64,000 nt of DNA from Peptoniphilus duerdenii ATCC BAA-1640 (GTDB taxonomy: Bacteria > Bacillota > Clostridia > Tissierellales > Peptoniphilaceae): contig NZ_GL397071.1 in assembly GCF_000146345.1 (NCBI RefSeq), positions 155,328-219,327 on the forward strand. Direction: 5' to 3'. The notes under the pieces are model-generated. The model was given only the letters and a program-made list of their open reading frames with translations. It was not told the DNA's origin and searched no databases. Positions 1 through 64,000 of this stretch are shown piece after piece; position 1 is the first letter of the stretch, and each line of letters opens with the position of its first letter. The position numbers were made by a program, and so were the translations under genes.

Positions 1-150
1 GTAGGTTTTGTCGACGAGACGTTAATTTCCTCCCGCCCCCTCGTAAAAAAAAGATTTGAAGAAGAAAGATTATATTTTAAAGAAGTGTAGGATATTTATT
101 TACATTTATTATAATATTTTTAATTCATCACTGTTCGACCTCACCAAGGT

Positions 151-340
151 TATACCCGTTCGACTCACTGCGTTCGCTCAGGGTGACTGTAGTTGTGAGA
201 TTTATAGTAGCCTCTCGGCTGTGGAAGCAAAATGCTTCCGCTACGGGTGTGGATAATAAGTACAGTTACACTTACGCCTTACGGCTAAGTTAGGAAAATT
301 TAGTGTCAAGGCTGATGGAAGCTGGTAGCTTCCGCTACAG
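151..340. repeat. Dispersed intergenic repeat, copy 1
   Basis: Non-coding stretch built of modules that recur elsewhere in the window. Positions 151-200 match 61491-61540 almost base for base (core TTCGACTCAC, then CGTTCGCTCAGGGTGAC). Positions 219-248 carry a short palindromic module (GGAAGC AAAAT GCTTCC) also found at 12631-12660 and 63036-63064. Positions 272-339 carry a third module (TTACGGCTAAGT ... TTCCGCTAC) found again at 12668-12749 and near 63088-63155. Short open frames over it are by-products of the repeat. Nothing else is visible in 1-420 apart from AT-rich DNA in front of the next gene. Confidence 0.8.
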
Positions 341-432
341 AAATAATTCATATCTATTTTTCCCCATCCATTTGCCTAAATTCCATTATTATTATAAAAT
401 ATACTTTAGAATTTTATTTTATGAGGAGATTT

Positions 433-1023
433 ATGAAGAGATTATATATTTTTATTTTATCTGTTATTGTACTTACTTCTACATTTATAAATGTAGATGC
501 CCGCTCTTTTAGCGATGTAGCTGAAAACGACTGGTTCTATTCCACCGTTTCAGAACTCACCGACAGAAGGATTGTAAAAGGCTATGACGATGGTACTTTT
601 AAGCCTTATAAAGAAGTGACTTATGCTGAATTTTTCACTCTTATGACCAATGCGACTGGTCATTCTCAAGAACCTTTTACCATCGTACAAAGAAAGTGGT
701 ACTTAAATACTTTTAACTTCCTTAACCACAGCGGTGTTCCTGCCGATGAAGCTAAGGCGGATATGCCTATTTCAAGGGCAGAGATGGCGAGATTTACTTC
801 TCTTATCTTAGAAAAGGTAGTTGGATATGAGTTTAGCTCTGGTTCTGTCTCTTTCACTGACGAAAAGGATATCGACAAGGATTACATCCAATATGTAAAG
901 AATTTGGCTGCTGCAAATATTATAACTGGAGATGATTCTGGTAATTTCTTGCCGGACAAATCTCTAAATAGAGCCGAAGCTTCCCAAGTTATCAAAAAGA
1001 TTTTAGAGCTTGTGAGAAATTAA
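433..1023 (+). CDS. Small secreted S-layer homology (SLH) domain protein
   Basis: The mature protein consists almost only of SLH repeats, modules that bind pyruvylated secondary cell-wall polymer and hold proteins on the surface of Gram-positive cells. An upstream ATG at 421 exists, but GAGGAG at 423-428 sits just ahead of the ATG at 433, which gives a 196-residue protein with a normal signal peptide (MKRLYIFILSVIVL..., likely cut after VDA). The SLH-like segments begin with FSDVAENDWF (with GYDDGTFKP), a weaker middle repeat around PISRAEMARF, and a last one with FTDEKDID and ITGDDSGNFLPD. There is no other domain, so it may be a structural or competing surface protein rather than an enzyme. 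The gene stands alone between repeats and a terminator. Confidence 0.8.
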   Translation: MKRLYIFILSVIVLTSTFINVDARSFSDVAENDWFYSTVSELTDRRIVKGYDDGTFKPYKEVTYAEFFTLMTNATGHSQEPFTIVQRKWYLNTFNFLNHSGVPADEAKADMPISRAEMARFTSLILEKVVGYEFSSGSVSFTDEKDIDKDYIQYVKNLAAANIITGDDSGNFLPDKSLNRAEASQVIKKILELVRN

Positions 1024-1034
1024 AACAAAAAATT

Positions 1035-1061
1035 AAACGACTAGTAATAGTCGTTTTTTTT
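1035..1061. terminator. Rho-independent terminator after the SLH gene, probably bidirectional
   Basis: Perfect 9-bp stem (AAACGACTA / TAGTCGTTT) with loop GTAA, followed by a run of eight T on the + strand. The minus-strand reading also ends in a T-rich tract, so it can close the converging acyltransferase gene too. Confidence 0.85.
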
Positions 1062-1094
1062 GCGAATTTTTAATTTTTCAGTGATTGTTTTCGT

Positions 1095-1892
1095 TCAAAA
1101 CTTTATATATCCAGAACCAACTCCTATATCAAGACCTTCTAATATCGCTTTTTTTGCGTTCTTTTGTAGGCTTGTCTCTTCCGGATAGAAGGATTTGTCT
1201 TCTAGAACTTTTGAAAAAATCCTTTCTTCCGCTTGAGGTATGTTGAAGCTCATTTCTATGTTGGTAAACTTATCCCTAAATTTTACTATGTTTGAATCTT
1301 TATTAAGCACTCGATCTAAATTTAAAGAAAGAAGCCAAGACTTGCAATAAAAATATTTAATCCCTTGGTCCTTGTAAAATTCTCTTGCCAAATCCAGAGA
1401 TTTTTCCACATCTTTTGGATCTAGTTTGCCGTCTTCTGGAATGTGAACAGATAAAAACTCTTCCCCTTCTCCAATGGGACCGAGATTTTTCTTCGCCCTA
1501 GTTTTCTCGTACTGAAGTCTGCCGAGCCTTATGACTTTTAAATCTAAACTTTCTGCGAGCCAATCGTGTTCATCGATTCCCCATACTCCATGCTTTTTCT
1601 TATAATCATTCGCCCAAATTCTAATGTCCTTCATTGAGTCCACGTATATTTTTTCCGGTATTTTTCTATTCATATATTCATTATAAGTATTTAGTGCAAG
1701 TTCCAAGTACACCTTCAGCGCCAAAAACGGCCCGTCTTTTTTATTTCTAATTATTGATTTGAAGCGAGAAAAGTCCTCGTAGTAAGACTTCTTCAAATCT
1801 TCTAAAGTTTTTTCTTTAAAATTATATGACTCAAGTTCTTTTACAAGTTCTTCATCTAGCCCAATTTTATTTTCTAATTCTCTTAAATCCAT
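1095..1892 (-). CDS. Acyltransferase-domain protein (GNAT_C / DUF5596-like)
   Basis: A 265-residue cytosolic protein. Its C-terminal half carries the pattern of the GNAT-like C-terminal family: a ...VIRLGRLQYE strand, the SVHIPEDGKLDPKDVEKS segment and the YFYCKSWLL motif. Members are annotated as N-acyltransferases of unknown substrate, often one per genome in Clostridia. No signal peptide or membrane segment is seen. GAGG precedes the ATG at a normal distance, and a TATAAT box at 1916-1921 on the minus strand would suit a monocistronic transcript. The family call rests on recognised motifs; the reaction is unknown. Confidence 0.6.
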   Translation of the reverse strand: MDLRELENKIGLDEELVKELESYNFKEKTLEDLKKSYYEDFSRFKSIIRNKKDGPFLALKVYLELALNTYNEYMNRKIPEKIYVDSMKDIRIWANDYKKKHGVWGIDEHDWLAESLDLKVIRLGRLQYEKTRAKKNLGPIGEGEEFLSVHIPEDGKLDPKDVEKSLDLAREFYKDQGIKYFYCKSWLLSLNLDRVLNKDSNIVKFRDKFTNIEMSFNIPQAEERIFSKVLEDKSFYPEETSLQKNAKKAILEGLDIGVGSGYIKF

Positions 1893-2004
1893 TTTGTCCT
1901 CATTTCTCTATCTAAATTATATATCAACGGAAATAAATTTTTAACTCCGAATCTTTATTTGCAAATTTTATAATAAAATCCCTTTACTTACAAAAATCCA
2001 ACAA

Positions 2005-2030
2005 AAAAAGCAATCTCTCGACTGCTTTTT
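2005..2030 (-). terminator. Terminator of the murA-opp-recD2-comFC unit
   Basis: 8-bp stem AAAAAGCA / TGCTTTTT with a 10-nt loop; read on the minus strand it ends in a run of seven T. It lies directly after the comFC stop codon. Confidence 0.8.
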
Positions 2031-2043
2031 CTCTTTATTAATT

Positions 2044-2637
2044 TTAGTGAGCGAGGACTACCACATAGACTTCCGATGCTCCTGCTGCTTTTAGTGCCTT
2101 CGCCGCTTCTTCCACAGTTGCTCCTGTGGTTAAGACGTCATCTATTAGTAGCACCTTTTCTCCTTGTAGTTTTTCGCTTTCAAATGCGTCTTTTAAATTT
2201 AATTTTCTCTCTATAAAACTAAGTCCTATTTGATCCTTGGTGTGTTTTTTCTTTCTTAGGACTTCTCTTACTTCGATGCCCGTCATATTTTCTATTTCTT
2301 CTGCGATGAGTTTCAGTTGGTTGTATCCTCTTTTTAGATATGCGGCTCTCGTCATTGGAATATAGGTTAAGAAGTCTATCTTTGTAGATAGTTTTTCTCT
2401 AAATATTTCTTCTATTATTATTTCTGCAAATGTCTTGTAGAAATGGGTTTCGTCGTTGAACTTGTACCTCTTTATGATTTCTCTTAGGAATCTATTGTAA
2501 TTTAAACAGATATTTATATCTGTTATTCCGTCTAGTTTTATCTTCGGAGTATCAAAGTCGAGGTTTGAGTAACAATCTTTGCATAGACCGGCTTTATATT
2601 TTGGATTTGTACAATTTTCACATCTAGATAAATCCAT
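2044..2637 (-). CDS. comFC: ComF-family phosphoribosyltransferase-like protein
   Basis: 197 residues, close to the usual size of ComFC. An N-terminal zinc-binding pair (CENC ... CKDC, residues 6-23) is followed by a type I phosphoribosyltransferase fold with the PRPP-binding signature LLIDDVLTTGATVEEAAK near the C-terminus. ComFC homologues take part in DNA uptake during natural transformation, although the enzymatic reaction is not settled. The start overlaps the end of recD2 by 14 bases, so the two are probably translationally coupled; GAGGAAAATCT precedes the ATG. It is the last gene of a long operon. No comFA or other com gene is in the window, so a competence role is inferred from the family only. 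Confidence 0.85.
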   Translation of the reverse strand: MDLSRCENCTNPKYKAGLCKDCYSNLDFDTPKIKLDGITDINICLNYNRFLREIIKRYKFNDETHFYKTFAEIIIEEIFREKLSTKIDFLTYIPMTRAAYLKRGYNQLKLIAEEIENMTGIEVREVLRKKKHTKDQIGLSFIERKLNLKDAFESEKLQGEKVLLIDDVLTTGATVEEAAKALKAAGASEVYVVVLAH

Positions 2638-4828
2638 AGATTTTCCTCTTCTCCCAGGTGGTGATGATTTTATCTTTGAGACCTGTGTACCTTCTCATGA
2701 CGTGGTTGTTGTTGACCATGATTTCTAGATATTTTCTATCTCCAACTAGCACAACCATTTCAGATGCCCTCGTGATTGCGGTGTAGAGTAAGTTTCTTGA
2801 AAGGAGCATAATCGGTGCTGAGTGTAGCGGAATTATCACCGCGCGAAACTCTGAACCTTGGGATTTATGAATTGTGCTTGCGTAGGCTAGTGTGAGCTCC
2901 GATAGATTTTCCATAGGGTACTCAACTCTTTTTATTTCGTCAAATACTACCCACATTTCACGATTTTCTCTATCGATGGATTCAATCATGCCGAGTTCAC
3001 CGTTGAAGACGCCCATTCCTTCTTCTTGGTAGATTTCCGATTCGGAACTAAATTCCAAATTATAATTGTTTTTGATCTGCATTACCTTGTCATTTTCTCT
3101 AAAAGTTCTGCCAAAGGATGTGATTTCATCTCCTGACTTTGGATTTAGCGCTTCCTGCAAGGTCTTGTTCAAGTTGTCCACGCCGACTATACCCTTCTTC
3201 ATCGGGCTTAGCACCTGGATATCTCTTATGGAATCGAGATTTTTAAATGCTGGAAGCCTATCTTTTACAAGATCTACGATGGTGTTTAAAGTTTCTGTAG
3301 GATCTGGACTTTCTATAAAGAAAAAGTCTTTGGATTTGTTGTCCAAAATCGGTCTTATTCCTTTATTTATTCTGTGGGCGTTCTCGATTATAAGCGAGCC
3401 TTCTTCCTGTCTGAAGATTTCATTTAAGTAGACCACATGAATTATTTTTGATTCGATGATGTCTTTTAAAACATTTCCTGCGCCGACAGACGGAAGCTGA
3501 TCCTTGTCTCCCACGAGGACGAGCCTTATCTTTTCTGGTATAGCTTTTAAGATATTGTGCATAAGAAATAGATCCACCATGGAGCACTCGTCGACTATGA
3601 GCACGTCGCAATTCAGTTCTTCCATCTCCTGAATGCTTACTCCCGGTTTTATTTCCAAAAGTTTGTGGAGGGTTGACGCCGGTCTCTTGGTGGCTTCTTC
3701 CATTCTTTTCGCCGCTCTCCCCGTCGGTGCTGCGAGGCTCACCTTTAGTCCTTCTTTTTCACAGAGATCGATGATGGTTGTAAGGGTTGTGGTCTTACCT
3801 GTTCCTGGACCTCCTGTGATGACTGTGACTCCATTTTGGAGCGCTTCTTCCACAGCTTTTTTCTGATTCGTCGCAAGATGGATACCCTTTCTATCTTCTA
3901 TTTCTTCGATTTCTTCTTCGATATTTAATTTTATCGGATACTTCTTCGATGCGAGTTTTGTAAGCACTCCCGCCACGAAATTCTCTGCTTTGTAGTAGTT
4001 GGTGAAGTAACAGCTGTCCACATCATCGATTCTCTCTATGTAAAAAAATCTATCGAAGGCGAGACTATTTATCTGACTTTCCACCTGCTCAATGGTGACT
4101 CCCAAAACTTGGGCAGATTTCTTCACGAGGATTTCCCTTGGAAGATAGGTATGACCTTCCAAGTTTCCTTGGGAGAGGGTGTACTTTATGCCGGATTTGA
4201 TTCTAAATGGATCGTCCTTTTCAAAGCCGAGACTCATGGCGATTTCGTCGGCAGTTTTAAACCCGATGCCCTTTACTTCTTCTGCCAAGATGTATGGATT
4301 TTCTCTCACTATCTTTTCGCTATCGTCTTTAAAAACTTGGTAGACCCTCATGGCGAGGTTTGAAGTCATGTTTAATTTTCCGAAGAACATGATTACAGAT
4401 TTTGCTTCCTTGGTCTCTTGGAGAGCTTCCATCATCTTTCCAAATTTAACAGGCCCGATACCTTCCACTTCTTTTAATCTCTCTGGAGTTTCTTCCAAAA
4501 TCTTAAATGTTTCCATGCCGAACTTGTCATAGATAGATTTTGCGGTCTTCTCTCCTATATAGGGAATGAGTCCAGAGGATAGGTATGCTATGACTCCGGA
4601 CTTGGTGTCGGGAAGTATCTCTTCAAAATGTTCAAATTTAAATTGTTCTCCATATTTGTTGTGAAAGACCATGTTGCCGCTGAATTTGTAGCGCAGACCT
4701 TCCTTGATGGTCATGCCATTTCCAGTTACAACTAGATCAGTATCTTCACTTATGGTTCGAAGAACGCACCATCCATTCTCTTCGTTTCTAAAGATGATAC
4801 GCTCTACGATTGCTTCTATCTCTAACAT
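2624..4828 (-). CDS. recD2: RecD-like DNA helicase, RecD2 type
   Basis: 734 residues, the length of Gram-positive RecD2, a 5'-3' superfamily 1B helicase that works without RecBC in DNA repair and fork maintenance. The N-terminal OB-like region (residues 1-75) is followed by helix-hairpin-helix repeats around 80-210, the Walker A motif GGPGTGKT at 339-346, Walker B in VLIVDECSMVD about 60 residues later, and the C-terminal UvrD-like motif LAYASTIHKSQGSEF. All helicase motifs appear intact. It lies four bases downstream of a small membrane-protein gene and overlaps comFC. Its place behind an oligopeptide transporter is an accident of operon order as far as I can tell. Confidence 0.93.
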   Translation of the reverse strand: MLEIEAIVERIIFRNEENGWCVLRTISEDTDLVVTGNGMTIKEGLRYKFSGNMVFHNKYGEQFKFEHFEEILPDTKSGVIAYLSSGLIPYIGEKTAKSIYDKFGMETFKILEETPERLKEVEGIGPVKFGKMMEALQETKEAKSVIMFFGKLNMTSNLAMRVYQVFKDDSEKIVRENPYILAEEVKGIGFKTADEIAMSLGFEKDDPFRIKSGIKYTLSQGNLEGHTYLPREILVKKSAQVLGVTIEQVESQINSLAFDRFFYIERIDDVDSCYFTNYYKAENFVAGVLTKLASKKYPIKLNIEEEIEEIEDRKGIHLATNQKKAVEEALQNGVTVITGGPGTGKTTTLTTIIDLCEKEGLKVSLAAPTGRAAKRMEEATKRPASTLHKLLEIKPGVSIQEMEELNCDVLIVDECSMVDLFLMHNILKAIPEKIRLVLVGDKDQLPSVGAGNVLKDIIESKIIHVVYLNEIFRQEEGSLIIENAHRINKGIRPILDNKSKDFFFIESPDPTETLNTIVDLVKDRLPAFKNLDSIRDIQVLSPMKKGIVGVDNLNKTLQEALNPKSGDEITSFGRTFRENDKVMQIKNNYNLEFSSESEIYQEEGMGVFNGELGMIESIDRENREMWVVFDEIKRVEYPMENLSELTLAYASTIHKSQGSEFRAVIIPLHSAPIMLLSRNLLYTAITRASEMVVLVGDRKYLEIMVNNNHVMRRYTGLKDKIITTWEKRKIYGFI

Positions 4829-4832
4829 AGTA

Positions 4833-5474
4833 TCACTTCGCCAATCTTATTTTACTTTCCTTGCCCTGGTAGACGTATATGACTTCCAATCCTCCGTCCA
4901 CCTTCTTTACAGATTTTATCTTAAAGAATTCTTTGGGCACTTCAATAGTCTCTGCAACTTTTTCCTTTATATATTCTTCGGTCTTCAGTTTCTTTTCGTT
5001 TATATAGTCGGTTACAAATGGAATGGTCTTCGTGGTGTAGTAACTATAACCGCAATATAGTAGAAATACGAGGATTGAAAGTTTTATTAATAAAAAGAAT
5101 AGTCTTATTCCATTAGATACGAATGCAAATAAGTCCGCCAACGCTCTAAACGGTCTAAATCCTCTTTTGCGTTTTGGCTTTCTATAGTATTCGTATTCAT
5201 CATCGTCATCGTAGTAATCATATTCATCGTCAGAGTCTCTGACTAAATCATCTATATGAGATTCATCCCTGTCGCCTCTACTAAATCCAATGAACTTCTT
5301 TTTATTTTTATTTTTATTCTTTTTTGGAGATTTTGGTCTTTCTTCGTAGTCGTCTAAATCTTCTTCAAAGGATTCCTCTTCTGATTCAGTTCTCATATTT
5401 TCCAGTTGCAGCTCTTCGTTTAATTTCCTTGCCACTTCATCCATTGGAAGTGTATCTTCTAATCTATCCTTCAT
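4833..5474 (-). CDS. Unrecognised single-pass membrane protein with a highly charged N-terminus
   Basis: 213 residues that I cannot assign to a family. Residues 1-60 are acidic then very lysine-rich (SPKKNKNKNKKK); residues 68-98 are dominated by Asp, Glu and Tyr; residues 99-110 are a basic patch (RKPKRKRGFRPFR); one hydrophobic helix spans about 125-145; and a roughly 65-residue domain follows. The charge pattern predicts the disordered tail inside the cell and the C-terminal domain outside. The start overlaps oppF by 11 bases and recD2 begins four bases later, so it belongs to the murA-opp-recD2-comFC unit. Its function is unknown. Confidence 0.75.
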   Translation of the reverse strand: MKDRLEDTLPMDEVARKLNEELQLENMRTESEEESFEEDLDDYEERPKSPKKNKNKNKKKFIGFSRGDRDESHIDDLVRDSDDEYDYYDDDDEYEYYRKPKRKRGFRPFRALADLFAFVSNGIRLFFLLIKLSILVFLLYCGYSYYTTKTIPFVTDYINEKKLKTEEYIKEKVAETIEVPKEFFKIKSVKKVDGGLEVIYVYQGKESKIRLAK

Positions 5475-6387
5475 TGCACATTACAAAGTGGCCTTCCTCC
5501 ACTTCTACTAGGCAGTTTTTGCTATTCTTTCCACTGCAGTTAACTCTATGTTTACAATTTTCTTTTAATTTTATAAGCTCTTTTGAATTATCCTCGAGTT
5601 CGATTTTTTTATCCCAAGGATTCTGTTTCGGTATAGCTGAAAGAAGTCTCCTCGTGTATGGATGGACTGGATTGTTAAATATTTTTTCCGTCTTCGCCAT
5701 CTCTACTACCTTTCCATGGTACATAACCACCACTCTGTCAGCGATATGTTCTACCACTGCAAGGTCGTGAGAGATAAATATCATGGAGAGATTCATCTTT
5801 TCTTTAAGTTCATTTAAAAGATTTATTATATGCGCCTGGATTGAGACATCTAGTGCTGATGTAGGTTCGTCTGCAATTATTAGTCTTGGATGAGGTGCCA
5901 GCGCTCTTGCTATTGCAATTCTCTGTCTCTGTCCACCGGAAAATTCGTGGGGATATCTATCGTAGGTGAAACTACTAAGTCCAGATAGTTCCATGGTCTC
6001 AAGGACTCTTTCTCTCAGTTCTTTTCCTCTTAATCCGCTTATATTTCTCGCACCTTCTGCTATTATCTGCCCCGTCTTCATTCTAGGATTTAGAGATGAA
6101 TATGGATCTTGGAAAATCATTTGAACCTGTTTTCTATATTCTACCAGTTCTATGTTGGTCATGTCGAAAATATTTTTATCCATGTAGAATGCCTTGCCTT
6201 CTACTCCTTCGTAGAGGTTCATGATGCATCTAGCCACAGTACTTTTGCCAGAGCCACTCTCTCCTACTATTGCCAAGGTTTCATTTTCTTTTAAATCGAA
6301 GGATACCCCGTCCACTGCGCGGACTTCTCTCCCCTTGGATTTAAATACCATTGTCAAATCTCTTACTTCTAAAATATTACTCATCAT
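5464..6387 (-). CDS. oppF: Oligopeptide ABC transporter ATP-binding protein OppF
   Basis: Second ATPase of an oligopeptide/dipeptide importer. It has Walker A (GESGSGKST), the Q-loop region MIFQDPYSSLNP, the signature FSGGQRQRIAIARAL, Walker B with LIIADEPTSALD, and the Opp-specific C-terminal extension starting at HPYTRRLLSAIPK. The longest frame starts at 6396, but that ATG lacks a ribosome binding site; the ATG pair at 6387/6384 follows GGTGATT, so about 307 residues is likelier. The C-terminal tail (CKHRVNC, then NCLVEVEEGHFVMC) keeps a cysteine pattern seen in many Opp ATPases. It overlaps oppD, so expression is coupled. Confidence 0.9.
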   Translation of the reverse strand: MMSNILEVRDLTMVFKSKGREVRAVDGVSFDLKENETLAIVGESGSGKSTVARCIMNLYEGVEGKAFYMDKNIFDMTNIELVEYRKQVQMIFQDPYSSLNPRMKTGQIIAEGARNISGLRGKELRERVLETMELSGLSSFTYDRYPHEFSGGQRQRIAIARALAPHPRLIIADEPTSALDVSIQAHIINLLNELKEKMNLSMIFISHDLAVVEHIADRVVVMYHGKVVEMAKTEKIFNNPVHPYTRRLLSAIPKQNPWDKKIELEDNSKELIKLKENCKHRVNCSGKNSKNCLVEVEEGHFVMCNEG

Positions 6388-7339
6388 AATCACCATATAA
6401 AAAACAGCTTACTTTGTGTTCGCCACCGACTTCTCTAGGCATTTGCCATTTACAAATATCCATCTCCTTCGGACATCTGGAATGGAATCTACAGTTGTCG
6501 CTAAACTCTTTTGGACTCGGTACAGATCCAGGTATATTGTAAAGAGTCTTTTGATCCGCACCAATAACTGGACGAGATTTCATAAGTCCAATGGTGTATG
6601 GATGTTTTGGATTTCTAAATATCTCTTCTACTGGTCCAGACTCGATAACTTTACCCGCATACATTACAACCACATAATCTGCAATCTCCGCAACCACACC
6701 AAGGTCGTGGGTTATAAATAGGATTGAGGTGTTATAGTCTCTCTTTAGATCCACCATAAGCTTTAAAACTTCCGCTTGAATAGTCACATCAAGTGCAGTT
6801 GTAGGCTCATCTGCTATAAGAAGTTTTGGATTTGCAGATAGCGCCATGGCAATCATTATTCTCTGCCTCATCCCACCGGAAAGCTGGAATGGATAGCTTT
6901 TGTACACAGTCTCTGGATTTCTAATTTCTACTTTTTCTATCATCTCTATGGATTTTTTCTTTGCTTCTTCTTTATTCATATTGAAATGGGTTTTGAAGAC
7001 TTCATCCATTTGATATCCAATCCTAAGGGCAGGATTTAGAGATGTCATCGGCTCTTGAAAGATCATTGAGATTTCTCTACCACGGATCTTCCTTAAATCT
7101 TCTTCCGATTTATTAAGTAAATTTTCGCCTAAAAATTCTATTCTTCCTTCGATCTTCGAGTTTCTTCTGTCCATAAGTCTAAGAATCGACTTGGCGGTTA
7201 CAGATTTGCCGCAACCAGATTCTCCAACAAGTGCAACAGTCTTCTTCTCAGGAATTTCAAAGTTCACCTGATCCACCACTTTTAACCAAGAAGAGTCAGT
7301 TTTGAAACTTATGCTTAAGTCTTGTACAGATAAAATCAT
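6377..7339 (-). CDS. oppD: Oligopeptide ABC transporter ATP-binding protein OppD
   Basis: 320 residues. Walker A GESGCGKS at 39-46, Q-loop segment MIFQEPMTSLNPAL, signature LSGGMRQRIMIAMAL, Walker B LLIADEPTTALD, H-loop in FITHDLGVV, and the oligopeptide C-terminal domain with a CRFHSRCPKEMDIC cysteine cluster that in some relatives binds an iron-sulfur cluster. It powers import with OppF through the OppBC channel. It overlaps oppC by four bases, and GGAGGGC precedes the ATG. OppD versus DppD cannot be separated by sequence alone. Confidence 0.9.
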   Translation of the reverse strand: MILSVQDLSISFKTDSSWLKVVDQVNFEIPEKKTVALVGESGCGKSVTAKSILRLMDRRNSKIEGRIEFLGENLLNKSEEDLRKIRGREISMIFQEPMTSLNPALRIGYQMDEVFKTHFNMNKEEAKKKSIEMIEKVEIRNPETVYKSYPFQLSGGMRQRIMIAMALSANPKLLIADEPTTALDVTIQAEVLKLMVDLKRDYNTSILFITHDLGVVAEIADYVVVMYAGKVIESGPVEEIFRNPKHPYTIGLMKSRPVIGADQKTLYNIPGSVPSPKEFSDNCRFHSRCPKEMDICKWQMPREVGGEHKVSCFLYGDYDE

Positions 7340-8169
7340 TTTGCCCTCCTTAGTTTTGGATCCATTGCGTCTCTTAATCCATCTCCTACAATATTTAAAA
7401 GTAGAATGGTAATTGCGATTGCAAGCCCTGGAAACATGGACATATATGGATAGTCTCTAAAGTACATACGAGATTCAGAAAGCATGGAGCCCCATTCAGG
7501 ATTAGGAGGTAAGACTCCCATACCGATAAATGAAAGGGACGCCGCTGATAGGATAGAAGTCCCTACTCCGATGGTCGCCTCAACTATTATCGGTGCTATA
7601 CAGTTTGGCAATATGTGCACAAAGAGGATTCTCATGTGGCTCGCACCAGAAACCCTCGCAGATTCGATAAATTCTTTTTCTTTTAAGGACATAACCGTTG
7701 ATCTTACTATACGAGCGTACCTTGGAACTGATGAAAGACTGACAGCTATGATTAAATTTTTCATTCCATTGCCAAGAGATGCAGCTATTGCAATTGCAAG
7801 AACTAGAGATGGAATAGAGAGTACGATATCCATAATTCTCATGACGATTCTGTCGAAGGTATTTCCGAAATATCCTGCAAATGCTCCGATGAGTGTACCT
7901 ATTGCTCCAGCTATGATTACAGAAATAAATCCAATCTTAAGAGAAATTCTCGCACCGAAGATAATCCTTGAAAATATATCTCTTCCAAAATTATCTGTTC
8001 CCATTAAATTTTTGATATTTGGAGAGGTAAAGGCAGCTTCTGGATGTTGTTCAGAAAAAGTATATGGAGCTACATAGTCTGCAAAGATTGCAAGAAGAAT
8101 GATAACTATTAAAAGATCCATAGCAATCCTTGAAACCCTTGATTTTCTAAATTGTTTTAAAGTTTCCAT
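7336..8169 (-). CDS. oppC: Oligopeptide ABC transporter permease OppC
   Basis: 277 residues with about six membrane helices. The cytoplasmic N-terminal stretch (FRKSRVSRIAMDLL) and the LMGTDNFGRDIFSRIIFGAR motif are typical of OppC/DppC. The EAA loop, which contacts the ATPases, is VSGASHMRILFVHILPN. The inner half of the import channel pairs with OppB, encoded directly upstream with one base between the genes. The ORF ends inside the oppD start. Confidence 0.9.
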   Translation of the reverse strand: METLKQFRKSRVSRIAMDLLIVIILLAIFADYVAPYTFSEQHPEAAFTSPNIKNLMGTDNFGRDIFSRIIFGARISLKIGFISVIIAGAIGTLIGAFAGYFGNTFDRIVMRIMDIVLSIPSLVLAIAIAASLGNGMKNLIIAVSLSSVPRYARIVRSTVMSLKEKEFIESARVSGASHMRILFVHILPNCIAPIIVEATIGVGTSILSAASLSFIGMGVLPPNPEWGSMLSESRMYFRDYPYMSMFPGLAIAITILLLNIVGDGLRDAMDPKLRRAK

Positions 8170-8170
8170 A

Positions 8171-9094
8171 TTAATCCCTACCTATCCTTGGATCTATAAA
8201 TCCGTACAAAATATCTACGATGATGCTGATTAAACTATAACAGATTGAAATCAAAATAACTCCACCTAAGACCACTGGAAGATCCCTCGTCTTTATGGAT
8301 TCAACCATAAGTCTTCCGATTCCTGGAATTGAAAATACGGTCTCAGTTAGAACAGATCCTCCAAGAAGACCTCCTGCTTGAAGTCCAATGGTCGTTATAA
8401 TTGGAATCATCGCGTTTTTAAGGGCGTGAATAAAGATAATCTTTTGTTTCTTTAGTCCCTTTGCAGTGGCGGTTTCTATATAGTCTTGATTTAAAACTTC
8501 TAGCATAGATGATCTCGTCATCCTCATTATGATTGCTGATGATTGAAGTCCCAGTGCAAATGCAGGCATGATCATCGCCTTGAAGCTTGAAAATCCTGAT
8601 GGAGGAAGCCATCTGAGTTTTACAGAGAAAAGTAAAATAAGTAGAATTCCCGTCCAAAATATAGGCATGGCAATCCCAGCCATTGAGAATATCATTACAA
8701 ATTTATCTACAAATGTTCCCCTATTCACAGCGGATAAAACTCCCAGTAAAATTCCAAAAAATACTGCGATTAGTAGAGAAAATCCTGTGAGTTTCAAAGT
8801 GTTTGGAAATACTGCAAGAAGAGTTTTAGTTACACTTGAACCAGAAATATATGAAGTTCCAAGATCAAATTTAAATATAAGTCCTTTTAAAAATCTAAGA
8901 TATTGAGCGAGGAATGGATCGTTTAGACCCATCTTCTCCCTTAGAGCTTCGATTACTTCCTTTGGGGCATTTGGTCCCGCCTTAGCAAGGGCAGCGTCTC
9001 CTGGACTCAAGTAAAAGAGAAGAAAAACTATGAAACTTACTCCTATGACTGTGGGAATAAGCATCAGTATTCTTTTAAGCACACGTTTAGTCAT
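8171..9094 (-). CDS. oppB: Oligopeptide ABC transporter permease OppB
   Basis: 307 residues. It has the OppB/DppB N-terminus (LKRILMLIPTVIGVSFIVFLL), the PGDAALAKAGPNAPKEVIEALR periplasm-facing segment, six predicted helices and the EAA loop ATAKGLKKQKIIFIHALKN. It forms the transmembrane channel with OppC. It follows oppA after 45 bases that contain a strong hairpin (9114-9137), which may reduce the expression of the channel and ATPases relative to the binding protein. GGTGAATT precedes the ATG. Confidence 0.9.
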   Translation of the reverse strand: MTKRVLKRILMLIPTVIGVSFIVFLLFYLSPGDAALAKAGPNAPKEVIEALREKMGLNDPFLAQYLRFLKGLIFKFDLGTSYISGSSVTKTLLAVFPNTLKLTGFSLLIAVFFGILLGVLSAVNRGTFVDKFVMIFSMAGIAMPIFWTGILLILLFSVKLRWLPPSGFSSFKAMIMPAFALGLQSSAIIMRMTRSSMLEVLNQDYIETATAKGLKKQKIIFIHALKNAMIPIITTIGLQAGGLLGGSVLTETVFSIPGIGRLMVESIKTRDLPVVLGGVILISICYSLISIIVDILYGFIDPRIGRD

Positions 9095-9113
9095 AATTCA
9101 CCTTTATTTAAAG

Positions 9114-9137
9114 AAAAGAGGGGAAGTCCCCTCTTTT
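9114..9137 (-). promoter_or_regulatory. Intercistronic hairpin between oppA and oppB
   Basis: A perfect 10-bp GC-rich stem (AAAAGAGGGG / CCCCTCTTTT) with a 4-base loop starts two bases after the oppA stop. On the minus strand it is followed by only a short interrupted T tract, so it looks like a partial terminator or 3' stabiliser. Known transporters often use such a hairpin to give more binding protein than channel. A true operon end is unlikely because oppBCDF show no obvious promoter of their own. Confidence 0.7.
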
Positions 9138-9139
9138 TA

Positions 9140-10660
9140 TTATTTTTCTACAGCTTCGAATCCAACTTTTCCAAATTTTTGTGCATAGGTTGGTGCAATA
9201 TCAAAGCCAGTTACATTCTTTTTCATGCCTACCACTGTTTCACCATAGCAGATGTACATCCATGGTAGTTCTTTATTTACAAGTTCTTGAGCTTCTTTGT
9301 AGATAGCTCCACGTTTTGCGTCGTCAAATTCACGAGCACCTGCATCGATTAGTACATCAAGTGCAGCATTTCCGAAATCGTTGAAGTTAGGTCCGTTGCC
9401 CTTACCATCACTGTGGAATGGTTGATAAAATTCGTAATGGGTATCCTCTGCAGGAGTCCAGCTCATGATGAACATATCATCTTCTTTGTTTTTAAGAGCC
9501 TCAACAAGAGCACCCCATTCTAGTTTTACAATTTCAAGATTGATTCCGTATTCTGTAAGTTGCTCTTTCATCATTTGAGCAACGTCATTTCTCTGTTGAT
9601 TATCATTTACATAGATCTTTATAGTTGTGCCTTCTGTCATACCAGCTTCTGCAAATAATCTCTTAGCTTCTTCTTTATCAACCTTAGTAGGCTCTATAGA
9701 GTCTGCAATTGAATATTTGAAGTTAGGGTTTACGTTTGATGTTGCACGCTTACCAACGCCTTGGTACACAGTTTTAAAGATGGTATCCATGTCGATAGCC
9801 TTGGTCATTGCAAGTCTCGCATTTATATTGTCAAACGGAGGCTTAACTGTGTTAAATGACACGAAGTGAACAGAGTTGTCTAACTTTCTATCAAGTTTAA
9901 GATCTGGATTTTCTTCAACTTTTTTAATGTCGTTAGGAGCGATTTGGAAAGCCATATCTACTCCACCACTTTCAAGTTCAATTATTCTTTGAGAAGCCTC
10001 TGGAATAACTTTAAACACTAAGTTTTCTATGCTTGGTTTGTCACCCCAGTAATTTTCGTTTCTCTTAAAAGTAACTGAATCTAGTTTAGTCCATTTATCT
10101 AGTACAAAAGGTCCTGTTCCAATAGGATTTTCACGGAAATTTTCGCCTTTTTCTTCCAAATCTTTTTGTGAAATTATGCTGCTTGCTGGATGGGCAAGAG
10201 CTTCAAGGATTGTAGCATCCGGTTCTTTTAATTTAATTTCTAAAGTTGTATCGTCAATCTTTCTTAAATTGTCTGTATCAATATTTTTGAAAATATATCC
10301 AAATTGATCACATTCAGCTACCCTCTTAAGTGAAAATATTACATTTTCAACAGTTAAAGGATCTCCATTAGAAAACTTAACACCTTCTCTAATCTTTATA
10401 ACTAAAGTCTTATTGTCCGGTCTTTCCAAAGATTCAGCAAGTCCATTTACAAGATCTCCATTTGGAGCCTTATCCAAAAGAGTATCAAAGATTTGCTTCA
10501 AAATATTTTCTGAGAAAACATCGTTGTAATCAATTGGGTCAAGGGATGTACCATCAGCAGAAACTGCAACCCTAAAAGTATTTAGATCCGCCTCTTTATT
10601 TCCGCAACCCGTCATAAACAATAACAATCCAAAAACAACGATTAATAACCTCTTTTTCAA
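9140..10660 (-). CDS. oppA: Oligopeptide-binding lipoprotein OppA (SBP family 5)
   Basis: 506 residues. A lipoprotein signal with lipobox LFMTGC puts Cys19 at the membrane anchor. The rest is a family 5 solute-binding protein (SADGTSLDPIDYNDVFSEN, then KPPFDNINARLAMTKAID). It delivers peptides to OppBC at the outer face of the membrane. The start codon is TTG, placed six bases after a consensus AGGAGG, and the ribosome binding site overlaps the end of murA, which lies only 10 bases upstream. This makes murA the leading gene of the transporter operon. Substrate could be general oligopeptides, dipeptides or murein peptides; sequence alone does not tell. Confidence 0.9.
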   Translation of the reverse strand: MKKRLLIVVFGLLLFMTGCGNKEADLNTFRVAVSADGTSLDPIDYNDVFSENILKQIFDTLLDKAPNGDLVNGLAESLERPDNKTLVIKIREGVKFSNGDPLTVENVIFSLKRVAECDQFGYIFKNIDTDNLRKIDDTTLEIKLKEPDATILEALAHPASSIISQKDLEEKGENFRENPIGTGPFVLDKWTKLDSVTFKRNENYWGDKPSIENLVFKVIPEASQRIIELESGGVDMAFQIAPNDIKKVEENPDLKLDRKLDNSVHFVSFNTVKPPFDNINARLAMTKAIDMDTIFKTVYQGVGKRATSNVNPNFKYSIADSIEPTKVDKEEAKRLFAEAGMTEGTTIKIYVNDNQQRNDVAQMMKEQLTEYGINLEIVKLEWGALVEALKNKEDDMFIMSWTPAEDTHYEFYQPFHSDGKGNGPNFNDFGNAALDVLIDAGAREFDDAKRGAIYKEAQELVNKELPWMYICYGETVVGMKKNVTGFDIAPTYAQKFGKVGFEAVEK

Positions 10661-10670
10661 TTTTTACCTC

Positions 10671-11921
10671 CTATTTACGACTGATAATTGCACCAAGAGC
10701 AGTGAATTTTTCCTCAATATTTTCATATCCTCTGTCGATATGATAAATATTTGAAATAGTAGTCGTTCCATCTGCAACTAGACCAGCTATAATAAGCGCT
10801 GCTCCAGCTCTAAGGTCCGTAGCTTCTACTTCAGTGCCTACCAGACTTCTAGTACCTTTTACAATAGCTTCTCTATCTATAACATTAATATTTGCACCCA
10901 TTTTAGCAAGCTCTGCAGCGTGCATAAATCTATTTTCAAACACAGTTTCCTTCATAACGCAGGTTCCGTTTGAAATAGTCATAAGAGCCATGAACTGTGC
11001 CTGCATATCAGTTGGAAAACCTGGATAAGGAAGGGTCTTGATGTCGAAAGGATTTACGATTTTATTTCCTTTTACCCTTACAGAATCATCGTCAACTTCC
11101 ACCTCAGCACCAGCTTCGATAAGCTTTGCAATAATAGGTTTCATATGGGAAGGAATGCAATTTTCTACTAGCACATCTCCACCGGTCATAGCAGCTGCCA
11201 CCATAAATGTACCCGCTTCGATTCTATCAGGAATAATTTGGTGAGTTGCACCGCTTAGACTTTTAACACCTTTAATTCTTATGCTAGAAGTACCTGCACC
11301 CATAATTCTCGCACCCATCTTGTTTAAAAAAGATGCAAGATCTACAATTTCAGGCTCCATAGCCGCATTTTCTATTATAGTTTCACCTTCCGCCATAGTT
11401 GCAGCCATCATAATGTTTTGAGTAGCACCAACAGAAGGAAAGTCTAAGTAAATAGTTGAACCTATTAATTTTTCAGCAGAAGCGGTAATCTTCCCAGGTT
11501 CTTCCACAATATCCACCCCTAGAGCTCTAAAACCCTTTAGGTGAAGGTCTATTGGTCTAGCACCGATATTACAACCACCAGGAAGAGGATTAATAACCTT
11601 TCTCATGCGAGCAAGAAGTGGTCCCATAACCACAGAAGAAGCTCTCATTTTGCTCATAAGCTCGTAGCTAGTTTCATAAGCATTTAAATTTTTCGCATTG
11701 ATTTTAAGAGTATGTTTGCCAAGGTGTTCAACCTCAACTCCGAGGCTCTTAATAACCTCGATCATTATACTTATATCCTTTAAATCAGGAACACCTTCTA
11801 GAATGGTCTCTGTCGTTCCAAGAATAGTCGCCGCAAGAATAGGAAGAGCAGCATTCTTCGCTCCAGATACTTTTACAGTACCATTTAAAGGTCCTGATTT
11901 TTTTACATAAATTCTTTCCAT
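10671..11921 (-). CDS. murA: UDP-N-acetylglucosamine 1-carboxyvinyltransferase MurA
   Basis: 416 residues, full length. The enzyme adds enolpyruvate from PEP to UDP-GlcNAc, the first committed step of peptidoglycan synthesis, in the cytosol. The active-site loop PLPGGCNIGARPIDLHLKG has the catalytic Cys at 117, which normally means fosfomycin sensitivity. Lys22-Asn23 (AKNAALPILAATILG) and the C-terminal LRAGAALIIAGLVADGTT motif are present. It opens the operon that continues into oppABCDF. Low-GC Gram-positives often have two MurA copies, and whether this is the first or second cannot be told here. A TATAAT box lies at 11975-11980 with a small hairpin between it and the gene. Confidence 0.95.
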   Translation of the reverse strand: MERIYVKKSGPLNGTVKVSGAKNAALPILAATILGTTETILEGVPDLKDISIMIEVIKSLGVEVEHLGKHTLKINAKNLNAYETSYELMSKMRASSVVMGPLLARMRKVINPLPGGCNIGARPIDLHLKGFRALGVDIVEEPGKITASAEKLIGSTIYLDFPSVGATQNIMMAATMAEGETIIENAAMEPEIVDLASFLNKMGARIMGAGTSSIRIKGVKSLSGATHQIIPDRIEAGTFMVAAAMTGGDVLVENCIPSHMKPIIAKLIEAGAEVEVDDDSVRVKGNKIVNPFDIKTLPYPGFPTDMQAQFMALMTISNGTCVMKETVFENRFMHAAELAKMGANINVIDREAIVKGTRSLVGTEVEATDLRAGAALIIAGLVADGTTTISNIYHIDRGYENIEEKFTALGAIISRK

Positions 11922-11955
11922 ATATATCTCCTAATATAATTTCAACATTAAAAAA

Positions 11956-11980
11956 GCTCACAAGAGCTATATAAATTATA
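11956..11980 (-). promoter_or_regulatory. Putative murA -10 box and 5' hairpin
   Basis: On the minus strand, TATAAT (11975-11980) has no good -35 at 17 bp; a TTGTAA at 12001-12006 gives a long 20-bp gap. Directly after the predicted start comes AGCTC-TTGT-GAGCT followed by six T (11952-11969). This could be a 5' stabilising hairpin, a small attenuator, or the tail of an upstream transcript. Confidence 0.4.
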
Positions 11981-12125
11981 TCATAAATTATCGTTAAATA
12001 TTACAATATCGGCAAAAGCTTGTTATCTTTTAATATATACCCAAGTGTATTTGTAATATATTTATTTGAGATGGAATTAAATTTATATGGTTTGATTTTG
12101 GGTTAAATGGAATTTTAAATAAATT

Positions 12126-12298
12126 TTATTAAATGAGGTTATACTTCGCGTAAACCTTAAGGAAGGTAGTCACCATGAGCGAGTATTAGTCGAAGGATCT
12201 CTTAAAAAAACCAATTGCAAAGGCTGGTTAAATATAGGTCAGATCCTTCGACTCGGAAATAAATTTCCTCGCTCAGGATGACCAAGTGAAAGGGTTGC
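12126..12298. repeat. Dispersed repeat region with long inverted repeat (copy 2a)
   Basis: Left arm 12169-12200 (GTCACCATGAGCGAG ... GTCGAAGGATCT) is the reverse complement of the right arm 12241-12282 (AGATCCTTCGACT ... CGCTCAGGATGAC) with one inserted segment, so a transcript could fold a long hairpin. Positions 12226-12253 recur at 61571-61598. No coding potential is evident. Confidence 0.75.
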
Positions 12299-12349
12299 CC
12301 CTAGATTTGCATCAATTACTTGTATAGTTTTAAGACTTCACGTCTTCGA

Positions 12350-12377
12350 CTGTAGAAGCAAAATGCTTCCGCTATGG
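12350..12377. repeat. Short palindromic repeat module (copy 2b)
   Basis: TGTAGAAGC AAAAT GCTTCCGCTA matches the modules at 219-248, 12631-12660 and 63036-63064 with a few changes. Confidence 0.7.
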
Positions 12378-12423
12378 CAATAATATATTTTTCTGCATTA
12401 AAATAATAATTACATTTACATAA

Positions 12424-12596
12424 AATAAAAAGCTCCAAAAGAGATTCCGTCTGGAAGAAACTCGTAAAATTCAAACCTAAGGAGACCGGCTGCAAATCGC
12501 ACTGTTTGAGAGAAGCGAGCCTCTATTTGCAGGTCGACGTGGTTTAGAATTTTTGAGTTTCTGTAATCGGAATCGTCTTGGATCTTTTATTTTTGT
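12424..12596. repeat. Long imperfect inverted repeat (about 75-nt arms)
   Basis: Left arm about 12424-12499 and right arm about 12526-12596 are imperfect reverse complements: GATTCCG pairs with CGGAATC, GAAACTC with GAGTTTC, TCAAACC with GGTTTAGA, and TGCAAAT with ATTTGCA. The loop holds CTGTTTGAGAGAAGCGAG. Transcribed from either strand it would form a hairpin of about 170 nt. It sits among the dispersed repeats between rplQ and murA and may be a non-autonomous element or RNA; no identity is claimed. Confidence 0.65.
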
Positions 12597-12604
12597 TATG
12601 ACTG

Positions 12605-12750
12605 CAGTTGAGAAGTCTTATAGCCTTTGGCTGTGGAAGCAAAATGCTTCCGCTACGGGTATGTATTAATTTGGTTTTTTATACGCCTTACGGCTAAGTA
12701 AAGAAAGTTTAGTATCAAGGTTTATGAAATATGGTTGCTTCCGCTACATA
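12605..12750. repeat. Dispersed intergenic repeat (copy 2c)
   Basis: Contains the palindromic module (12631-12660) and the third module (12668-12749; TACGCCTTACGGCTAAGT ... GCTTCCGCTAC) in the same order and spacing as at 219-339 and 63036-63155. Confidence 0.8.
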
Positions 12751-12768
12751 TCCCAAAAATAAAAAAAA

Positions 12769-12787
12769 CCTATAGTCTTTCTATAGG
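12769..12787 (-). terminator. Distal terminator of the ribosomal protein operon
   Basis: CCTATAG / CTATAGG, 7-bp stem with 5-nt loop; on the minus strand it is followed by eight T. It backs up the stronger hairpin just upstream in the direction of transcription. Confidence 0.7.
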
Positions 12788-12797
12788 GCATAGAAAA

Positions 12798-12838
12798 AAG
12801 CATAAATTAAAACCAGTGGATTGTTTTAACTTATGCTT
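12798..12838 (-). terminator. Proximal terminator after rplQ
   Basis: A 16-bp stem with one mismatch (AAGCATAAATTAAAAC paired with GTTTTAACTTATGCTT) and a 9-nt loop, followed on the minus strand by a T run. It begins about 10 bases after the rplQ stop. Confidence 0.85.
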
Positions 12839-12848
12839 CCTATTCTTT

Positions 12849-13190
12849 TTATACCAATTCTATTATTGCTTTTTCTGCTGCGTCTCCTCTACGTGGTCCT
12901 ACTTTGATGATTCTTGTGTATCCACCATTTCTGTCTGCGTATTTTGGAGCTATTTCGTTAAATAGTTTGGTTACTACGTCTTCGTCGTATATATATGCTA
13001 GTGCGAGTCTTCTTGAGTGAAGGTCGCCTCTTTTTCCTAGTGTTATCATACGCTCTGCCATTCTTCTTGTTTCTTTTGCTCTTGTTAGAGTTGTTTCTAT
13101 TCTTCCTTCTCTTAGTAGAGATGTTACAAGATTTCTTAGCATTGCTAGTCTATGATCTGTAGGTCTTCCAAGCTTTCTAAGCTGTGCCAT
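12849..13190 (-). CDS. rplQ: 50S ribosomal protein L17
   Basis: 113 residues. It has the conserved N-terminus [18 protein letters not shown] and the [22 protein letters not shown] core of L17, a large-subunit protein near the exit tunnel. Last gene of the S10-spc-alpha cluster, 10 bases after rpoA, followed by two terminators. Confidence 0.97.
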
Positions 13191-13200
13191 ATAATCCTCC

Positions 13201-14148
13201 TTACTCTTCTTCTTGCTTTAAACCTAATCCTAGTTCTGCAAGTTTATTTTGCACTTCTTCAAGTGATTTTTTACCGAGATTACGAACTTTCATCATTTCT
13301 GCTTCTGACTTGTCTACTAGTTCTTCTACTGTGTTTATGTTTGCTCTTTTTAGACAGTTGAAACTTCTTACTGAAAGGTCTAACTCTTCCACCGTCATTT
13401 CAAGCACTTTTTCCTTACGATCTTCTTCTTTTTCCACCATTATATTTACGTCGCTTACATGTTCTGTTAAGCCTATAAATAGTTTTAGATGTTCTGTTAG
13501 GATCTTAGCTGCTAGTGATGTTGCTTCATCTGCTTTCATTGATCCGTCGGTTGTCACGTCGAGTACTAGTCTGTCGTAGTCTGTTCTTTGTCCTACTCTT
13601 GTGTTTTCAACTTTCCAGTTTACGTGTCTTACTGGTGTGAAGTTTGAATCGATTGGTATTACTCCGATTGTGCTTACTTCATCTTTTTTGAGTTCTGAAG
13701 GAACGTATCCGCGACCTCTTTCTATTTTCATTTCTATATAGACGTCTGCGTCTTCATTTAGTGTTGCTATGTGTTCTTCTGGGTTTACTATTGTTACTCC
13801 TAGTGGACAGTTTATATCTTCTGCGGTTATTTCGCCTGGTCCTTTTTTCTCGATTGTTACTAGTGCTTCGTCTATTTCTGTCATTTGTATAACTACACTT
13901 TTAATGTTTAAGATTATTTCTGGTACGTCTTCTAATACTCCTGGTATGGTTGCAAATTCGTGTTCTGCACCTCTTATATTTACAAATGATACTGACGCTC
14001 CCGGCAGTGATGATAATAGTACTCTACGGAGTGAGTTGCCTATTGTTATGCCATATCCACTTTCAAGAGGCTCCACTACAAATATTCCTTTTTTGCCATC
14101 TTCGCTTAGTTCTTGTATTTCTATGCTAGGCTTTTCAATTTCTATCAT
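13201..14148 (-). CDS. rpoA: RNA polymerase alpha subunit
   Basis: 315 residues. The N-terminal assembly domain carries [20 protein letters not shown], which docks beta and beta-prime, and the C-terminal domain (from about residue 250; [19 protein letters not shown], then [15 protein letters not shown]) binds UP elements and activators. Usual length and position between rpsK and rplQ. rpsD, which lies between rpsK and rpoA in many Bacillota, is missing here. Confidence 0.97.
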
Positions 14149-14177
14149 GGTACCCTCCTTCTTGGGTAATTAGATGA

Positions 14178-14573
14178 TTAAACTCTTCTACGTTTAGGTG
14201 GTCTACATCCATTATGTGGGATTGGTGTTACGTCCTTTATCATTGTTACTTCAAGTCCTGTTGCTTGAAGTGATCTTATTGCTGCTTCTCTTCCTGAACC
14301 TGGTCCTTTTACATATACTTCTACTGATTTTAATCCATGTTCTTTTGCTTTTTCTGCTGCTGTTTGTGCTGCTTCTTGTGCTGCAAATGGTGTAGATTTT
14401 CTTGATCCTCTAAATCCAAGTTGACCTGCACTTGCCCAGGAGATTACATTGCCGCTCATGTCTGTTAGAGTAACCATTGTGTTGTTAAAAGATGATGCTA
14501 TGTGAGCTTGTCCTTTTTCTATGTTTTTACGCTCACGTCTTCTAACTTTTGTTACTTTTTGTTTTTTAGCCAT
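14178..14573 (-). CDS. rpsK: 30S ribosomal protein S11
   Basis: 131 residues with [16 protein letters not shown] and the C-terminal [17 protein letters not shown], both diagnostic of S11, which lines the mRNA path on the platform of the small subunit. Twelve bases separate it from rpsM; 29 bases separate it from rpoA, where rpsD is lacking. Confidence 0.97.
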
Positions 14574-14585
14574 GACTCCTCCTTA

Positions 14586-14948
14586 TTATTTCTTCTTAGA
14601 TACTAACTTCTTAGGACCTTTTCTGGTTCTAGCGTTGTTCTTCGTATTTTGACCACGTACTGGAAGTCCTCTCATATGACGAATTCCTCTGTAGCATTTG
14701 ATTTCACGAAGTCTCTTGATGTTCATTGCTACATCTCTTCTTAAATCTCCTTCTACATGGTATTTGTCTATTTCGCTTCTTATGCGAGCTACTTCTGCTT
14801 CTGTTAGGTCTTTGACTCTTGTGTCTGGATTAACTTCTGCATTCTTTAGAATTTCGTTTGATCTTGATCTTCCTATTCCAAAGATGTAAGTTAGGCCTAT
14901 TTCAACACGTTTTTCTCTTGGTAAGTCAATTCCTGCAATTCTTGCCAT
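14586..14948 (-). CDS. rpsM: 30S ribosomal protein S13
   Basis: 120 residues. Starts [21 protein letters not shown], has the helix-hairpin-helix [13 protein letters not shown] and ends in the basic [16 protein letters not shown] tail that contacts P-site tRNA. Part of the subunit head and bridge B1. Confidence 0.97.
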
Positions 14949-14960
14949 TATTTACCTCCG

Positions 14961-15074
14961 TTAGCCTTGTCTTTGTTTGTGCTTAGGATTTTCGCAAATT
15001 ACCATTATTCTTCCTTTACGTTTAATGATTTTGCATTTTTCGCACATCTTCTTTACAGATGGTCTTACTTTCAT
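14961..15074 (-). CDS. rpmJ: 50S ribosomal protein L36, zinc-binding type
   Basis: A 37-codon gene (start ATG at 15074, stop at 14961) translating as [19 protein letters not shown] followed by [18 protein letters not shown]. Cys11, Cys14, Cys27 and His32 form the zinc ribbon of the zinc-dependent L36 type. It lies between infA and rpsM as in most bacteria, with a GGAGGGATTAT ribosome binding site. Confidence 0.97.
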
Positions 15075-15098
15075 ATAATCCCTCCTATTTTATAGGAC

Positions 15099-15317
15099 TT
15101 ATTTCTTTCTCCAAGTGATTCTACCTCTTGTTAAATCATATGGTGATAGTTCAACAGTTACTTTATCTCCTGGTAAAATCCTAATATAGTTCATTCTCAA
15201 TTTTCCTGAAATATGTGCTAGTATTATATGCCCATTTTCAAGTTCTACTTTAAAGTTTGTATTAGGTAGGGCTTCGACTACGACGCCCTCTACTTCTATT
15301 ACATCTTCTTTAGCCAC
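15099..15317 (-). CDS. infA: Translation initiation factor IF-1
   Basis: 72 residues of S1-like OB fold ([19 protein letters not shown], then [19 protein letters not shown]). It blocks the A site during initiation. The start codon is GTG, six bases after GGAGG, and lies inside the last codons of the KOW gene (8-base overlap), so the two are coupled. Confidence 0.96.
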
Positions 15318-15573
15318 GAAATACCTCCGTTTCTTTTAGTCTTTGTCTTAAGTTCTTATCTGATGTTACTTCTTCTAAGTCTATCTTTTCTTTTGATATT
15401 ATTAGATGTGATACTTTTTTTAGTTTTGGTTTTTCTAGTTTTCTGGTCTTGCCGTCTACTATTTTTACCATTTTATCGTCTACTATCTCTTTTATGACAA
15501 AGACTTTTCCTTCATCTCGACCTCTTGTAGCTTTTACTATTTGCCCTAAGGTTAGTCTAGTTGTTTTTTCCAT
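15310..15573 (-). CDS. KOW-domain RNA-binding protein (L14e/YlxQ-operon type)
   Basis: 87 residues. The N-terminal part ([19 protein letters not shown]) is a KOW motif like those of L14e/L27e, and the rest is basic ([17 protein letters not shown]). Clostridia often carry such a gene between map and infA. Here it follows adk directly, with a 17-base overlap, and map is absent. The likely role is RNA or ribosome binding, not shown experimentally to my knowledge. Confidence 0.75.
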
Positions 15574-16210
15574 CTAGTACTTCTACGATTTCTTTTCTTA
15601 TTGTGTCTATGTCTTCTTTGCCGTCTATGTTATCTAGTAGTCCTTGTGCTTTGTAGTAATCTATTAGTGGTGCTGTTTGTTCGAAGTAAACTTTGATTCT
15701 GGTCTTTACTGTGGCTTCAGTGTCGTCGTCTCTTTGGATTAAAGGACCTTGGTCTTTGTCGCACACGCCGTCTTCTTTTGGTGGGTTGTATTTTACGTGG
15801 TAGCTTGCTCCACAGGTTTTACATACCCTTCTGCCTACTGCTCTTTCTACTAATATGTCTGTATCTACGTCTATATTTAGTACTGAGTCTAGGCTTTGAC
15901 CTCTTTCTTCTAGAAATGCGTCTAAGGATACTGCTTGTGCTACTGTTCTTGGGAATCCGTCTAGTAAAAATCCTTCTTGTACGTCGTCTTTTGATAGTCT
16001 ATCTTTTACGATTTCTATTACTAATTCGTCTGGTACTAGTAGGCCTTTGTCCATGTAGGACTTAGCTTTTTTTCCTAGGTCGGTTCCGTTTTTTATATTT
16101 TCTCTAAATATATCTCCTGTTGAGATGTGTGGGGTTTTGAAGTTTTCAACTATGAAGTCTGCTTGTGTTCCCTTACCTGCTCCAGGAGGTCCTAATATTA
16201 CGAGTCTCAT
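15557..16210 (-). CDS. adk: Adenylate kinase, zinc-binding LID type
   Basis: 217 residues. P-loop GPPGAGKGT at 7-15, NMP-binding segment STGDIFREN, and a LID domain with Cys130, Cys133, Cys150 and Asp153, the same zinc-ligand set as the Bacillus subtilis enzyme. It interconverts ATP + AMP and 2 ADP in the cytosol. It follows secY after nine bases. Confidence 0.96.
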   Translation of the reverse strand: MRLVILGPPGAGKGTQADFIVENFKTPHISTGDIFRENIKNGTDLGKKAKSYMDKGLLVPDELVIEIVKDRLSKDDVQEGFLLDGFPRTVAQAVSLDAFLEERGQSLDSVLNIDVDTDILVERAVGRRVCKTCGASYHVKYNPPKEDGVCDKDQGPLIQRDDDTEATVKTRIKVYFEQTAPLIDYYKAQGLLDNIDGKEDIDTIRKEIVEVLDGKNN

Positions 16211-16219
16211 ATATTCTCC

Positions 16220-17497
16220 TTATTTTAAGAATCCTTTGTAGTGTCTCATTAGTAGTTGTTGTTCTAGGACTCTTGCTGTTTCCAATATTACTCCGACTAC
16301 GATTATTATTGATGTTCCACCGTAGTTAAATCTTAGTTTTGCTACTCTTGTTAGAATTGTTGGCAATACTGTTAAGATTGCTAGAGCAATAGCTCCTGGT
16401 AGAACTAGTCTATTTACTACTCTTCCAAGGTAGTCACTGGTTGGTTTTCCTGGTCTTATTCCTGGGATAAATCCACCGTTTTGTTGTAAACTCTTGGAAT
16501 ATTCAACTGTGTTAAATTGAATTTGTGTGTAGAAGAAAGTAAAGAATATTATCATTAGTATTGATAATAGTACGTAGATCACAAGTCCTGGTCCACCTTG
16601 TGGTGTTAGCCATTTGATTACAAAGTCTTTGAACTTTCCTTCTCCTGTAAACATGATTATTGTTGATGGGATTGCAAGGATTGAGTTTGCAAAGATTATT
16701 GGCATTACTCCTGTCATTAGTACTTTGATTGGTATGTGAGTTGATTGTCCTCCATACATCTTTCTTCCTACTACTCTCTTTGCGTATTGTACTGGAATTC
16801 TTCTTTCTCCTTCATTTAAGGTTACTACAAAGAATACTATTGCTATTGCTAGTACAATGTATAGGATTAAAAATGCCCAGTGTGCTTGTCCTGCTCTTAC
16901 TAGTAGGAATGATTGATATAAGTCTCTTGGCATTCTTACGATGATTCCTGCAAAGATTATGATTGAAATACCGTTTCCGATACCTTTTTCTGTGATTTGT
17001 TCACCTATCCAAATTAAGAAAGCTGTTCCTGCTACGATTGACATTATTACTACTGATTTTTGTAAGAATGTGTGTGCTTCTACTGCTTTTCTAAAGATTC
17101 CGAATGTGAATCCGATTGCTTGAACAAATGCGATTGCGATTGCTAAATATCTTGTATACTTAGCTATTGCTTTTCTTCCTGTATCTCCTTCTTTTGCTAG
17201 TTGTTCTAGTGAAGGGATAGCTATTGTTAGAAGTTGAAGTACAATTGATGCTGTAATATATGGTGTTATATTTGCAGCAAATATTGTATAGTTGCTGAAG
17301 TTTCCTCCTGCCATTAAGTCAAGGAATGTTAATACTCCTGCATTTTGGCCTGAGAATAGTTGTGATATTGCCTCTTTGTTCATGAAAGGCACTGCTATAT
17401 GGGATCCTAATCTGTATATTAGAAGCATAAATAGTGTAAATAACATTTTGCGTCTAATTTCAGGTAGTTTCCAAGCATTTTTAAATGTCGTTAGCAT
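16220..17497 (-). CDS. secY: Protein translocase subunit SecY
   Basis: 425 residues with ten predicted membrane helices. N-terminus TFKNAWKLPEIRRKMLFTLFML, the plug-region GGNFSNYTIFA, and the large cytoplasmic loops with RRIPVQYAKRVVG and GGFIPGIRPGKPT are characteristic. It forms the protein-conducting channel with SecE and SecG. Its ATG overlaps the rplO stop codon (TAATG). Confidence 0.97.
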   Translation of the reverse strand: MLTTFKNAWKLPEIRRKMLFTLFMLLIYRLGSHIAVPFMNKEAISQLFSGQNAGVLTFLDLMAGGNFSNYTIFAANITPYITASIVLQLLTIAIPSLEQLAKEGDTGRKAIAKYTRYLAIAIAFVQAIGFTFGIFRKAVEAHTFLQKSVVIMSIVAGTAFLIWIGEQITEKGIGNGISIIIFAGIIVRMPRDLYQSFLLVRAGQAHWAFLILYIVLAIAIVFFVVTLNEGERRIPVQYAKRVVGRKMYGGQSTHIPIKVLMTGVMPIIFANSILAIPSTIIMFTGEGKFKDFVIKWLTPQGGPGLVIYVLLSILMIIFFTFFYTQIQFNTVEYSKSLQQNGGFIPGIRPGKPTSDYLGRVVNRLVLPGAIALAILTVLPTILTRVAKLRFNYGGTSIIIVVGVILETARVLEQQLLMRHYKGFLK

Positions 17498-17943
17498 TAA
17501 ATCACCTCAGCCTTTCCTCCTGCTGCTTCGATTTTTTCAGCTGCAGATTTGGTGAAGTGTTGTGCTTTTACTTCAAGCTTAACGTTTATTTCTCCATTTC
17601 CTAAGATTCTAACGCCGTCCTTAGCCTTTTTAACTAATTTCTTTTCTAATAATACTTCTGGAGTTACTACGTCTCCGTCATTAAAGTAATCTGCTAGTAC
17701 TCCAACGTTTATTTCTGCAAAGTCTTTAGCAAAGATGTTGGTGAAACCTCTCTTTGGAAGACGTCTGAATAGTGGCATTTGTCCACCTTCAAATCCTGGT
17801 CTAACTCCTCCGCCAGATCTTGCATTTTGACCTTTGTGTCCACGACCTGAAGTCTTACCTAGTCCTGAGCCTATACCTCTTCCTAGTCTCTTCTTAGCTT
17901 TAACTCCGCCGCCTTCTGCTGGTCTTAAGTCATGTAGCTTCAT
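17497..17943 (-). CDS. rplO: 50S ribosomal protein L15
   Basis: 148 residues from the ATG at 17943, which stands eight bases behind a strong AAGGAGG; an upstream in-frame GTG at 17952 overlaps that ribosome binding site and is not used. Starts [19 protein letters not shown]-like, with [19 protein letters not shown]15 helps fold 23S rRNA. Confidence 0.96.
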
Positions 17944-17959
17944 GGTTTGCACCTCCTTA

Positions 17960-18130
17960 TTACTCTGTAACCTCTAGCATATAATCTACTGTTCTTATCA
18001 TACCTCTGATTTCAGGGGTATCTTCTTTTTCTACAACCTGTCCGATTTTTCTAAGTCCTAGAGCTCTTACTGTTCTCTTGTGGGACTCAATTTTACCGAT
18101 AGGGCTTTTTACTAATTTTATTTTAAGCAT
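17960..18130 (-). CDS. rpmD: 50S ribosomal protein L30
   Basis: 56 codons between the rpsE and rplO genes. Begins [19 protein letters not shown] and ends in [16 protein letters not shown], with the L30 signature [19 protein letters not shown] split between. Reading from the ATG at 18130 to TAA at 17960. Confidence 0.96.
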
Positions 18131-18140
18131 TTTATCCCCC

Positions 18141-18647
18141 TTATCCTAGTATTTCATCTACAGATTTATTTCTTAGTCTTGCAACTTTTTCTACTGTCAT
18201 TAAGCTTGTTAATGCGTTCATTGTTGCGTTTACTATATTTCTACGGTTGTTTGATCCGATGTTTTTAGTTCTGATATCAGATACTCCAACTAGTTCTAGT
18301 ACTGCACGCACTGCTTCTCCCGCGATAACTCCTGTACCTGGTTTAGCTGGCTTTAAGAATACTTTTCCTGCTCCTGCAACTCCAGTGATTTCGTGTGGGA
18401 TTGTGGTTCCTACTAGATCTACTTTTACAAGGTGTTTTCTTGCGTCTTGGATTCCTTTTCTGATTGCTTCAGGTACTTCTAGTGCTTTTCCTGTTCCTAC
18501 TCCAACGTATCCGTTTCTGTCTCCAACTACCACTAGTGCTGTGAATCTGAAGTTTCTACCACCTTTAACTACTTTTGCTACTCTGTTTATTGCTACAACT
18601 CTTTCTTCTAGTTGAAGCTCATCAGGATTAATTAGTTTGTGTTCCAA
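18141..18647 (-). CDS. rpsE: 30S ribosomal protein S5
   Basis: 168 residues. The double-stranded RNA-binding fold begins at [18 protein letters not shown], and [20 protein letters not shown] follows. Positions around Gly and Lys of this loop influence decoding accuracy and spectinomycin response in the family. The start codon is TTG, seven bases behind AGGAGG. Confidence 0.96.
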
Positions 18648-18662
18648 TCTTTTGCCTCCTTA

Positions 18663-19025
18663 CTAGAACTTAAGTCCGTTTTCTCTTGCAGCTTCTGCAA
18701 GGGATTTTACGCGTCCATGATATAGGTATCCAGATCTATCGAATACTACTTCTTCTATTCCTTTTTCTACTGCTCTTTTTGCAATAGCTGCTCCAACTGC
18801 TGCTGCTGCATCTTTGTTGTGAGTGTGATCTAGGCCTAGATCTTTATCTAGAGTTGATGCACTTGCTAGTGTAACTCCCTTAGTGTCGTCGATAATTTGT
18901 GCGTAAATATGGGCATTTGATCTAAATACACATAGTCTTGGGCAAGATGAGGTGCCAGAGATCTTGTTTCTTATTCTCTTATGTCTTTTTACTCTTGTAG
19001 ACTTTTTATCGATTTTATTTATCAA
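18663..19025 (-). CDS. rplR: 50S ribosomal protein L18
   Basis: 120 residues binding 5S rRNA ([20 protein letters not shown], then [21 protein letters not shown]). The start is TTG, placed five bases after AGGAGG. Twelve bases follow the end of rplF. Confidence 0.96.
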
Positions 19026-19037
19026 AGCGTCCTCCTA

Positions 19038-19574
19038 TTACTTACCAGTTTTTCCGACTTTACGTCTTATGATTTCATCTGAGTACTTAATTCCTTTTCC
19101 TTTGTAAGGTTCTGGTCTTCTGTATCCTCTGATGTGTGCTGCGTATTGTCCAACTTGTTGCTTATCTGAACCTGAAATTATAATTTTGTTTGGTGCTGGA
19201 ACTTCTACTTCTATTCCCTTTGGATCTTCTAGTTCTAGTGGATGTGAGAATCCTAGTGTTAGAGCTAGTTTCTTTCCTTGTTTAGCTGCTCTGTATCCTG
19301 TACCTACTATTTCAAGTTCTTTTGTATATCCTTCTGTTACTCCCACTACCATGTTGTAGATTAGAGTTCTTGTTAGTCCGTGTAGTGCACGGATTTTCTT
19401 TTCATCATTTGGTCTTGTTACTTCAAGTACTCCGTCTTCTAGTGAGATTGTTAAATTTTCATTGAATGTTTCTTTAAGTTCACCTTTTGGTCCCTTAACT
19501 GTAACTGTATGTCCGTCAATGGTTACTGTTACGTTTGATGGGATCTCTATAGGTTTTTTTCCAATTCTTGACAT
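19038..19574 (-). CDS. rplF: 50S ribosomal protein L6
   Basis: 178 residues. N-terminus [19 protein letters not shown] and the C-terminal [14 protein letters not shown] signature. It sits near the GTPase-associated region of the large subunit. Confidence 0.97.
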
Positions 19575-19587
19575 TTATAGCCTCCTA

Positions 19588-19983
19588 TTACCAAACGTAG
19601 CAAATAACTTCGCCACCAACGTTAAGTTCTCTCGCTGTTTTGTCTGTTATTATTCCTTTTGATGTTGAGATTATTGCAATTCCTAGTCCTCCTAGTACTT
19701 TTGGAAGTTCTTGTGAATTTGCATATACTCTTAGTCCTGGTTTAGAGATTCTCTTTAGTCCTGAGATTACTCTGTCTCCGTCTTGTGTATATTTAAGTTC
19801 TACTTTTAGCATTCCTTGCTTGTTGTCTTCGATGAAGTCAAAGGATTTGATGTATCCTTCGTCAAGTAGAATTTGTGCGATTTCTTTTTTGATGTTTGAC
19901 GCAGGTACGTCAACTGTTTTATGTTTTGCATTATTGCTGTTTCTAATTCTAGTAAGCATATCTGCAATAGGATCTGTCATCAT
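19588..19983 (-). CDS. rpsH: 30S ribosomal protein S8
   Basis: 131 residues. The frame is open back to 20013, but AAGGAGG lies eight bases before the ATG at 19983, giving [16 protein letters not shown], the family's usual N-terminus. C-terminal [13 protein letters not shown] is the S8 end. It binds 16S helix 21 and in other bacteria represses the spc operon. Confidence 0.96.
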
Positions 19984-20006
19984 ATAGTTTTCCTCCTTCG
20001 CTAAAC

Positions 20007-20192
20007 TTACCAACTAGCTTTTTTCACGCCTGGGATTTGTCCCTTGTAAGCAAGTTCTCTAAAACATATTCTACAAATACCATACTTTTTAAGAACTGAG
20101 TGTGGTCTTCCACAAATTTTACATCTTGTGTATGCACGTGTAGAAAATTTCGGTTTTCTCTTTTGTTTAGCAATCATTGATTTCTTTGCCAT
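20007..20192 (-). CDS. rpsZ: 30S ribosomal protein S14, zinc type
   Basis: 61 residues with the short zinc form: Cys24, Cys27, Cys40 and Cys43 (RCKICGRPH ... GICRICF). This is the zinc-requiring paralogue found in the spc operon of Gram-positives. Confidence 0.96.
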
Positions 20193-20204
20193 TTTCTACC
20201 TCCC

Positions 20205-20747
20205 TTATCTGGCAAAAGGCATTCCCATTTTTTCAAGGAAAGCTTTGGCTTCTTCGTCAGTATTTGCTGTAGTTACTATTACAATGTCCATTCCTCTTAT
20301 TGCATCTACTTTATCGTATTCAATTTCTGGGAATATTAATTGTTCTTTTAATCCTAAAGCGTAATTTCCTCTACCGTCAAATGCAGTAGGTTTTACTCCT
20401 CTAAAGTCTCTTACTCTAGGTAGAGCAACGTTCATTAGCTTATCTAGGAAGTCATACATTTTTTCGCCTCTTAGGGTTACTTTTGTACCTATAGCGTGTC
20501 CTTCACGAAGTTTGAAGTTTGCGATAGATTTTTTAGCTTTTGTTATTATTGGCTTTTGTCCTGTGATGATTGTTAAATCATTTACTGCTGATTCTAAAGC
20601 TTTTGGATTGTCTTTTGCTTCTCCAAGTCCAATGTTTACTATTACTTTTTCAAGTTTTGGTACTTGCATTACATTTTTGTATCCAAATTTATCCATAAGA
20701 TAGCTTATTACTTCTTCTTGATATTTTTCCTTTAGTCTGGAAGTCAT
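20205..20747 (-). CDS. rplE: 50S ribosomal protein L5
   Basis: 180 residues ([19 protein letters not shown], later [20 protein letters not shown]). It binds 5S rRNA with L18 and contacts P-site tRNA. Normal length and place. Confidence 0.97.
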
Positions 20748-20758
20748 CCTCTACCTCC

Positions 20759-21067
20759 TTATTTAATGGTATTTCCGTCGGATTTTTTAAATCTAACTTT
20801 TTTACCGTCTTCTATTCTATATCCAAGTTTTGTTCCTTTTCCTGTCTTTGAATCAAAGTACATTACGTTAGATACGTGAATTGGTGCTTCCATTTCCACG
20901 ATTCCGCCTGGATGTTGAGGTCCCTTTGGTTTTTGATGTTTCTTAACCATGTTTACCTTTTCAACTACTACTTTATCTTCCTTTGGAAAAGTCCTTAAAA
21001 CTTTACCGGTACTTCCTTTGTATTTACCGGCTATTACTTTAACTGTGTCACCTTTTTTTATTCTCAT
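20759..21067 (-). CDS. rplX: 50S ribosomal protein L24
   Basis: 102 residues with a KOW motif at the N-terminus (KKGDTVKVIAGKYKGSTGKVL) and the HQKPKGPQHPGGI segment. It starts assembly of the large subunit. Confidence 0.97.
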   Translation of the reverse strand: MRIKKGDTVKVIAGKYKGSTGKVLRTFPKEDKVVVEKVNMVKKHQKPKGPQHPGGIVEMEAPIHVSNVMYFDSKTGKGTKLGYRIEDGKKVRFKKSDGNTIK

Positions 21068-21080
21068 AGTTTCCTCCTAA

Positions 21081-21449
21081 TTAAAGTACTTCCGGTGCAA
21101 GAGAGATTATCTTCATAAAGTCTTTGTATCTTAATTCTCTCGTTACTGGTCCAAAGATACGAGTTCCTACTGGAGACTTGTCATCTTTGATTATTACTGC
21201 TGCATTGTCATCGAATTTTATATAGCTTCCATCAGGACGGCTAATTCCTTTAGATGTTCTTACGATAACTGCTTTTACAACACTGCCTTTTTTAACAACG
21301 CCACCAGGTGTTGCATTTTTAACTGAACAAACTACGATATCTCCAATATTGGCGATCTTTCTGTTTGTTCCTCCTAGTACTTTGATTACTAAAAGTTCTT
21401 TAGCACCGCTGTTGTCTGCAACACGCATTCTGCTTTCTTGTTGAATCAT
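21081..21449 (-). CDS. rplN: 50S ribosomal protein L14
   Basis: 122 residues starting [19 protein letters not shown], with [13 protein letters not shown] near the end. L14 forms intersubunit bridges. Confidence 0.97.
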
Positions 21450-21467
21450 TAAAGAAATCCTCCTTCC

Positions 21468-21722
21468 TTATTTTGCTCTTTCTAGAATTTCCACTAGTCT
21501 CCATCTCTTATCTTTTGATAGTGGTCTAGTTTCCATTAGTTTTACTTTATCGCCTACTTGGCACTCATTGTTTTCGTCATGAGCTTTAAACTTACTAGTC
21601 TTTTTAAATCTCTTTTTATAGATGGGATGTGCAACAAATGTTTCTATAGCAACAGTTATAGTTTTGTCCATTTTGTCACTTACAACTGTTCCGATTATTG
21701 TCTTTCTATGGTTTCTTTCCAT
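21468..21722 (-). CDS. rpsQ: 30S ribosomal protein S17
   Basis: 84 residues ([20 protein letters not shown], then [20 protein letters not shown]), an OB-fold 16S-binding protein. Three bases from rpmC. Confidence 0.97.
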
Positions 21723-21725
21723 GGA

Positions 21726-21932
21726 TTATGCCTCCCTTCCTAAGTTTAGTTCTCTTTCTCTTAAGATAGTCTTGCATCTTGCAATGTCTGTCTTAACTAG
21801 CTTTATACTTGATGGATTATCAAGTTGACCTGTAGCGAGTCTAAATCTTAGATTAAATAGTTCGTTTTTTAATTCTTCTACTTTATTTACAAGTTGTTCA
21901 CTTGAAAGGCTTCGAATCTCTTTAGTCTTCAA
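21726..21932 (-). CDS. rpmC: 50S ribosomal protein L29
   Basis: About 68 residues. The frame opens with ATG at 21944 inside rplP, but a TTG at 21932 gives the family-like start [14 protein letters not shown] and is preceded at a normal distance by AAGGATGG, so TTG is preferred. It sits at the tunnel exit where targeting factors dock. Confidence 0.9.
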
Positions 21933-22353
21933 TTGATTCACCATCCTTATCTTTCATAACAAATTTAGTTTTGATTGGTAGTTTCATTGCTGCAAGTCTC
22001 ATTGCTTCTCTTGCAATTTCTTCTGATACTCCACTCATTTCAAACAATACTCTTCCTGGTTTAACTACTGATACCCAGTAAGATGGTGCACCTTTACCAG
22101 AACCCATTCTTGTTTCAGCTGGTTTTTCTGTTACTGGTTTATCTGGGAAGATTTTGATCCAAATATTACCACCACGGCGGATATATCTTGTCATCGCACG
22201 TCTTGCTGCTTCTATTTGGTTTGCTGTTATCCATGCTGGATCTAAAGCTTGAAGGCCGTATTCACCATAGGTAAGTGTGTTACCTTTTTGTGCTTTACCC
22301 TTCATTCTGCCTCTGTGTACTCTACGGTATTTAACTCTTTTAGGCATTAACAT
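21922..22353 (-). CDS. rplP: 50S ribosomal protein L16
   Basis: 143 residues starting [19 protein letters not shown], with [20 protein letters not shown]16 organises the A-site tRNA region. GGAGG lies eight bases ahead of the ATG at 22353. Its end overlaps rpmC. Confidence 0.96.
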
Positions 22354-22373
22354 ATTGTGTTCCTCCCTTCTTA

Positions 22374-23132
22374 CTAAGCTTCCTTGTTAGTGTTGTCTTT
22401 TCTACGGTTTTGGAAATTTCCTTTTCCTCTTCTATTTCTACCGTCACGATCGTTTCTTCTTTTTTTTCTATTATCTCTTTCGCGAGGTTGTCCGTTTCTT
22501 GCTTGAGGAAGAACTTCTCCCTTGTATAGCCAAACTTTTACTCCTAGTTTTCCGTAGGTTGTATCTGCTTCTGCAAATCCGTAGTCGATGTCTGCTCTTA
22601 GTGTTTGTAGAGGAATGGTTCCTTCTGAATATCCTTCAGTTCTTGCCATGTCTGCTCCGCCAAGTCTTCCAGATACTGCTGTTTTAATTCCTTTTGCTCC
22701 AGCTCTCATGGTTCTTTGGATTGCTTGTTTCATAGCACGTCTGAATGAAATTCTTCTTTCAAGTGCTTCTGCTATTGATTCAGCTACTAGCACTGCATCC
22801 ATGTCTAGGTTCTTAATTTCTTCAACATTTACTACTACGCTTTTACCAGTTAATTTTTCTAGTTCTGCTCTTAGTTCTTCTACTCCAACTCCTCCACGGC
22901 CTATTACCATTCCTGGTTTACCGGTAGAGATTGAAACTTTTACTCTATTTGCAGCTCTTTCGATTTCTACTTTTGCGATTCCTGCTGCATATAGTTTAGT
23001 CTTTATATACTCACGAATTTTGTTGTCTTCGATTAGAAGATCGCTAAAATCTTTTTTGTTAGCATACCATTTTGAATCCCAGTCTTTTATAATGCCAACG
23101 CGAAGACCGTGTGGGTTAACTTTTTGGCCCAT
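22374..23132 (-). CDS. rpsC: 30S ribosomal protein S3
   Basis: 252 residues. N-terminus [22 protein letters not shown] domain with [16 protein letters not shown], and the C-terminal [13 protein letters not shown] tail of about 35 residues rich in Arg, Asn, Asp and Lys follows, longer than in Bacillus. S3 forms the mRNA entry site. Confidence 0.96.
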
Positions 23133-23142
23133 TTTTACCTCC

Positions 23143-23478
23143 TTACTCTCTTTCTGCTACGACTACGCCGATATGACTTGATCTCTTTAAGATTGGATAA
23201 GCCATACCTTTTGCTTTAGGACGGAATCTCTTCATAGTTGGTCCGTCATTTGCGTAAGCTTCTTTAACATAAAGATCGTCAGCATCTAAATTCAAATTAT
23301 TTTCTGCATTGGCTACTGCTGAATTTAATACTTTTAAAAGCTCTTTTGCTCCACGTTTTGGTGTAAACATAAGTATAGCTTTTGCTTCTTCAACGCTTTT
23401 GCCACGAATTTCATCACATATATAGTGAACTTTTAGAGGTGAAATTCTTATATATTTTGCAATTGCTCTTGCTTCCAT
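23143..23478 (-). CDS. rplV: 50S ribosomal protein L22
   Basis: 111 residues ([20 protein letters not shown], then [20 protein letters not shown]). Its beta-hairpin lines the peptide exit tunnel and is a macrolide-resistance site in the family; no insertion is seen in it. Confidence 0.97.
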
Positions 23479-23490
23479 TTAAAAACCTCC

Positions 23491-23775
23491 TTATTTTCCA
23501 CCAATGGTCTTTTCGGTTTTTCCAGCATGACCCTTGTAAGTTCTAGTAGGTACAAATTCACCTAACTTGTGTCCTACCATATCTTCTGTTATATATATTG
23601 GAACATGTTTTCTTCCGTCGTGAACTGCTATAGTGTGTGTTACCATTTCTGGGAAAATTGTTGAACGACGTGACCATGTTTTAATTACTTGTTTTTCATT
23701 CTTTTCGTTAAGTGCATCTACTTTCTTTAGAAGATGCTCATCAGCGAAAGGTCCTTTTTTAAGTGATCTACTCAT
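23491..23775 (-). CDS. rpsS: 30S ribosomal protein S19
   Basis: 94 residues, [18 protein letters not shown] and [16 protein letters not shown]. Head protein of the small subunit. Confidence 0.97.
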
Positions 23776-23785
23776 TTTTCCCCTC

Positions 23786-24616
23786 CTACTTAGTTCTTCT
23801 TCTTATAATAAATTGGTTAGATTTCTTGTTTTTCTTTCTAGTCTTAAGTCCTAGAGTCTTCTTACCCCATGGAGACATTGGAGATGGACGACCAATTGGA
23901 GCACGTCCTTCACCACCACCGTGAGGGTGATCTACTGGGTTCATCGCTGAACCTCTTACGTGAGGTCTTCTTCCAAGATATCTGCTCTTACCTGCTTTAC
24001 CTAGAGTTATAAGTTCGTGAGAGATGTTACTTACTTGACCAATTGTTGCTTTACAATTGATTGGTACCATTCTCATTTCTGTAGAAGGTAATCTTAGAGT
24101 TGCGTATTTTCCTTCTTTTGCCATAAGTTGAACTTCAGCGCCTGCAGATCTTGCAAGTTGTCCACCCTTACCAGGTAGTAATTCAACGTTATGAACAGTT
24201 GTACCAACTGGGATGTTCTTAAGTTCTAGAGCGTTACCGATTTTGATATCAGCGTGTTCTCCAGATTCAACAACATCTCCAACCTTTAGTCCATTAGGTG
24301 CTAAGATGTATCTCTTTTCACCGTCTGCATATGCAACAAGTGCAATGTATGCAGTTCTGTATGGATCGTATTCTATAGTTTGTACTTTAGCTGGTATATT
24401 ATCTTTATTTCTTTTGAAATCGATGATTCTGTATTTTCTCTTAACTCCGCCGCCTCTGTGTCTAGAAGTGATTCTTCCGTGAGCGTTTCTTCCGGCAGTA
24501 GTATTAAGATTTACAGTAAGTGACTTTTCAGGAATGCTCCTTGTAACTTCTTCAAATGTAGCTACTGTCATTTGACGTCTAGAAGGAGTTGTGGGTTTAT
24601 ATCCTCTAATTGCCAT
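23786..24616 (-). CDS. rplB: 50S ribosomal protein L2
   Basis: 276 residues with the [20 protein letters not shown] signature, containing the His linked to peptidyl-transferase centre assembly. Full length. Confidence 0.98.
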
Positions 24617-24633
24617 TACTTAATCCCCCTTTA

Positions 24634-24924
24634 TTAGTTCAAACCTTCAAAGAATTCAATCGGTTTAGATGAATCTTTAAGGGTTATAATTGCTTTCTTC
24701 CAAGAAGCTCTGTATCCACTAGTAGCTCCTTGTCTCTTTAATTTACCTCTAACATGCATAGTATTTACTCTTTCAATTTCTACTCCGAAGATGCTTTCTA
24801 GAGCACTTTTAATTTCAGGCTTAGTAGCAGTCTTTTTAACTTTGAAAGTGTACTTATTATGTTCCATGTCAGCCATTGATTTTTCAGTTATAATTGGTTC
24901 TATAATAATATCAAACTTACTCAT
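24634..24924 (-). CDS. rplW: 50S ribosomal protein L23
   Basis: 96 residues (IIEPIITEKSMADMEHNKY). Docking site for SRP and trigger factor at the tunnel exit. Its ATG overlaps the rplD stop (TAATG). Confidence 0.96.
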   Translation of the reverse strand: MSKFDIIIEPIITEKSMADMEHNKYTFKVKKTATKPEIKSALESIFGVEIERVNTMHVRGKLKRQGATSGYRASWKKAIITLKDSSKPIEFFEGLN

Positions 24925-25613
24925 TATTTAAACACCTCACTAACTGTTCCTAGAGCAGCCTTAGAAATAACAAGATTTTCATGTTTTAAAAGATCATAAA
25001 CATTTATAAGTCTTGCTTCAGAAGCTTTAACTCCAGCGATATTTCTAGCTGATAGATTAACATTTCTGTCATGTTCTGCAGTAACAACGTAAGCACTCTT
25101 CTTAACGCCAACAGCATTTAAGAAATTCTTGAAGTCCTTAGTCTTAATGTTATCCATCTTAATGTCGTCAATTACGATAATTTCGTTTAAGTTTACTTTA
25201 GAAGTAAGCACAGACTTAAGAGCAAGTCTTCTAACTTTCTTAGGAGTAGTGTATGAGTAATCACGAGGTTTTTTCGCAAATACGATACCACCTTTTCTCC
25301 ATTGTGGTGAACGGATACTACCTTGACGAGCACGTCCTGTACCCTTTTGTCTCCAAGGTTTTCTACCTCCACCTCTTACTTCTGCACGAGTTTTGCAAGC
25401 GTGAGTACCTTGTCTCTTGTTTGCAAGTTGGTTTTTAACAACTAGGTAAACTGCGTGTCTATTAATTCTATTTTCAGTATCGAAGTTTCCTTCTTCAACT
25501 AACTTTTCGATTTCTTCTTCAGTTAGCTCTTCTTTTAAACCAAAGATGTTTTCATCTAGTTCAATTTCTGAAACCTCAGCTCCAGTCATATCGAATACTT
25601 TAACTTTTGTCAT
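24924..25613 (-). CDS. rplD: 50S ribosomal protein L4 with an acidic N-terminal insertion
   Basis: 229 residues, about 20 to 25 more than the Escherichia coli and typical clostridial protein. The conserved core is RQGTHACKTRAEVRGGG, then KPWRQKGTGRARQGSIRSP. The extra material lies between the N-terminal IFGLKEEL and the RHAVYLVVKNQLAN helix and is acidic (TEEEIEKLVEEGNFDTEN). L4 extends into the exit tunnel and in Escherichia coli represses its own S10 operon by binding the leader RNA. Confidence 0.95.
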   Translation of the reverse strand: MTKVKVFDMTGAEVSEIELDENIFGLKEELTEEEIEKLVEEGNFDTENRINRHAVYLVVKNQLANKRQGTHACKTRAEVRGGGRKPWRQKGTGRARQGSIRSPQWRKGGIVFAKKPRDYSYTTPKKVRRLALKSVLTSKVNLNEIIVIDDIKMDNIKTKDFKNFLNAVGVKKSAYVVTAEHDRNVNLSARNIAGVKASEARLINVYDLLKHENLVISKAALGTVSEVFK

Positions 25614-25624
25614 GAAAACCCTCC

Positions 25625-26257
25625 TTACTTACCTTGTTTAACTGTTTCTTTAACAGTGACTTTTCCACGTTTAGGTCCTGGAATAGATCCTTTAACGAAG
25701 ATTAAGTTTCTTTCTTCGTCAACTCTTACAACTAGTAGGTTTTGAACAGTAACTCTTTCGTTACCAGTCTTTCCAGCCATTCTGTGGTTCTTCCAAACTT
25801 TTCCAGGATAAGTTGCAGCTCCCATACCACCAGGCATTCTGTGGAACTTAGAACCGTGAGTTTCACGACCACGTCCGAAACCGTGACGAGTTACAACCCC
25901 TTGAGTTCCCTTACCTTTAGAAGTTCCTACAACATCTACGAAATCTCCTTCAGAAAAGATAGTAACATTTAATTCTTTTCCGATTTCATAGCTATCTAAA
26001 TCATCAGTTTTAAATTCGTTAAGATATTTCTTAGGCTCAACATTAGCCTTTTCGAAATGTCCTTTAGTTGGTTTGTTTACCCTGTTTAGCTTAACATCGC
26101 CAGAAGCAACTTGAACTGCATTATAACCATCAGTTTCAACGCTCTTCTTTTGAACAACGACATTAGGCATAGCTTGAATAACTGTTACAGGAGTAACTGT
26201 ACCATTTTCGTCAAAAAGTTGAGTCATGCCGACTTTTTTACCAATTAGAAATTTCAA
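25625..26257 (-). CDS. rplC: 50S ribosomal protein L3
   Basis: 210 residues (MKFLIGKKVGMTQLFDENG; later GRGRETHGSKFHRMPGGMGA). It contacts the peptidyl-transferase centre. The start codon is TTG at 26257, behind AGGAGG with nine bases between. A 59-base spacer to rpsJ contains a small hairpin, GATTAC-ATC-GTAATC. Confidence 0.96.
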   Translation of the reverse strand: MKFLIGKKVGMTQLFDENGTVTPVTVIQAMPNVVVQKKSVETDGYNAVQVASGDVKLNRVNKPTKGHFEKANVEPKKYLNEFKTDDLDSYEIGKELNVTIFSEGDFVDVVGTSKGKGTQGVVTRHGFGRGRETHGSKFHRMPGGMGAATYPGKVWKNHRMAGKTGNERVTVQNLLVVRVDEERNLIFVKGSIPGPKRGKVTVKETVKQGK

Positions 26258-26316
26258 ATTTCTACACCTCCTAAATTTTACAGCGGATTACATCGTAATC
26301 TTATAAAGAACAATTA

Positions 26317-26628
26317 TTAAAGCTTAATTTCTATATCAACGCCTGCAGGAAGATTTAACTTCATAAGAGCGTCAACGGTCTTTTGGTTTGGACCAAGAAT
26401 ATCGATAAGTCTTTTATGAGTTCTTTGCTCAAATTGTTCTCTAGAATCTTTGTACTTATGAACAGCTCTAAGAATAGTTACAACTTCCTTTTCAGTAGGA
26501 AGAGGAATAGGTCCTGAAACCTTAGCTCCAGTAGCCTTAGCAGCTTCTACAATTCTCTTAGCTGAATTATCAAGTAATTCGTGATCATAAGCTTTAAGCC
26601 TGATTCTAATCTTTTGTTTGTTTGACAT
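26317..26628 (-). CDS. rpsJ: 30S ribosomal protein S10
   Basis: 103 residues ([20 protein letters not shown]; later [20 protein letters not shown]). S10 is in the subunit head and also serves as NusE in antitermination. First gene of the cluster. GAGGAGG stands five bases before ATG, directly after the 3' end of a folded leader. Confidence 0.97.
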
Positions 26629-26805
26629 TTTTACCTCCTCTTTGCGAAGGGGGTTATGGATAAACGCATCCTGGTGTATCCAGTGCGTAGGAAAATAACC
26701 CAGCCCGATTCTTCGGACTTCTCCGTCATAATTACCCCAAGGTCCTTTTCCCGAAAATCTTAGGCAACCTATGACATCATCGCAATTTTTTCATTAAACA
26801 AATAC
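26629..26805 (-). ncRNA. Structured 5' leader of the rpsJ (S10) operon
   Basis: From a promoter at 26812-26840 a leader of about 175 nt precedes rpsJ. By eye it can form: a closing helix joining TTGCGA (26780-26785) and TCGCAA (26642-26647), both given as minus-strand RNA; a helix GTCATA/TATGAC (26770-26775 with 26725-26730) extended by GTTGCC/GGTAAT with two wobbles; a tiny CGGA-GAAG-TCCG hairpin; and a long arm with outer helix 26651-26657/26695-26701 (7 bp), inner ACGCA/TGCGT (26664-26668/26684-26688) and apical CTGG/CCAG. The Shine-Dalgarno follows the closing helix at once. It may be an autoregulatory ribosomal-protein leader; known Rfam families were not checked. Confidence 0.6.
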
Positions 26806-26811
26806 TTAAAT

Positions 26812-26840
26812 ATTATACAATAAAACGGCTAAAATTTCAA
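26812..26840 (-). promoter_or_regulatory. SigA-type promoter of the S10-spc-alpha operon
   Basis: Minus strand TTGAAA (26835-26840), 17-bp spacer, TATAAT (26812-26817). Predicted start near 26805. Confidence 0.8.
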
Positions 26841-26885
26841 GTAATTAATGATTTTAAAATCAAAATAATCAGAAATTTTCCCGCA

Positions 26886-26914
26886 TAAAAAAGCCTAGGA
26901 ACACCTAAGCTTTA
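26886..26914 (-). terminator. Orphan terminator-like hairpin upstream of the S10 promoter
   Basis: AAAGCCTAGG-AACA-CCTAAGCTTT, a 10-bp stem with one mismatch. On the minus strand it ends in a run of six T. No gene lies between it and the ilvD terminator at 27162-27196, so it may end a short untranslated RNA or read-through. The rest of 26915-27160 is AT-rich with no visible gene. Confidence 0.55.
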
Positions 26915-27161
26915 GATATAATACCATATGATTTGCAAAAAGTAAAACAATTAAGATGAAATTTTTGTGAAAAATAAAAATTTTAGCAAATCTATCTCGA
27001 AAAATATTTTTCTTCTATAATAGATTAGATTTTTCTAATCATTCAGGCTTAATTTTCAATATAGCTTAATAATAATTTTTTTTGTAAAATTTCGTTACTC
27101 ATACTATCTACAAGAAATAATTTTTAAACTCTCTTAATGATGTAAATAATTATGGATAATA

Positions 27162-27196
27162 AAAAGACCAAATAAGATTCCTCTTACCGGTCTTTT
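27162..27196 (-). terminator. Terminator after the ilvD-family gene
   Basis: AAAAGACC pairs with GGTCTTTT, with inner TAAGA/TCTTA pairing; AT-rich tails on both sides. Confidence 0.8.
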
Positions 27197-27245
27197 ATAT
27201 TTTCGCTTATCGTTTCAAATTGTTAGGAGTTTTATAAGCTTTTTA

Positions 27246-28919
27246 TTATTCTAGTACTGCTCCTCTGTTTGCTGATGATACCATTCTTGCGTATCTTACT
27301 AGGTATCCTTCTTTTACTTTTGGTTCAGGCTTAACTAGATTGTCTAATCTCTTCTTGATTTCTTCATCACTTAGTTCTATATTTACTGTTCTGTTTGGTA
27401 TATCGATATCGATGATGTCTCCATCTTCTATAATCGCGAATGGTCCACCTTCCATTGCTTCTGGTGATACGTGTCCTATTGCTGCTCCTCTAGTTGCTCC
27501 TGAGAATCTTCCATCTGTTATAAGCGCTACATCATTGGCTAGGTGCATTCCTACGATTGCAGATGTTGGTGTTAGCATTTCTCTCATTCCTGGTCCGCCT
27601 TTAGGTCCTTCGTACTTGATTACTACTACATTTCCCTTTTTAACTTTTCCAGAGAAGATTCCTTCTGTCGCTGATTCCATGCTGTTAAATACTACTGCTG
27701 CTCCTTTGTGTTTCATCATTTCTGGTCTTACTGCTGCTGATTTAACTACACATCCGCCAGGTGCTATATTTCCTTTTAGCACTGCGATTCCACCTTCGTC
27801 GTTAAACGGTGTTTCTATTGGTCTTATTACTTCAGGATCTCTTGTTGCTTTGCCTTCTATGTTTTCTTTTATTGTCTTACCATTAATATTTTTAAGTGTG
27901 TTGTTTAGTAGGCCTTTTTTGTCAAGCTCGTGCATTACTGCAGGGATTCCGCCAGCCATGTGAAGGTCAAACATAAATTTGTCTCCAGATGGACTGATGT
28001 GACATAGGTTAGGTGTCTTCTTGGATATCTCATCGAATTTTTCTAGCGATAATTCTAATCCGCATTCGTGTGCAATTGCTGGTAAGTGTAGAGTTGTGTT
28101 AGTTGAACCTGCTATAGCCATGTCTACTACTATTGCATTTTTAAATGCTTCTTCTGTTACGATATCTCTTGGTCTGATATCTTCTTTTACTAGTTCTACT
28201 GATCTTTCTCCTGCCATCTTAGCTAGAGCGATACGATCTCCATAGTATGAAGGGATAGTTCCGTTGTATGGTAGTGCTAGTCCTAGTACTTCTGATAGAC
28301 AGTTCATACTGTTTGCTGTAAACATTCCTGCACATGATCCGCATGATGGACACGCTGCGTGTGCGTATGCTTCCATTTCTTCTTCGTTCTTTTCTCCAAG
28401 TTTATATGCGGCTATTTGTTCTATACAAGTTGAATAGTCAGCTGTTTTATCTTTATAATATCCTGTTGCCATTGGTCCACCACTTACAACTATTGATGGT
28501 ATGTTTAGTCTAAGTGCTGCCATGATCATTCCTGGCACTATTTTGTCACAGTTAGGAATTAAAACTAATCCATCTAGTCCGTGTCCTTTAGCCATCGCTT
28601 CAATGCTGTCCGCTATTAGTTCTCTTGATGCTAGAGGATAGTGCATTCCTTCGTGGCTCATTGTTATTCCGTCACACATAGCTATTGCTGGGAACTCTAC
28701 TGGAATTCCGCCACCTGCTGCTACTCCAAGTTTTGCAGCATCTGCAATGCTTCTTAAGTGGAAATGTCCTGGAACGATTTCGTTAAATGAGTTTACAACT
28801 CCTATTAATGGCTTTCTTCCGATATCTTTTTCTAATTTTCCTGTTGCATATAGTAGTGATCTCGCTTCGATTCTTTCTGGTCCTTGATAAACCTTTTGAC
28901 TGTTCATTTGTTTTTTCAT
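27246..28919 (-). CDS. ilvD: Dihydroxy-acid dehydratase family protein (IlvD/EDD)
   Basis: 557 residues from the ATG at 28919, five bases after GGAGG (a TTG four codons upstream is part of that site). It has the family's iron-sulfur and substrate motifs: AMCDGITMSHEGMHYPL, LIPNCDKIVPGM and AACPSCGSCAGMFTANSMN. The C-terminal VSSANRGAVLE is like true IlvD, the branched-chain amino-acid enzyme that dehydrates 2,3-dihydroxy acids. No other ilv or leu gene is nearby; instead it follows a GntP permease and a PrpR-like regulator, which suggests dehydration of an imported sugar acid. The fold call is secure, the substrate is not. Confidence 0.85.
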   Translation of the reverse strand: MKKQMNSQKVYQGPERIEARSLLYATGKLEKDIGRKPLIGVVNSFNEIVPGHFHLRSIADAAKLGVAAGGGIPVEFPAIAMCDGITMSHEGMHYPLASRELIADSIEAMAKGHGLDGLVLIPNCDKIVPGMIMAALRLNIPSIVVSGGPMATGYYKDKTADYSTCIEQIAAYKLGEKNEEEMEAYAHAACPSCGSCAGMFTANSMNCLSEVLGLALPYNGTIPSYYGDRIALAKMAGERSVELVKEDIRPRDIVTEEAFKNAIVVDMAIAGSTNTTLHLPAIAHECGLELSLEKFDEISKKTPNLCHISPSGDKFMFDLHMAGGIPAVMHELDKKGLLNNTLKNINGKTIKENIEGKATRDPEVIRPIETPFNDEGGIAVLKGNIAPGGCVVKSAAVRPEMMKHKGAAVVFNSMESATEGIFSGKVKKGNVVVIKYEGPKGGPGMREMLTPTSAIVGMHLANDVALITDGRFSGATRGAAIGHVSPEAMEGGPFAIIEDGDIIDIDIPNRTVNIELSDEEIKKRLDNLVKPEPKVKEGYLVRYARMVSSANRGAVLE

Positions 28920-28955
28920 ATTAACCTCCAAAATTTTAAACCTTTTAATTTCTAA

Positions 28956-30227
28956 CTAAAAATTTAAACCTATTAATCCATATACAATAGTAGCAACTAT
29001 TGTCATGACTAAACCTACACAAAATTCGAATGGTAATAGTCTAAGTTTTTCTTTTATATCCATTCTTATACTACCTGCACTTGTGTGGAAGAAACTTCCG
29101 TGTGGTAGTCCGTCTAAAGTATTACTTCCTGCATGTATCATAACCGCTGCTTGTAGTGGTTTTACACCAAAGGATAGTATTGTTTCTCCAAATACTTGAG
29201 ATCCAACTGTACTTCCTGCTGTTGCAGATGCGGTTGCCGCCCCCATAACTAAACCAGTAATCGGTGCTAATAAAAATCCTGATAGCCCTAACACTTCAAC
29301 TATGTGTATTAATGACTCTTTTAATCCTGAGTTTGCAATTATTCCTGATAATGCTCCTGTTCCTAAAAGAAGTAGAATAACACCTGACATCATAGTTAAT
29401 CCCTTTGAAGAAAACTCAACGAACTTCTTAGAATCTCCAGTAAGAATACAAGTGATTAATCCTCCTATAGGTAGAGCTATTAAAGGATCTATTTCAATTC
29501 CTGCAATTGGTCTAAGTGCCAATAATAGAATAGCTACTATTGGACCTGTTATTGCCGCAAATAGACTAGGTCTTCCTAATTCTACCGCTCCTTCTTCTTC
29601 TACAATAACAACTTCACTTCCAATTCCTAGTTTATGTACCAATTTTGTAAGAAGTATTGTAGCTATAAAACCGAATACTGCTGGAATTATTCCTCCTAGC
29701 ATTACGGTTGTAAGAGGAACTTGAAAATAATCTGATAGAGCTATTGCTTGTGGATTTGGTGACATTACATTACCAGCGTGTGTTCCTCCACACATAGCCA
29801 TCATTATCACTGACTTAGAGCAATTTGTTTTTTGCGCTATTAGCATCGCAATCGGTGCAACAGTTAAACAAGCTACATCTGCGAAAACTCCAATTGCTGT
29901 CAAAATAAATATAGATGCGATTATTGCTATTAGAGAATTTGCTTCTCCTAGTTTCTCGACAATGTTTTCCGCTATTACATCCGCCGATCCGGAATTTATC
30001 AAAGCTCCTGCCAAGACTCCCGCTGCCATAATTCTAAGTAGAGTTGGTGACATTCCTCCAGCTCCGCCAAACATGAGCGCAACTACTTCTTTAGCGTTTA
30101 CTCCTCCAACTATTCCTCCGATTAATGCACCGAGGATCATACCGTATGCTGGTGGAGCTCCCATAACAATTACTATAATAGCTATTGCCAACGCAATAAG
30201 AGCGCCCGTTGTAGAAACACTTACCAA
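28956..30227 (-). CDS. GntP-family organic acid/gluconate permease
   Basis: 423 residues, hydrophobic along the whole length with about 12 membrane helices. GntP features are the repeated glycine-rich helices, GVFADVACLTVAPIAMLIAQ and MCGGTHAGNVMSPNPQAIAL. Family members take up gluconate, related hydroxy acids or glycerate by proton symport. The start is probably the TTG at 30227 after GGGAG. It is 36 bases upstream of the dehydratase, so the two form an uptake-plus-dehydration pair. Confidence 0.85.
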   Translation of the reverse strand: MVSVSTTGALIALAIAIIVIVMGAPPAYGMILGALIGGIVGGVNAKEVVALMFGGAGGMSPTLLRIMAAGVLAGALINSGSADVIAENIVEKLGEANSLIAIIASIFILTAIGVFADVACLTVAPIAMLIAQKTNCSKSVIMMAMCGGTHAGNVMSPNPQAIALSDYFQVPLTTVMLGGIIPAVFGFIATILLTKLVHKLGIGSEVVIVEEEGAVELGRPSLFAAITGPIVAILLLALRPIAGIEIDPLIALPIGGLITCILTGDSKKFVEFSSKGLTMMSGVILLLLGTGALSGIIANSGLKESLIHIVEVLGLSGFLLAPITGLVMGAATASATAGSTVGSQVFGETILSFGVKPLQAAVMIHAGSNTLDGLPHGSFFHTSAGSIRMDIKEKLRLLPFEFCVGLVMTIVATIVYGLIGLNF

Positions 30228-30257
30228 AACTATTCTCTCCCTTCTTAAAAGATTTTT

Positions 30258-30282
30258 TCGTTTTGAAAACGATTTAATTATA
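30258..30282 (-). promoter_or_regulatory. Promoter -10 with perfect palindrome and cre-like site before the GntP gene
   Basis: TCGTTTT-G-AAAACGA (30258-30272) is a perfect 7+1+7 palindrome placed over the expected transcription start. Directly next to it on the upstream side is a minus-strand TATAAT (30277-30282). Read on the + strand, 30264-30277 (TGAAAACGATTTAA) matches the CcpA cre consensus at 13 of 14 positions, suggesting carbon catabolite repression. No good -35 is seen. Confidence 0.5.
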
Positions 30283-30331
30283 TTTTGCCATTTATTTTTT
30301 CATTATGCAACACCATTTATTTAAAATAAAA

Positions 30332-30353
30332 AAACCGTTTCATTTTGAAACGG
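30332..30353 (-). terminator. Terminator of the PrpR-like regulator gene
   Basis: AACCGTTTC-ATTTT-GAAACGGTT, 9-bp stem, then seven T on the minus strand, directly behind the stop codon at 30354. Confidence 0.85.
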
Positions 30354-32015
30354 TTAAATATTATATTTCTTCATTTTTCTCCATAATGTAGATCTACTAA
30401 TCCCCAATATCTCGCTTACTCTACTCTGGTTATAGTTTTCTTTTTGTAGTTGATATAGAATTGCTTCTTTCTCCATCTGATCTAGACTAACATCTCTACA
30501 AGGCTTGGTATCTTCATTTTTAATTTTATATAGATGTTCTAGATAGATCTCCTTTGTTATCAAAAGCTCATCTTCTTCCAAAATGCATCGTCTTAAAACC
30601 ATCAATAGGTCGTCTAAATCTTCTTCTAATAAACTTTCATCATTTTCAAACATGTCATCTTGGATTTTTAAAGCTGCTGTTCCATATTTTTCCCTATATC
30701 CAGTTATATAGTTGTTAAATATATTTATTAGATCATCTTTTCTCTTTATGGTCCTAGGTATCATAATAGTTTTGCTAGGATCAACACTTTCTAAAAGATT
30801 AGAGTTCTTATCTAAAACAATTATAAGTATTCCGTCATAATTTTTATTTTTATTAGAAATTCCTTCTATTACTTCATAGCTTTTAATGTTTTTTAAGATT
30901 ATATTTTTTGTATCATTTTTTATTGATTCAAAGTAGTTTTCAATTTCTATTTTGTCTCCATCTATTAGAATGGTTTCCGATTTATTAAGACTTAGTATAT
31001 AATTTAGCACCTCATTAAGAGTGTATTCATTGTCTTTTTCTATAAATATAGCTTCATTTTTTTCAACCAACTTCTGCAATTTCAGGTATAAATTCTTCAT
31101 AGCCTTAGACTTTTCAACTGGAATAAAATTATTGCCAATTTCAAATTCGTACACCCCTATAGGAAGGTTATCCTCTTCTTCAATTTTTTTAAATTCAAAT
31201 AGATAGTATTTGTCATTCGAAATATTGATTGAAGTTACTCTTATATTAATGTCATCAATTTTAGTTTTAATTTCACTTTTGTGATTTCTTATTTCTTCAT
31301 ATTCATATATTAGGTTTATACATTTTTCATAGGAAACTGGTATTTTTTCAAAATTTTCTAGTTTTGAAAAGAATATTTTATTGTTTAAAATTACGCAATA
31401 ATTACTTATGGTATTTGTTAAAAACCTAGATCTGATCACATCCATTTCATTGATCTTCTTGGTTTGTTTCAAAATCATAATCGCATATCCCAAGAAATTT
31501 TCTAAAGTTTCATAGCTAGTCTGAAATAAAACAGTGTTGAAATTTAGATCTTTAGCAAGCTTTATTGCAAGGGAGTCTCCCAAAATTTGTTGATACCCTT
31601 CATTTTTCAAATCAATGAGAAGTGAACTTAGCCCAACTTTGTCATTTATATAGTGTACTTTAAAATTTAAATTTAAAAGTTCTATTATTTCTAGAGCTCC
31701 ATCTGTTATATTTGAATATGCGATTACAGATGTTTTTAAATCATTGTTCTTTGCAATTAAAATACTTTTTAATAGGTCGTTTCCTGATGGCTTCGCATCT
31801 ATTATAGGAATATCCAAATGTTTTCTTATTAATCTAGCTGTTCCACCTCTGGATATTATAGCTTCGTATCCTCTCTTTTTAGCTTCTGTGGCAAGTTTAA
31901 GTCCATCATCAAGCATCCCTACTCCATAATCAATGTCAATATTTCCGTATTTCTTCATCAGCTTTTTAATTGGATTTACCATAGCTTCATATGTCGCAAC
32001 AATATAAATTCTCAC
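30354..32015 (-). CDS. PrpR-N domain regulator with degenerate ATPase domain and Fis-type HTH
   Basis: 553 residues. The N-terminus (about 1-180) matches the PrpR sensor fold of propionate-type activators: YIVATYEAMVNPIKKL, VGMLDDGLKLATEAKKRG, AIISRGGTARLIRKHL. The C-terminus carries a Fis/HTH_8 helix-turn-helix (NYNQSRVSEILGISRSTLWR). The part that should be the sigma-54 AAA+ domain has no GxxGxGK P-loop and no GAFTGA loop, so it cannot act as a sigma-54 activator of the usual kind. Start is GTG behind AAGGGGGTGG. It sits head-to-tail before the GntP-dehydratase pair and probably controls it. It follows the dnaE operon by 45 bases with no clear terminator between. Confidence 0.75.
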   Translation of the reverse strand: MRIYIVATYEAMVNPIKKLMKKYGNIDIDYGVGMLDDGLKLATEAKKRGYEAIISRGGTARLIRKHLDIPIIDAKPSGNDLLKSILIAKNNDLKTSVIAYSNITDGALEIIELLNLNFKVHYINDKVGLSSLLIDLKNEGYQQILGDSLAIKLAKDLNFNTVLFQTSYETLENFLGYAIMILKQTKKINEMDVIRSRFLTNTISNYCVILNNKIFFSKLENFEKIPVSYEKCINLIYEYEEIRNHKSEIKTKIDDINIRVTSINISNDKYYLFEFKKIEEEDNLPIGVYEFEIGNNFIPVEKSKAMKNLYLKLQKLVEKNEAIFIEKDNEYTLNEVLNYILSLNKSETILIDGDKIEIENYFESIKNDTKNIILKNIKSYEVIEGISNKNKNYDGILIIVLDKNSNLLESVDPSKTIMIPRTIKRKDDLINIFNNYITGYREKYGTAALKIQDDMFENDESLLEEDLDDLLMVLRRCILEEDELLITKEIYLEHLYKIKNEDTKPCRDVSLDQMEKEAILYQLQKENYNQSRVSEILGISRSTLWRKMKKYNI

Positions 32016-32060
32016 AATACCACCCCCTTTTCTATATACTTCTTATAAATTAATCCATTC

Positions 32061-33167
32061 TTACTTACTATATATTTCTGCTCCGACAAATTTAGAGCTC
32101 TTATAAGGATCTTTTGTGGTTCCTTCGCCGTCGGAATATTCATACTTTATTAATAGAAGCTCGTCATTTTCTCCCTTGCATATGTCGGAGATCATATTCT
32201 TCTTTTCGTTTGCGATTTTTATGAAACAGTCTTCTTTTCTATTGTATATAAATTGTTCTCCTATTTCTCTATTCATTATGGTTGGTACCATGTAATCTTC
32301 TGTCACGTCTTGGGCGTAGATTGCATAGTCGTAGATGTCTTCCTTATCCTTTGGTACTGCTGAATAGATTTCTTCAAGTTTTAAATCTTCTGTTATTCTA
32401 TAAAGTATTGTCTTATCTTCTCCTGGTGCGTATGCCATGATAAATCCTGTTGGTTCTGAATCCAAAATCATTAATCCTTCTACAGTTATCTTAGTTTGTC
32501 CATTTTCATCTAGCAGCGTATATTTGCCTTCTTCTTTTGCAAATGTGTATGATTTGCCGCCGATTTCTTGGTAGAATCCACCATTTATCGGTTTTGAAAA
32601 TTCTTTCTTTTCTATATTGTAGACGCTTGTATAGGTGCCATTTCCGTCCTTGGTTGGTAGTTCTAGTGCCACATTTTGATCTGTGATCATGATTCTTCCG
32701 ATGAAGAGATTTTTTTCTTTTATAAATTTCTTTAGTTCTTCTGTTAGTGGAACTTCTGTCACTGTTTTATCCTTTACATTTAGGATTTTAAATCCATCTT
32801 GCGGTTTCTTCACATTTGCAAAGACTGCATAGCTTTGTGATTTGTTTAGTAAGTCCGCACCTCCTAGGTCTACTTTTTCTTTTTCTCCGGTTTCTAAGTT
32901 AAGGTAGAATATCTCGTTATCCTTAGTTGCTAGTACATTTTTATCTTCCAAATACTTTATTACCAAGATTTTGTCCATGTCTTTTTCTGCAACTTTTACT
33001 TCTTCCTTTTTAAAGCCCATTTTTTCTGGTGTCTTTATAGCTTTGTCAAATGTTTGGGTCGCTTTTTCTGTCTTTACTTCTGTTGGTTTTGCTGAGCCTG
33101 TTATTTTTCCGCATCCTGCCACTAATAACATCAGTGCTACAAGCGCAAATATCTTTATCTTTTTCAT
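32061..33167 (-). CDS. Unrecognised lipoprotein
   Basis: 368 residues with a clear lipoprotein signal: LVALMLLVAGCGK, lipidated Cys19. A Lys/Thr/Glu-rich linker follows, then a series of short strands alternating with turns (NEIFYLNLETGEKEKVDLGG, TSVYNIEKKEFSK, KTILYRITEDLKLEEIY), which suggests a beta-propeller or similar all-beta fold. I do not recognise the family. It is the last gene of the dnaE operon, one base after the DraG gene. Confidence 0.8.
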   Translation of the reverse strand: MKKIKIFALVALMLLVAGCGKITGSAKPTEVKTEKATQTFDKAIKTPEKMGFKKEEVKVAEKDMDKILVIKYLEDKNVLATKDNEIFYLNLETGEKEKVDLGGADLLNKSQSYAVFANVKKPQDGFKILNVKDKTVTEVPLTEELKKFIKEKNLFIGRIMITDQNVALELPTKDGNGTYTSVYNIEKKEFSKPINGGFYQEIGGKSYTFAKEEGKYTLLDENGQTKITVEGLMILDSEPTGFIMAYAPGEDKTILYRITEDLKLEEIYSAVPKDKEDIYDYAIYAQDVTEDYMVPTIMNREIGEQFIYNRKEDCFIKIANEKKNMISDICKGENDELLLIKYEYSDGEGTTKDPYKSSKFVGAEIYSK

Positions 33168-34052
33168 TTATTTTTCCTCTTTATTTATTAATTTTTCAAA
33201 ATCATCATAGATTTTTCTTTCGTAACTATCCATGTAGCCAAGCGCCTTTTTTGCTAGTTCTTCTGGTACTCCATAGTACGCTTCTGCTATGGAGCCCACT
33301 ATCGCCGCCAATGTGTCCGAGTCTCCTCCTATTGAGATGGCTGTCCTTATTGCGTCTTCGAAGTCTTTCGATTCTAAGAATATATATAGAGCTTCTGGCA
33401 CTGTGCCTTGGCAGGTTTCGTCAAAGCCGTAGTTTCTTACCAGGTCTTCGTATTTAAAGTCCAGGCTATAATATTTTTCCATCTCTGTTTTTATTTCTTC
33501 TTTGCTACATTTATTTCTCGCCATAAATATTGCAACTGCTGTAGCCTCCGCTCCCTTTATACCTTCTTCGTGGTTGTGGGAAACTTTGGTCACTTCCTTT
33601 GAAAGAAATTTGACTTCTTCTAAATTATTAGCTACATATGCAACAGGGCTTACTCTCATGGCGGAGCCGTTTCCAAATGAATTGTATGGAACAGGTTCTT
33701 CTAACCAGTATCTAAACCTAGTTCCGTAGCTCATGTACGGATATTTATTTCCGATTTCAACCATTCTAAGAATTGCATTTGCTTCCAGTTCTGTCTTAGG
33801 ATTTAAATCGTCTGCATTAAATTTTTCTCTTATTAATTTTAATTTTTCTTCTGAGATTTCTCTAGATAGATTTTTAAATCCACTTTCATTTCCCGTTTCC
33901 AATGTATCCATTAGAGCTCTTGCAACTGCCAAGGTCATGACGGAATCATCGGTTAGTCCCATATTGTCTTGGAAAAATTCAAAATTCTTGGTATTTATAT
34001 TGTCAAATTCGTAGATTGAACCTACTATATCCCCAATGATTGCTCCTAACAT
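33168..34052 (-). CDS. ADP-ribosylglycohydrolase family protein (DraG-like)
   Basis: 294 residues. It has the metal-binding motifs of the ADP-ribosyl hydrolase fold: GAIIGDIVGSIYE at the N-terminus, TDDS at 34-37, and GGDSDT at 242-247 that holds both magnesium ions. Such enzymes remove ADP-ribose from proteins, nucleic acids or small molecules. No DraT-like transferase or macrodomain is encoded nearby, so the substrate is unknown. It overlaps the preceding HAD gene by seven bases. Confidence 0.85.
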   Translation of the reverse strand: MLGAIIGDIVGSIYEFDNINTKNFEFFQDNMGLTDDSVMTLAVARALMDTLETGNESGFKNLSREISEEKLKLIREKFNADDLNPKTELEANAILRMVEIGNKYPYMSYGTRFRYWLEEPVPYNSFGNGSAMRVSPVAYVANNLEEVKFLSKEVTKVSHNHEEGIKGAEATAVAIFMARNKCSKEEIKTEMEKYYSLDFKYEDLVRNYGFDETCQGTVPEALYIFLESKDFEDAIRTAISIGGDSDTLAAIVGSIAEAYYGVPEELAKKALGYMDSYERKIYDDFEKLINKEEK

Positions 34053-34708
34053 TTCTCCTCCAATCTCATCACTTCTAAAAGTTCGTCTATGCTATCAATT
34101 CTATAGCTTGCATCTCTTCCTTCCTCCGGCTTTCCGTATCCATAGTTGCAAAAGATGGTGGTCATGTTGTTTTTCTGTCCGCCAACCATGTCGAAGAATC
34201 TGTCCCCAACTATGTAGTATGGCGCAGGATACTTGTGCTTCACAGATTTTAAAATTTCTTCCTTTGGAAGTTCATTGTACATCTGTGAGGTCAAAAATCC
34301 ATCGAAAAATCTGTCCAATTTATAATTTTCTTTTACCTTTTCATAGTAGGCGTTTCTTGCATTGGAAATATATACCAAGGTGTAGCCACGTTCTTTAAGC
34401 TCCATTAGAGTTTCTTCCGTCTTTGGATAGAGTCTTCCAAGACCTTTATCCAAGTTGGAATTCATCTCTCTTCCTACAATGCTTGAAACGAAGTGAATGG
34501 TCTCCTTGTCATTGCCACCCATGACCATCTTCCACATATCGTCTGCGTTGTAACCGAGATAGGTGTGGTAGAGGTTCTCTTCCAATCCTTGGTAAGGTAT
34601 CTTGTGTTCATCTAAGTACACCTTTGCCATATCTAGTGCTGGTCCGTAGATGTACATGGTTTCGTGAATAGTTCCGTCGAAATCAAAAAATATAGTTCCT
34701 TTTTTCAT
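34046..34708 (-). CDS. HAD-superfamily hydrolase, phosphoglycolate phosphatase-like
   Basis: 220 residues. Motif I is FFDFDGTIHETM with the two catalytic aspartates, motif II is VYISNAR, and the acidic motif IV is near VGDRFFDMVGG. A helical cap follows motif I. It is a small-molecule phosphatase of unknown substrate. Between trmL and the DraG gene in the dnaE operon. Confidence 0.8.
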   Translation of the reverse strand: MKKGTIFFDFDGTIHETMYIYGPALDMAKVYLDEHKIPYQGLEENLYHTYLGYNADDMWKMVMGGNDKETIHFVSSIVGREMNSNLDKGLGRLYPKTEETLMELKERGYTLVYISNARNAYYEKVKENYKLDRFFDGFLTSQMYNELPKEEILKSVKHKYPAPYYIVGDRFFDMVGGQKNNMTTIFCNYGYGKPEEGRDASYRIDSIDELLEVMRLEEKC

Positions 34709-34716
34709 TTATCTCC

Positions 34717-35184
34717 TTATCCTAAATCTAAAAAATTAAGTTGTCTTAGCGCTTCAAACAAGATTATATTAGCAGAGTTTGCAAGGTTTAGACTCCTTCC
34801 AAAGTCTTTCAGCATCGGGATCTTTATCGCCATATCGTAATTTCCAAAGATCATATCCTCTGGCAATCCTCTCGTCTCCGGTCCAAACATTATGAAGTCT
34901 TCATCTTGAAATTCAACTTCTGTGTAGAGTTTCTTCGCCTTAGTCGTCGCCATGAAAAATCTGCCTTCTGGATACTTAGCGTATAGCTCCTCTACATTTT
35001 TATATATATTTATATCTACTAGGTCCCAATAGTCGAGGCCCGCTCTCTTTAAATGTTTGTCGTCTATTTCAAATCCAAATGGCTCTATAAGATGGAGCCT
35101 AGTGTGGGTTAGTCCACATGATCTAGCTATGGCTCCTGTGTTCCAGTGGATTTCTGGTTCATATAGTACAATGTTTAGTGACAT
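34717..35184 (-). CDS. trmL: tRNA (cytidine/uridine-34-2'-O)-methyltransferase TrmL
   Basis: 155 residues, a single SPOUT domain of the usual TrmL length. Signatures: NIVLYEPEIHWNTGAIARSC at the N-terminus, MFGPETRGLPEDM, and IPMLKDFGRSLNLANSANII, where the SAM-binding trefoil knot lies. It methylates the wobble ribose of leucine tRNAs. Its start overlaps the end of the preceding oxidoreductase by 10 bases. Confidence 0.92.
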   Translation of the reverse strand: MSLNIVLYEPEIHWNTGAIARSCGLTHTRLHLIEPFGFEIDDKHLKRAGLDYWDLVDINIYKNVEELYAKYPEGRFFMATTKAKKLYTEVEFQDEDFIMFGPETRGLPEDMIFGNYDMAIKIPMLKDFGRSLNLANSANIILFEALRQLNFLDLG

Positions 35185-36710
35185 TTTTCCTCCAATATTT
35201 CAATTGCGCATTTCACTCCGTCGATGGCGGAACTTATAATTCCTCCTGCATATCCTGCTCCTTCTCCGATTGGATATACATTTTCTATTGAGGATTTCAT
35301 GTTCTCGTCTCTTATGATTCTAACTGGTGATGATGTTCTCGTTTCGCATCCTGTCAGAACCGCACCGTCTAAGAATCCTTCCATCTTCCTATCCATTTCA
35401 ATAAGTCCTTCTCGAAGGGCTTCTGATATTTCTTTTGGATATATTTTCCAAAGATTTTCTATTTTAAATCCAGGTCTGTAACTTGGTTTTACATTTTCAA
35501 ATTCTTTCGTCTCTCTCTTCTCTACAAAGTCTCTTGCAAGCATGACTGGTGCATGGTATTGCCCTCCGCCAAGGTCATAGGTCTTCTTTTCAATCTCTCT
35601 TTGAAAATACATGCCGCCAAGATTTCCATCGCCAAAGTCTCCTTCGTCCACAGTTACAACCACTGCAGAGTTTCCATTTTCAAGATCTCTCGCGTGGTAG
35701 CTCATTCCATTTACCACCACGGTGTTTTCTTCGCTCATTCCTGGAACTACCACTCCACCGGGGCACATACAGAATGTGTAGATGGATCTCTCGCCAGATT
35801 TTGCTCTCAGAGTGTAGGACGCTCTCGGTAGATCTTTGTAGTGTTCTTTGTACTGGGTTTTATCTATATATTCTTGGAGATGCTCGATTCTAAATCCCAC
35901 TGCAAATGGTTTTGATTTCATCTCCATCTCTTTATTTAAATATTCGAAAGTATCTCTCGCAGAATTTCCAAGGGCAAGTACGATGTAGTCACTTAGGTAG
36001 CTGTTCTTCGTAGTTTTTATTCCAACTACATTTCTTTCGCCTTTAGAATTTTTTTCGTAAATAAATTCTTCAAACTTTTCGTTGTAGAAAAACTTAACTC
36101 CGATGGACTCCATGTACTTTCTCATATTTATTATGACTTGTCTTAGGACATCGGTACCTGCATGGGGCATCTTTTCGTAGAGAATATCTTCCGGAGCACC
36201 ATGTTTAACTAGCACATCGAAGACATAGTGGCTCCTCTTGTCCTTGGAGCGAGAAGTGAGTTTACCATCGGAAAATGTACCTGCTCCTCCCTCTCCAAAT
36301 TGGATGTTGGAGTCGACATTTAAAATTCCATCTTCCATTAGCCTTTCCACTTCTTCTGATCTAACTTCAATGGAGCTTCCTCTTTCGATTACATTTACCT
36401 TCGCTCCGTGTTCCGCAAGGAAGTAGGCTGCAAATAGTCCAGAAGGGCCTGCTCCCACCACTGTGACAGTCTTACCATTTCCGTTGGATGATGTCTCGAA
36501 GTTTTCTTCTTCAAAATCTTCCCAATCAAGACCCTTTAGTTTGATTCTGTCTCCCTCTACAAGGACTTGGTAGTTGTGGTAGACTTCGCGCCTTGCATCT
36601 ATTGAATGTTTATATATTTTGTAGGTGAAGTTTTTCGATTTCAGTTTCTTTTCAAGTACTTCTCTTAAATCTTCACCGATATTTACTTTTATATTTCTTA
36701 TTAAAATCAT
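35175..36710 (-). CDS. FAD-dependent dehydrogenase (COG2509 type)
   Basis: 511 residues. An N-terminal domain of about 75 residues precedes the dinucleotide-binding motif VGAGPSGLFAAYFLAEHGA. Further flavin-protein motifs are IQFGEGGAGTFSDGKL and, near the C-terminus, YPIGEGAGYAGGIISSAIDG. This is a common, uncharacterised oxidoreductase of anaerobes. Its ATG overlaps the pfkA stop (ATGA). Confidence 0.82.
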   Translation of the reverse strand: MILIRNIKVNIGEDLREVLEKKLKSKNFTYKIYKHSIDARREVYHNYQVLVEGDRIKLKGLDWEDFEEENFETSSNGNGKTVTVVGAGPSGLFAAYFLAEHGAKVNVIERGSSIEVRSEEVERLMEDGILNVDSNIQFGEGGAGTFSDGKLTSRSKDKRSHYVFDVLVKHGAPEDILYEKMPHAGTDVLRQVIINMRKYMESIGVKFFYNEKFEEFIYEKNSKGERNVVGIKTTKNSYLSDYIVLALGNSARDTFEYLNKEMEMKSKPFAVGFRIEHLQEYIDKTQYKEHYKDLPRASYTLRAKSGERSIYTFCMCPGGVVVPGMSEENTVVVNGMSYHARDLENGNSAVVVTVDEGDFGDGNLGGMYFQREIEKKTYDLGGGQYHAPVMLARDFVEKRETKEFENVKPSYRPGFKIENLWKIYPKEISEALREGLIEMDRKMEGFLDGAVLTGCETRTSSPVRIIRDENMKSSIENVYPIGEGAGYAGGIISSAIDGVKCAIEILEEKCH

Positions 36711-37660
36711 ATTGAAACCATCTTCATCGTCTCGTAAAGTTTTCTGTTAAATTTATTCTTCGTTCTTAGGGCGGTGCCAATAGGTTCAGAAAAGATTCTG
36801 CCACCTCTTATTCCTATCGCTGCCGATTTATTTTCTAGTAGGCTCTCCACAGCGACAACTCCCATGGATGTAGCCATGATTCTATCTGCAGGACCAGGAC
36901 TTCCTCCCCTTTGAATGTATCCAAGAATTGTCACTCTAGTTTCGATTCCCGTAAGCTTTTGAAGTTCTCTTGCAACTTCGTGAGCTTCTCCCGCACCTTC
37001 TGCAACGAGAATGATGTGGTGTCTCTTGCCACGATTCTTTCCTTCGAGCATCTTCTTTGCGATTTCATCCATGTTCGTTTCCATTTCTGGTACGATAATG
37101 GATTCCGCTCCGCCGGATATACCTGCATAGAGGGCAATGTCGCCACAGCTTCTCCCCATGACTTCCACCACATTTGCTCTGCCATGAGCTTCTGTGGTGT
37201 CCCTTATTTTTGAAATTGCATCTGTAACCGTTTCAACGGCGGTATAAAATCCAATAGTCGATTCCGTATATCCCATGTCGTTGTCAATGGTGCAAGGTAT
37301 GACTGCAGTCTTTATTCCTTTTTTCTCAAGAGCCAAGGCTCCCTTAGCACTTCCATCTCCACCTAGAACTACGAGTTTATCTATATTATAAATTTTTAAT
37401 TTACTTACCGCGCTCTCTTGACCTTCTTCTGTCTGAAATCTCTTGGAGCGAGAAGTCCCTAGGATGGTTCCGCCCTTTTGAATGATATCCGCAACAGAGG
37501 ACAGATTTAGCTTTTCAATCTTACCGTCAATCAGTCCTTCGAATCCACCGTAGATTCCGTAGACTTCCATCCCTTTATAAATAGAAGTCCTCACCACCGC
37601 ACGAATGGCTGCGTTCATTCCAGGCGCATCTCCACCGGAGGTCATAACTGCTATATTCAT
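36707..37660 (-). CDS. pfkA: ATP-dependent 6-phosphofructokinase
   Basis: 317 residues, the bacterial PfkA length. ATP-site MTSGGDAPGMNAAIRAVV and GGDGSAKGA; catalytic TIDND with the base Asp; effector and substrate segments EVMGRSCGDIAL and RVTILGYIQRGGSPGPADR. It makes fructose 1,6-bisphosphate in glycolysis. Eight bases after dnaE, an arrangement common in Bacillota. Confidence 0.95.
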   Translation of the reverse strand: MNIAVMTSGGDAPGMNAAIRAVVRTSIYKGMEVYGIYGGFEGLIDGKIEKLNLSSVADIIQKGGTILGTSRSKRFQTEEGQESAVSKLKIYNIDKLVVLGGDGSAKGALALEKKGIKTAVIPCTIDNDMGYTESTIGFYTAVETVTDAISKIRDTTEAHGRANVVEVMGRSCGDIALYAGISGGAESIIVPEMETNMDEIAKKMLEGKNRGKRHHIILVAEGAGEAHEVARELQKLTGIETRVTILGYIQRGGSPGPADRIMATSMGVVAVESLLENKSAAIGIRGGRIFSEPIGTALRTKNKFNRKLYETMKMVSI

Positions 37661-37667
37661 AACACAC

Positions 37668-40600
37668 CTACTTTACTACAAACTTGTTTGGATCATTGTC
37701 GATTAGAGGTAGCACTTCGTACTTTAGCTCCTCAACCTTGTCCAAATCTATATACAAATCTTTTATTATCTTAAATGGGGTCTTCTTATTTTCATCATAG
37801 ATGATGATTGGATTATTTCCCCTATACTTTCTAAATATGCCTGTGAGGGCACGATTGATTCCTTCGTCAAAACTTTTAACTGCGATGTAGAGAGTTCTGT
37901 TGTCCGATTCTTTCAAAGGCTCGATGGTGTTCACCAAGATCTTTGGCTCCTCAACATCAGAAGCACTGACTGTTCCTGTTACAGAGATGACCTCTTCCTC
38001 TTCTACTAGATATCCATAGTTTTGAAATACATTTGGAAAGACGATGAGCTCAATAGTGCCGAAGAAATCTTCCAATGTGGCAAAACACATCATCTTGTTG
38101 TTCTTTGTAATGAGATTTCTCTTTTGCTTTATGATTCCAGAAATCTTTACATTCTGTCCGTTTACAGGGTTTTCAAAAATCTTTGAAGTGTTAGTGCTGC
38201 TGTTGTTTTCTATTGCATTTCTATATGGATTTAACGGGTGACCGCTGGCGTAGATGCCGAGCATTTCGTATTCCATGTTAAGCTTCGTCTTTTCATCAAA
38301 ATCTTTTAAGTTAGGCAGATCATCTTCGTCTGTCTTTTCATTAAACATGGAGAACTGTCCCTTTACATTGTTTTTGATTCCAGATTGAACAGATTCCAAA
38401 ATTCTCTCATAAACAGCCAGGTACTTCGCACGATTTCCCGGTAGAAAGTCAAATGCTCCAGCCTTTATAAGAGATTCCAAAGCTCTCTTGTTTATTGCAG
38501 ATGAATTTACTTCCACCACCCGTCTTATGAAGTCTGTCATGGAGGTAAACTTCTTTTCCTTTCTTGCTTCTACGATTGCATCGATGAAGTTGTCTCCCAC
38601 ATTTTTAACCGCTTTTAATCCGAATCTCACCGCATCTTCTTCAACGGTAAATTTATTTCTAGATTCGTTTACTGAAGGTGGAAGAAGTTTTATATTTAAC
38701 CTCTTTAGCTCTTCTGCATAGAGTGCAACCTGTTTTGGAGAACTCATAAAGGAACTGATTTGTGAAGCCATAAATTCCTTTGGATAGTACCTCTTTAAAA
38801 ACGCAGTTCTATATGCAACCACAGAATATGCAACTGAGTGAGATTTGTTGAATGCGTAGTTAGCAAAATCTATCATCAAGTCGTAGATTTCGTTGGCGCT
38901 CTTTTCGTCGACACCATTTGCAAGTGCTCCCTTTATAAGCACATTTCCCTCTTCATCTTTAAGTCCGTAGATGAAATTATTTCTCTCCTCTTCCATGACG
39001 GACATCTTCTTTTTACTCATGGCACGCCTTACAAGGTCCGCACGACCTAGACTGTATCCACCTATCTGTTGCACGATCTGCATAACCTGTTCTTGGTAGA
39101 CGATACATCCGTAGGTTACGTTTAGTATCGGTTCAAGGGACGGATGAATGTAGGAAATTTTGGACGGATCGTGTTTTGATTCTATGAATCTAGGAATTTG
39201 AGACATAGGACCCGGTCTAAATAATGCGTTCGCCGCTACCAGGTCTTCAAAGGCATCCGCCTTTAGTTCCTTAAGAAACGCCCTCATTCCAGAGGATTCA
39301 AATTGGAATATTCCCAATGTGTTCGCATGTTTAAAGAGATCTATAACTTCTTTGTCATCAAAACCTTGGTCTTTAAAATCTATTTCTATTCCATAATTTT
39401 CCTTGACCATGTTCACAGCATCACGGATAACAGTTAAAGTTCTAAGTCCCAAGAAGTCCATCTTAAGTAGACCGAGTTCTTCTAGCTCCGTCATATTGAA
39501 TTGGGTTAAAAGCTGCTCGTCGGTTCTCGCAAGAGGCACGTAATCCGTTACATCTCTGTTTGAAATTACCACACCAGCTGCGTGGGTGGACATATGTCTT
39601 GGAAGTCCTTCGACTTTTAGCGCCGTATCTATTATCCCCTTCACCTGCGGATCGTCTCTCATTGCATTTCTAAGATCCTCAGACATTTCAATCGCTTTAT
39701 TTATGGTTATATTTAATTCTTGAGGAATCATCTTGGCAACTTGGTCCACCTTTGAGTAGGAAATATCCATTACACGACCTACGTCTCTTATGGCTCCCCT
39801 CGCCGCCATGGTTCCAAATGTGGCTATCTGTGCCACGTGATCCTTGCCATACTTTCTATTTACATACTCGATTACTTCTTCACGTCTTTCGTAGCAGAAG
39901 TCGATATCTATATCAGGCATGGAAACCCTCTCTGGATTTAAAAATCTTTCAAAGAGAAGATCAAATCTCAACGGATCCACGTCTATAATTCCCAGTCCGT
40001 AGGAAATGATTGAGCCAGCTGCAGAGCCTCTACCAGGACCGACCATAATTCCATTTTCTTTTGCGTAATTTATAAAGTCCCAAACAATTAAGAAGTAGTC
40101 TGTGTAACCCATGGAGATGATGGTGTTAAGTTCAAAATTAAACCTCTCCATAATCTTTTCGTCTAGGTTTTCGTATTTTTCTCTAAGCCCTTTTAGAGCA
40201 AGTTCTTTTAGATATTCGTCGTTTGTGTATCCATCTGGCACGTCGAACTTAGGTAGATGATAGTTGTGAAACTCGATGGTCACATTGCATCTTTTTGCTA
40301 TTTCGTAAGTATTTTCTATTGCATCTACAAAATCCGGCAGAGCCTCTTTCATTTCATCTTCGCTCTTTAAATAGAATTCATCAGAAGGAAACTTCATCCT
40401 CTTTCCATCGGATAGAATAGTTCCAGTTTGGATACAAAGAAGCACATCGTGGGCTTTTGCATCTGATTTTTCTAAGTAATGCACATCGTTTGTCGCAGCA
40501 AGAGGTATCCCAAGTTCTCCACTTAAATTTCTAAGGTGAATATTCGCTTCAAGTTGCTCCCTAATACCATGGTTTTGAACCTCTAAAAAGAAATTGTCCT

Positions 40601-41090
40601 TTCCAAAAATATCTTGATATTCTAGAGCAGCTTTCCTTGCAGCTTCGAAGTCCCTATCCAAAATCTTTCTTTGCACTTCCCCTTGAAGACATGCAGAAAG
40701 GGCGATGATTCCCTCGCTGTATTCTCTCAAAACCTTCTTGTCCACGCGAGGTTTGTAGTAGAATCCATCTACCCAACCCTTAGAGACAATCTTCATAAGA
40801 TTTTCGTAGCCCTTATTGTTTTCCGCAAGGAGAATCAAGTGGTACCTCTTGGAAGTCCTGTCTTTCACATTTAAATTCGTGGACGAAACATAGACCTCGC
40901 ATCCCATGATAGGTTTCACCCCTTCATCCTTGCAAGCTTTATAAAATTGTATCGCCCCGAACATATTTCCGTGGTCAGTTATGGCAATAGAATCCATGCC
41001 GAGTTCTTTTACCTTCTTCGGCAATTCCTTGATCCTAGTAGAACCATCGAGCAAACTATATTCAGTATGCACGTGTAAATGTGTAAACAT
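37668..41090 (-). CDS. dnaE: DNA polymerase III alpha subunit DnaE
   Basis: 1140 residues. PHP domain at the N-terminus (FTHLHVHTEYSLLDGSTRIK ... AITDHGNMFG), palm with VGPGRGSAAGSIISY and SMPDIDIDFCYERREEVIEY holding catalytic aspartates, fingers, helix-hairpin-helix (LEELGLLKMDFLGLRTLTV) and an OB domain (VNGQNVKISGIIKQKRNL). It is the DnaE rather than the PolC class. It opens a seven-gene operon down to the lipoprotein at 32061. Confidence 0.96.
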   Translation of the reverse strand: MFTHLHVHTEYSLLDGSTRIKELPKKVKELGMDSIAITDHGNMFGAIQFYKACKDEGVKPIMGCEVYVSSTNLNVKDRTSKRYHLILLAENNKGYENLMKIVSKGWVDGFYYKPRVDKKVLREYSEGIIALSACLQGEVQRKILDRDFEAARKAALEYQDIFGKDNFFLEVQNHGIREQLEANIHLRNLSGELGIPLAATNDVHYLEKSDAKAHDVLLCIQTGTILSDGKRMKFPSDEFYLKSEDEMKEALPDFVDAIENTYEIAKRCNVTIEFHNYHLPKFDVPDGYTNDEYLKELALKGLREKYENLDEKIMERFNFELNTIISMGYTDYFLIVWDFINYAKENGIMVGPGRGSAAGSIISYGLGIIDVDPLRFDLLFERFLNPERVSMPDIDIDFCYERREEVIEYVNRKYGKDHVAQIATFGTMAARGAIRDVGRVMDISYSKVDQVAKMIPQELNITINKAIEMSEDLRNAMRDDPQVKGIIDTALKVEGLPRHMSTHAAGVVISNRDVTDYVPLARTDEQLLTQFNMTELEELGLLKMDFLGLRTLTVIRDAVNMVKENYGIEIDFKDQGFDDKEVIDLFKHANTLGIFQFESSGMRAFLKELKADAFEDLVAANALFRPGPMSQIPRFIESKHDPSKISYIHPSLEPILNVTYGCIVYQEQVMQIVQQIGGYSLGRADLVRRAMSKKKMSVMEEERNNFIYGLKDEEGNVLIKGALANGVDEKSANEIYDLMIDFANYAFNKSHSVAYSVVAYRTAFLKRYYPKEFMASQISSFMSSPKQVALYAEELKRLNIKLLPPSVNESRNKFTVEEDAVRFGLKAVKNVGDNFIDAIVEARKEKKFTSMTDFIRRVVEVNSSAINKRALESLIKAGAFDFLPGNRAKYLAVYERILESVQSGIKNNVKGQFSMFNEKTDEDDLPNLKDFDEKTKLNMEYEMLGIYASGHPLNPYRNAIENNSSTNTSKIFENPVNGQNVKISGIIKQKRNLITKNNKMMCFATLEDFFGTIELIVFPNVFQNYGYLVEEEEVISVTGTVSASDVEEPKILVNTIEPLKESDNRTLYIAVKSFDEGINRALTGIFRKYRGNNPIIIYDENKKTPFKIIKDLYIDLDKVEELKYEVLPLIDNDPNKFVVK

Positions 41091-41127
41091 AAACTCCCTC
41101 TTACTCTATATCTTTTATCTTTCTTCT

Positions 41128-41156
41128 ATTATATAAAAACAAGTATATAAAGACAA
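41128..41156 (-). promoter_or_regulatory. Promoter of the dnaE operon
   Basis: Minus strand TTGTCT (41151-41156), 17-bp spacer, TATAAT (41128-41133), about 40 bases before the dnaE start. Confidence 0.7.
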
Positions 41157-41221
41157 AGTTTTATTAAACCTTCTTTATAAAATTATATAGCCGCAAAATT
41201 TAAATCTCGCTAAAAAAACAA

Positions 41222-41242
41222 AAGAGCTTATAAAAAGCTCTT
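41222..41242 (-). terminator. Terminator of the whiA-ptsH unit
   Basis: AAGAGCTT / AAGCTCTT (8 bp) overlapping the ptsH stop, with T-rich tail on the minus strand. Confidence 0.8.
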
Positions 41243-41507
41243 AAGAAATTATAAATTTATTTTCTATTAAATTTGCAAGACTACTTATCGCTTCATCTTC
41301 ATCTGGACCGTCCACCTTGATTGTGATCTCTTCACCTTCAAATGCTCCAAGCGACATAATCCCTATGATGCTCTTGCCGTTTACCTCTTCTCCATCTAAA
41401 GAAAGTGTAATCTCAGATTGAAATCTATTTGCAGTCCTCACAAAAAGTGCCGCCGCTCTAGCGTGAAGTCCCTCTTCATTTGTAAGTACCAAATTCTTAG
41501 TCACCAT
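41241..41507 (-). CDS. ptsH: HPr family phosphocarrier protein
   Basis: 88 residues from the ATG at 41507, seven bases after AGGAGG (another ATG is one codon upstream). With this start His15 (GLHARAAAL) and Ser46 (GKSIIGIMSLG) fall at the classic HPr numbers. His15 accepts phosphate from enzyme I for sugar uptake; Ser46 is the HPr kinase site used in CcpA control. The gene occupies the place of crh behind whiA, but Crh has Gln at 15, so this one can act in PTS. Ala replaces the usual Pro after Arg17. Coupled to whiA by a 14-base overlap. Confidence 0.9.
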   Translation of the reverse strand: MVTKNLVLTNEEGLHARAAALFVRTANRFQSEITLSLDGEEVNGKSIIGIMSLGAFEGEEITIKVDGPDEDEAISSLANLIENKFIIS

Positions 41508-42435
41508 CATATTCCCTCCTTAAATCATCAGCTATGTTTCGTATCTTTTTCATCCGATGGTTGACACCGCTCTTCCCAACCTTTGGATTTAGAAGCTCAC
41601 CTAAATCCTTAAGAGAAGCATTTCTATTTACGAGTCTTAGTTTAGCAAGCTCATAAAGAGAATCTGGAAGAGACTCAAGGCCAATCATAGAATCAATATA
41701 CATAATGTCATTTACCTGTTCAATAGATGAATTTACTATTTTTTCTAAATTTGCAGTTTCGCAATTTACCATTCTATTTACATTGTTACGAGTTTCCTTC
41801 ATCGCCCGCACATTTTCAAATTCCAGCACACTGCCATTGGCACCGATGACCGTCAGCGTATCCGAGATCATCTCTGCCCCCTTTATGTAGAAGATAAATT
41901 TGTCAGATCTCTCAATAATATTTCCTGAAATTTGGTATTCATTAAGAATATTCTTTAAAATATCCGCAGCGTCCCTATTGGCAAACACCACTTCAAAATG
42001 GTAACCTCTCCTCGGATTAGTAACCGAGCCTGCCCCAAGAAAACAACCCCTCACAAACGCCTGCTTAGATTTTGAATCCGAAAGGTCCGGAGAAATTTCG
42101 TTATAAATTGAGAAATCTCCCTCGCCGTAACAGAAATTCAACAGTTTTCTAATGGCAGCATCATCACTTAAACTAATTGTGTAAATGTTTCTTTTAAGTT
42201 TAACATTCTTCCTTGCACTGGCATTTACATCGTCGGAATAAAAACTCTTAAGATGAGTAAAAATTCTCCTCGCCACCGGTGCATTTTCGGTGCTCAAACT
42301 TACCACGAGTCTTCCTTGTGCAATGGAGATGGATCCACAGGTACTTAGTAGTCCACAAAGCTCAGCGTCGACTAGGTAGTCCTCTTTTACGCTTACCTTT
42401 GCAGCTTCATTTTTAACACTCATAGAAAAACTCAT
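41497..42435 (-). CDS. whiA: Sporulation/cell-division regulator WhiA
   Basis: 312 residues from the ATG at 42435 (GAGGTGTTAT precedes; the longer frame's TTG is in that site). WhiA has two LAGLIDADG-like homing-endonuclease-derived domains (AELCGLLSTCGSI; AFVRGCFLGAGSVTNP) without nuclease residues, and a C-terminal helix-turn-helix (NASLKDLGELLNPKVGKSGV). In Bacillus it affects division and chromosome segregation. The usual neighbours rapZ and yvcK are not present upstream here. Confidence 0.92.
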   Translation of the reverse strand: MSFSMSVKNEAAKVSVKEDYLVDAELCGLLSTCGSISIAQGRLVVSLSTENAPVARRIFTHLKSFYSDDVNASARKNVKLKRNIYTISLSDDAAIRKLLNFCYGEGDFSIYNEISPDLSDSKSKQAFVRGCFLGAGSVTNPRRGYHFEVVFANRDAADILKNILNEYQISGNIIERSDKFIFYIKGAEMISDTLTVIGANGSVLEFENVRAMKETRNNVNRMVNCETANLEKIVNSSIEQVNDIMYIDSMIGLESLPDSLYELAKLRLVNRNASLKDLGELLNPKVGKSGVNHRMKKIRNIADDLRREYDGD

Positions 42436-42815
42436 ATAACACCTCAATATAAACTACTATCATTATACAGAAGTTAAAGACAAAATAAAAGTGTTTTTAG
42501 CAATTTAATAATTTTTTTGAAAAGGTTTTTCTTTACGCGGAAGTTTACCCGTTCAAAAATCTTTTGTGTTTATCAAATAATTCTTATTAAAAATATGATC
42601 CAAATCACATTTTTATAAATTTATGACAATGTTTTCAACATTTTAGACTTCATATCCAATGCTTTTTCAAGAATAAATTGATCGGCAATAGTTTTTAAGC
42701 TTATAAATTTAATCTTTTCTTAATCGATTTATTTTTATAAAATAACTAATAATATTTTTCAAAATATTTTGTTATCTCAAATATTTCTAGTATAATACCA
42801 TTGGAGGAATTTTAA
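42436..42815. other. Divergent intergenic region between whiA and the AAA+ gene
   Basis: About 380 AT-rich bases. On the minus strand a TATAAT at 42462-42467 probably serves whiA. On the + strand TTGTTA (42769-42774), 16 bp, TATAAT (42791-42796) serves the AAA+ gene. Two palindrome-like sites lie between: TATGA-N6-TCACA (42594-42609, one change from the CRP/FNR pattern) and AATGTT-TTC-AACATT (42628-42642). No gene is seen. Confidence 0.55.
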
Positions 42816-43748
42816 ATGAATATAAATAGAAATGATTTAATAGATATTTTAAAGGAAGAAGAAATCGACGAAAGACTTCTTAAAGAAATCGACGATTTTA
42901 GAAAATTTTATAAACTAGATGATTCTGTAATGGACCGTGTGGCTAGCCCAAGGTTTATCTACTACGGCAGTGACGTTTGGAACAAGGCAATCACCGCTAT
43001 TCTCTCAGGATTTCACATTCTCTTATCCGGACCAAAGGCTACTGGGAAAAACGTACTATCTGAAAATTTGAGTCTACTTTTTAATAGACCTATGTGGACT
43101 GTGTCATTAAATGTTAATACTGATGCGGAAAGTTTAATCGGTTCAGATACTTTTAAGTCTGGTGAGGTTACTCTTAAGAAGGGTCCTGTCTATGAATGCG
43201 CAGAGTTCGGTGGATTTGGAATTCTTGACGAAATAAATATGGCGAAGAACGAAACTCTTTCCGTTATTCACTCTGCCCTAGACTATAGAAGGGTCATCGA
43301 TGTGCCTGGATATAATCGTTTGAAGCTTCACGAAGCTACGAGATTTATCGCAACTATGAACCACGGCTACATCGGTACTAGAGATCTAAACGAAGCATTG
43401 GTTTCAAGATTTCTAGTTATTAATATGCCGACTATCGAAAAGAAATATTTGAAAAAGATTCTAAAGGTTGAAGGTGGACTTAAAGACGAATATGTAGAAT
43501 TATTCTCTCAATTCTTCGAAGATTTGCAAGAAAAGTCTCTAAATTCTGAAATCAGTTCCAAGTCAATTGACCTAAGGGGACTTATCTCCGCATTGGAACT
43601 TATGAAGCGTGGACTTAGCATCAAGAATTCTCTCGAAATGGGTCTTATGGATAAATCCTTCGACTCCTACGAAAAAGAAATTGTAATGGATGTGTTCCGC
43701 ACATTGTTTAGCAGCACTATAAATCCTGGTGATATATTTGTTAGATAA
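42816..43748 (+). CDS. MoxR-type AAA+ ATPase (NorQ/CbbQ-like)
   Basis: 310 residues. Walker A region GPKATGKN (72-79), with Asn where Ser/Thr is usual, Walker B GILDEINMA (135-143), sensor 1 IATMN (178-182) and arginine finger in VSRF (R198). These are MoxR AAA+ features; members with a VWA partner act as metal- or cofactor-insertion chaperones (NorQ-NorD, CbbQ-CbbO). The residues before 45 form a helical extension. GGAGG lies seven bases before ATG. It is followed at once by the VWA gene, with a 20-base overlap; the target enzyme is not in the window. Confidence 0.8.
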   Translation: MNINRNDLIDILKEEEIDERLLKEIDDFRKFYKLDDSVMDRVASPRFIYYGSDVWNKAITAILSGFHILLSGPKATGKNVLSENLSLLFNRPMWTVSLNVNTDAESLIGSDTFKSGEVTLKKGPVYECAEFGGFGILDEINMAKNETLSVIHSALDYRRVIDVPGYNRLKLHEATRFIATMNHGYIGTRDLNEALVSRFLVINMPTIEKKYLKKILKVEGGLKDEYVELFSQFFEDLQEKSLNSEISSKSIDLRGLISALELMKRGLSIKNSLEMGLMDKSFDSYEKEIVMDVFRTLFSSTINPGDIFVR

Positions 43749-45420
43749 GATAAGAAGACAGAACCTGGTGTGGACCGTGTCGGAGGACTATCTGGCAGAA
43801 GGTTTTGAAATTTTCGAGAGAAATAGTTTCTACGAGGTTTCCCTCATCGCCTATGCCTACAAAGTCTACGACTTTAAAGCTTTTATAAATTTTGCAAAGG
43901 AAAATATTTTAAATCTCACCAATAGATTTGATATCATGACCATCGCCTTTCTAATTCTAGAAGAAAATTTAAAGGATGAGCTTCTAATAAAAAGACCCGG
44001 TCTTAAATCTTATAGAGAGGATTTTAAATCTTCTGCTATTCGTAAAAATCCCAAGAGTTTCGCAGATGAAATTCTAAAATGGTACTACGAAACGGAAGAC
44101 GGATCCTATCCAAGGATTCACGAAAATATTGTAGAGATCTTAAAGAAGATTCGCGGTGTAAAAATTAAAAGTATTATGGATTTAATAGATATGCTTCTTA
44201 GTATTTTTAAATCCTACTTCCACGTTGAAAATTCTACTTCCATTGAAAAAATGGAAAAGACTTTAAAAGAAGCGAAGAAAAATCCAGAAATTTTAAAATC
44301 CAAACCGACATCGAAGAATTATTTGGAAGATTTCCAACTGGAAAAATATAATATTATGAGTTCCGAGTTCTTTGAAGAATCCTACGAAAATCTAAAGGTG
44401 GTCATGGAGACTGTGGAAGGAGAAACCGGAGAAAGCGACTTTCAAAAGACTGTAGAAAAACATTTTGGCAAAAATATTTTGTCCATTACGGACGAGCATA
44501 TTTTGGAAAGCCAAGTATGCACAGGCATCCACAGAGGAATCAAAATCCACATGACTAAGGGCGATTTTCCAAGTGAAAGCTACTACAAGAGTCTAATCGA
44601 TGACCAGAAATCTTCTAATAGAGAATTCTTCGAACTAAATAATCTCACCTACAAGAGAGGAATCACCAGTCTAAAAGAGACTATTAAAAATTCCCTTTTA
44701 AAAGAGTCTGAACATTATAAGATAATTTCAAGCTCTGGAGAAGTGGTTCCATCGAAACTTTGGAAGATAGATAGAACTAGCGACAATCGCGTGTTCAAGA
44801 AAGAATTTTTAAATGACTATGGGGAGCTTCGTGTGGATATACTCCTCGATTCGTCCGCATCTCAACACGAAAGGGCATCTGAAGTTGCAACCCAAGGGTA
44901 TATAATTGCCCAGGCGCTTTCTGAATTAAATGTAAAGACTCGGGTGGTCGGATTTAACAATCTCTTCAACTACATGGTTTTAAATGTGTTTAGAGATTAT
45001 GAAGACTCACAATACAAAAACTCAGAAATTTTTAAATATTATCCTTCCGGCTCAAACAGAGACGGACTCGCAATAAAGACCATGATTCACCTGATGAAGA
45101 AATCTTCTGCAGAGAGAAAGATACTTATCGTACTCTCAGATGGTAAACCAAATGACGAAGTAAATATAGCAAGCTTCGGCAAGAAGAAGCTGGATGCAGA
45201 AGACTATTTGGGAAATATGGCAATTTATGACACAGCCATGGAAGTTATGAATGCAAGAAACATCGGCATCAATGTCCTCGGAGTATTCACAGGAGAGCTA
45301 GAGGATCTAAATAGCGAAAAGATAATCTATGGCAATGACTTCGCCTACATTACAAAGATGAGTAGATTCTCTCAAATTGTAGGACTATTCTTTAAATCCG
45401 TGGCAAGTAAACTTGAATAA
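43729..45420 (+). CDS. VWA-domain protein, partner of the AAA+ ATPase (NorD/CoxE-like)
   Basis: 563 residues. The first 360 are helical and not recognisable. The last 200 form a von Willebrand A domain: MIDAS DSSAS (about 374-378), SGSNRDG for the second loop, and LSDGKPND for the third. The start is uncertain: GTG at 43729 or TTG at 43738, both poorly placed against a ribosome binding site, so translation is probably coupled to the ATPase gene. Such VWA proteins bring the ATPase to its substrate complex through a metal-bridged contact. No substrate is encoded near. Confidence 0.8.
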   Translation: MIYLLDKIRRQNLVWTVSEDYLAEGFEIFERNSFYEVSLIAYAYKVYDFKAFINFAKENILNLTNRFDIMTIAFLILEENLKDELLIKRPGLKSYREDFKSSAIRKNPKSFADEILKWYYETEDGSYPRIHENIVEILKKIRGVKIKSIMDLIDMLLSIFKSYFHVENSTSIEKMEKTLKEAKKNPEILKSKPTSKNYLEDFQLEKYNIMSSEFFEESYENLKVVMETVEGETGESDFQKTVEKHFGKNILSITDEHILESQVCTGIHRGIKIHMTKGDFPSESYYKSLIDDQKSSNREFFELNNLTYKRGITSLKETIKNSLLKESEHYKIISSSGEVVPSKLWKIDRTSDNRVFKKEFLNDYGELRVDILLDSSASQHERASEVATQGYIIAQALSELNVKTRVVGFNNLFNYMVLNVFRDYEDSQYKNSEIFKYYPSGSNRDGLAIKTMIHLMKKSSAERKILIVLSDGKPNDEVNIASFGKKKLDAEDYLGNMAIYDTAMEVMNARNIGINVLGVFTGELEDLNSEKIIYGNDFAYITKMSRFSQIVGLFFKSVASKLE

Positions 45421-45428
45421 AAACTATT

Positions 45429-45497
45429 GACTGTTTTACTATGAAATTTTATGGACTTGAAGTTTTTAAATGATTTATAGTTTAACAGTCTTTTTTT
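45429..45497 (+). terminator. Terminator after the VWA gene
   Basis: GACTGTTTTACTAT (45429-45442) pairs with ATAGTTTAACAGTC (45477-45490) with two mismatches; seven T follow. Confidence 0.7.
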
Positions 45498-45528
45498 ACC
45501 GCTTATCCCAATATTTCTACCACTTATC
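45497..45528 (+). promoter_or_regulatory. Direct repeat operator for the LytTR regulator
   Basis: TACCGCTTATC (45497-45507) and TACCACTTATC (45518-45528) repeat exactly 21 bp apart, two helical turns. Each fits the known LytTR half-site pattern (A-C-C-G-T-T-N-A/G-T/G type) at 7 to 8 of 9 positions. The second ends about 32 bp before a TATAAT (45561-45566) that has no recognisable -35, which is the layout of an activator-dependent promoter. Confidence 0.7.
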
Positions 45529-45584
45529 GCAAAACAGATGAAACTGATTTACTAGCAGTCTATAATAATCATTAGGAGGTGGCT

Positions 45585-46025
45585 ATGAAGGTTGAAATAA
45601 TTATCGATGAATCCCTAGACGAAACTTCCGTCAAGATCTTCGCCAAGGAATATTCTAAAGAGATTGAAAATTTAAGAAATATGCTAGACGAAAACCCAAT
45701 TGATAAAGTAGTAGCTTTTCGCGATGAAGAGGTGTTCATCCTATCCTTTGATGAAATAATTAGAATCTACGCAGAAGATAAAAATGTATTCGTAAAGACT
45801 AAGAGCGGAATTTATAAATCAAGGTTAAATGTTTCTGAATTTGATGCAAGGCTTGATAAAAACAAATTTATAAGAATATCAAGATCTGAAATAGTAAATC
45901 TTGATTATGTAAAGAGACTAGATCTATCTTTTACAGGTACCATAGCCGTGGAGCTTAAGAATGGAGATATAAGCTATGTCTCCCGTAGAAATCTAAAAGA
46001 ATTTAAAAGGGTTTTGGGATTATAG
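45585..46025 (+). CDS. LytTR-domain transcriptional regulator
   Basis: 146 residues from the ATG at 45585, five bases after AGGAGG (a GTG two codons upstream lies in that site). No receiver domain: a short N-terminal helix region is followed by a full LytTR DNA-binding domain (FDEIIRIYAEDKNVFVKTKS, FIRISRSEIVNLDYVKRLD, SYVSRRNLKEFKRVL). Such regulators work in LytTR regulatory systems with a membrane protein that holds them inactive, and activate their own operon. The partner is the next gene. Confidence 0.88.
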   Translation: MKVEIIIDESLDETSVKIFAKEYSKEIENLRNMLDENPIDKVVAFRDEEVFILSFDEIIRIYAEDKNVFVKTKSGIYKSRLNVSEFDARLDKNKFIRISRSEIVNLDYVKRLDLSFTGTIAVELKNGDISYVSRRNLKEFKRVLGL

Positions 46026-46034
46026 GAGGATGTC

Positions 46035-46466
46035 ATGAAAAATATAGAAAGAATTATTAAATCATTTATGATTGGGATTGGTGTCGGAGCTCTGATAGAA
46101 GCATTTATATCCCTAGGTATCGGAGAAAATATAGTGGGAGTTCCTGAGTTTGTAGAAAGTTTAAAACCAGGAAGTGCAAAGATTGTTCAATGCATGGTCT
46201 ATGGTGGTTTTGGATTGGTGCCTGAACTTTTTTCAATAATTTTAAAGCTTAAAGAAAATCATACTGTACCTAAACAAATTATCCATTTTGCAGTGCTAAC
46301 TATCTACTTTTTATGTGCCGCACATTATCTAAAATGGTTCGATGGTACAAGAGCCCTAATCTACTCACTAATAATCTTTGTAATAGTTTACTTAGTAATT
46401 ACTTTTATCTACTATATTTTAGCAAAGAAAACTATTGATGATGTAAATAGAAAATTAGCAAATTAA
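46035..46466 (+). CDS. DUF3021 membrane protein, partner of the LytTR regulator
   Basis: 143 residues with four membrane helices (about 8-30, 52-72, 82-102, 112-135), a short outer loop and basic ends. DUF3021 proteins are usually encoded right after a LytTR regulator and restrain it. Nine bases separate the two genes, with AGGAGG ahead of the ATG. The signal sensed is unknown. Confidence 0.8.
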   Translation: MKNIERIIKSFMIGIGVGALIEAFISLGIGENIVGVPEFVESLKPGSAKIVQCMVYGGFGLVPELFSIILKLKENHTVPKQIIHFAVLTIYFLCAAHYLKWFDGTRALIYSLIIFVIVYLVITFIYYILAKKTIDDVNRKLAN

Positions 46467-46491
46467 AAGATTATTTTTATTACTAAATCAC

Positions 46492-46522
46492 AAAAGACGA
46501 GGAAAATAAATCCTCGTCTTTT
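46492..46522. terminator. Bidirectional terminator between DUF3021 and GntP genes
   Basis: AAAAGACGAGGA / TCCTCGTCTTTT, perfect 12-bp stem with 7-nt loop and T-rich ends both ways. Confidence 0.9.
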
Positions 46523-46531
46523 ATTTTAATT

Positions 46532-47905
46532 TTATCCAATAATCATATTTAATATTAGTAGCGCCACAAGTCCTACCACCCAGGCGATAGTTGTTGTGAT
46601 TGACCAGACTCTTATCTGTTCTTTTGGATCTTCTATTCCGATGGTTCTATTTACAACGTTGAAGAAACTATCGTTGAAGTAACTGAAGAATAGTGATCCA
46701 ACGCAGGCTGATAGGGTCGCCATAACTGGATTTACATTTAGACTTGCCATTATAGGTGCGGTTATAGATGCCGCTGTTAGCATTGCTACCGTTCCGGATC
46801 CTTGAATAAATCTTATTATGGTTGCAATTATAAATGGAAGTAGTATATGTGGTACGTTTAAATCTTTTATGATTTCTGCAATGTGGTTACCTACTCCACT
46901 ATCTCTTAGCACTTGTCCTAGGGCTCCACCTGCTCCAGTGATAAGGATGATTATTCCTGCAGATTCTATCCCAACTTCCATTACCTTTATAACTTCTCTT
47001 CTTTCCATATGAGATGCAAGGGTAAAGATTGCAAGAAGTAGTCCAATGGCAACTGCAACTATCGGCGTGCCGAAGAATTGGAAAAATACGCTTGCTTGTC
47101 CTGTCACTCCCAAAGCTTTTGAAACTGTAGATAGAAGTATCAAAATAATTGGAATTATTATAGGCATAAAAGATTTTGTAGCTGAAGGAAGTTCTTCATC
47201 GAGTTTTACTTCTGCTGCTCCTAAATTTTCTCCTCCTGCAGGTCTTATCCATTCACCATCTTCTCCTGGAATTTGGTAAATCTTATTTCCAAGCCATTTT
47301 CCATATGCCAATACTGCTAAAAGCATAGGCACTGCTATAATCATTCCATAGATGATTACAAGGCCGACATTTGCTCCGAAGATTCCCGCTGCTCCAACTG
47401 GTCCTGGTGTAGGTGGCACAAGTGAGTGGGTAATTACTAATCCTCCTGCCAAACAAACTGCAAGACTTACTATGGATTTTTTGCTAGCCTTTGAAAGAGC
47501 TTTTATAAGTGATGCAAGGATTACGAATCCTGAGTCACAATAGATTGGAATTGAAACTAAAAATCCTGTGATTGCTAGTGCTTCTTCCTCTTTATTGACT
47601 CCAAGTTTTTTAATAAATGTATTCGCCATGGTCTTTGCAGCTCCAGTAGCTTCAAAGATCTGTCCCATCATAACTCCAAATCCAATTATGATTCCTATGG
47701 AACCTAGGGTTGAACCAAATCCGGAACTGATTGCAGAGATTACCATTTCTTGTGGCATCCCACCTGCAATTCCTACGAATACAGCAGTTATTATTAGCGC
47801 CAAGAATGTGTGTATCTTGGTCTTTAAGATCATAATCATCAGAAATACTATTCCAACTCCAAGAGCGATTAGCATTCTCGTACCGTCTAAAACGAAATTC
47901 TCCAT
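46532..47905 (-). CDS. GntP-family permease of the acid-sugar operon
   Basis: 457 residues, 12 or so membrane helices; family signs are VSIPIYCDSGFVILASLIKAL and HSLVPPTPGPVGAAGIFGANVG. It is more like gluconate/glycerate permeases than the GntP at 28956-30227. It is the last gene after the kinase and PdxA2, so it likely brings in the four-carbon acid (threonate or erythronate) that they break down. A 23-base gap follows pdxA2. Confidence 0.88.
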   Translation of the reverse strand: MENFVLDGTRMLIALGVGIVFLMIMILKTKIHTFLALIITAVFVGIAGGMPQEMVISAISSGFGSTLGSIGIIIGFGVMMGQIFEATGAAKTMANTFIKKLGVNKEEEALAITGFLVSIPIYCDSGFVILASLIKALSKASKKSIVSLAVCLAGGLVITHSLVPPTPGPVGAAGIFGANVGLVIIYGMIIAVPMLLAVLAYGKWLGNKIYQIPGEDGEWIRPAGGENLGAAEVKLDEELPSATKSFMPIIIPIILILLSTVSKALGVTGQASVFFQFFGTPIVAVAIGLLLAIFTLASHMERREVIKVMEVGIESAGIIILITGAGGALGQVLRDSGVGNHIAEIIKDLNVPHILLPFIIATIIRFIQGSGTVAMLTAASITAPIMASLNVNPVMATLSACVGSLFFSYFNDSFFNVVNRTIGIEDPKEQIRVWSITTTIAWVVGLVALLILNMIIG

Positions 47906-47928
47906 ATGGTCCTCACTTATTTTATATT

Positions 47929-48924
47929 TTATTTATGGTTAAATTTTGGGGCGTACTTCGCCGCAAGGATTACTGCTTCAATCATTGAAACGGCAGACGC
48001 AATATTCTTACCTGCAACTGGATAAGCCGTTCCGTGGTCTACAGAAGTTCTTAAAAATGGCATTGAGTTTGTGATTGCAATAGTTCTGTAGAAGTCGTAT
48101 GTCTTCGTAGCTATATGACCTTGGTCATGGTATAGAGAAAGAACTGATGAGAATGTTCCTTCAAGTGCCATGTGAAATACTGAGTCCGCTCCAATAGGTC
48201 CCACTACATCATATCCAAGCTTCCTAGCTTCTTTAATTGCAGGTTCGATTTCATTTACTTCTTCGTATCCAAATAGTCCGTGTTCACCGCAGTGAGGGTT
48301 AAGTCCTGCAACAGCCATAGTTCCTTCTACGCCAAGTTTCTTCATAGCTTCAGAACATCTTATGATGTAGTCAAGGACTCTGTCGTACTTAACCATTTCG
48401 ATTGCCTTACTTAGACTTACGTGTCTTGAAAGGAAGAACACTCTTAAATTGTTCACTTCAAACATGGTAAGAGGATCATGAACTCCTGATACTTCTTCGA
48501 GCATTTCAGTGTGCCCGATGTATGGAACTTCTGCCGCTCTTAGTGATTCCTTGTTAATTGGAGTGGTTGCCATTGCATCTAGTTTTTTCTCCATGCAAAG
48601 TTGAGCGGTCTTCTCAACATATTTAAATGAAGCAAGGCCGCATCTCGCATCTACTTTTCCAAATTCATAGTCTGAATTTACAATATCTAGATCGAGCATA
48701 TCGATGGTTCCTTCTTCAAACTTAGCTTCTTCAACTGAAGAAACTACATTTACCTTTAGTTTTGAGTTTGTGATTTCAATCGCACGATTTATAACGAAAA
48801 GATCTCCCACTAAAAATGGTCTAGATACTTCCCAAACTTTCTTTTCTTCAAATGTCTTAACGGTTATTTCCGGTCCAATTCCAGCCGGATCTCCTAGTGG
48901 TATTCCAATAATAGGTCTTTCCAT
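47929..48924 (-). CDS. pdxA2: 4-phospho-D-threonate 3-dehydrogenase, PdxA2
   Basis: 331 residues of the PdxA fold. Metal ligands His168 (SRHVSL), His211 (NPHCGEHG) and His266 (YHDQGH) align with the Escherichia coli enzyme. [15 protein letters not shown] and GHTEM are also present. It oxidises 4-phospho-D-threonate (or erythronate), and the product loses CO2 to give dihydroxyacetone phosphate. The DUF1537 kinase next door supports this rather than vitamin B6 synthesis; no pdxJ is seen. Confidence 0.85.
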
Positions 48925-48932
48925 AATTCCTC

Positions 48933-50222
48933 CTAATTTTCTTCTACTTCAGTGGAAAGTTTATTTAGGCAGACTTCCATAGTCTTTGCGTCTCCAACCA
49001 TTCCACCTTTAGTTACTATTCTCAAATCATCAAACGCTCCGCCGGTTAACCTTCCATAGGCAACCAGTGGCTCTAGTTCTTCTCTAATTGTAATTCCGGC
49101 AGAATTTAAAAGTTTCACAAGTTCCACCGTAATATCTCCTCCGCTGGTGTAGACTCCTGCGAAAGAATGTTTGCTATTTAAAATTTCCTTGCCAATTTCT
49201 CCAAGTCCACTTGAGATTAAAATGGAAATCTCATCTATGGTAATATTTCTCTCTTTAGATATTTCTACCAGGTCAAGCCTCTTATCTCCTTCTTCAAAAG
49301 GTGTTGTCGTCACTAGAAGAAGATTGTTGTCCTCTAAAATTAAATCAGCTTTACTCGTCACACTCTTTATCTCCAAATCCCTCTTGTCTTCGTCAATGAG
49401 GTTTTTTGCAGAGACTTTTATGACTTTTACATCCTGATTATTTAGTAGATCTCTAATCTGTTTAATAGTTATATCTGTGACAGAACCGCAGATCATAAGC
49501 ACCTTGCTAAGTAGATTTTCCTTATCCAAAATAGATCTTGCAATATGCATTGAAAATGGTCCCGGATCCACAGAGAAGAATTTGATATGAGATTCAAACA
49601 CTGCTTTTCCGATTATCTCCAAATGACTATCTAAAACCGCATCAAATACCAACAGACTTATTCCTTCGTCGTAGTATTTTTTAATAAGTTGGGATAGATG
49701 TGTAGCTCCTTTTTCAATGTCCGAAAGATTTATGGACTTAATCTTTCCATTTAGTCCATCCTTTAAAATCTCCTCCACATTGTCGCTTGATACTGGCATC
49801 TTCGGATCTCTTCCCGCATCCGTATTGGTCAAAAGATTTCCTTCTACAAGCATAGTTCCATTTATAACAATTCTTTTACTGCTTGGAAATGCAGGGACAC
49901 AAATCCCCATATATCCTGGAAGCTCTTCAAAAAAAGCATTTATTTCGTAGGAAATATTGCCCCTCATAGTAGAGTCTATTCTCTTCGAATAAAACATAGG
50001 ATTTAAACTTTTCATATACTTTAGAGCTTCTTTTACACATTGGTATGCTTCTTCAGGATGAATAGCCCTTGAAAGTGTACTATAACTTACCACATCTATG
50101 TCTTCATTTACTTCTTCTGCAAAATCAATCATACTAAGAGCATTTAGCCCCACCTTTTTCAGTAGTGAACAGGTGGCGTTAGATCCAGTAAGATCGTCTG
50201 CAATGATTGCAAATTTTACCAT
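48933..50222 (-). CDS. dtnK: Four-carbon acid-sugar kinase (DUF1537)
   Basis: 429 residues. N-terminal motif [16 protein letters not shown], substrate-side IDSTMRGN and C-terminal TSGGDI and VTKGGMVGD that bind ATP. DUF1537 members are kinases for D-threonate, D-erythronate or 3-oxo-tetronates. A PdxA2 neighbour points to D-threonate (or D-erythronate) 4-phosphorylation. The first gene of its operon, with its own promoter. Confidence 0.85.
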
Positions 50223-50250
50223 TTAACTCTCCATAATTGTATTTGCCTTA

Positions 50251-50280
50251 ATTATACCATCTAAAGATATTCATCTTCAA
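50251..50280 (-). promoter_or_regulatory. Promoter of the acid-sugar (dtnK) operon
   Basis: Minus strand TTGAAG (50275-50280), 18-bp spacer, TATAAT (50251-50256), 30 bases upstream of the ATG. Confidence 0.65.
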
Positions 50281-50326
50281 TACAGTTAACACTTCTCATG
50301 AGTCTATATATTTTGCAAAAAAAATA

Positions 50327-50345
50327 AAAGGGGTGTTCCCCCTTT
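50327..50345 (-). terminator. Terminator of the SLH protein gene
   Basis: AAAGGGG-TGTT-CCCC(C)TTT, overlapping the stop at 50344; a long T-rich tract follows on the minus strand. Confidence 0.8.
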
Positions 50346-52068
50346 ATTTTGTAAAATTTGGTATATTTGAAATCATGGTTACAAATTCACATCTCTTTAG
50401 TTTATTTGTCGGCTTAAAGGTTCCGTCTGGATAACCGCTAATAGTTTTATTTGAAACTAAAAGTTCGATTTCATTTAAATAATTTATATCCCTTTCATCC
50501 TTAAATTTATTTACATTTTCTTTGCCAGTTTTGTAATTGAAGAAATGAGCCATTACATAGGAAATTTCATCCCTTCTAGCTTCTGTTTCCAAATCTACAT
50601 TTTGTAAAATATTTTTAGGAAGTCTTGAAAGGACGAATCTCACATCATCATCTCCCCAAGTTCCTTTTACGAATTTCGGATTACTATTTTTAACTACTGA
50701 AAGACCAACCAAATTTTTATCTCCAAGTCTTTTAATCATGGATAGAGCCTCTCTATAAGTAAGAGGTCTTTCCGGTTTAAAAGTTCCATCAGGATATCCC
50801 ATAATTATCTGTTCTTTTACGAATCTTTCGATATTTTTTTCTGCCCAATGACCTTTTATATCAGATAGATTGGCACTCTTCTTAACATCTACTACATTTT
50901 CTGTCTTGAAAGTGGTGTTCTTTTTATCTGCGTTGAAATCTTCCATTTTAATTTTAGTCCTTGGAAAATCTGTGTAGTGGAATGGATTTTTACCAAAGCC
51001 TTCTATACCTTTTTCTAGAACCAATGTGTTATAGGTCTTGTAAGTTGCAACCATGTAACAGTTGTCACATCCATCTAGAGGATATTCCAACACCTTGTCC
51101 TCTGCTTGGATTACTCTGGCATCTCTCTCATATGGAGTGTAGATTTTATAAGTCGCTTCCAAATTATTTGTCTTAGCTGGAATGGTAACGAACTTTCTAC
51201 CTTCATGCATGTAAAATCTCACCTGTTGCAATGCATTTGACGCTTCATTTAGAAGATTAAATCCCTTATTTTCTTTAATTTCGATGTAGTCAGAGATGTA
51301 TGCAAAGTCTGTCGCCACAGTTCTATTTCCGTTTTTAATCTTTACCATAGCAGAAGCTTCCACTAGGTCCAAATCTTTTTCTGTGAAGTAAACAGTCTTT
51401 TCAGTTTCGAATTTCAAATTCATTCTACCAGTTGATTTTGATTTTGAAACTTCTACTTGAAGCTCACCACTATATCCATTAGGTAGGTTTGGAGTTGTGA
51501 TTTCATATCCGTTATCAGTCTTTTTAAATCTCACTTCAGAAGCAAGTCTTCTTACAACATCATCGTCCCTAGTTTGATAAAAATCAGAAGTGCTCTTCGT
51601 TTCTTTTCCAACATTGTATGTGACGCTGTCTGAAGAAAGTGTAGTTCCATCGAAAGAAACAGATTCAATACTCATCTTATATTCTCCACCGTAGTATCCA
51701 TAGCCCACAAATATCTTTTGTTCCCTATCAGATGTGGTGAAGTTGCCCAAATCTTTGGAATCACCATTGCCATAGTAAGAAATACTAACCCTTGATTTAA
51801 AATTTTCTGAAGCCTTAGGAATGATTGCATAGACCTCTCCTCTTTCAACTATGAAGTAGAAACCGTCCACATATTTTGAAGAGCTTCTGCCCACCATTTC
51901 ATTCTTTGCAAGCTCCACTAAGTATCTAGGGTTTGCCCTATTATTTTCTTGTAAATTTTTATTTTCTGTAAATTTAAGCTCGATCCTATCCGCTGCAAAT
52001 GCGTCGGAAGGAATAGAAATAAACATAGCTAAAACTAGAAAATATATGATCTTTTTAAAATTTTTCAT
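50344..52068 (-). CDS. Surface protein with C-terminal SLH repeats
   Basis: 574 residues. Signal peptide (MKNFKKIIYFLVLAMFISI ... DAFA, cut before ADRIE), then about 350 residues of beta-rich sequence without known domain (several NEAT- or Ig-like strand patterns but no firm match), then three SLH repeats starting at LSDIKGHWAEKNIERFVKEQ (with MGYPDGTFKPERPLTYREAL), VKGTWGDDDVRFV and KDERDINYLNEIELLVSN (with SGYPDGTFKPTNKLKRCEF). It should be anchored to the cell-wall polymer. Divergent from the next surface-protein gene. Confidence 0.82.
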   Translation of the reverse strand: MKNFKKIIYFLVLAMFISIPSDAFAADRIELKFTENKNLQENNRANPRYLVELAKNEMVGRSSSKYVDGFYFIVERGEVYAIIPKASENFKSRVSISYYGNGDSKDLGNFTTSDREQKIFVGYGYYGGEYKMSIESVSFDGTTLSSDSVTYNVGKETKSTSDFYQTRDDDVVRRLASEVRFKKTDNGYEITTPNLPNGYSGELQVEVSKSKSTGRMNLKFETEKTVYFTEKDLDLVEASAMVKIKNGNRTVATDFAYISDYIEIKENKGFNLLNEASNALQQVRFYMHEGRKFVTIPAKTNNLEATYKIYTPYERDARVIQAEDKVLEYPLDGCDNCYMVATYKTYNTLVLEKGIEGFGKNPFHYTDFPRTKIKMEDFNADKKNTTFKTENVVDVKKSANLSDIKGHWAEKNIERFVKEQIIMGYPDGTFKPERPLTYREALSMIKRLGDKNLVGLSVVKNSNPKFVKGTWGDDDVRFVLSRLPKNILQNVDLETEARRDEISYVMAHFFNYKTGKENVNKFKDERDINYLNEIELLVSNKTISGYPDGTFKPTNKLKRCEFVTMISNIPNFTK

Positions 52069-52177
52069 AATCCACCTCTTACATCATATTTACCTAATTT
52101 TATCAATTATTAAACAGAGGCGTTCTTAACCAGAGTCTCAAGAAATTTGTTTTTGTTTATTTTCTTTATCCACCCTA

Positions 52178-52186
52178 TGCTATAAT
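52178..52186 (+). promoter_or_regulatory. Extended -10 promoter of the copper-amine-oxidase-N protein gene
   Basis: TGC-TATAAT at 52178-52186 with no firm -35; AAAGGGAGG lies 13 to 20 bases further, before the ATG at 52208. Confidence 0.6.
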
Positions 52187-52207
52187 GAATTTAAAAGGGA
52201 GGTAAAT

Positions 52208-53419
52208 ATGAAGAAAAAATTATTTGTAAGCATTTTGTTCATTAACTTACTATTCGTAGGTGTGATGGCAAAATCAGATGTCAACCTATTCATCGATGGC
52301 AAGCTTCAAGATGGCGATGTCATCGTAAAAGAGTCCAGAACTTTTGTACCACTTAGATTTATTTCTGAAACCCTTGGCTACAAAGTTGAATACTTCGATG
52401 AAACCAAGGCTATTAAAATTTCAAACGATACTGACGTAGTGGATCTAAAGGTAAATTCCAAAGACTTTGCAAAAAATGGCGAAGCAAGCGAAATGGATGT
52501 AAAGACATTTTTAAGCAACAATTATACTTTCGTTCCACTTAGATTTATTTCTGAAGCATTTGGAAAAGAAGTTGGTTGGGATGAACCTTCAAGATCTGTT
52601 TACATCGGCAAGAAGCCTGCAGAATTTCCAAAACCTGCACCTAAGGTAAGTTCAAATTATGTGGTTAAAGACTATCCTCAATACGGATTTAAACTACTTG
52701 TACCTAAGGATGTAGATGCAAAACTAGAAATAAAACCTAGCGAATATGATGAAGGTGTATCAGTTTATTCTAAGTATGTAAATGTGGAAGGTAAGAAGTA
52801 TGGATATGATAATACCGGATTCTTAGGTTCTTACTACTTTATAACAGAAAAAGATGAATATGACACGAATTTTAAAACTATACTTAACGGAGAAAAAGGT
52901 TGCGTAGTTAGAGTAGACGCACAAGATTTTATGGAACCTACAGGACCTCTTGCCGATGAAATGTTAAGATCATTTAAACTATTTGACAGGATCATCCTAG
53001 TTCCATCAGGAAATAAGGTTAAGGAAATGAGCGGCACAACTGCAACACTTGACGGAGGTAAGTTCATCTACACGTTTGGAAATCCAAAAGTAACTGCTAC
53101 CATAAACGAAAAAGATCTTATGAAGCTTCAACTCGAATTCTCCAAAGATGGAATTGAATTCTATGACGTTGAAAATTTCAGTTTCGGTGGAAGTGTAAGA
53201 TTGGTCTACCAAGATGTTGCAACTAATGAAGATGCTTGCACAGTCGCCAAAAATGGCAAAATGTTCTTGTTGACCGATGAAGCAAGAGACGTTCAATACG
53301 AAGAAAACAAAAAAGCTTCCTACGATAAAGCACGATCTATTGTAATAAATAATATTAAATTTAAAATCTCTTCCGGAGAAAATACTCTAAATGGATTTAC
53401 AAAAGGAATACTTCAATAG
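52208..53419 (+). CDS. Secreted protein with copper amine oxidase N-terminal-like domain
   Basis: 403 residues. Signal peptide, then a double copper-amine-oxidase-N (stalk) repeat with VPLRFISETLGYKVEYF and VPLRFISEAFGKEVGWDE, a module that Bacillota surface proteins use for wall binding or as a scaffold. The 260 residues after it (from YVVKDYPQYGFKLLVP) look like a lipocalin- or beta-sandwich-like fold and are not recognised. No catalytic domain is seen. Ends in a terminator at 53441-53463. Confidence 0.8.
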   Translation: MKKKLFVSILFINLLFVGVMAKSDVNLFIDGKLQDGDVIVKESRTFVPLRFISETLGYKVEYFDETKAIKISNDTDVVDLKVNSKDFAKNGEASEMDVKTFLSNNYTFVPLRFISEAFGKEVGWDEPSRSVYIGKKPAEFPKPAPKVSSNYVVKDYPQYGFKLLVPKDVDAKLEIKPSEYDEGVSVYSKYVNVEGKKYGYDNTGFLGSYYFITEKDEYDTNFKTILNGEKGCVVRVDAQDFMEPTGPLADEMLRSFKLFDRIILVPSGNKVKEMSGTTATLDGGKFIYTFGNPKVTATINEKDLMKLQLEFSKDGIEFYDVENFSFGGSVRLVYQDVATNEDACTVAKNGKMFLLTDEARDVQYEENKKASYDKARSIVINNIKFKISSGENTLNGFTKGILQ

Positions 53420-53440
53420 TAGAAAAATAAATAGAAATTA

Positions 53441-53463
53441 AAATAGCGGCTAGTCCGCTATTT
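53441..53463 (+). terminator. Terminator
   Basis: AAATAGCGG-CTAGT-CCGCTATTT, 9-bp stem, T-rich tail. Confidence 0.88.
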
Positions 53464-53570
53464 TTTATTTAATTTTTTCTTTTTAATTTAGAATTTAATT
53501 TTCAAATGTTTTCTATGAAAATTATATGTTTAATAACTCATATATCGGGTATAAATTATCTAACATAATA

Positions 53571-53585
53571 ATGAACAATGTTCAT
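53571..53585. promoter_or_regulatory. Palindromic operator before the radical SAM gene
   Basis: ATGAACA-A-TGTTCAT, a perfect 7+1+7 palindrome in the leader, 43 bases from the ATG and 16 bases after a TATAAA-like -10 (about 53550-53555). It looks like a TetR/AcrR-type operator. No TetR gene is in the window, so the regulator is unknown. Confidence 0.6.
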
Positions 53586-53627
53586 ATTTTAAGTTGCCAC
53601 AAAAAATTTTTTTAAGGGGGATACATA

Positions 53628-55034
53628 ATGGCAAGTTTAACTAATAAAATGGGACGCAAGACTGCAGAGAAAATAATCGATAGTTCTATAAAAAGTTTTA
53701 ACGATGACCCTCAAAAGGCTATGCTAAAGCTTTTGGATTACGGTCAAAAAATGAAAGTCTTTGATGATAGAAAGTTTGAAGATGCTAAGAAAAACGTAGA
53801 AAATATGGATCACAAATGGGTAAAGATGGCATTCGATGTATATGAACACACAGATCCAAATATTTTAAAACAGACAGCGCTAAATGTAGGATACCAAGCA
53901 GGGTTATACGGATCCCTAGTTCAAAGAAAGATTCGTAAGCGCCTGGGCACCAATGTACCTTGGACAATATTATTCGACCCTACCAGTGCCTGTAACTTAA
54001 AATGTACAGGATGTTGGGCTGCAGAGTACGGTCATAAATTAAATCTAACCTTTGAAGAGATGGACGATATCATAACCCAAGGCAAAGAGCTCGGCTGTTA
54101 TTTCTATCTACTGACTGGTGGAGAGCCTCTAGTTCGTAAAGATGATTTGATCCGCCTTTGCGAAAAACACAACGACTGCGGCTTCCATGCATTTACAAAC
54201 GGAACCCTAATAGACAAAGAATTCTGCGAAGAAGTAAAACGCGTAGGCAACCTTTCATTTGCAGTTTCTCTTGAAGGATTTGAAGAAGCTAACGATTTTA
54301 GACGTGGAGATGGAGTCTTTGAAAAAGTAGTTAAAGCTATGGAGCTTATGCGCGAAGAAGGTTTACTTTTCGGAATTGCAGTATGCTATACCTCAAAGAA
54401 TTATAAGACAGTAACCTCAGATGAATTCTTACAGTTCGTTCAAGATAAGGGAGCTCGCCTTGCGTGGTTCTTCCACTACATGCCAGTAGGAAAAGATGCA
54501 GTGGTAGATCTAATGCTTAAGCCAGATCAAAGAAAGTACATGATCCACCGCATTCGTGACATAAGAAAGGATCCTAACGGTTTTCAACTATTCCCTATCG
54601 ATTTCCAAAACGATGGAGAATTTATAAACGGTTGTATCGCCGGAGGCAAAAACTATCTCCATATAAATGCAAATGGAGACGTGGAACCTTGCGTATTCAT
54701 CCACTACTCCTCAGCAAATATAAGGGACACCAGCATAAAAGATGCACTTGCTCAACCACTGTTCCGTCAATATCAACAAAATCAACCATTTAACGAAAAT
54801 CATTTCAGACCTTGCCCAATGCTTGAAAATCCAGAGTTTCTACGTCATATGGTAGAGACTTCACAGGCTCACTCCACAGATTTAATCGCAAGCGAAAGCG
54901 CCGAAGAACTCTGTACAAAATGTGATGCCTATGCCAAGGAATGGCGTCCAATGGCTGAAGAAATTTGGAAGGAATATAATTCCGATTGGAATCAAGAGAA
55001 AGTAAATAAAAAAGACCACACCATTGTGCGTTGA
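53628..55034 (+). CDS. Radical SAM protein with SPASM-like C-terminus
   Basis: 468 residues. A 110-residue helical N-terminus precedes the radical SAM core: CNLKCTGC (Cys122, 126, 129), the GGEP motif in YLLTGGEPLVRKDD. The C-terminal third has additional cysteines (GCIAGGKNYLHINANGDVEPCV, PCPMLENP, LCTKCDAY), placed like an auxiliary iron-sulfur SPASM-type domain. AGGGGG precedes ATG. No peptide precursor gene or partner enzyme is visible around it, so the substrate is unknown. A terminator follows. Confidence 0.82.
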   Translation: MASLTNKMGRKTAEKIIDSSIKSFNDDPQKAMLKLLDYGQKMKVFDDRKFEDAKKNVENMDHKWVKMAFDVYEHTDPNILKQTALNVGYQAGLYGSLVQRKIRKRLGTNVPWTILFDPTSACNLKCTGCWAAEYGHKLNLTFEEMDDIITQGKELGCYFYLLTGGEPLVRKDDLIRLCEKHNDCGFHAFTNGTLIDKEFCEEVKRVGNLSFAVSLEGFEEANDFRRGDGVFEKVVKAMELMREEGLLFGIAVCYTSKNYKTVTSDEFLQFVQDKGARLAWFFHYMPVGKDAVVDLMLKPDQRKYMIHRIRDIRKDPNGFQLFPIDFQNDGEFINGCIAGGKNYLHINANGDVEPCVFIHYSSANIRDTSIKDALAQPLFRQYQQNQPFNENHFRPCPMLENPEFLRHMVETSQAHSTDLIASESAEELCTKCDAYAKEWRPMAEEIWKEYNSDWNQEKVNKKDHTIVR

Positions 55035-55057
55035 TAATATCCTATATAAATAATAAT

Positions 55058-55088
55058 TATAGCGGCAGTTTTCGGCTGTCGTTTTTTT
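55058..55088 (+). terminator. Terminator after the radical SAM gene
   Basis: GCGGCAG-TTTTC-GGCTGTCGT with one wobble, then seven T. Confidence 0.7.
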
Positions 55089-55204
55089 ATACTATTTTAT
55101 AAAACTCCGTTTAGAAATCTTCAGTATAAGTTTAATTATTTTAATTTTTATGTTAATTTAATTAATATTTTTAATTTAAAACTTAATTTTTTTTAATATT
55201 TATA

Positions 55205-55232
55205 TTGCATTTTTGAATTTTAGTAGTACAAT
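55205..55232 (+). promoter_or_regulatory. Promoter of the DUF2089-DUF4097 operon
   Basis: TTGCAT (55205-55210), 16-bp spacer, TACAAT (55227-55232). Confidence 0.5.
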
Positions 55233-55258
55233 TAAGTTAAAGATGAAAGGAGAATCTT

Positions 55259-55630
55259 ATGGCAAATAAAATTCCAGGCACTTGTCCTTTCTGTGGCAAG
55301 CCAACCGTTGCAACTAGAATCGAATGTAAACACTGTAATATTTCCATAGAAGGAGATTTCTATTTAACTAAGTTTAACCAGCTTACAGAAGAGCAACTTA
55401 AAATGGTGGAACTTTTCCTTGTTAGTCGTGGAAGTATTAAAGAAATGGAACGCATGATGGGAATATCCTATCCAACTGTGCGTAATAAATTGGAAGAAAT
55501 AGTGGTGGCTCTAGGTTACCCAGAAGATACAGAGATAACTCTTAGTCGTTCAGAAGTTTTAGATAAACTGGATAAGGGTGAAATCACTTCTGAAGAAGCT
55601 GTAAATTTACTTAAACAAAGGAGGGATTAA
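55259..55630 (+). CDS. DUF2089 zinc-ribbon/HTH protein
   Basis: 123 residues. Zinc-ribbon Cys9, Cys12, Cys23, Cys26 (CPFCGK ... CKHCN), then a helix-turn-helix (IKEMERMMGISYPTVRNKL) and a short C-terminal segment LDKGEITSEEAVNLLK. The same C-terminal pattern opens the next protein. It is probably a DNA-binding regulator of this operon. Relatives accompany YvlB/LiaX-type envelope proteins in Bacillota. GAAAGGAG stands before ATG. Confidence 0.8.
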   Translation: MANKIPGTCPFCGKPTVATRIECKHCNISIEGDFYLTKFNQLTEEQLKMVELFLVSRGSIKEMERMMGISYPTVRNKLEEIVVALGYPEDTEITLSRSEVLDKLDKGEITSEEAVNLLKQRRD

Positions 55631-55631
55631 T

Positions 55632-56789
55632 TTGAAAGAACAAGATCAAATTCTAGAAATGTTACAAAAAGGAAAGATTACAGTAGAAGAAGCGAAAGAG
55701 CTTTTAAATGCTTTGGACTACGAAGAACCGATAAATAAGAAGAATAAAAATGTCATCTCCTTCGATGTAGATAAGGCGAAGGAAGGATTCCAAGGTATAG
55801 AAAAAAGCGTAAATGATTTTATAAAAACTACATTCGCAACTATTTTCGATAAGGATTTTACTTTCCAAATCAAAGGAAAATTCGACCTTTTCCAAAAACT
55901 ATTTAAGGTAGATGTTTCTAATATGAAAAACCCAGAACTTTTTATTTACAATAGAAATGGATCTGTTCAGTTGGAAGAGTCTGACGATGATGAGCTAAAT
56001 ATAAATGTTAAAGTCCACTACAAAAATATGGAAAACTTCGAAGAAAGTGACTTCTTCACCTTTGAAAATGATGGCGAACACATTTCTTTTAAATCAAAAA
56101 AACCTAGCGAAAATGAGCAGTTCTACCTAGAAGTAGTGGCACAAATTCCAAGTAGAGAATTTTCAAATATTGTGGTAGATACTACCAACGCACCTATTTT
56201 TGCAGAAGATATTTTCGCGTCAAAACTTGATCTATCCACCACAAACGGAAAGATAATACTTGAGGATTCAAATGTAGACGAACTATCTATAACCACATCC
56301 AACGGACCGATTAATATAGAAGACACAAAAGGCTCAGTGGCAAATGTAAAATCATCCAATAGCAAGATTATTATGGAAGATATTTCTTTTGATGATTTTA
56401 AAGGTACAACTTCCAACGGCAAGATAAATGGAGAGAACTTGGACTTCTCCGATTTGAATCTACATACCTCAAACGGTTCTATCCTTTTAGAAAATCTTTC
56501 TACAGATCGACTAAAAAAAGCAAGTCTCAAAAGCTCCAACGGAGATTTGTCTATGGAACTTGGAAGTCTAAGACGCAGGGCAAACTTTGACCTCGCAACC
56601 ACCTCCGGAAGAATCAATTTAAATATTCCCGTTGAGATGAAATCAAATTCCCAAAAGGATACCTACTCCTATAACAAACACATCGTCGCATCCACTACCC
56701 ATTTCGAAGAAGAAGGAAACGCTATTGATTTCGTACTAGCAACAGCAAATGCAAATATAAATATTGAAGACAACAAAAACATAGACTAA
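55632..56789 (+). CDS. DUF4097 protein, YvlB/LiaX-like
   Basis: 385 residues, starting at TTG seven bases after AGGAGG, which overlaps the preceding stop. The N-terminal helix carries LQKGKITVEEAKELL, a SHOCT-like segment. From about 100 the chain is a right-handed beta-solenoid of DUF4097 repeats (LSTTNGKIILEDSN, ITTSNGPINIEDT, GTTSNGKINGENL, HTSNGSILLENL). There is no signal peptide or membrane segment, so export, if any, is not of the usual type. YvlB and LiaX respond to cell-envelope stress. Confidence 0.8.
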   Translation: MKEQDQILEMLQKGKITVEEAKELLNALDYEEPINKKNKNVISFDVDKAKEGFQGIEKSVNDFIKTTFATIFDKDFTFQIKGKFDLFQKLFKVDVSNMKNPELFIYNRNGSVQLEESDDDELNINVKVHYKNMENFEESDFFTFENDGEHISFKSKKPSENEQFYLEVVAQIPSREFSNIVVDTTNAPIFAEDIFASKLDLSTTNGKIILEDSNVDELSITTSNGPINIEDTKGSVANVKSSNSKIIMEDISFDDFKGTTSNGKINGENLDFSDLNLHTSNGSILLENLSTDRLKKASLKSSNGDLSMELGSLRRRANFDLATTSGRINLNIPVEMKSNSQKDTYSYNKHIVASTTHFEEEGNAIDFVLATANANINIEDNKNID

Positions 56790-56805
56790 AAAAAAAATAC
56801 AAAAT

Positions 56806-56853
56806 AAAAAGCAACGATTTGAGAAAATTTAAAAATTCTCTTCGTTGCTTTTT
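56806..56853. terminator. Bidirectional terminator
   Basis: AAAAAGCAACGA pairs with TCGTTGCTTTTT; inner GAGAA/TTCTC. It separates the two convergent operons. Confidence 0.88.
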
Positions 56854-56857
56854 TATT

Positions 56858-58222
56858 TTATTCAGTTCTTATTGCATCCAGTGCGGATAGTTTCATTGCA
56901 CGTCTAGCAGGTAGGTATCCTGAAAGAAGTCCAATTAGCGTTGAAAATCCTAGTGCAGTTAGGATAAGTCCTACAGAAATTATGGAAATCTTAGGCTCGA
57001 AGTTTACTGTTTCTCCACCCAGCTGTCCCATAAAGTACCCGGCGAAAAATTTGTTCGCAAGTACAGAGATAATAAGTGAGTTTACAACTGCGATCACTCC
57101 TCCGATAAGACCTATAAGGCTCGCTTCTAAAAGGAATAGGTTTTGAATATCTCTTATAGATGCTCCTATTACCTTCATGATTCCGATTTCTTTGGTCCTT
57201 TCGTAGATGGACATGATCATTGTGTTTGCGATACCAATAGCTGCAATTATAAATGAAATTGCTCCGATACCGCCAAAGACTGCCTGTACGATTCCTATCT
57301 GTTTATTGGCATTATCTAAGAATTCTTTCGTCATATTGTAAGGACGAAATCCCTTATCTTTAAGCGATTTTGTTACTGCGTCTACATTTTTTATATCATC
57401 CACTACTACTTTTATATTGTTGTAGTTCTTGGATTTTAATTTTACTTTGAATTGACTCGCCAAGGCTTTATAAGTTTCGATGCTCATAAAGAGACAATTT
57501 TGTTTTTGGTAGTCGTTTCCTTCTGTCATTTCTCCAGATATTCTAAGTTGAACTTGTTTACCGTCGCTTTGATTGTTTTGATTTCCATCCATCTCCATGG
57601 ATCCCATATCTGACATTCTATCATCGTCACTTGTTGATTTTGGTTCAAATTTTGTGATGTAGATCTTTCGATTCATCAAAGATTTCTTTTCTGAAAAATA
57701 GTTAGGACGACTTCTATCGTAGAATTGATACTTAACCTGGGAACCTAAAATTACCACAGGATTTTTTTCTCCTGGCGCTATATATTTCCCATTTGCAAGC
57801 TCAATTCCATAGTCTTCCATATATTGAGGTGGCATCCCAACTATATCCACATAGCTAGCTTCTTCTCTTCCCATTTTTAGACTGACAGTAGCTTCGTACA
57901 TAGGGATTACTGCCTTTATATGTTCTATTTCAGAAACTTCATTTATGGTTTGATTGTTCATCGGTTTCTTCTTTGGCTTTTGGTATCCCGGCTTGTCCAT
58001 CTCTGGATCAAATCTCGTGAATTGACTATTTAGCTCTAGGACCCTCATGTCCCCCATATCCTCATAGAATTTGGAGTTCATAAATTTAAAACCACGACCG
58101 ATTGAAATAATTATAATTATTGCCGTTGCACCGATTATTACACCTAGAACGGTCAGGAATGTCCTTAGCTTCCTCGAAGCCAGGTTTCCCGCCGCCATTT
58201 TGAATAAATCGCTAAACTTCAT
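56858..58222 (-). CDS. MacB/FtsX-type ABC transporter permease
   Basis: 454 residues. One helix at the N-terminus (LRTFLTVLGVIIGATAIIII), a large outer MacB-type domain (about 45-320), then three helices at the C-terminus (from VFGGIGAISFIIAAIGIANTM) with the FtsX motif. A mechanotransmission-type exporter, used for surface proteins or antimicrobial peptides. Its start overlaps the stop of the CARDB gene (TAATG). A methionine/Asp-rich insertion (about 200-215; SDMGSMEMDGNQNNQ) lies in the outer domain. Confidence 0.85.
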   Translation of the reverse strand: MKFSDLFKMAAGNLASRKLRTFLTVLGVIIGATAIIIIISIGRGFKFMNSKFYEDMGDMRVLELNSQFTRFDPEMDKPGYQKPKKKPMNNQTINEVSEIEHIKAVIPMYEATVSLKMGREEASYVDIVGMPPQYMEDYGIELANGKYIAPGEKNPVVILGSQVKYQFYDRSRPNYFSEKKSLMNRKIYITKFEPKSTSDDDRMSDMGSMEMDGNQNNQSDGKQVQLRISGEMTEGNDYQKQNCLFMSIETYKALASQFKVKLKSKNYNNIKVVVDDIKNVDAVTKSLKDKGFRPYNMTKEFLDNANKQIGIVQAVFGGIGAISFIIAAIGIANTMIMSIYERTKEIGIMKVIGASIRDIQNLFLLEASLIGLIGGVIAVVNSLIISVLANKFFAGYFMGQLGGETVNFEPKISIISVGLILTALGFSTLIGLLSGYLPARRAMKLSALDAIRTE

Positions 58223-60354
58223 TAGATTGTTAGATCCTCATTTTCTTTTTTCTTTTTCTTGTAGATAAAGAATGCTCCACCGATTGCTGCAGCCGCTACT
58301 GCAAGCCCACCGAGTATTTTGAAGATACCTTTAGATGAACCTCCGCCCATGTCTTGGTTGTTCATGTCATTTTCATCCATTTTAGGCATATCTTCTACGG
58401 TGAATTCATATTCTTTCTTTACCTCTTGGGTAACTCCCATTGAATCTTCGAAGGTCCAAACGAGTTCAACCTTCTTTTGTCCTGGAGTATCAGGAGTTAC
58501 ATTTACCATAAAGGTATCTTGAGAGCCCGGTGCAAAAGCTCCTTTGTAGTATGATGGTGTATCGAACTTCAATCCTTCGCCCTTGATCTTAATCATTACG
58601 TTTGAAAGATTTGCCTTACCAGTGTTGTAATAATCTATTGAAAGTGGAGTTTCCCCTCCTACCATAAATTCACCTTGTGGTAGCACGTCTCCCACTTCAA
58701 GTTTAGCTTGTTGAACTACAGGCACACCAATTTGAGCGGTGTCTGTATATTTATTTGCCTTTGCATCTTCGTATTCAAAGTTTGCAACTACTGTATAAGT
58801 TTTTGCAGCAGTATCAGGAACGGTTGTAAAAGTAATTTCCTTTTCAATCCTTGCTCCCGGCGCGATGCTTGCAATGTAGAAAGTATTAGAAGAATCCACC
58901 GGTGTAAATACGGACGCGGTTGGCATAGCTCCACCAGTTTGTCCTCCGTTAGAATCTCCAGAACCTACAGACTCTTGAGTATCTGAAGTAAGGAAGATCT
59001 TGATATTTTTAACAGTCTTCTTCGCATTAGTGTTGAAGAATTTTAAATATAGTTTAAATGGCTTGCCCGCTTCAATAGTTTGTGGTTCTAAATAATAATC
59101 TTCGATTATAAGTTTAGGTGTAGATTCATTTACAGGTTTGCCGTCATTCTTTTCAACTGGAGCCTTTACAAATACTCCCACGATTTGACTTGTAGATTGA
59201 GCTTCCGCCTTTGTATCGTCTGTGTAATCAACCTTTAGTTCCACAGGATAGTTCTTAGTTTCTGCAGAAGGTGTAACCATAAAGTCGTAGGAGAAGTTTT
59301 TCTTTTCTCCTGGTGCAAGTTCTTTTAGTTGAATAATTGAAACGGTTCTAGAAGCAAGTCCGTTTTGGTCTTGGCTATTTGCTTGTACCTTTAGATTCTT
59401 AGCAGTAACCTTTCCTGTGTTTACAAGATCAAAGGAAATGGTGGTCTTTGCATTTCTATATAGAATTCCTGATGGGAATTTGATATTTCTAAATTCTAGA
59501 GCTGAAGGCTCTTGTTGTGATTTAGTAATATTGAATGAAAATTGATATTTGCCAGTCTTAGGCGCTTGTTCAGAAGTTTTGTCTTGTCCTGGTCCATATC
59601 CTGAAAATGTATAGTCAAGGTCTAGCATGTACGTTCCAGGGGCTGTGGATTTATCAGACTTTAAATTAAAAGTGATGTACTTAGTTTCTCCCGGGTTAAG
59701 AGTTGTAATATCAACAGTAGAAAGTCCGCTTGCAAGGGTGATCTTTTGTGATTCAAGTTTATCAATGGATAGTTTTATATTATTTGCAGGAGCATCACCA
59801 GTGTTTGTAACTTGGAATGGAACTTGGAATTCCTTGCCCGCTTCTTGTTCGTTTATCCAGAATGTTTCAACCTTTTTAATTTCTATTGCTGGGTTAACAG
59901 GTTTTGAAGGCGCAGTTATTTTTACATAGACAGTTTCTTGTTGAGTAAGAGTTTTAGTTCCTACCTTATATTGTAAATCTAAGGTAACAGGAACAGTTCC
60001 ACCTTGAAATCCACTGTCAGCAACAATATCAAAACTTCCTTCTTGTTCAGTATTATCTTTTAAATTAAAGTATATTGAATTATCGCTTTTATAGACATAT
60101 CCGTCTCCTTGGATATATACTTTGTCCGGATCTTTTATAGACGCTTTTATAATAAGATCTGTTACATCTTCATTATAAGTTTTATCTTTTTTAATTTTTA
60201 CTTTAACATTGGCACTGCCATTGCTTAAAATATTTGTTGTTTGATTTACAGATACAACAATGCAAGGATTAACAATTTGGTTTGCTCCATTTGCATAAGT
60301 ATTAATCGTAAATAGCATTATTAATGCCAGTAATATAGAAGTGAATTTTTTCAT
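58222..60354 (-). CDS. COG1361/CARDB-like surface protein
   Basis: 710 residues. Signal peptide (MKKFTSILLALIMLF ... YANGA), then four or so repeated Ig-like CARDB/NEW3 domains: VPFQVTNTGDAPANNIKLSI, ISFDLVNTGKVTAKNLKV, LYLKFFNTNAKKTVKNIKI and LSIDYYNTGKANLSNVMIKI. The C-terminus has one membrane helix and a Lys-rich tail (from IFKILGGLAVAAAAIGGAFF). It is probably the outer scaffold of the ABC exporter encoded on both sides of it. Its ATG overlaps the ATPase stop (ATGA). Confidence 0.85.
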   Translation of the reverse strand: MKKFTSILLALIMLFTINTYANGANQIVNPCIVVSVNQTTNILSNGSANVKVKIKKDKTYNEDVTDLIIKASIKDPDKVYIQGDGYVYKSDNSIYFNLKDNTEQEGSFDIVADSGFQGGTVPVTLDLQYKVGTKTLTQQETVYVKITAPSKPVNPAIEIKKVETFWINEQEAGKEFQVPFQVTNTGDAPANNIKLSIDKLESQKITLASGLSTVDITTLNPGETKYITFNLKSDKSTAPGTYMLDLDYTFSGYGPGQDKTSEQAPKTGKYQFSFNITKSQQEPSALEFRNIKFPSGILYRNAKTTISFDLVNTGKVTAKNLKVQANSQDQNGLASRTVSIIQLKELAPGEKKNFSYDFMVTPSAETKNYPVELKVDYTDDTKAEAQSTSQIVGVFVKAPVEKNDGKPVNESTPKLIIEDYYLEPQTIEAGKPFKLYLKFFNTNAKKTVKNIKIFLTSDTQESVGSGDSNGGQTGGAMPTASVFTPVDSSNTFYIASIAPGARIEKEITFTTVPDTAAKTYTVVANFEYEDAKANKYTDTAQIGVPVVQQAKLEVGDVLPQGEFMVGGETPLSIDYYNTGKANLSNVMIKIKGEGLKFDTPSYYKGAFAPGSQDTFMVNVTPDTPGQKKVELVWTFEDSMGVTQEVKKEYEFTVEDMPKMDENDMNNQDMGGGSSKGIFKILGGLAVAAAAIGGAFFIYKKKKKENEDLTI

Positions 60355-61064
60355 ACTATCTCCTTTCTAGGTATCTTTGCGTCATTTTCTTCTATGCTTG
60401 TTATCATCCCGTCTCTCATGTCCACTATCCTATCTGCGTAGATGGATGTCTCTACGTCGTGTGTTACTATTATCAGTGTTTGATTGTTCTTACGAGCCAT
60501 TTCGCACATGAGGTTCATTACTTCAAATGATGTGTTGGTGTCCAGATTTCCCGTTGGCTCGTCGGCAAAGATAATCTTAGGTGCATCGACAAATGCTCGG
60601 GCTATGGATACTCTTTGTTGTTGACCACCACTCATCTCGTTTGGTTTGTGGTGGAGTCTTTCTCCTAGTCCTACCTTTTCAAGTATATCTTTTGCAAGTT
60701 CATCTCTTTTTTTCTTAGGAACTCCTTTAAATATGAGTCCCAAACTGACATTGTCCATGGCAGAGAGATTTTTTATAAGATTGTAGGATTGAAAAATAAA
60801 TCCGACATTTAATCTTCTAAATTTAGTTACCTGGCTTTCGCTTAGCTTCTCAATATGTATCCCGCCGATGGAGATCGTTCCTGAGGTTGGTTTGTCTAGT
60901 CCTGCAACCATATTTAGAAGTGTGGATTTACCTGAGCCGGAAGTACCTAGTAGACAGAGGATTTCTCCTTCGTATATATCTAGATTTATTCCGCCGAGGG
61001 CTACTACTTTTTCTGTGCCCATTTTATAGATTTTCTTCAGGTCGCGAATCTCTATAAGCTTCAT
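60351..61064 (-). CDS. MacB-type ABC transporter ATP-binding protein
   Basis: 237 residues: Walker A LLGTSGSGKST, Q-loop FIFQSYNL, signature MSGGQQQRVSIARAF, Walker B IIFADEPTGNLD and H-loop IVTHD. LolD/MacB class. First gene of the three-gene operon; an extended -10 (TGT TATACT, minus strand, 61083-61091) lies just upstream. Confidence 0.92.
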   Translation of the reverse strand: MKLIEIRDLKKIYKMGTEKVVALGGINLDIYEGEILCLLGTSGSGKSTLLNMVAGLDKPTSGTISIGGIHIEKLSESQVTKFRRLNVGFIFQSYNLIKNLSAMDNVSLGLIFKGVPKKKRDELAKDILEKVGLGERLHHKPNEMSGGQQQRVSIARAFVDAPKIIFADEPTGNLDTNTSFEVMNLMCEMARKNNQTLIIVTHDVETSIYADRIVDMRDGMITSIEENDAKIPRKEIV

Positions 61065-61082
61065 ATTACCACCTCTTGTTTT

Positions 61083-61091
61083 AGTATAACA
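61083..61091 (-). promoter_or_regulatory. Extended -10 promoter of the ABC-CARDB-FtsX operon
   Basis: Minus strand TGT-TATACT, no good -35 (TTGTAA is 22 bp away). About 20 bases before the ATG. Confidence 0.45.
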
Positions 61092-61172
61092 TAGCTAAGA
61101 TTTTAATAGTTTACAAAAGTATTAAATTTGAGAATTCCTATCTGAAAATTTTGTAAAATTTTTATATTTTTA

Positions 61173-61800
61173 TGTTGATGCTATCAGCAGACTGTTTCAA
61201 CCAATCGGCTACGCCTCTTGGGAAACAGGTTGCATCACACCTGCTAAGACTCACTACGTTCGTCTTTAGATGTAGACGTATAGCATGTGTTTTTATTTTT
61301 TTGTTTTTGATGCTATCCGGATATCATGTGTTATCATTGTTATTTTTTGTAGTGGAAGTACCAGATGGAGACAGTCACCCTGAGCGGAAATGACGAAGCC
61401 AAAGGCTGAGTCATTGGAGTCGAATGGGTATAACCATGGCGGGGTTATGTATGGATGATTTCACTTGCCTTGACTAGGTTAAATATAGCTTATACCCGTT
61501 CGACTCACTTCGTTCGCTCAGGGTGACTGCAATTGTAAAGGTATTTTGTAATATTTTTTTGGAATAGATGGGTTAAATATAGGTCAGATCCTTCGACTTC
61601 GACGGCAAAAGCCGTCTTCGCTCAGGATGACTGTAGTTGTGAGGTTCATTGTAGCGTCGAAGCCCTAGCCGAAATCTTTGATTTCGTAGCAGGTCTCGTG
61701 CATAGTTCCAAAGAAGACGAGCATTGCGAAGGCTGATTTGCAGAACTCGACTGCCTCTCAGGATGACCAAGTGAAGGAGTTGACCTCATAATTTATTTAA
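61173..61800. repeat. Dispersed repeat cluster with nested hairpins (copy 3)
   Basis: About 600 non-coding bases. 61188-61225 folds a hairpin (CTGTTTC / GAAACAG). 61374-61433 and 61478-61526 are an inverted pair (GTCACCCTGAGCG ... GGGTATAACC against its complement). 61491-61540 match 151-200; 61571-61598 match 12226-12253; 61660-61767 match 62898-63006 (both carry CCCTAGCCGAAATC and GATTTCGTAGCAGG). No coding potential. Confidence 0.8.
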
Positions 61801-61813
61801 ATTTATATAAAAA

Positions 61814-61840
61814 AGGAATGTCCCTATAGGCAACATTCCT
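61814..61840 (-). terminator. Terminator of the M48-like gene
   Basis: AGGAATGT / ACATTCCT, 8-bp stem, T-rich on the minus strand. Confidence 0.8.
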
Positions 61841-61861
61841 CTTATTTTATAATTTTTATTT

Positions 61862-62737
61862 TTAAAATGTATATTGAACGCCCTTATCTTGTAGTTGTCC
61901 AATTCTAGTATCTACTGATGGTTTTGCAAATTCAAAAAGCTTTATTCTATGAGGTCTGTTGTACTGTTTAGTTAGATCTAAATACTCACAAAGTTCATAT
62001 CCAAGTCCTATATCATTTATAAATTCATCCGCCTCATATGTCTTTTTATGCACAAAGGATTTTAGTAGTAGATTTGATATAAAAGTCCATACAGATAAAC
62101 AAAGTAGGGTAAATAAGAATAACATCGCTCCATCTCCAGCATCTGATCCGCCCAAAAATCTCTTTCTTCTACTACCTGTTAATGCATCTATAAAGCCTGA
62201 AAACATTAAGAAAAGACTTCCGAAGAAGATTATAATATTATTTCCAAGCAGTAATAGTATTGTGGAAGAACCTAGGTTAAACATTTTAAAAAGCTCACTC
62301 TTTACTTTAGCTTCCATTAAATTTGGATATTCCAATAACCCAGTAGATACAACCAATGTTTTTTGTCCGATTGCATATGCAAATGGATATTCCATTTCAG
62401 ATACATAGATGTTAATATCGTCACTTAACGCAACTTCAGCATTTTTTAAATCTTCGATATACTTTCTAATTGGCACCTCTATCAAACTTTTATATTCCGC
62501 TCTTTTTACTTGACTTGCGTTTAGTATCTTTCTACAAATAGCGCTACCAAAGGCATACATGAAAAGTGCTAATAACACATAGTTACTAAAGAGCATTTCA
62601 ATGAAAAAGCCTGCATCATCGGTGTTATCTGGAGAAATACCTACTATAATGACAAGTGGTAGTAGTATATATGCAATCACGCCATAATATTTGTTAATCC
62701 AAAGGTGCTTTAGATAATCTTTAATTTTAATTTTCAT
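61862..62737 (-). CDS. Membrane protein related to M48 peptidases, catalytic zinc site lost
   Basis: 291 residues from the ATG at 62737 (GGAGGG, six bases before; a longer frame starts at 62761 without a site). Two helices at about 18-35 and 48-68, more at about 155-185 and 205-225. The HtpX-like segment NIYVSEMEYPFAYAIGQKTL and VVSTGLLEY fits an M48 fold, but where HExxH should be there is SELFK (147-151): the Glu is retained and both His are lost. The downstream YEADEF (234-239) matches the third-ligand region, and PSVDTRIGQL matches the family C-terminus. So it is a likely pseudoprotease with a binding or regulatory role. Confidence 0.65.
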   Translation of the reverse strand: MKIKIKDYLKHLWINKYYGVIAYILLPLVIIVGISPDNTDDAGFFIEMLFSNYVLLALFMYAFGSAICRKILNASQVKRAEYKSLIEVPIRKYIEDLKNAEVALSDDINIYVSEMEYPFAYAIGQKTLVVSTGLLEYPNLMEAKVKSELFKMFNLGSSTILLLLGNNIIIFFGSLFLMFSGFIDALTGSRRKRFLGGSDAGDGAMLFLFTLLCLSVWTFISNLLLKSFVHKKTYEADEFINDIGLGYELCEYLDLTKQYNRPHRIKLFEFAKPSVDTRIGQLQDKGVQYTF

Positions 62738-62869
62738 TTTTCCCTCCGCTGTATTTTTCAAAATATTTCTGACTTTACTTTAACCCATTACCTATAAAAA
62801 ATCAATGTTTGACCAATATATTCGAATTACCTTTTTCATCGGAATCGACTTTGAGCTTTTATTTTTGAT

Positions 62870-63160
62870 TGGACCTAGATATATGTCAGATTCTTCGAAG
62901 CCCTAGCCGAAATCTTTGATTTCGTAGCAGGTCTCGTGCATAGTCCCAAAGAAGCCAAACACAGTGAAGGCCGATTTGAAGAACTCGACTGCCTCTCAGG
63001 GTGACTGTAGTTGGGAAGACTTTTGTAGCCTTCGGCTGTGGAAGCAAAATGCTTCCGCTACGGGATATTTATATGTGTTTAAAATTTCTTACGGCTTCGC
63101 CTGAGGAAAGTGAGTTTAGTTTCTAGGTTTATGGAAGCTGATTGCTTCCGCTACAAAATT
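62870..63160. repeat. Dispersed intergenic repeat, copy 4
   Basis: 62898-63006 match 61660-61767; 63036-63064 are the palindromic module; 63088-63155 are the third module. The order equals 219-339 and 12631-12749, so this is a composite element. The rest of 62762-62870 is AT-rich upstream sequence of the M48-like gene, with no further gene. Confidence 0.8.
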
Positions 63161-63202
63161 AAACCCTCCATTTAAGTAAAAGATATTTATTTAAAATAAA
63201 AA

Positions 63203-63222
63203 ACCCCTGTTAGTCCAGGGGT
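63203..63222 (-). terminator. Terminator after etfA
   Basis: ACCCCTG / CAGGGGT, 7-bp GC-rich stem, then six T on the minus strand. Confidence 0.88.
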
Positions 63223-63238
63223 CTTATAAAAAGTTTTT

Positions 63239-64000
63239 CTAGTTCACTTTCTTTTCTTCTCTTATTCTCTCTGATAGTAATGGAAGTATGGTGAATAGAT
63301 CTCCAACTATTCCATAGTTTGCAATTTTCATTATCTTTGCATCCTTGTCGCTATTTATGGCTATTATTAGTTCTGATTCTTTCATTCCATTGGTATGTTG
63401 TAATGCTCCAGAGATTCCAACTGCTATATATAGTTTTGGTTTTACGGTCTTACCTGTTACTCCTACTTGGAGACTCTTATCTGCCCATCCGTTATCTACT
63501 ATAGGTTTTGTAACTCCAAATTCTGCTCCTAGTGCCTTTGCAAAGTCCTTCACAACTTTTAGTCCTTCTTCGTCTTTTACTCCCATTCCTGCTGCGACGA
63601 TCACTTCTGCGTCTTCTAAGCTTAGATGTTCATGTTCTTCGTCCTTTACGAAGGAAAGTATTTTGTTAAGTGGACTTTCTACTTCAATCTTTTCTTCTAT
63701 TACTTCTGCTTTGTGTCCTTCATCGTGGAATAGTTCTACTCCGGTCTTGTTACCTACTGTTCCTATCTTAGGTGTGCTTGTGATTCTTATGTCTGATAAG
63801 AGTTTGCCGTCGAAGGTTGGTCTGATCCACATGATGTCAGATTTATCTTCTGTAAGTTTTATTTCTTGGCAATCTGCAACTAGTCCGATTTCTCTCTTAG
63901 CTGTGATTCTTCCGCCGATATCTCTTCCGTTTACTGATGATCCGATTAGCACTGCGTATGGTTCGTACTTGTCAATTAATTTATCTAGTGCATGGGCAGC
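63239..64000 (-). CDS. etfA: Electron transfer flavoprotein alpha subunit, 5' end beyond the window
   Basis: 254 codons of the C-terminal part; the frame runs off the window end and no start is visible. FAD-binding C-terminal motif (PKLYIAVGISGALQHTNGMK, then IAINSDKDAKIMKIANYGIV, GDLFTILPLL) is intact. EtfA forms the FAD-carrying dimer with EtfB and passes electrons from acyl-CoA or similar dehydrogenases, in anaerobes often by bifurcation. etfB and a dehydrogenase probably lie further upstream (beyond 64000). Only a GTG internal to the frame (63952) could be mistaken for a start. Confidence 0.93.
   Translation of the reverse strand, partial: AAHALDKLIDKYEPYAVLIGSSVNGRDIGGRITAKREIGLVADCQEIKLTEDKSDIMWIRPTFDGKLLSDIRITSTPKIGTVGNKTGVELFHDEGHKAEVIEEKIEVESPLNKILSFVKDEEHEHLSLEDAEVIVAAGMGVKDEEGLKVVKDFAKALGAEFGVTKPIVDNGWADKSLQVGVTGKTVKPKLYIAVGISGALQHTNGMKESELIIAINSDKDAKIMKIANYGIVGDLFTILPLLSERIREEKKVN

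Follow-up and report, generated by a model that had tools for sequence, protein, structure and literature searches.

GTAG-tagged REPs in BIME-like mosaics form a species-specific repeat family in Peptoniphilus duerdenii

RAYTs (TnpAREP) are HUH Y1 enzymes that cleave REP hairpins, with the tetranucleotide GTAG proposed as a guide, and the REPs on which they act are characterized by a GTAG at the palindrome foot (PMC8266576). The biochemistry of RAYTs and the properties of REPs have been described in several reports (PMC8266576, PMC3733652, PMC6006769). GTAG REPs have been reported from Proteobacteria, Cyanobacteria, Chloroflexi and PVC, and head-tail (HT) dimers are said to be absent or under-represented among them (PMC3733652). 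The family described here, from P. duerdenii, resembles this superfamily (Di Nocera 2013, PMC3733652) in its 5' GTAG, 6-bp perfect palindrome, more than 100 copies, intergenic location, bias towards convergent gaps and gene 3' ends, restriction to one species and compensatory stem subfamilies. It differs from the superfamily in that the head-tail dimer is the main dimer and in that one C stands between tag and stem.

The window analyzed is a stretch of 64,000 nucleotides from P. duerdenii ATCC BAA-1640 (contig NZ_GL397071.1), in which an earlier note had recorded modules repeated in the same order, among them a palindrome. Read on the minus strand, the palindrome starts with GTAG (GTAG-C-GGAAGC-N5-GCTTCC-A), and it is a real module, its pattern matching five times in the window and 0 times in 100 shuffles. 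Three same-order composites were located, all on the minus strand. In composite 1, REP B (GTAGCGGAAGCATTTTGCTTCCA, an exact match) occupies 222-244 and REP A (GTAGCGGAAGCTACCAGCTTCCA, a pattern match) 316-338; the spacer hairpin of the A unit, GCC-GTAA-GGC, recognized by covariation and folding, lies at 273-288 on the same strand, and REP B has a second hairpin, AGCC-GAGA-GGCT with a complementary CTAC foot, at 209-220. Composite 2 pairs REP B at 12634-12656 (a pattern match) with a degenerate REP A (three mismatches) at 12725-12747, and composite 3 is formed by pattern matches at 63039-63061 (REP B) and 63132-63154 (REP A). The fourth B unit of the window, a degenerate solo copy with two mismatches, is found at 12353-12375, also on the minus strand.

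Across the genome (2.12 Mb in 15 contigs), the GTAG REP pattern gave 129 matches with up to three mismatches, against 3 for the reversed pattern, and BLAST found the composite at 46 places at least. The proposal of a dispersed, amplified, non-autonomous element is thus borne out, and can be refined: this is a GTAG-tagged family of REP/BIME type. The four intergenic loci counted earlier are intergenic, but the number was too low, given the genome-wide matches and their roughly 50 chromosomal clusters.

The anatomy of the family was read from a 333-kb sample, made up of stretches around the copies and five spot controls and containing 127 REP units. The repeats have the sequence features of GTAG REPs: the GTAG tetranucleotide stands at the foot of a short palindrome and is exact in 120 of the 127 units, conservation sets in sharply at the tag, and the stem is kept, with pair 9-17 being G-C in 99 units and C-G in 18, a compensatory change. 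The base before GTAG is a pyrimidine in 122 of 123 cases; as for a conserved CT cleavage site upstream of the tag, no single position exceeded 16%. Of 200 shuffles, 197 fold less well than the composite. A reading as an RNA family, raised in the earlier note, found no support, since an Rfam covariance model scan of the repeats returned 0 matches and the stem covariation fits DNA hairpins as well.

The fixed unit consists of two different REPs, A on the left and B on the right, in the same orientation and with small GCC/GGC hairpins. The A unit is followed by a linker of 27-28 nt (CTTGATACTAAATT...) and then by a GCC/GGC hairpin whose middle pair switches between C-G and G-C, pairing being preserved in 26 of 28 instances. 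B runs directly into AGCC-loop-GGCT, and CTAC, the complement of GTAG, ends 17 B units. B-type loops are present in 25 of 27 B units and in 0 of 27 A units (p=4e-13). The order of the composites is indeed fixed, with 32 pairs of same-orientation neighbours spaced 90-94 nt apart in the sample; inverted neighbours number five, at 135-336 nt. Five units act as both A and B and form short tandem chains, while 68 of the 127 units are solo and mostly B-like. The family resembles BIMEs and REPINs as a mosaic of distinct REP types and linker motifs with tandem chains, and is unlike them in that its pairs are direct, not inverted, and are chained to GTC-tagged hairpins. The CTAC ends recall the double-foot REPs of TnpAREP subclass 2.4 (PMC6006769), although the B body is made of two small hairpins and not of one long stem.

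Among 130 genomes of the taxonomic family, representing 39 genera, the repeats occur in the P. duerdenii genome only. The 129 other genomes contained no copy with one mismatch or fewer, except for one chance-like match in one genome, and the sister species (G001), the sole other genome of the genus compared, had no GTAG REP above control. The composite pattern was absent from 84,980 species genomes, a set from which the organism's own record was possibly left out; the single unit appeared there as 62 scattered singletons, one per contig and in many phyla, few more than the roughly 7 that base counting predicts. Plasmid and phage records held no repeat copies, and viral contigs held two singletons. 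The earlier remark that similar motifs occur in many bacterial genomes fared badly in what was a weak test, the GTAG module being effectively unique to P. duerdenii and the GTC motif, as a closed element, being absent from 759 kb of DNA from other genomes. Outside subscription journals, a literature search found no earlier report of REPs in Peptoniphilaceae. A suggested comparison of empty sites was made at one gap, downstream of rplQ: the sister species is free of repeats there, but its gene order differs, and the gap is therefore not a clean empty site.

That no transposase lies near the repeats was supported. A RAYT was sought in the P. duerdenii genome by Pfam, by NCBIfam and with the protein of the sister species, and none was found in this assembly, which has scaffold gaps; nor was a REPtron found in it, in which a cognate RAYT is flanked by the same REP (GTAGCGGAAGC being the hairpin expected beside it). 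The sample contains 25 scaffold N runs, often at repeat arrays, so a RAYT may hide in the gaps. Loss of the REPtron is also documented for E. coli (PMC3733652), and for both reasons the missing RAYT does not exclude REP membership. All that the genome has is a decayed remnant of an IS200 TnpA, whose flanks are different and which showed no shared hairpin.

The sister species has a gene for a RAYT-like protein of 160 aa. This protein matches NF047646 at E=8e-18, though below the curated cut-off of that model, and exceeds the cut-off of Pfam Y1_Tnp; its best match in PDB is TnpA-REP 4er8 (E=0.002), and it resembles TnpAREP subclass 2.4 in the motifs NHLH, WQ and YISNNP (PMC6006769). Seven GTAGGGACC palindromes surround its gene, and these GTAG palindromes differ in sequence from the P. 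duerdenii REP. In the family as a whole, a repeated GTAG palindrome, of differing sequence, occurs at 8 of 21 RAYT loci vs 0 of 30 IS200 loci (p=3e-4). GTAG hairpins number 74 in 70 kb at RAYT loci (the sister-species locus counted twice), whereas IS200 loci, with 11 in 97 kb against 9 in shuffles, are equal to shuffled sequence. The GTAG palindromes of Peptoniphilaceae thus accompany RAYTs and not IS200. Next to a RAYT in another genome (G045, locus L248), REPs occur both in direct tandem, one every 108 nt, and in inverted pairs; these direct tandems are a precedent for head-to-tail arrays in Peptoniphilaceae.

The repeats are probably lineage-specific GTAG-tagged REPs in BIME-like mosaics, spread by a RAYT-type HUH transposase. 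In favor of this reading are the copy number, the GTAG tag at a perfect palindrome, the covarying stems, the sharp start, the intergenic placement, the fixed head-to-tail A-B units, the absence from relatives, and the RAYTs that the sister species and other family members have beside GTAG palindromes of different sequence. Counting against it are the lack of a RAYT in the organism's own assembly, the lack of a clean empty site, the possibility that recombination raised the copy number, and the direction of the pairs, 32 of them direct at 90-94 nt vs five inverted neighbours, which is not the inverted arrangement of BIMEs and REPINs. On this view, a RAYT-type Y1/HUH transposase would have placed single-stranded copies of the hairpins at new sites, with GTAG as the guide, as proposed for known REPtrons, and the A-B dimer would be what was mainly amplified and usually carried. 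Insertions would be tolerated between genes and purged from genes, and the modules may later have recombined. The transposase may have been lost or may lie in a scaffold gap, so that the REP population is now probably an orphan, decaying and recombining. To our knowledge, the way in which REPs move is unproven in vivo.

An alternative treats the A-B unit as a two-ended miniature element of IS200/IS605 type, with A as the left-end and B as the right-end hairpin, both on one strand; a Y1 transposase would serve it in trans, and its 130 bp would move as a single-stranded circle. The direct orientation, the constant 90-94 nt spacing, the distinctness of A and B and their fixed order all agree with it, as does the presence of a decayed IS200 TnpA; in IS608-type elements, both ends form hairpins on one strand, each with a guide tetranucleotide on its 5' side (PMC6006769, PMC8266576), and IS200/IS605-derived MITEs (PATE) likewise have same-strand hairpins at fixed spacing. 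Yet there is no match to the IS200 hairpins of the family, solo units are common, many solo B units have unrelated flanks, A-A-B chains proceed at 92-nt steps, and it is the RAYT loci of the family, not the IS200 loci, that have GTAG hairpins above shuffle. We consider this alternative unlikely.

The modules at 61.4 and 62.9 kb belong to a second hairpin family, distinct from the GTAG REP. The TCGACT...CGCTCAGG motif corresponds to this hairpin, which reads GTCAYCCTGAGCG-tip-GTCGAA(Y)GGRT; the family pattern is GTCAYCCTGAG...GTCGAA..GGRT, with interchangeable inner hairpins, and its members are chained to the A-B composite. The related modules reported earlier are all present, at 12169-12282, 61374-61767 and 62895-63005. 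One GTC-tagged hairpin (GTCACCCTGAGCG-AACGCAGTGA-GTCGAACGGGT; 148-187, minus strand) is chained to composite 1. Others lie at 12169-12200 (plus strand, one mismatch), at 12237-12282 (minus strand, ATCC..GGAT type, inner hairpin GGAAATTTATTTCC), at 61374-61435 (plus strand, ACCC..GGGT type, 34-nt nested inner hairpin), at 61488-61527 (minus strand, 12-nt tip) and at 61587-61631 (minus strand, ATCC..GGAT type, inner hairpin GACGGC..GCCGTC). A module of about 113 nt, in which the tip of the GTC hairpin is a structured insert of ~97 nt, occupies 61657-61767 on the minus strand, and its second copy (62895-63005, minus strand) directly adjoins composite 3.

In the 333-kb sample around the GTAG REP copies, with its five spot controls, the outer stem of the GTC hairpin takes two compensated forms, ACCC..GGGT in 131 and ATCC..GGAT in 34, with four mixed. 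The tips are a few recurring cassettes of 12, 19, 22-23, 29, 32 and 33-34 nt, most of them palindromic; the ~97-nt insert is a further kind of tip, and the 113-nt module that it yields has more than 40 copies in the genome, mostly at 83-93% identity, with BLAST matches at 56 or more places. The hairpin resembles CGTC-tagged REPs in its GTC-AYCC...GGRT stem, starting A-T then Y-R, and in having no known transposase, and is unlike them in its tips of 12-34 nt or ~97 nt. The CGTC tag itself is not kept, nor is TGTC the rule, since A precedes GTC in 125 of 182 cases (C in 27 of 182). A literature search on the GTC sequence showed no repeat paper among the titles listed. In the consensus, the GTC hairpin tends to come after composites on the canonical strand, and several REPs join the 113-nt module at one and the same junction; the intergenic gaps are therefore mosaics, as in BIMEs.

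Further repeats were observed in the window. Positions 12414-12595 hold a separate repeat of ~180 nt that folds into one long nested hairpin (-51 kcal/mol, z -4.1) and has six more copies at 86-96% identity in the 333-kb sample, without a match in Rfam. Another dispersed repeat, at 61166-61294, has the ends GATGCTATC...ATAGCAT and the core CACTACGTTCGTC, with five other matches in the sample. Positions 1-125 take in the margin of one more repeat rich in hairpins (GAGACGTTAATTYCCTCCC...CTCGTAAAA), which is also present beside scaffold gaps, and a run of 342 N bases directly precedes the window.

The mosaics of GTAG and GTC modules could also have arisen without transposition, if template switching, gene conversion and unequal recombination had copied and shuffled the modules from one hairpin-rich gap to another. 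The junctions do fall at hairpin borders, inner hairpin tips have been exchanged between the two outer stems, flanking modules are shared, and scaffold gaps cluster in repeat arrays. Such a process leaves unexplained how the repeats arrived at about 50 places with unrelated gene neighbours, and why they have the GTAG tag in common with the RAYT-linked repeats of relatives; as the main mode of spread, it is improbable.

The placement of the repeats matches that described for REPs (PMC3733652). As reported earlier, the copies lie in gaps between genes: only one of the 127 sampled units falls inside an ORF of at least 120 aa, where 86 would be expected at random, and that spurious ORF is itself largely repeat DNA. 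Convergent gaps are enriched for REPs (odds ratio 6.4, p=2e-4); of 67 cases, 45 have a 3' end as the closest gene end. No GTAG REP lies at 1.30-1.90 Mb (~600 kb) among the matches listed, the chromosomal clusters being elsewhere; a skew change near 1.5 Mb, within this stretch, probably marks the replication terminus. Beside the repeats at one locus (L187:3738-3920), a small bacteriocin-like ORF with a double-glycine-type leader (MDKNFLVLNEQELMLVDGG) was seen. A role in transcripts or in chromosome structure (stability of 3'-UTRs, binding of gyrase or nucleoid proteins) could be the main reason why the repeats persist, with spread a secondary matter. This would agree with the 3' and convergent bias and with the folding of the composite, but is very improbable, as there is no conservation in any relative and no Rfam match, and the placement is also accounted for by the purging of harmful insertions.

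Compared with typical REPs, the repeats of P. duerdenii are unusual for their head-to-tail heterodimers, for their chaining to GTC-tagged hairpins and for the lack of a visible transposase of their own. It is conceivable, if doubtful, that A and B are the two ends, left and right, on which a RAYT-type enzyme acts; the head-to-tail A-B heterodimer would then be a minimal single-strand transposon made of REPs, whose units swap hairpin tips as cassettes, and would supply a missing link from REPs to IS200/IS605 elements. A head-to-tail REP family confined to one species, and a sister species whose RAYT is intact and whose REPs are different, make a testable pair for the study of REP birth, RAYT loss and dimer mobility.
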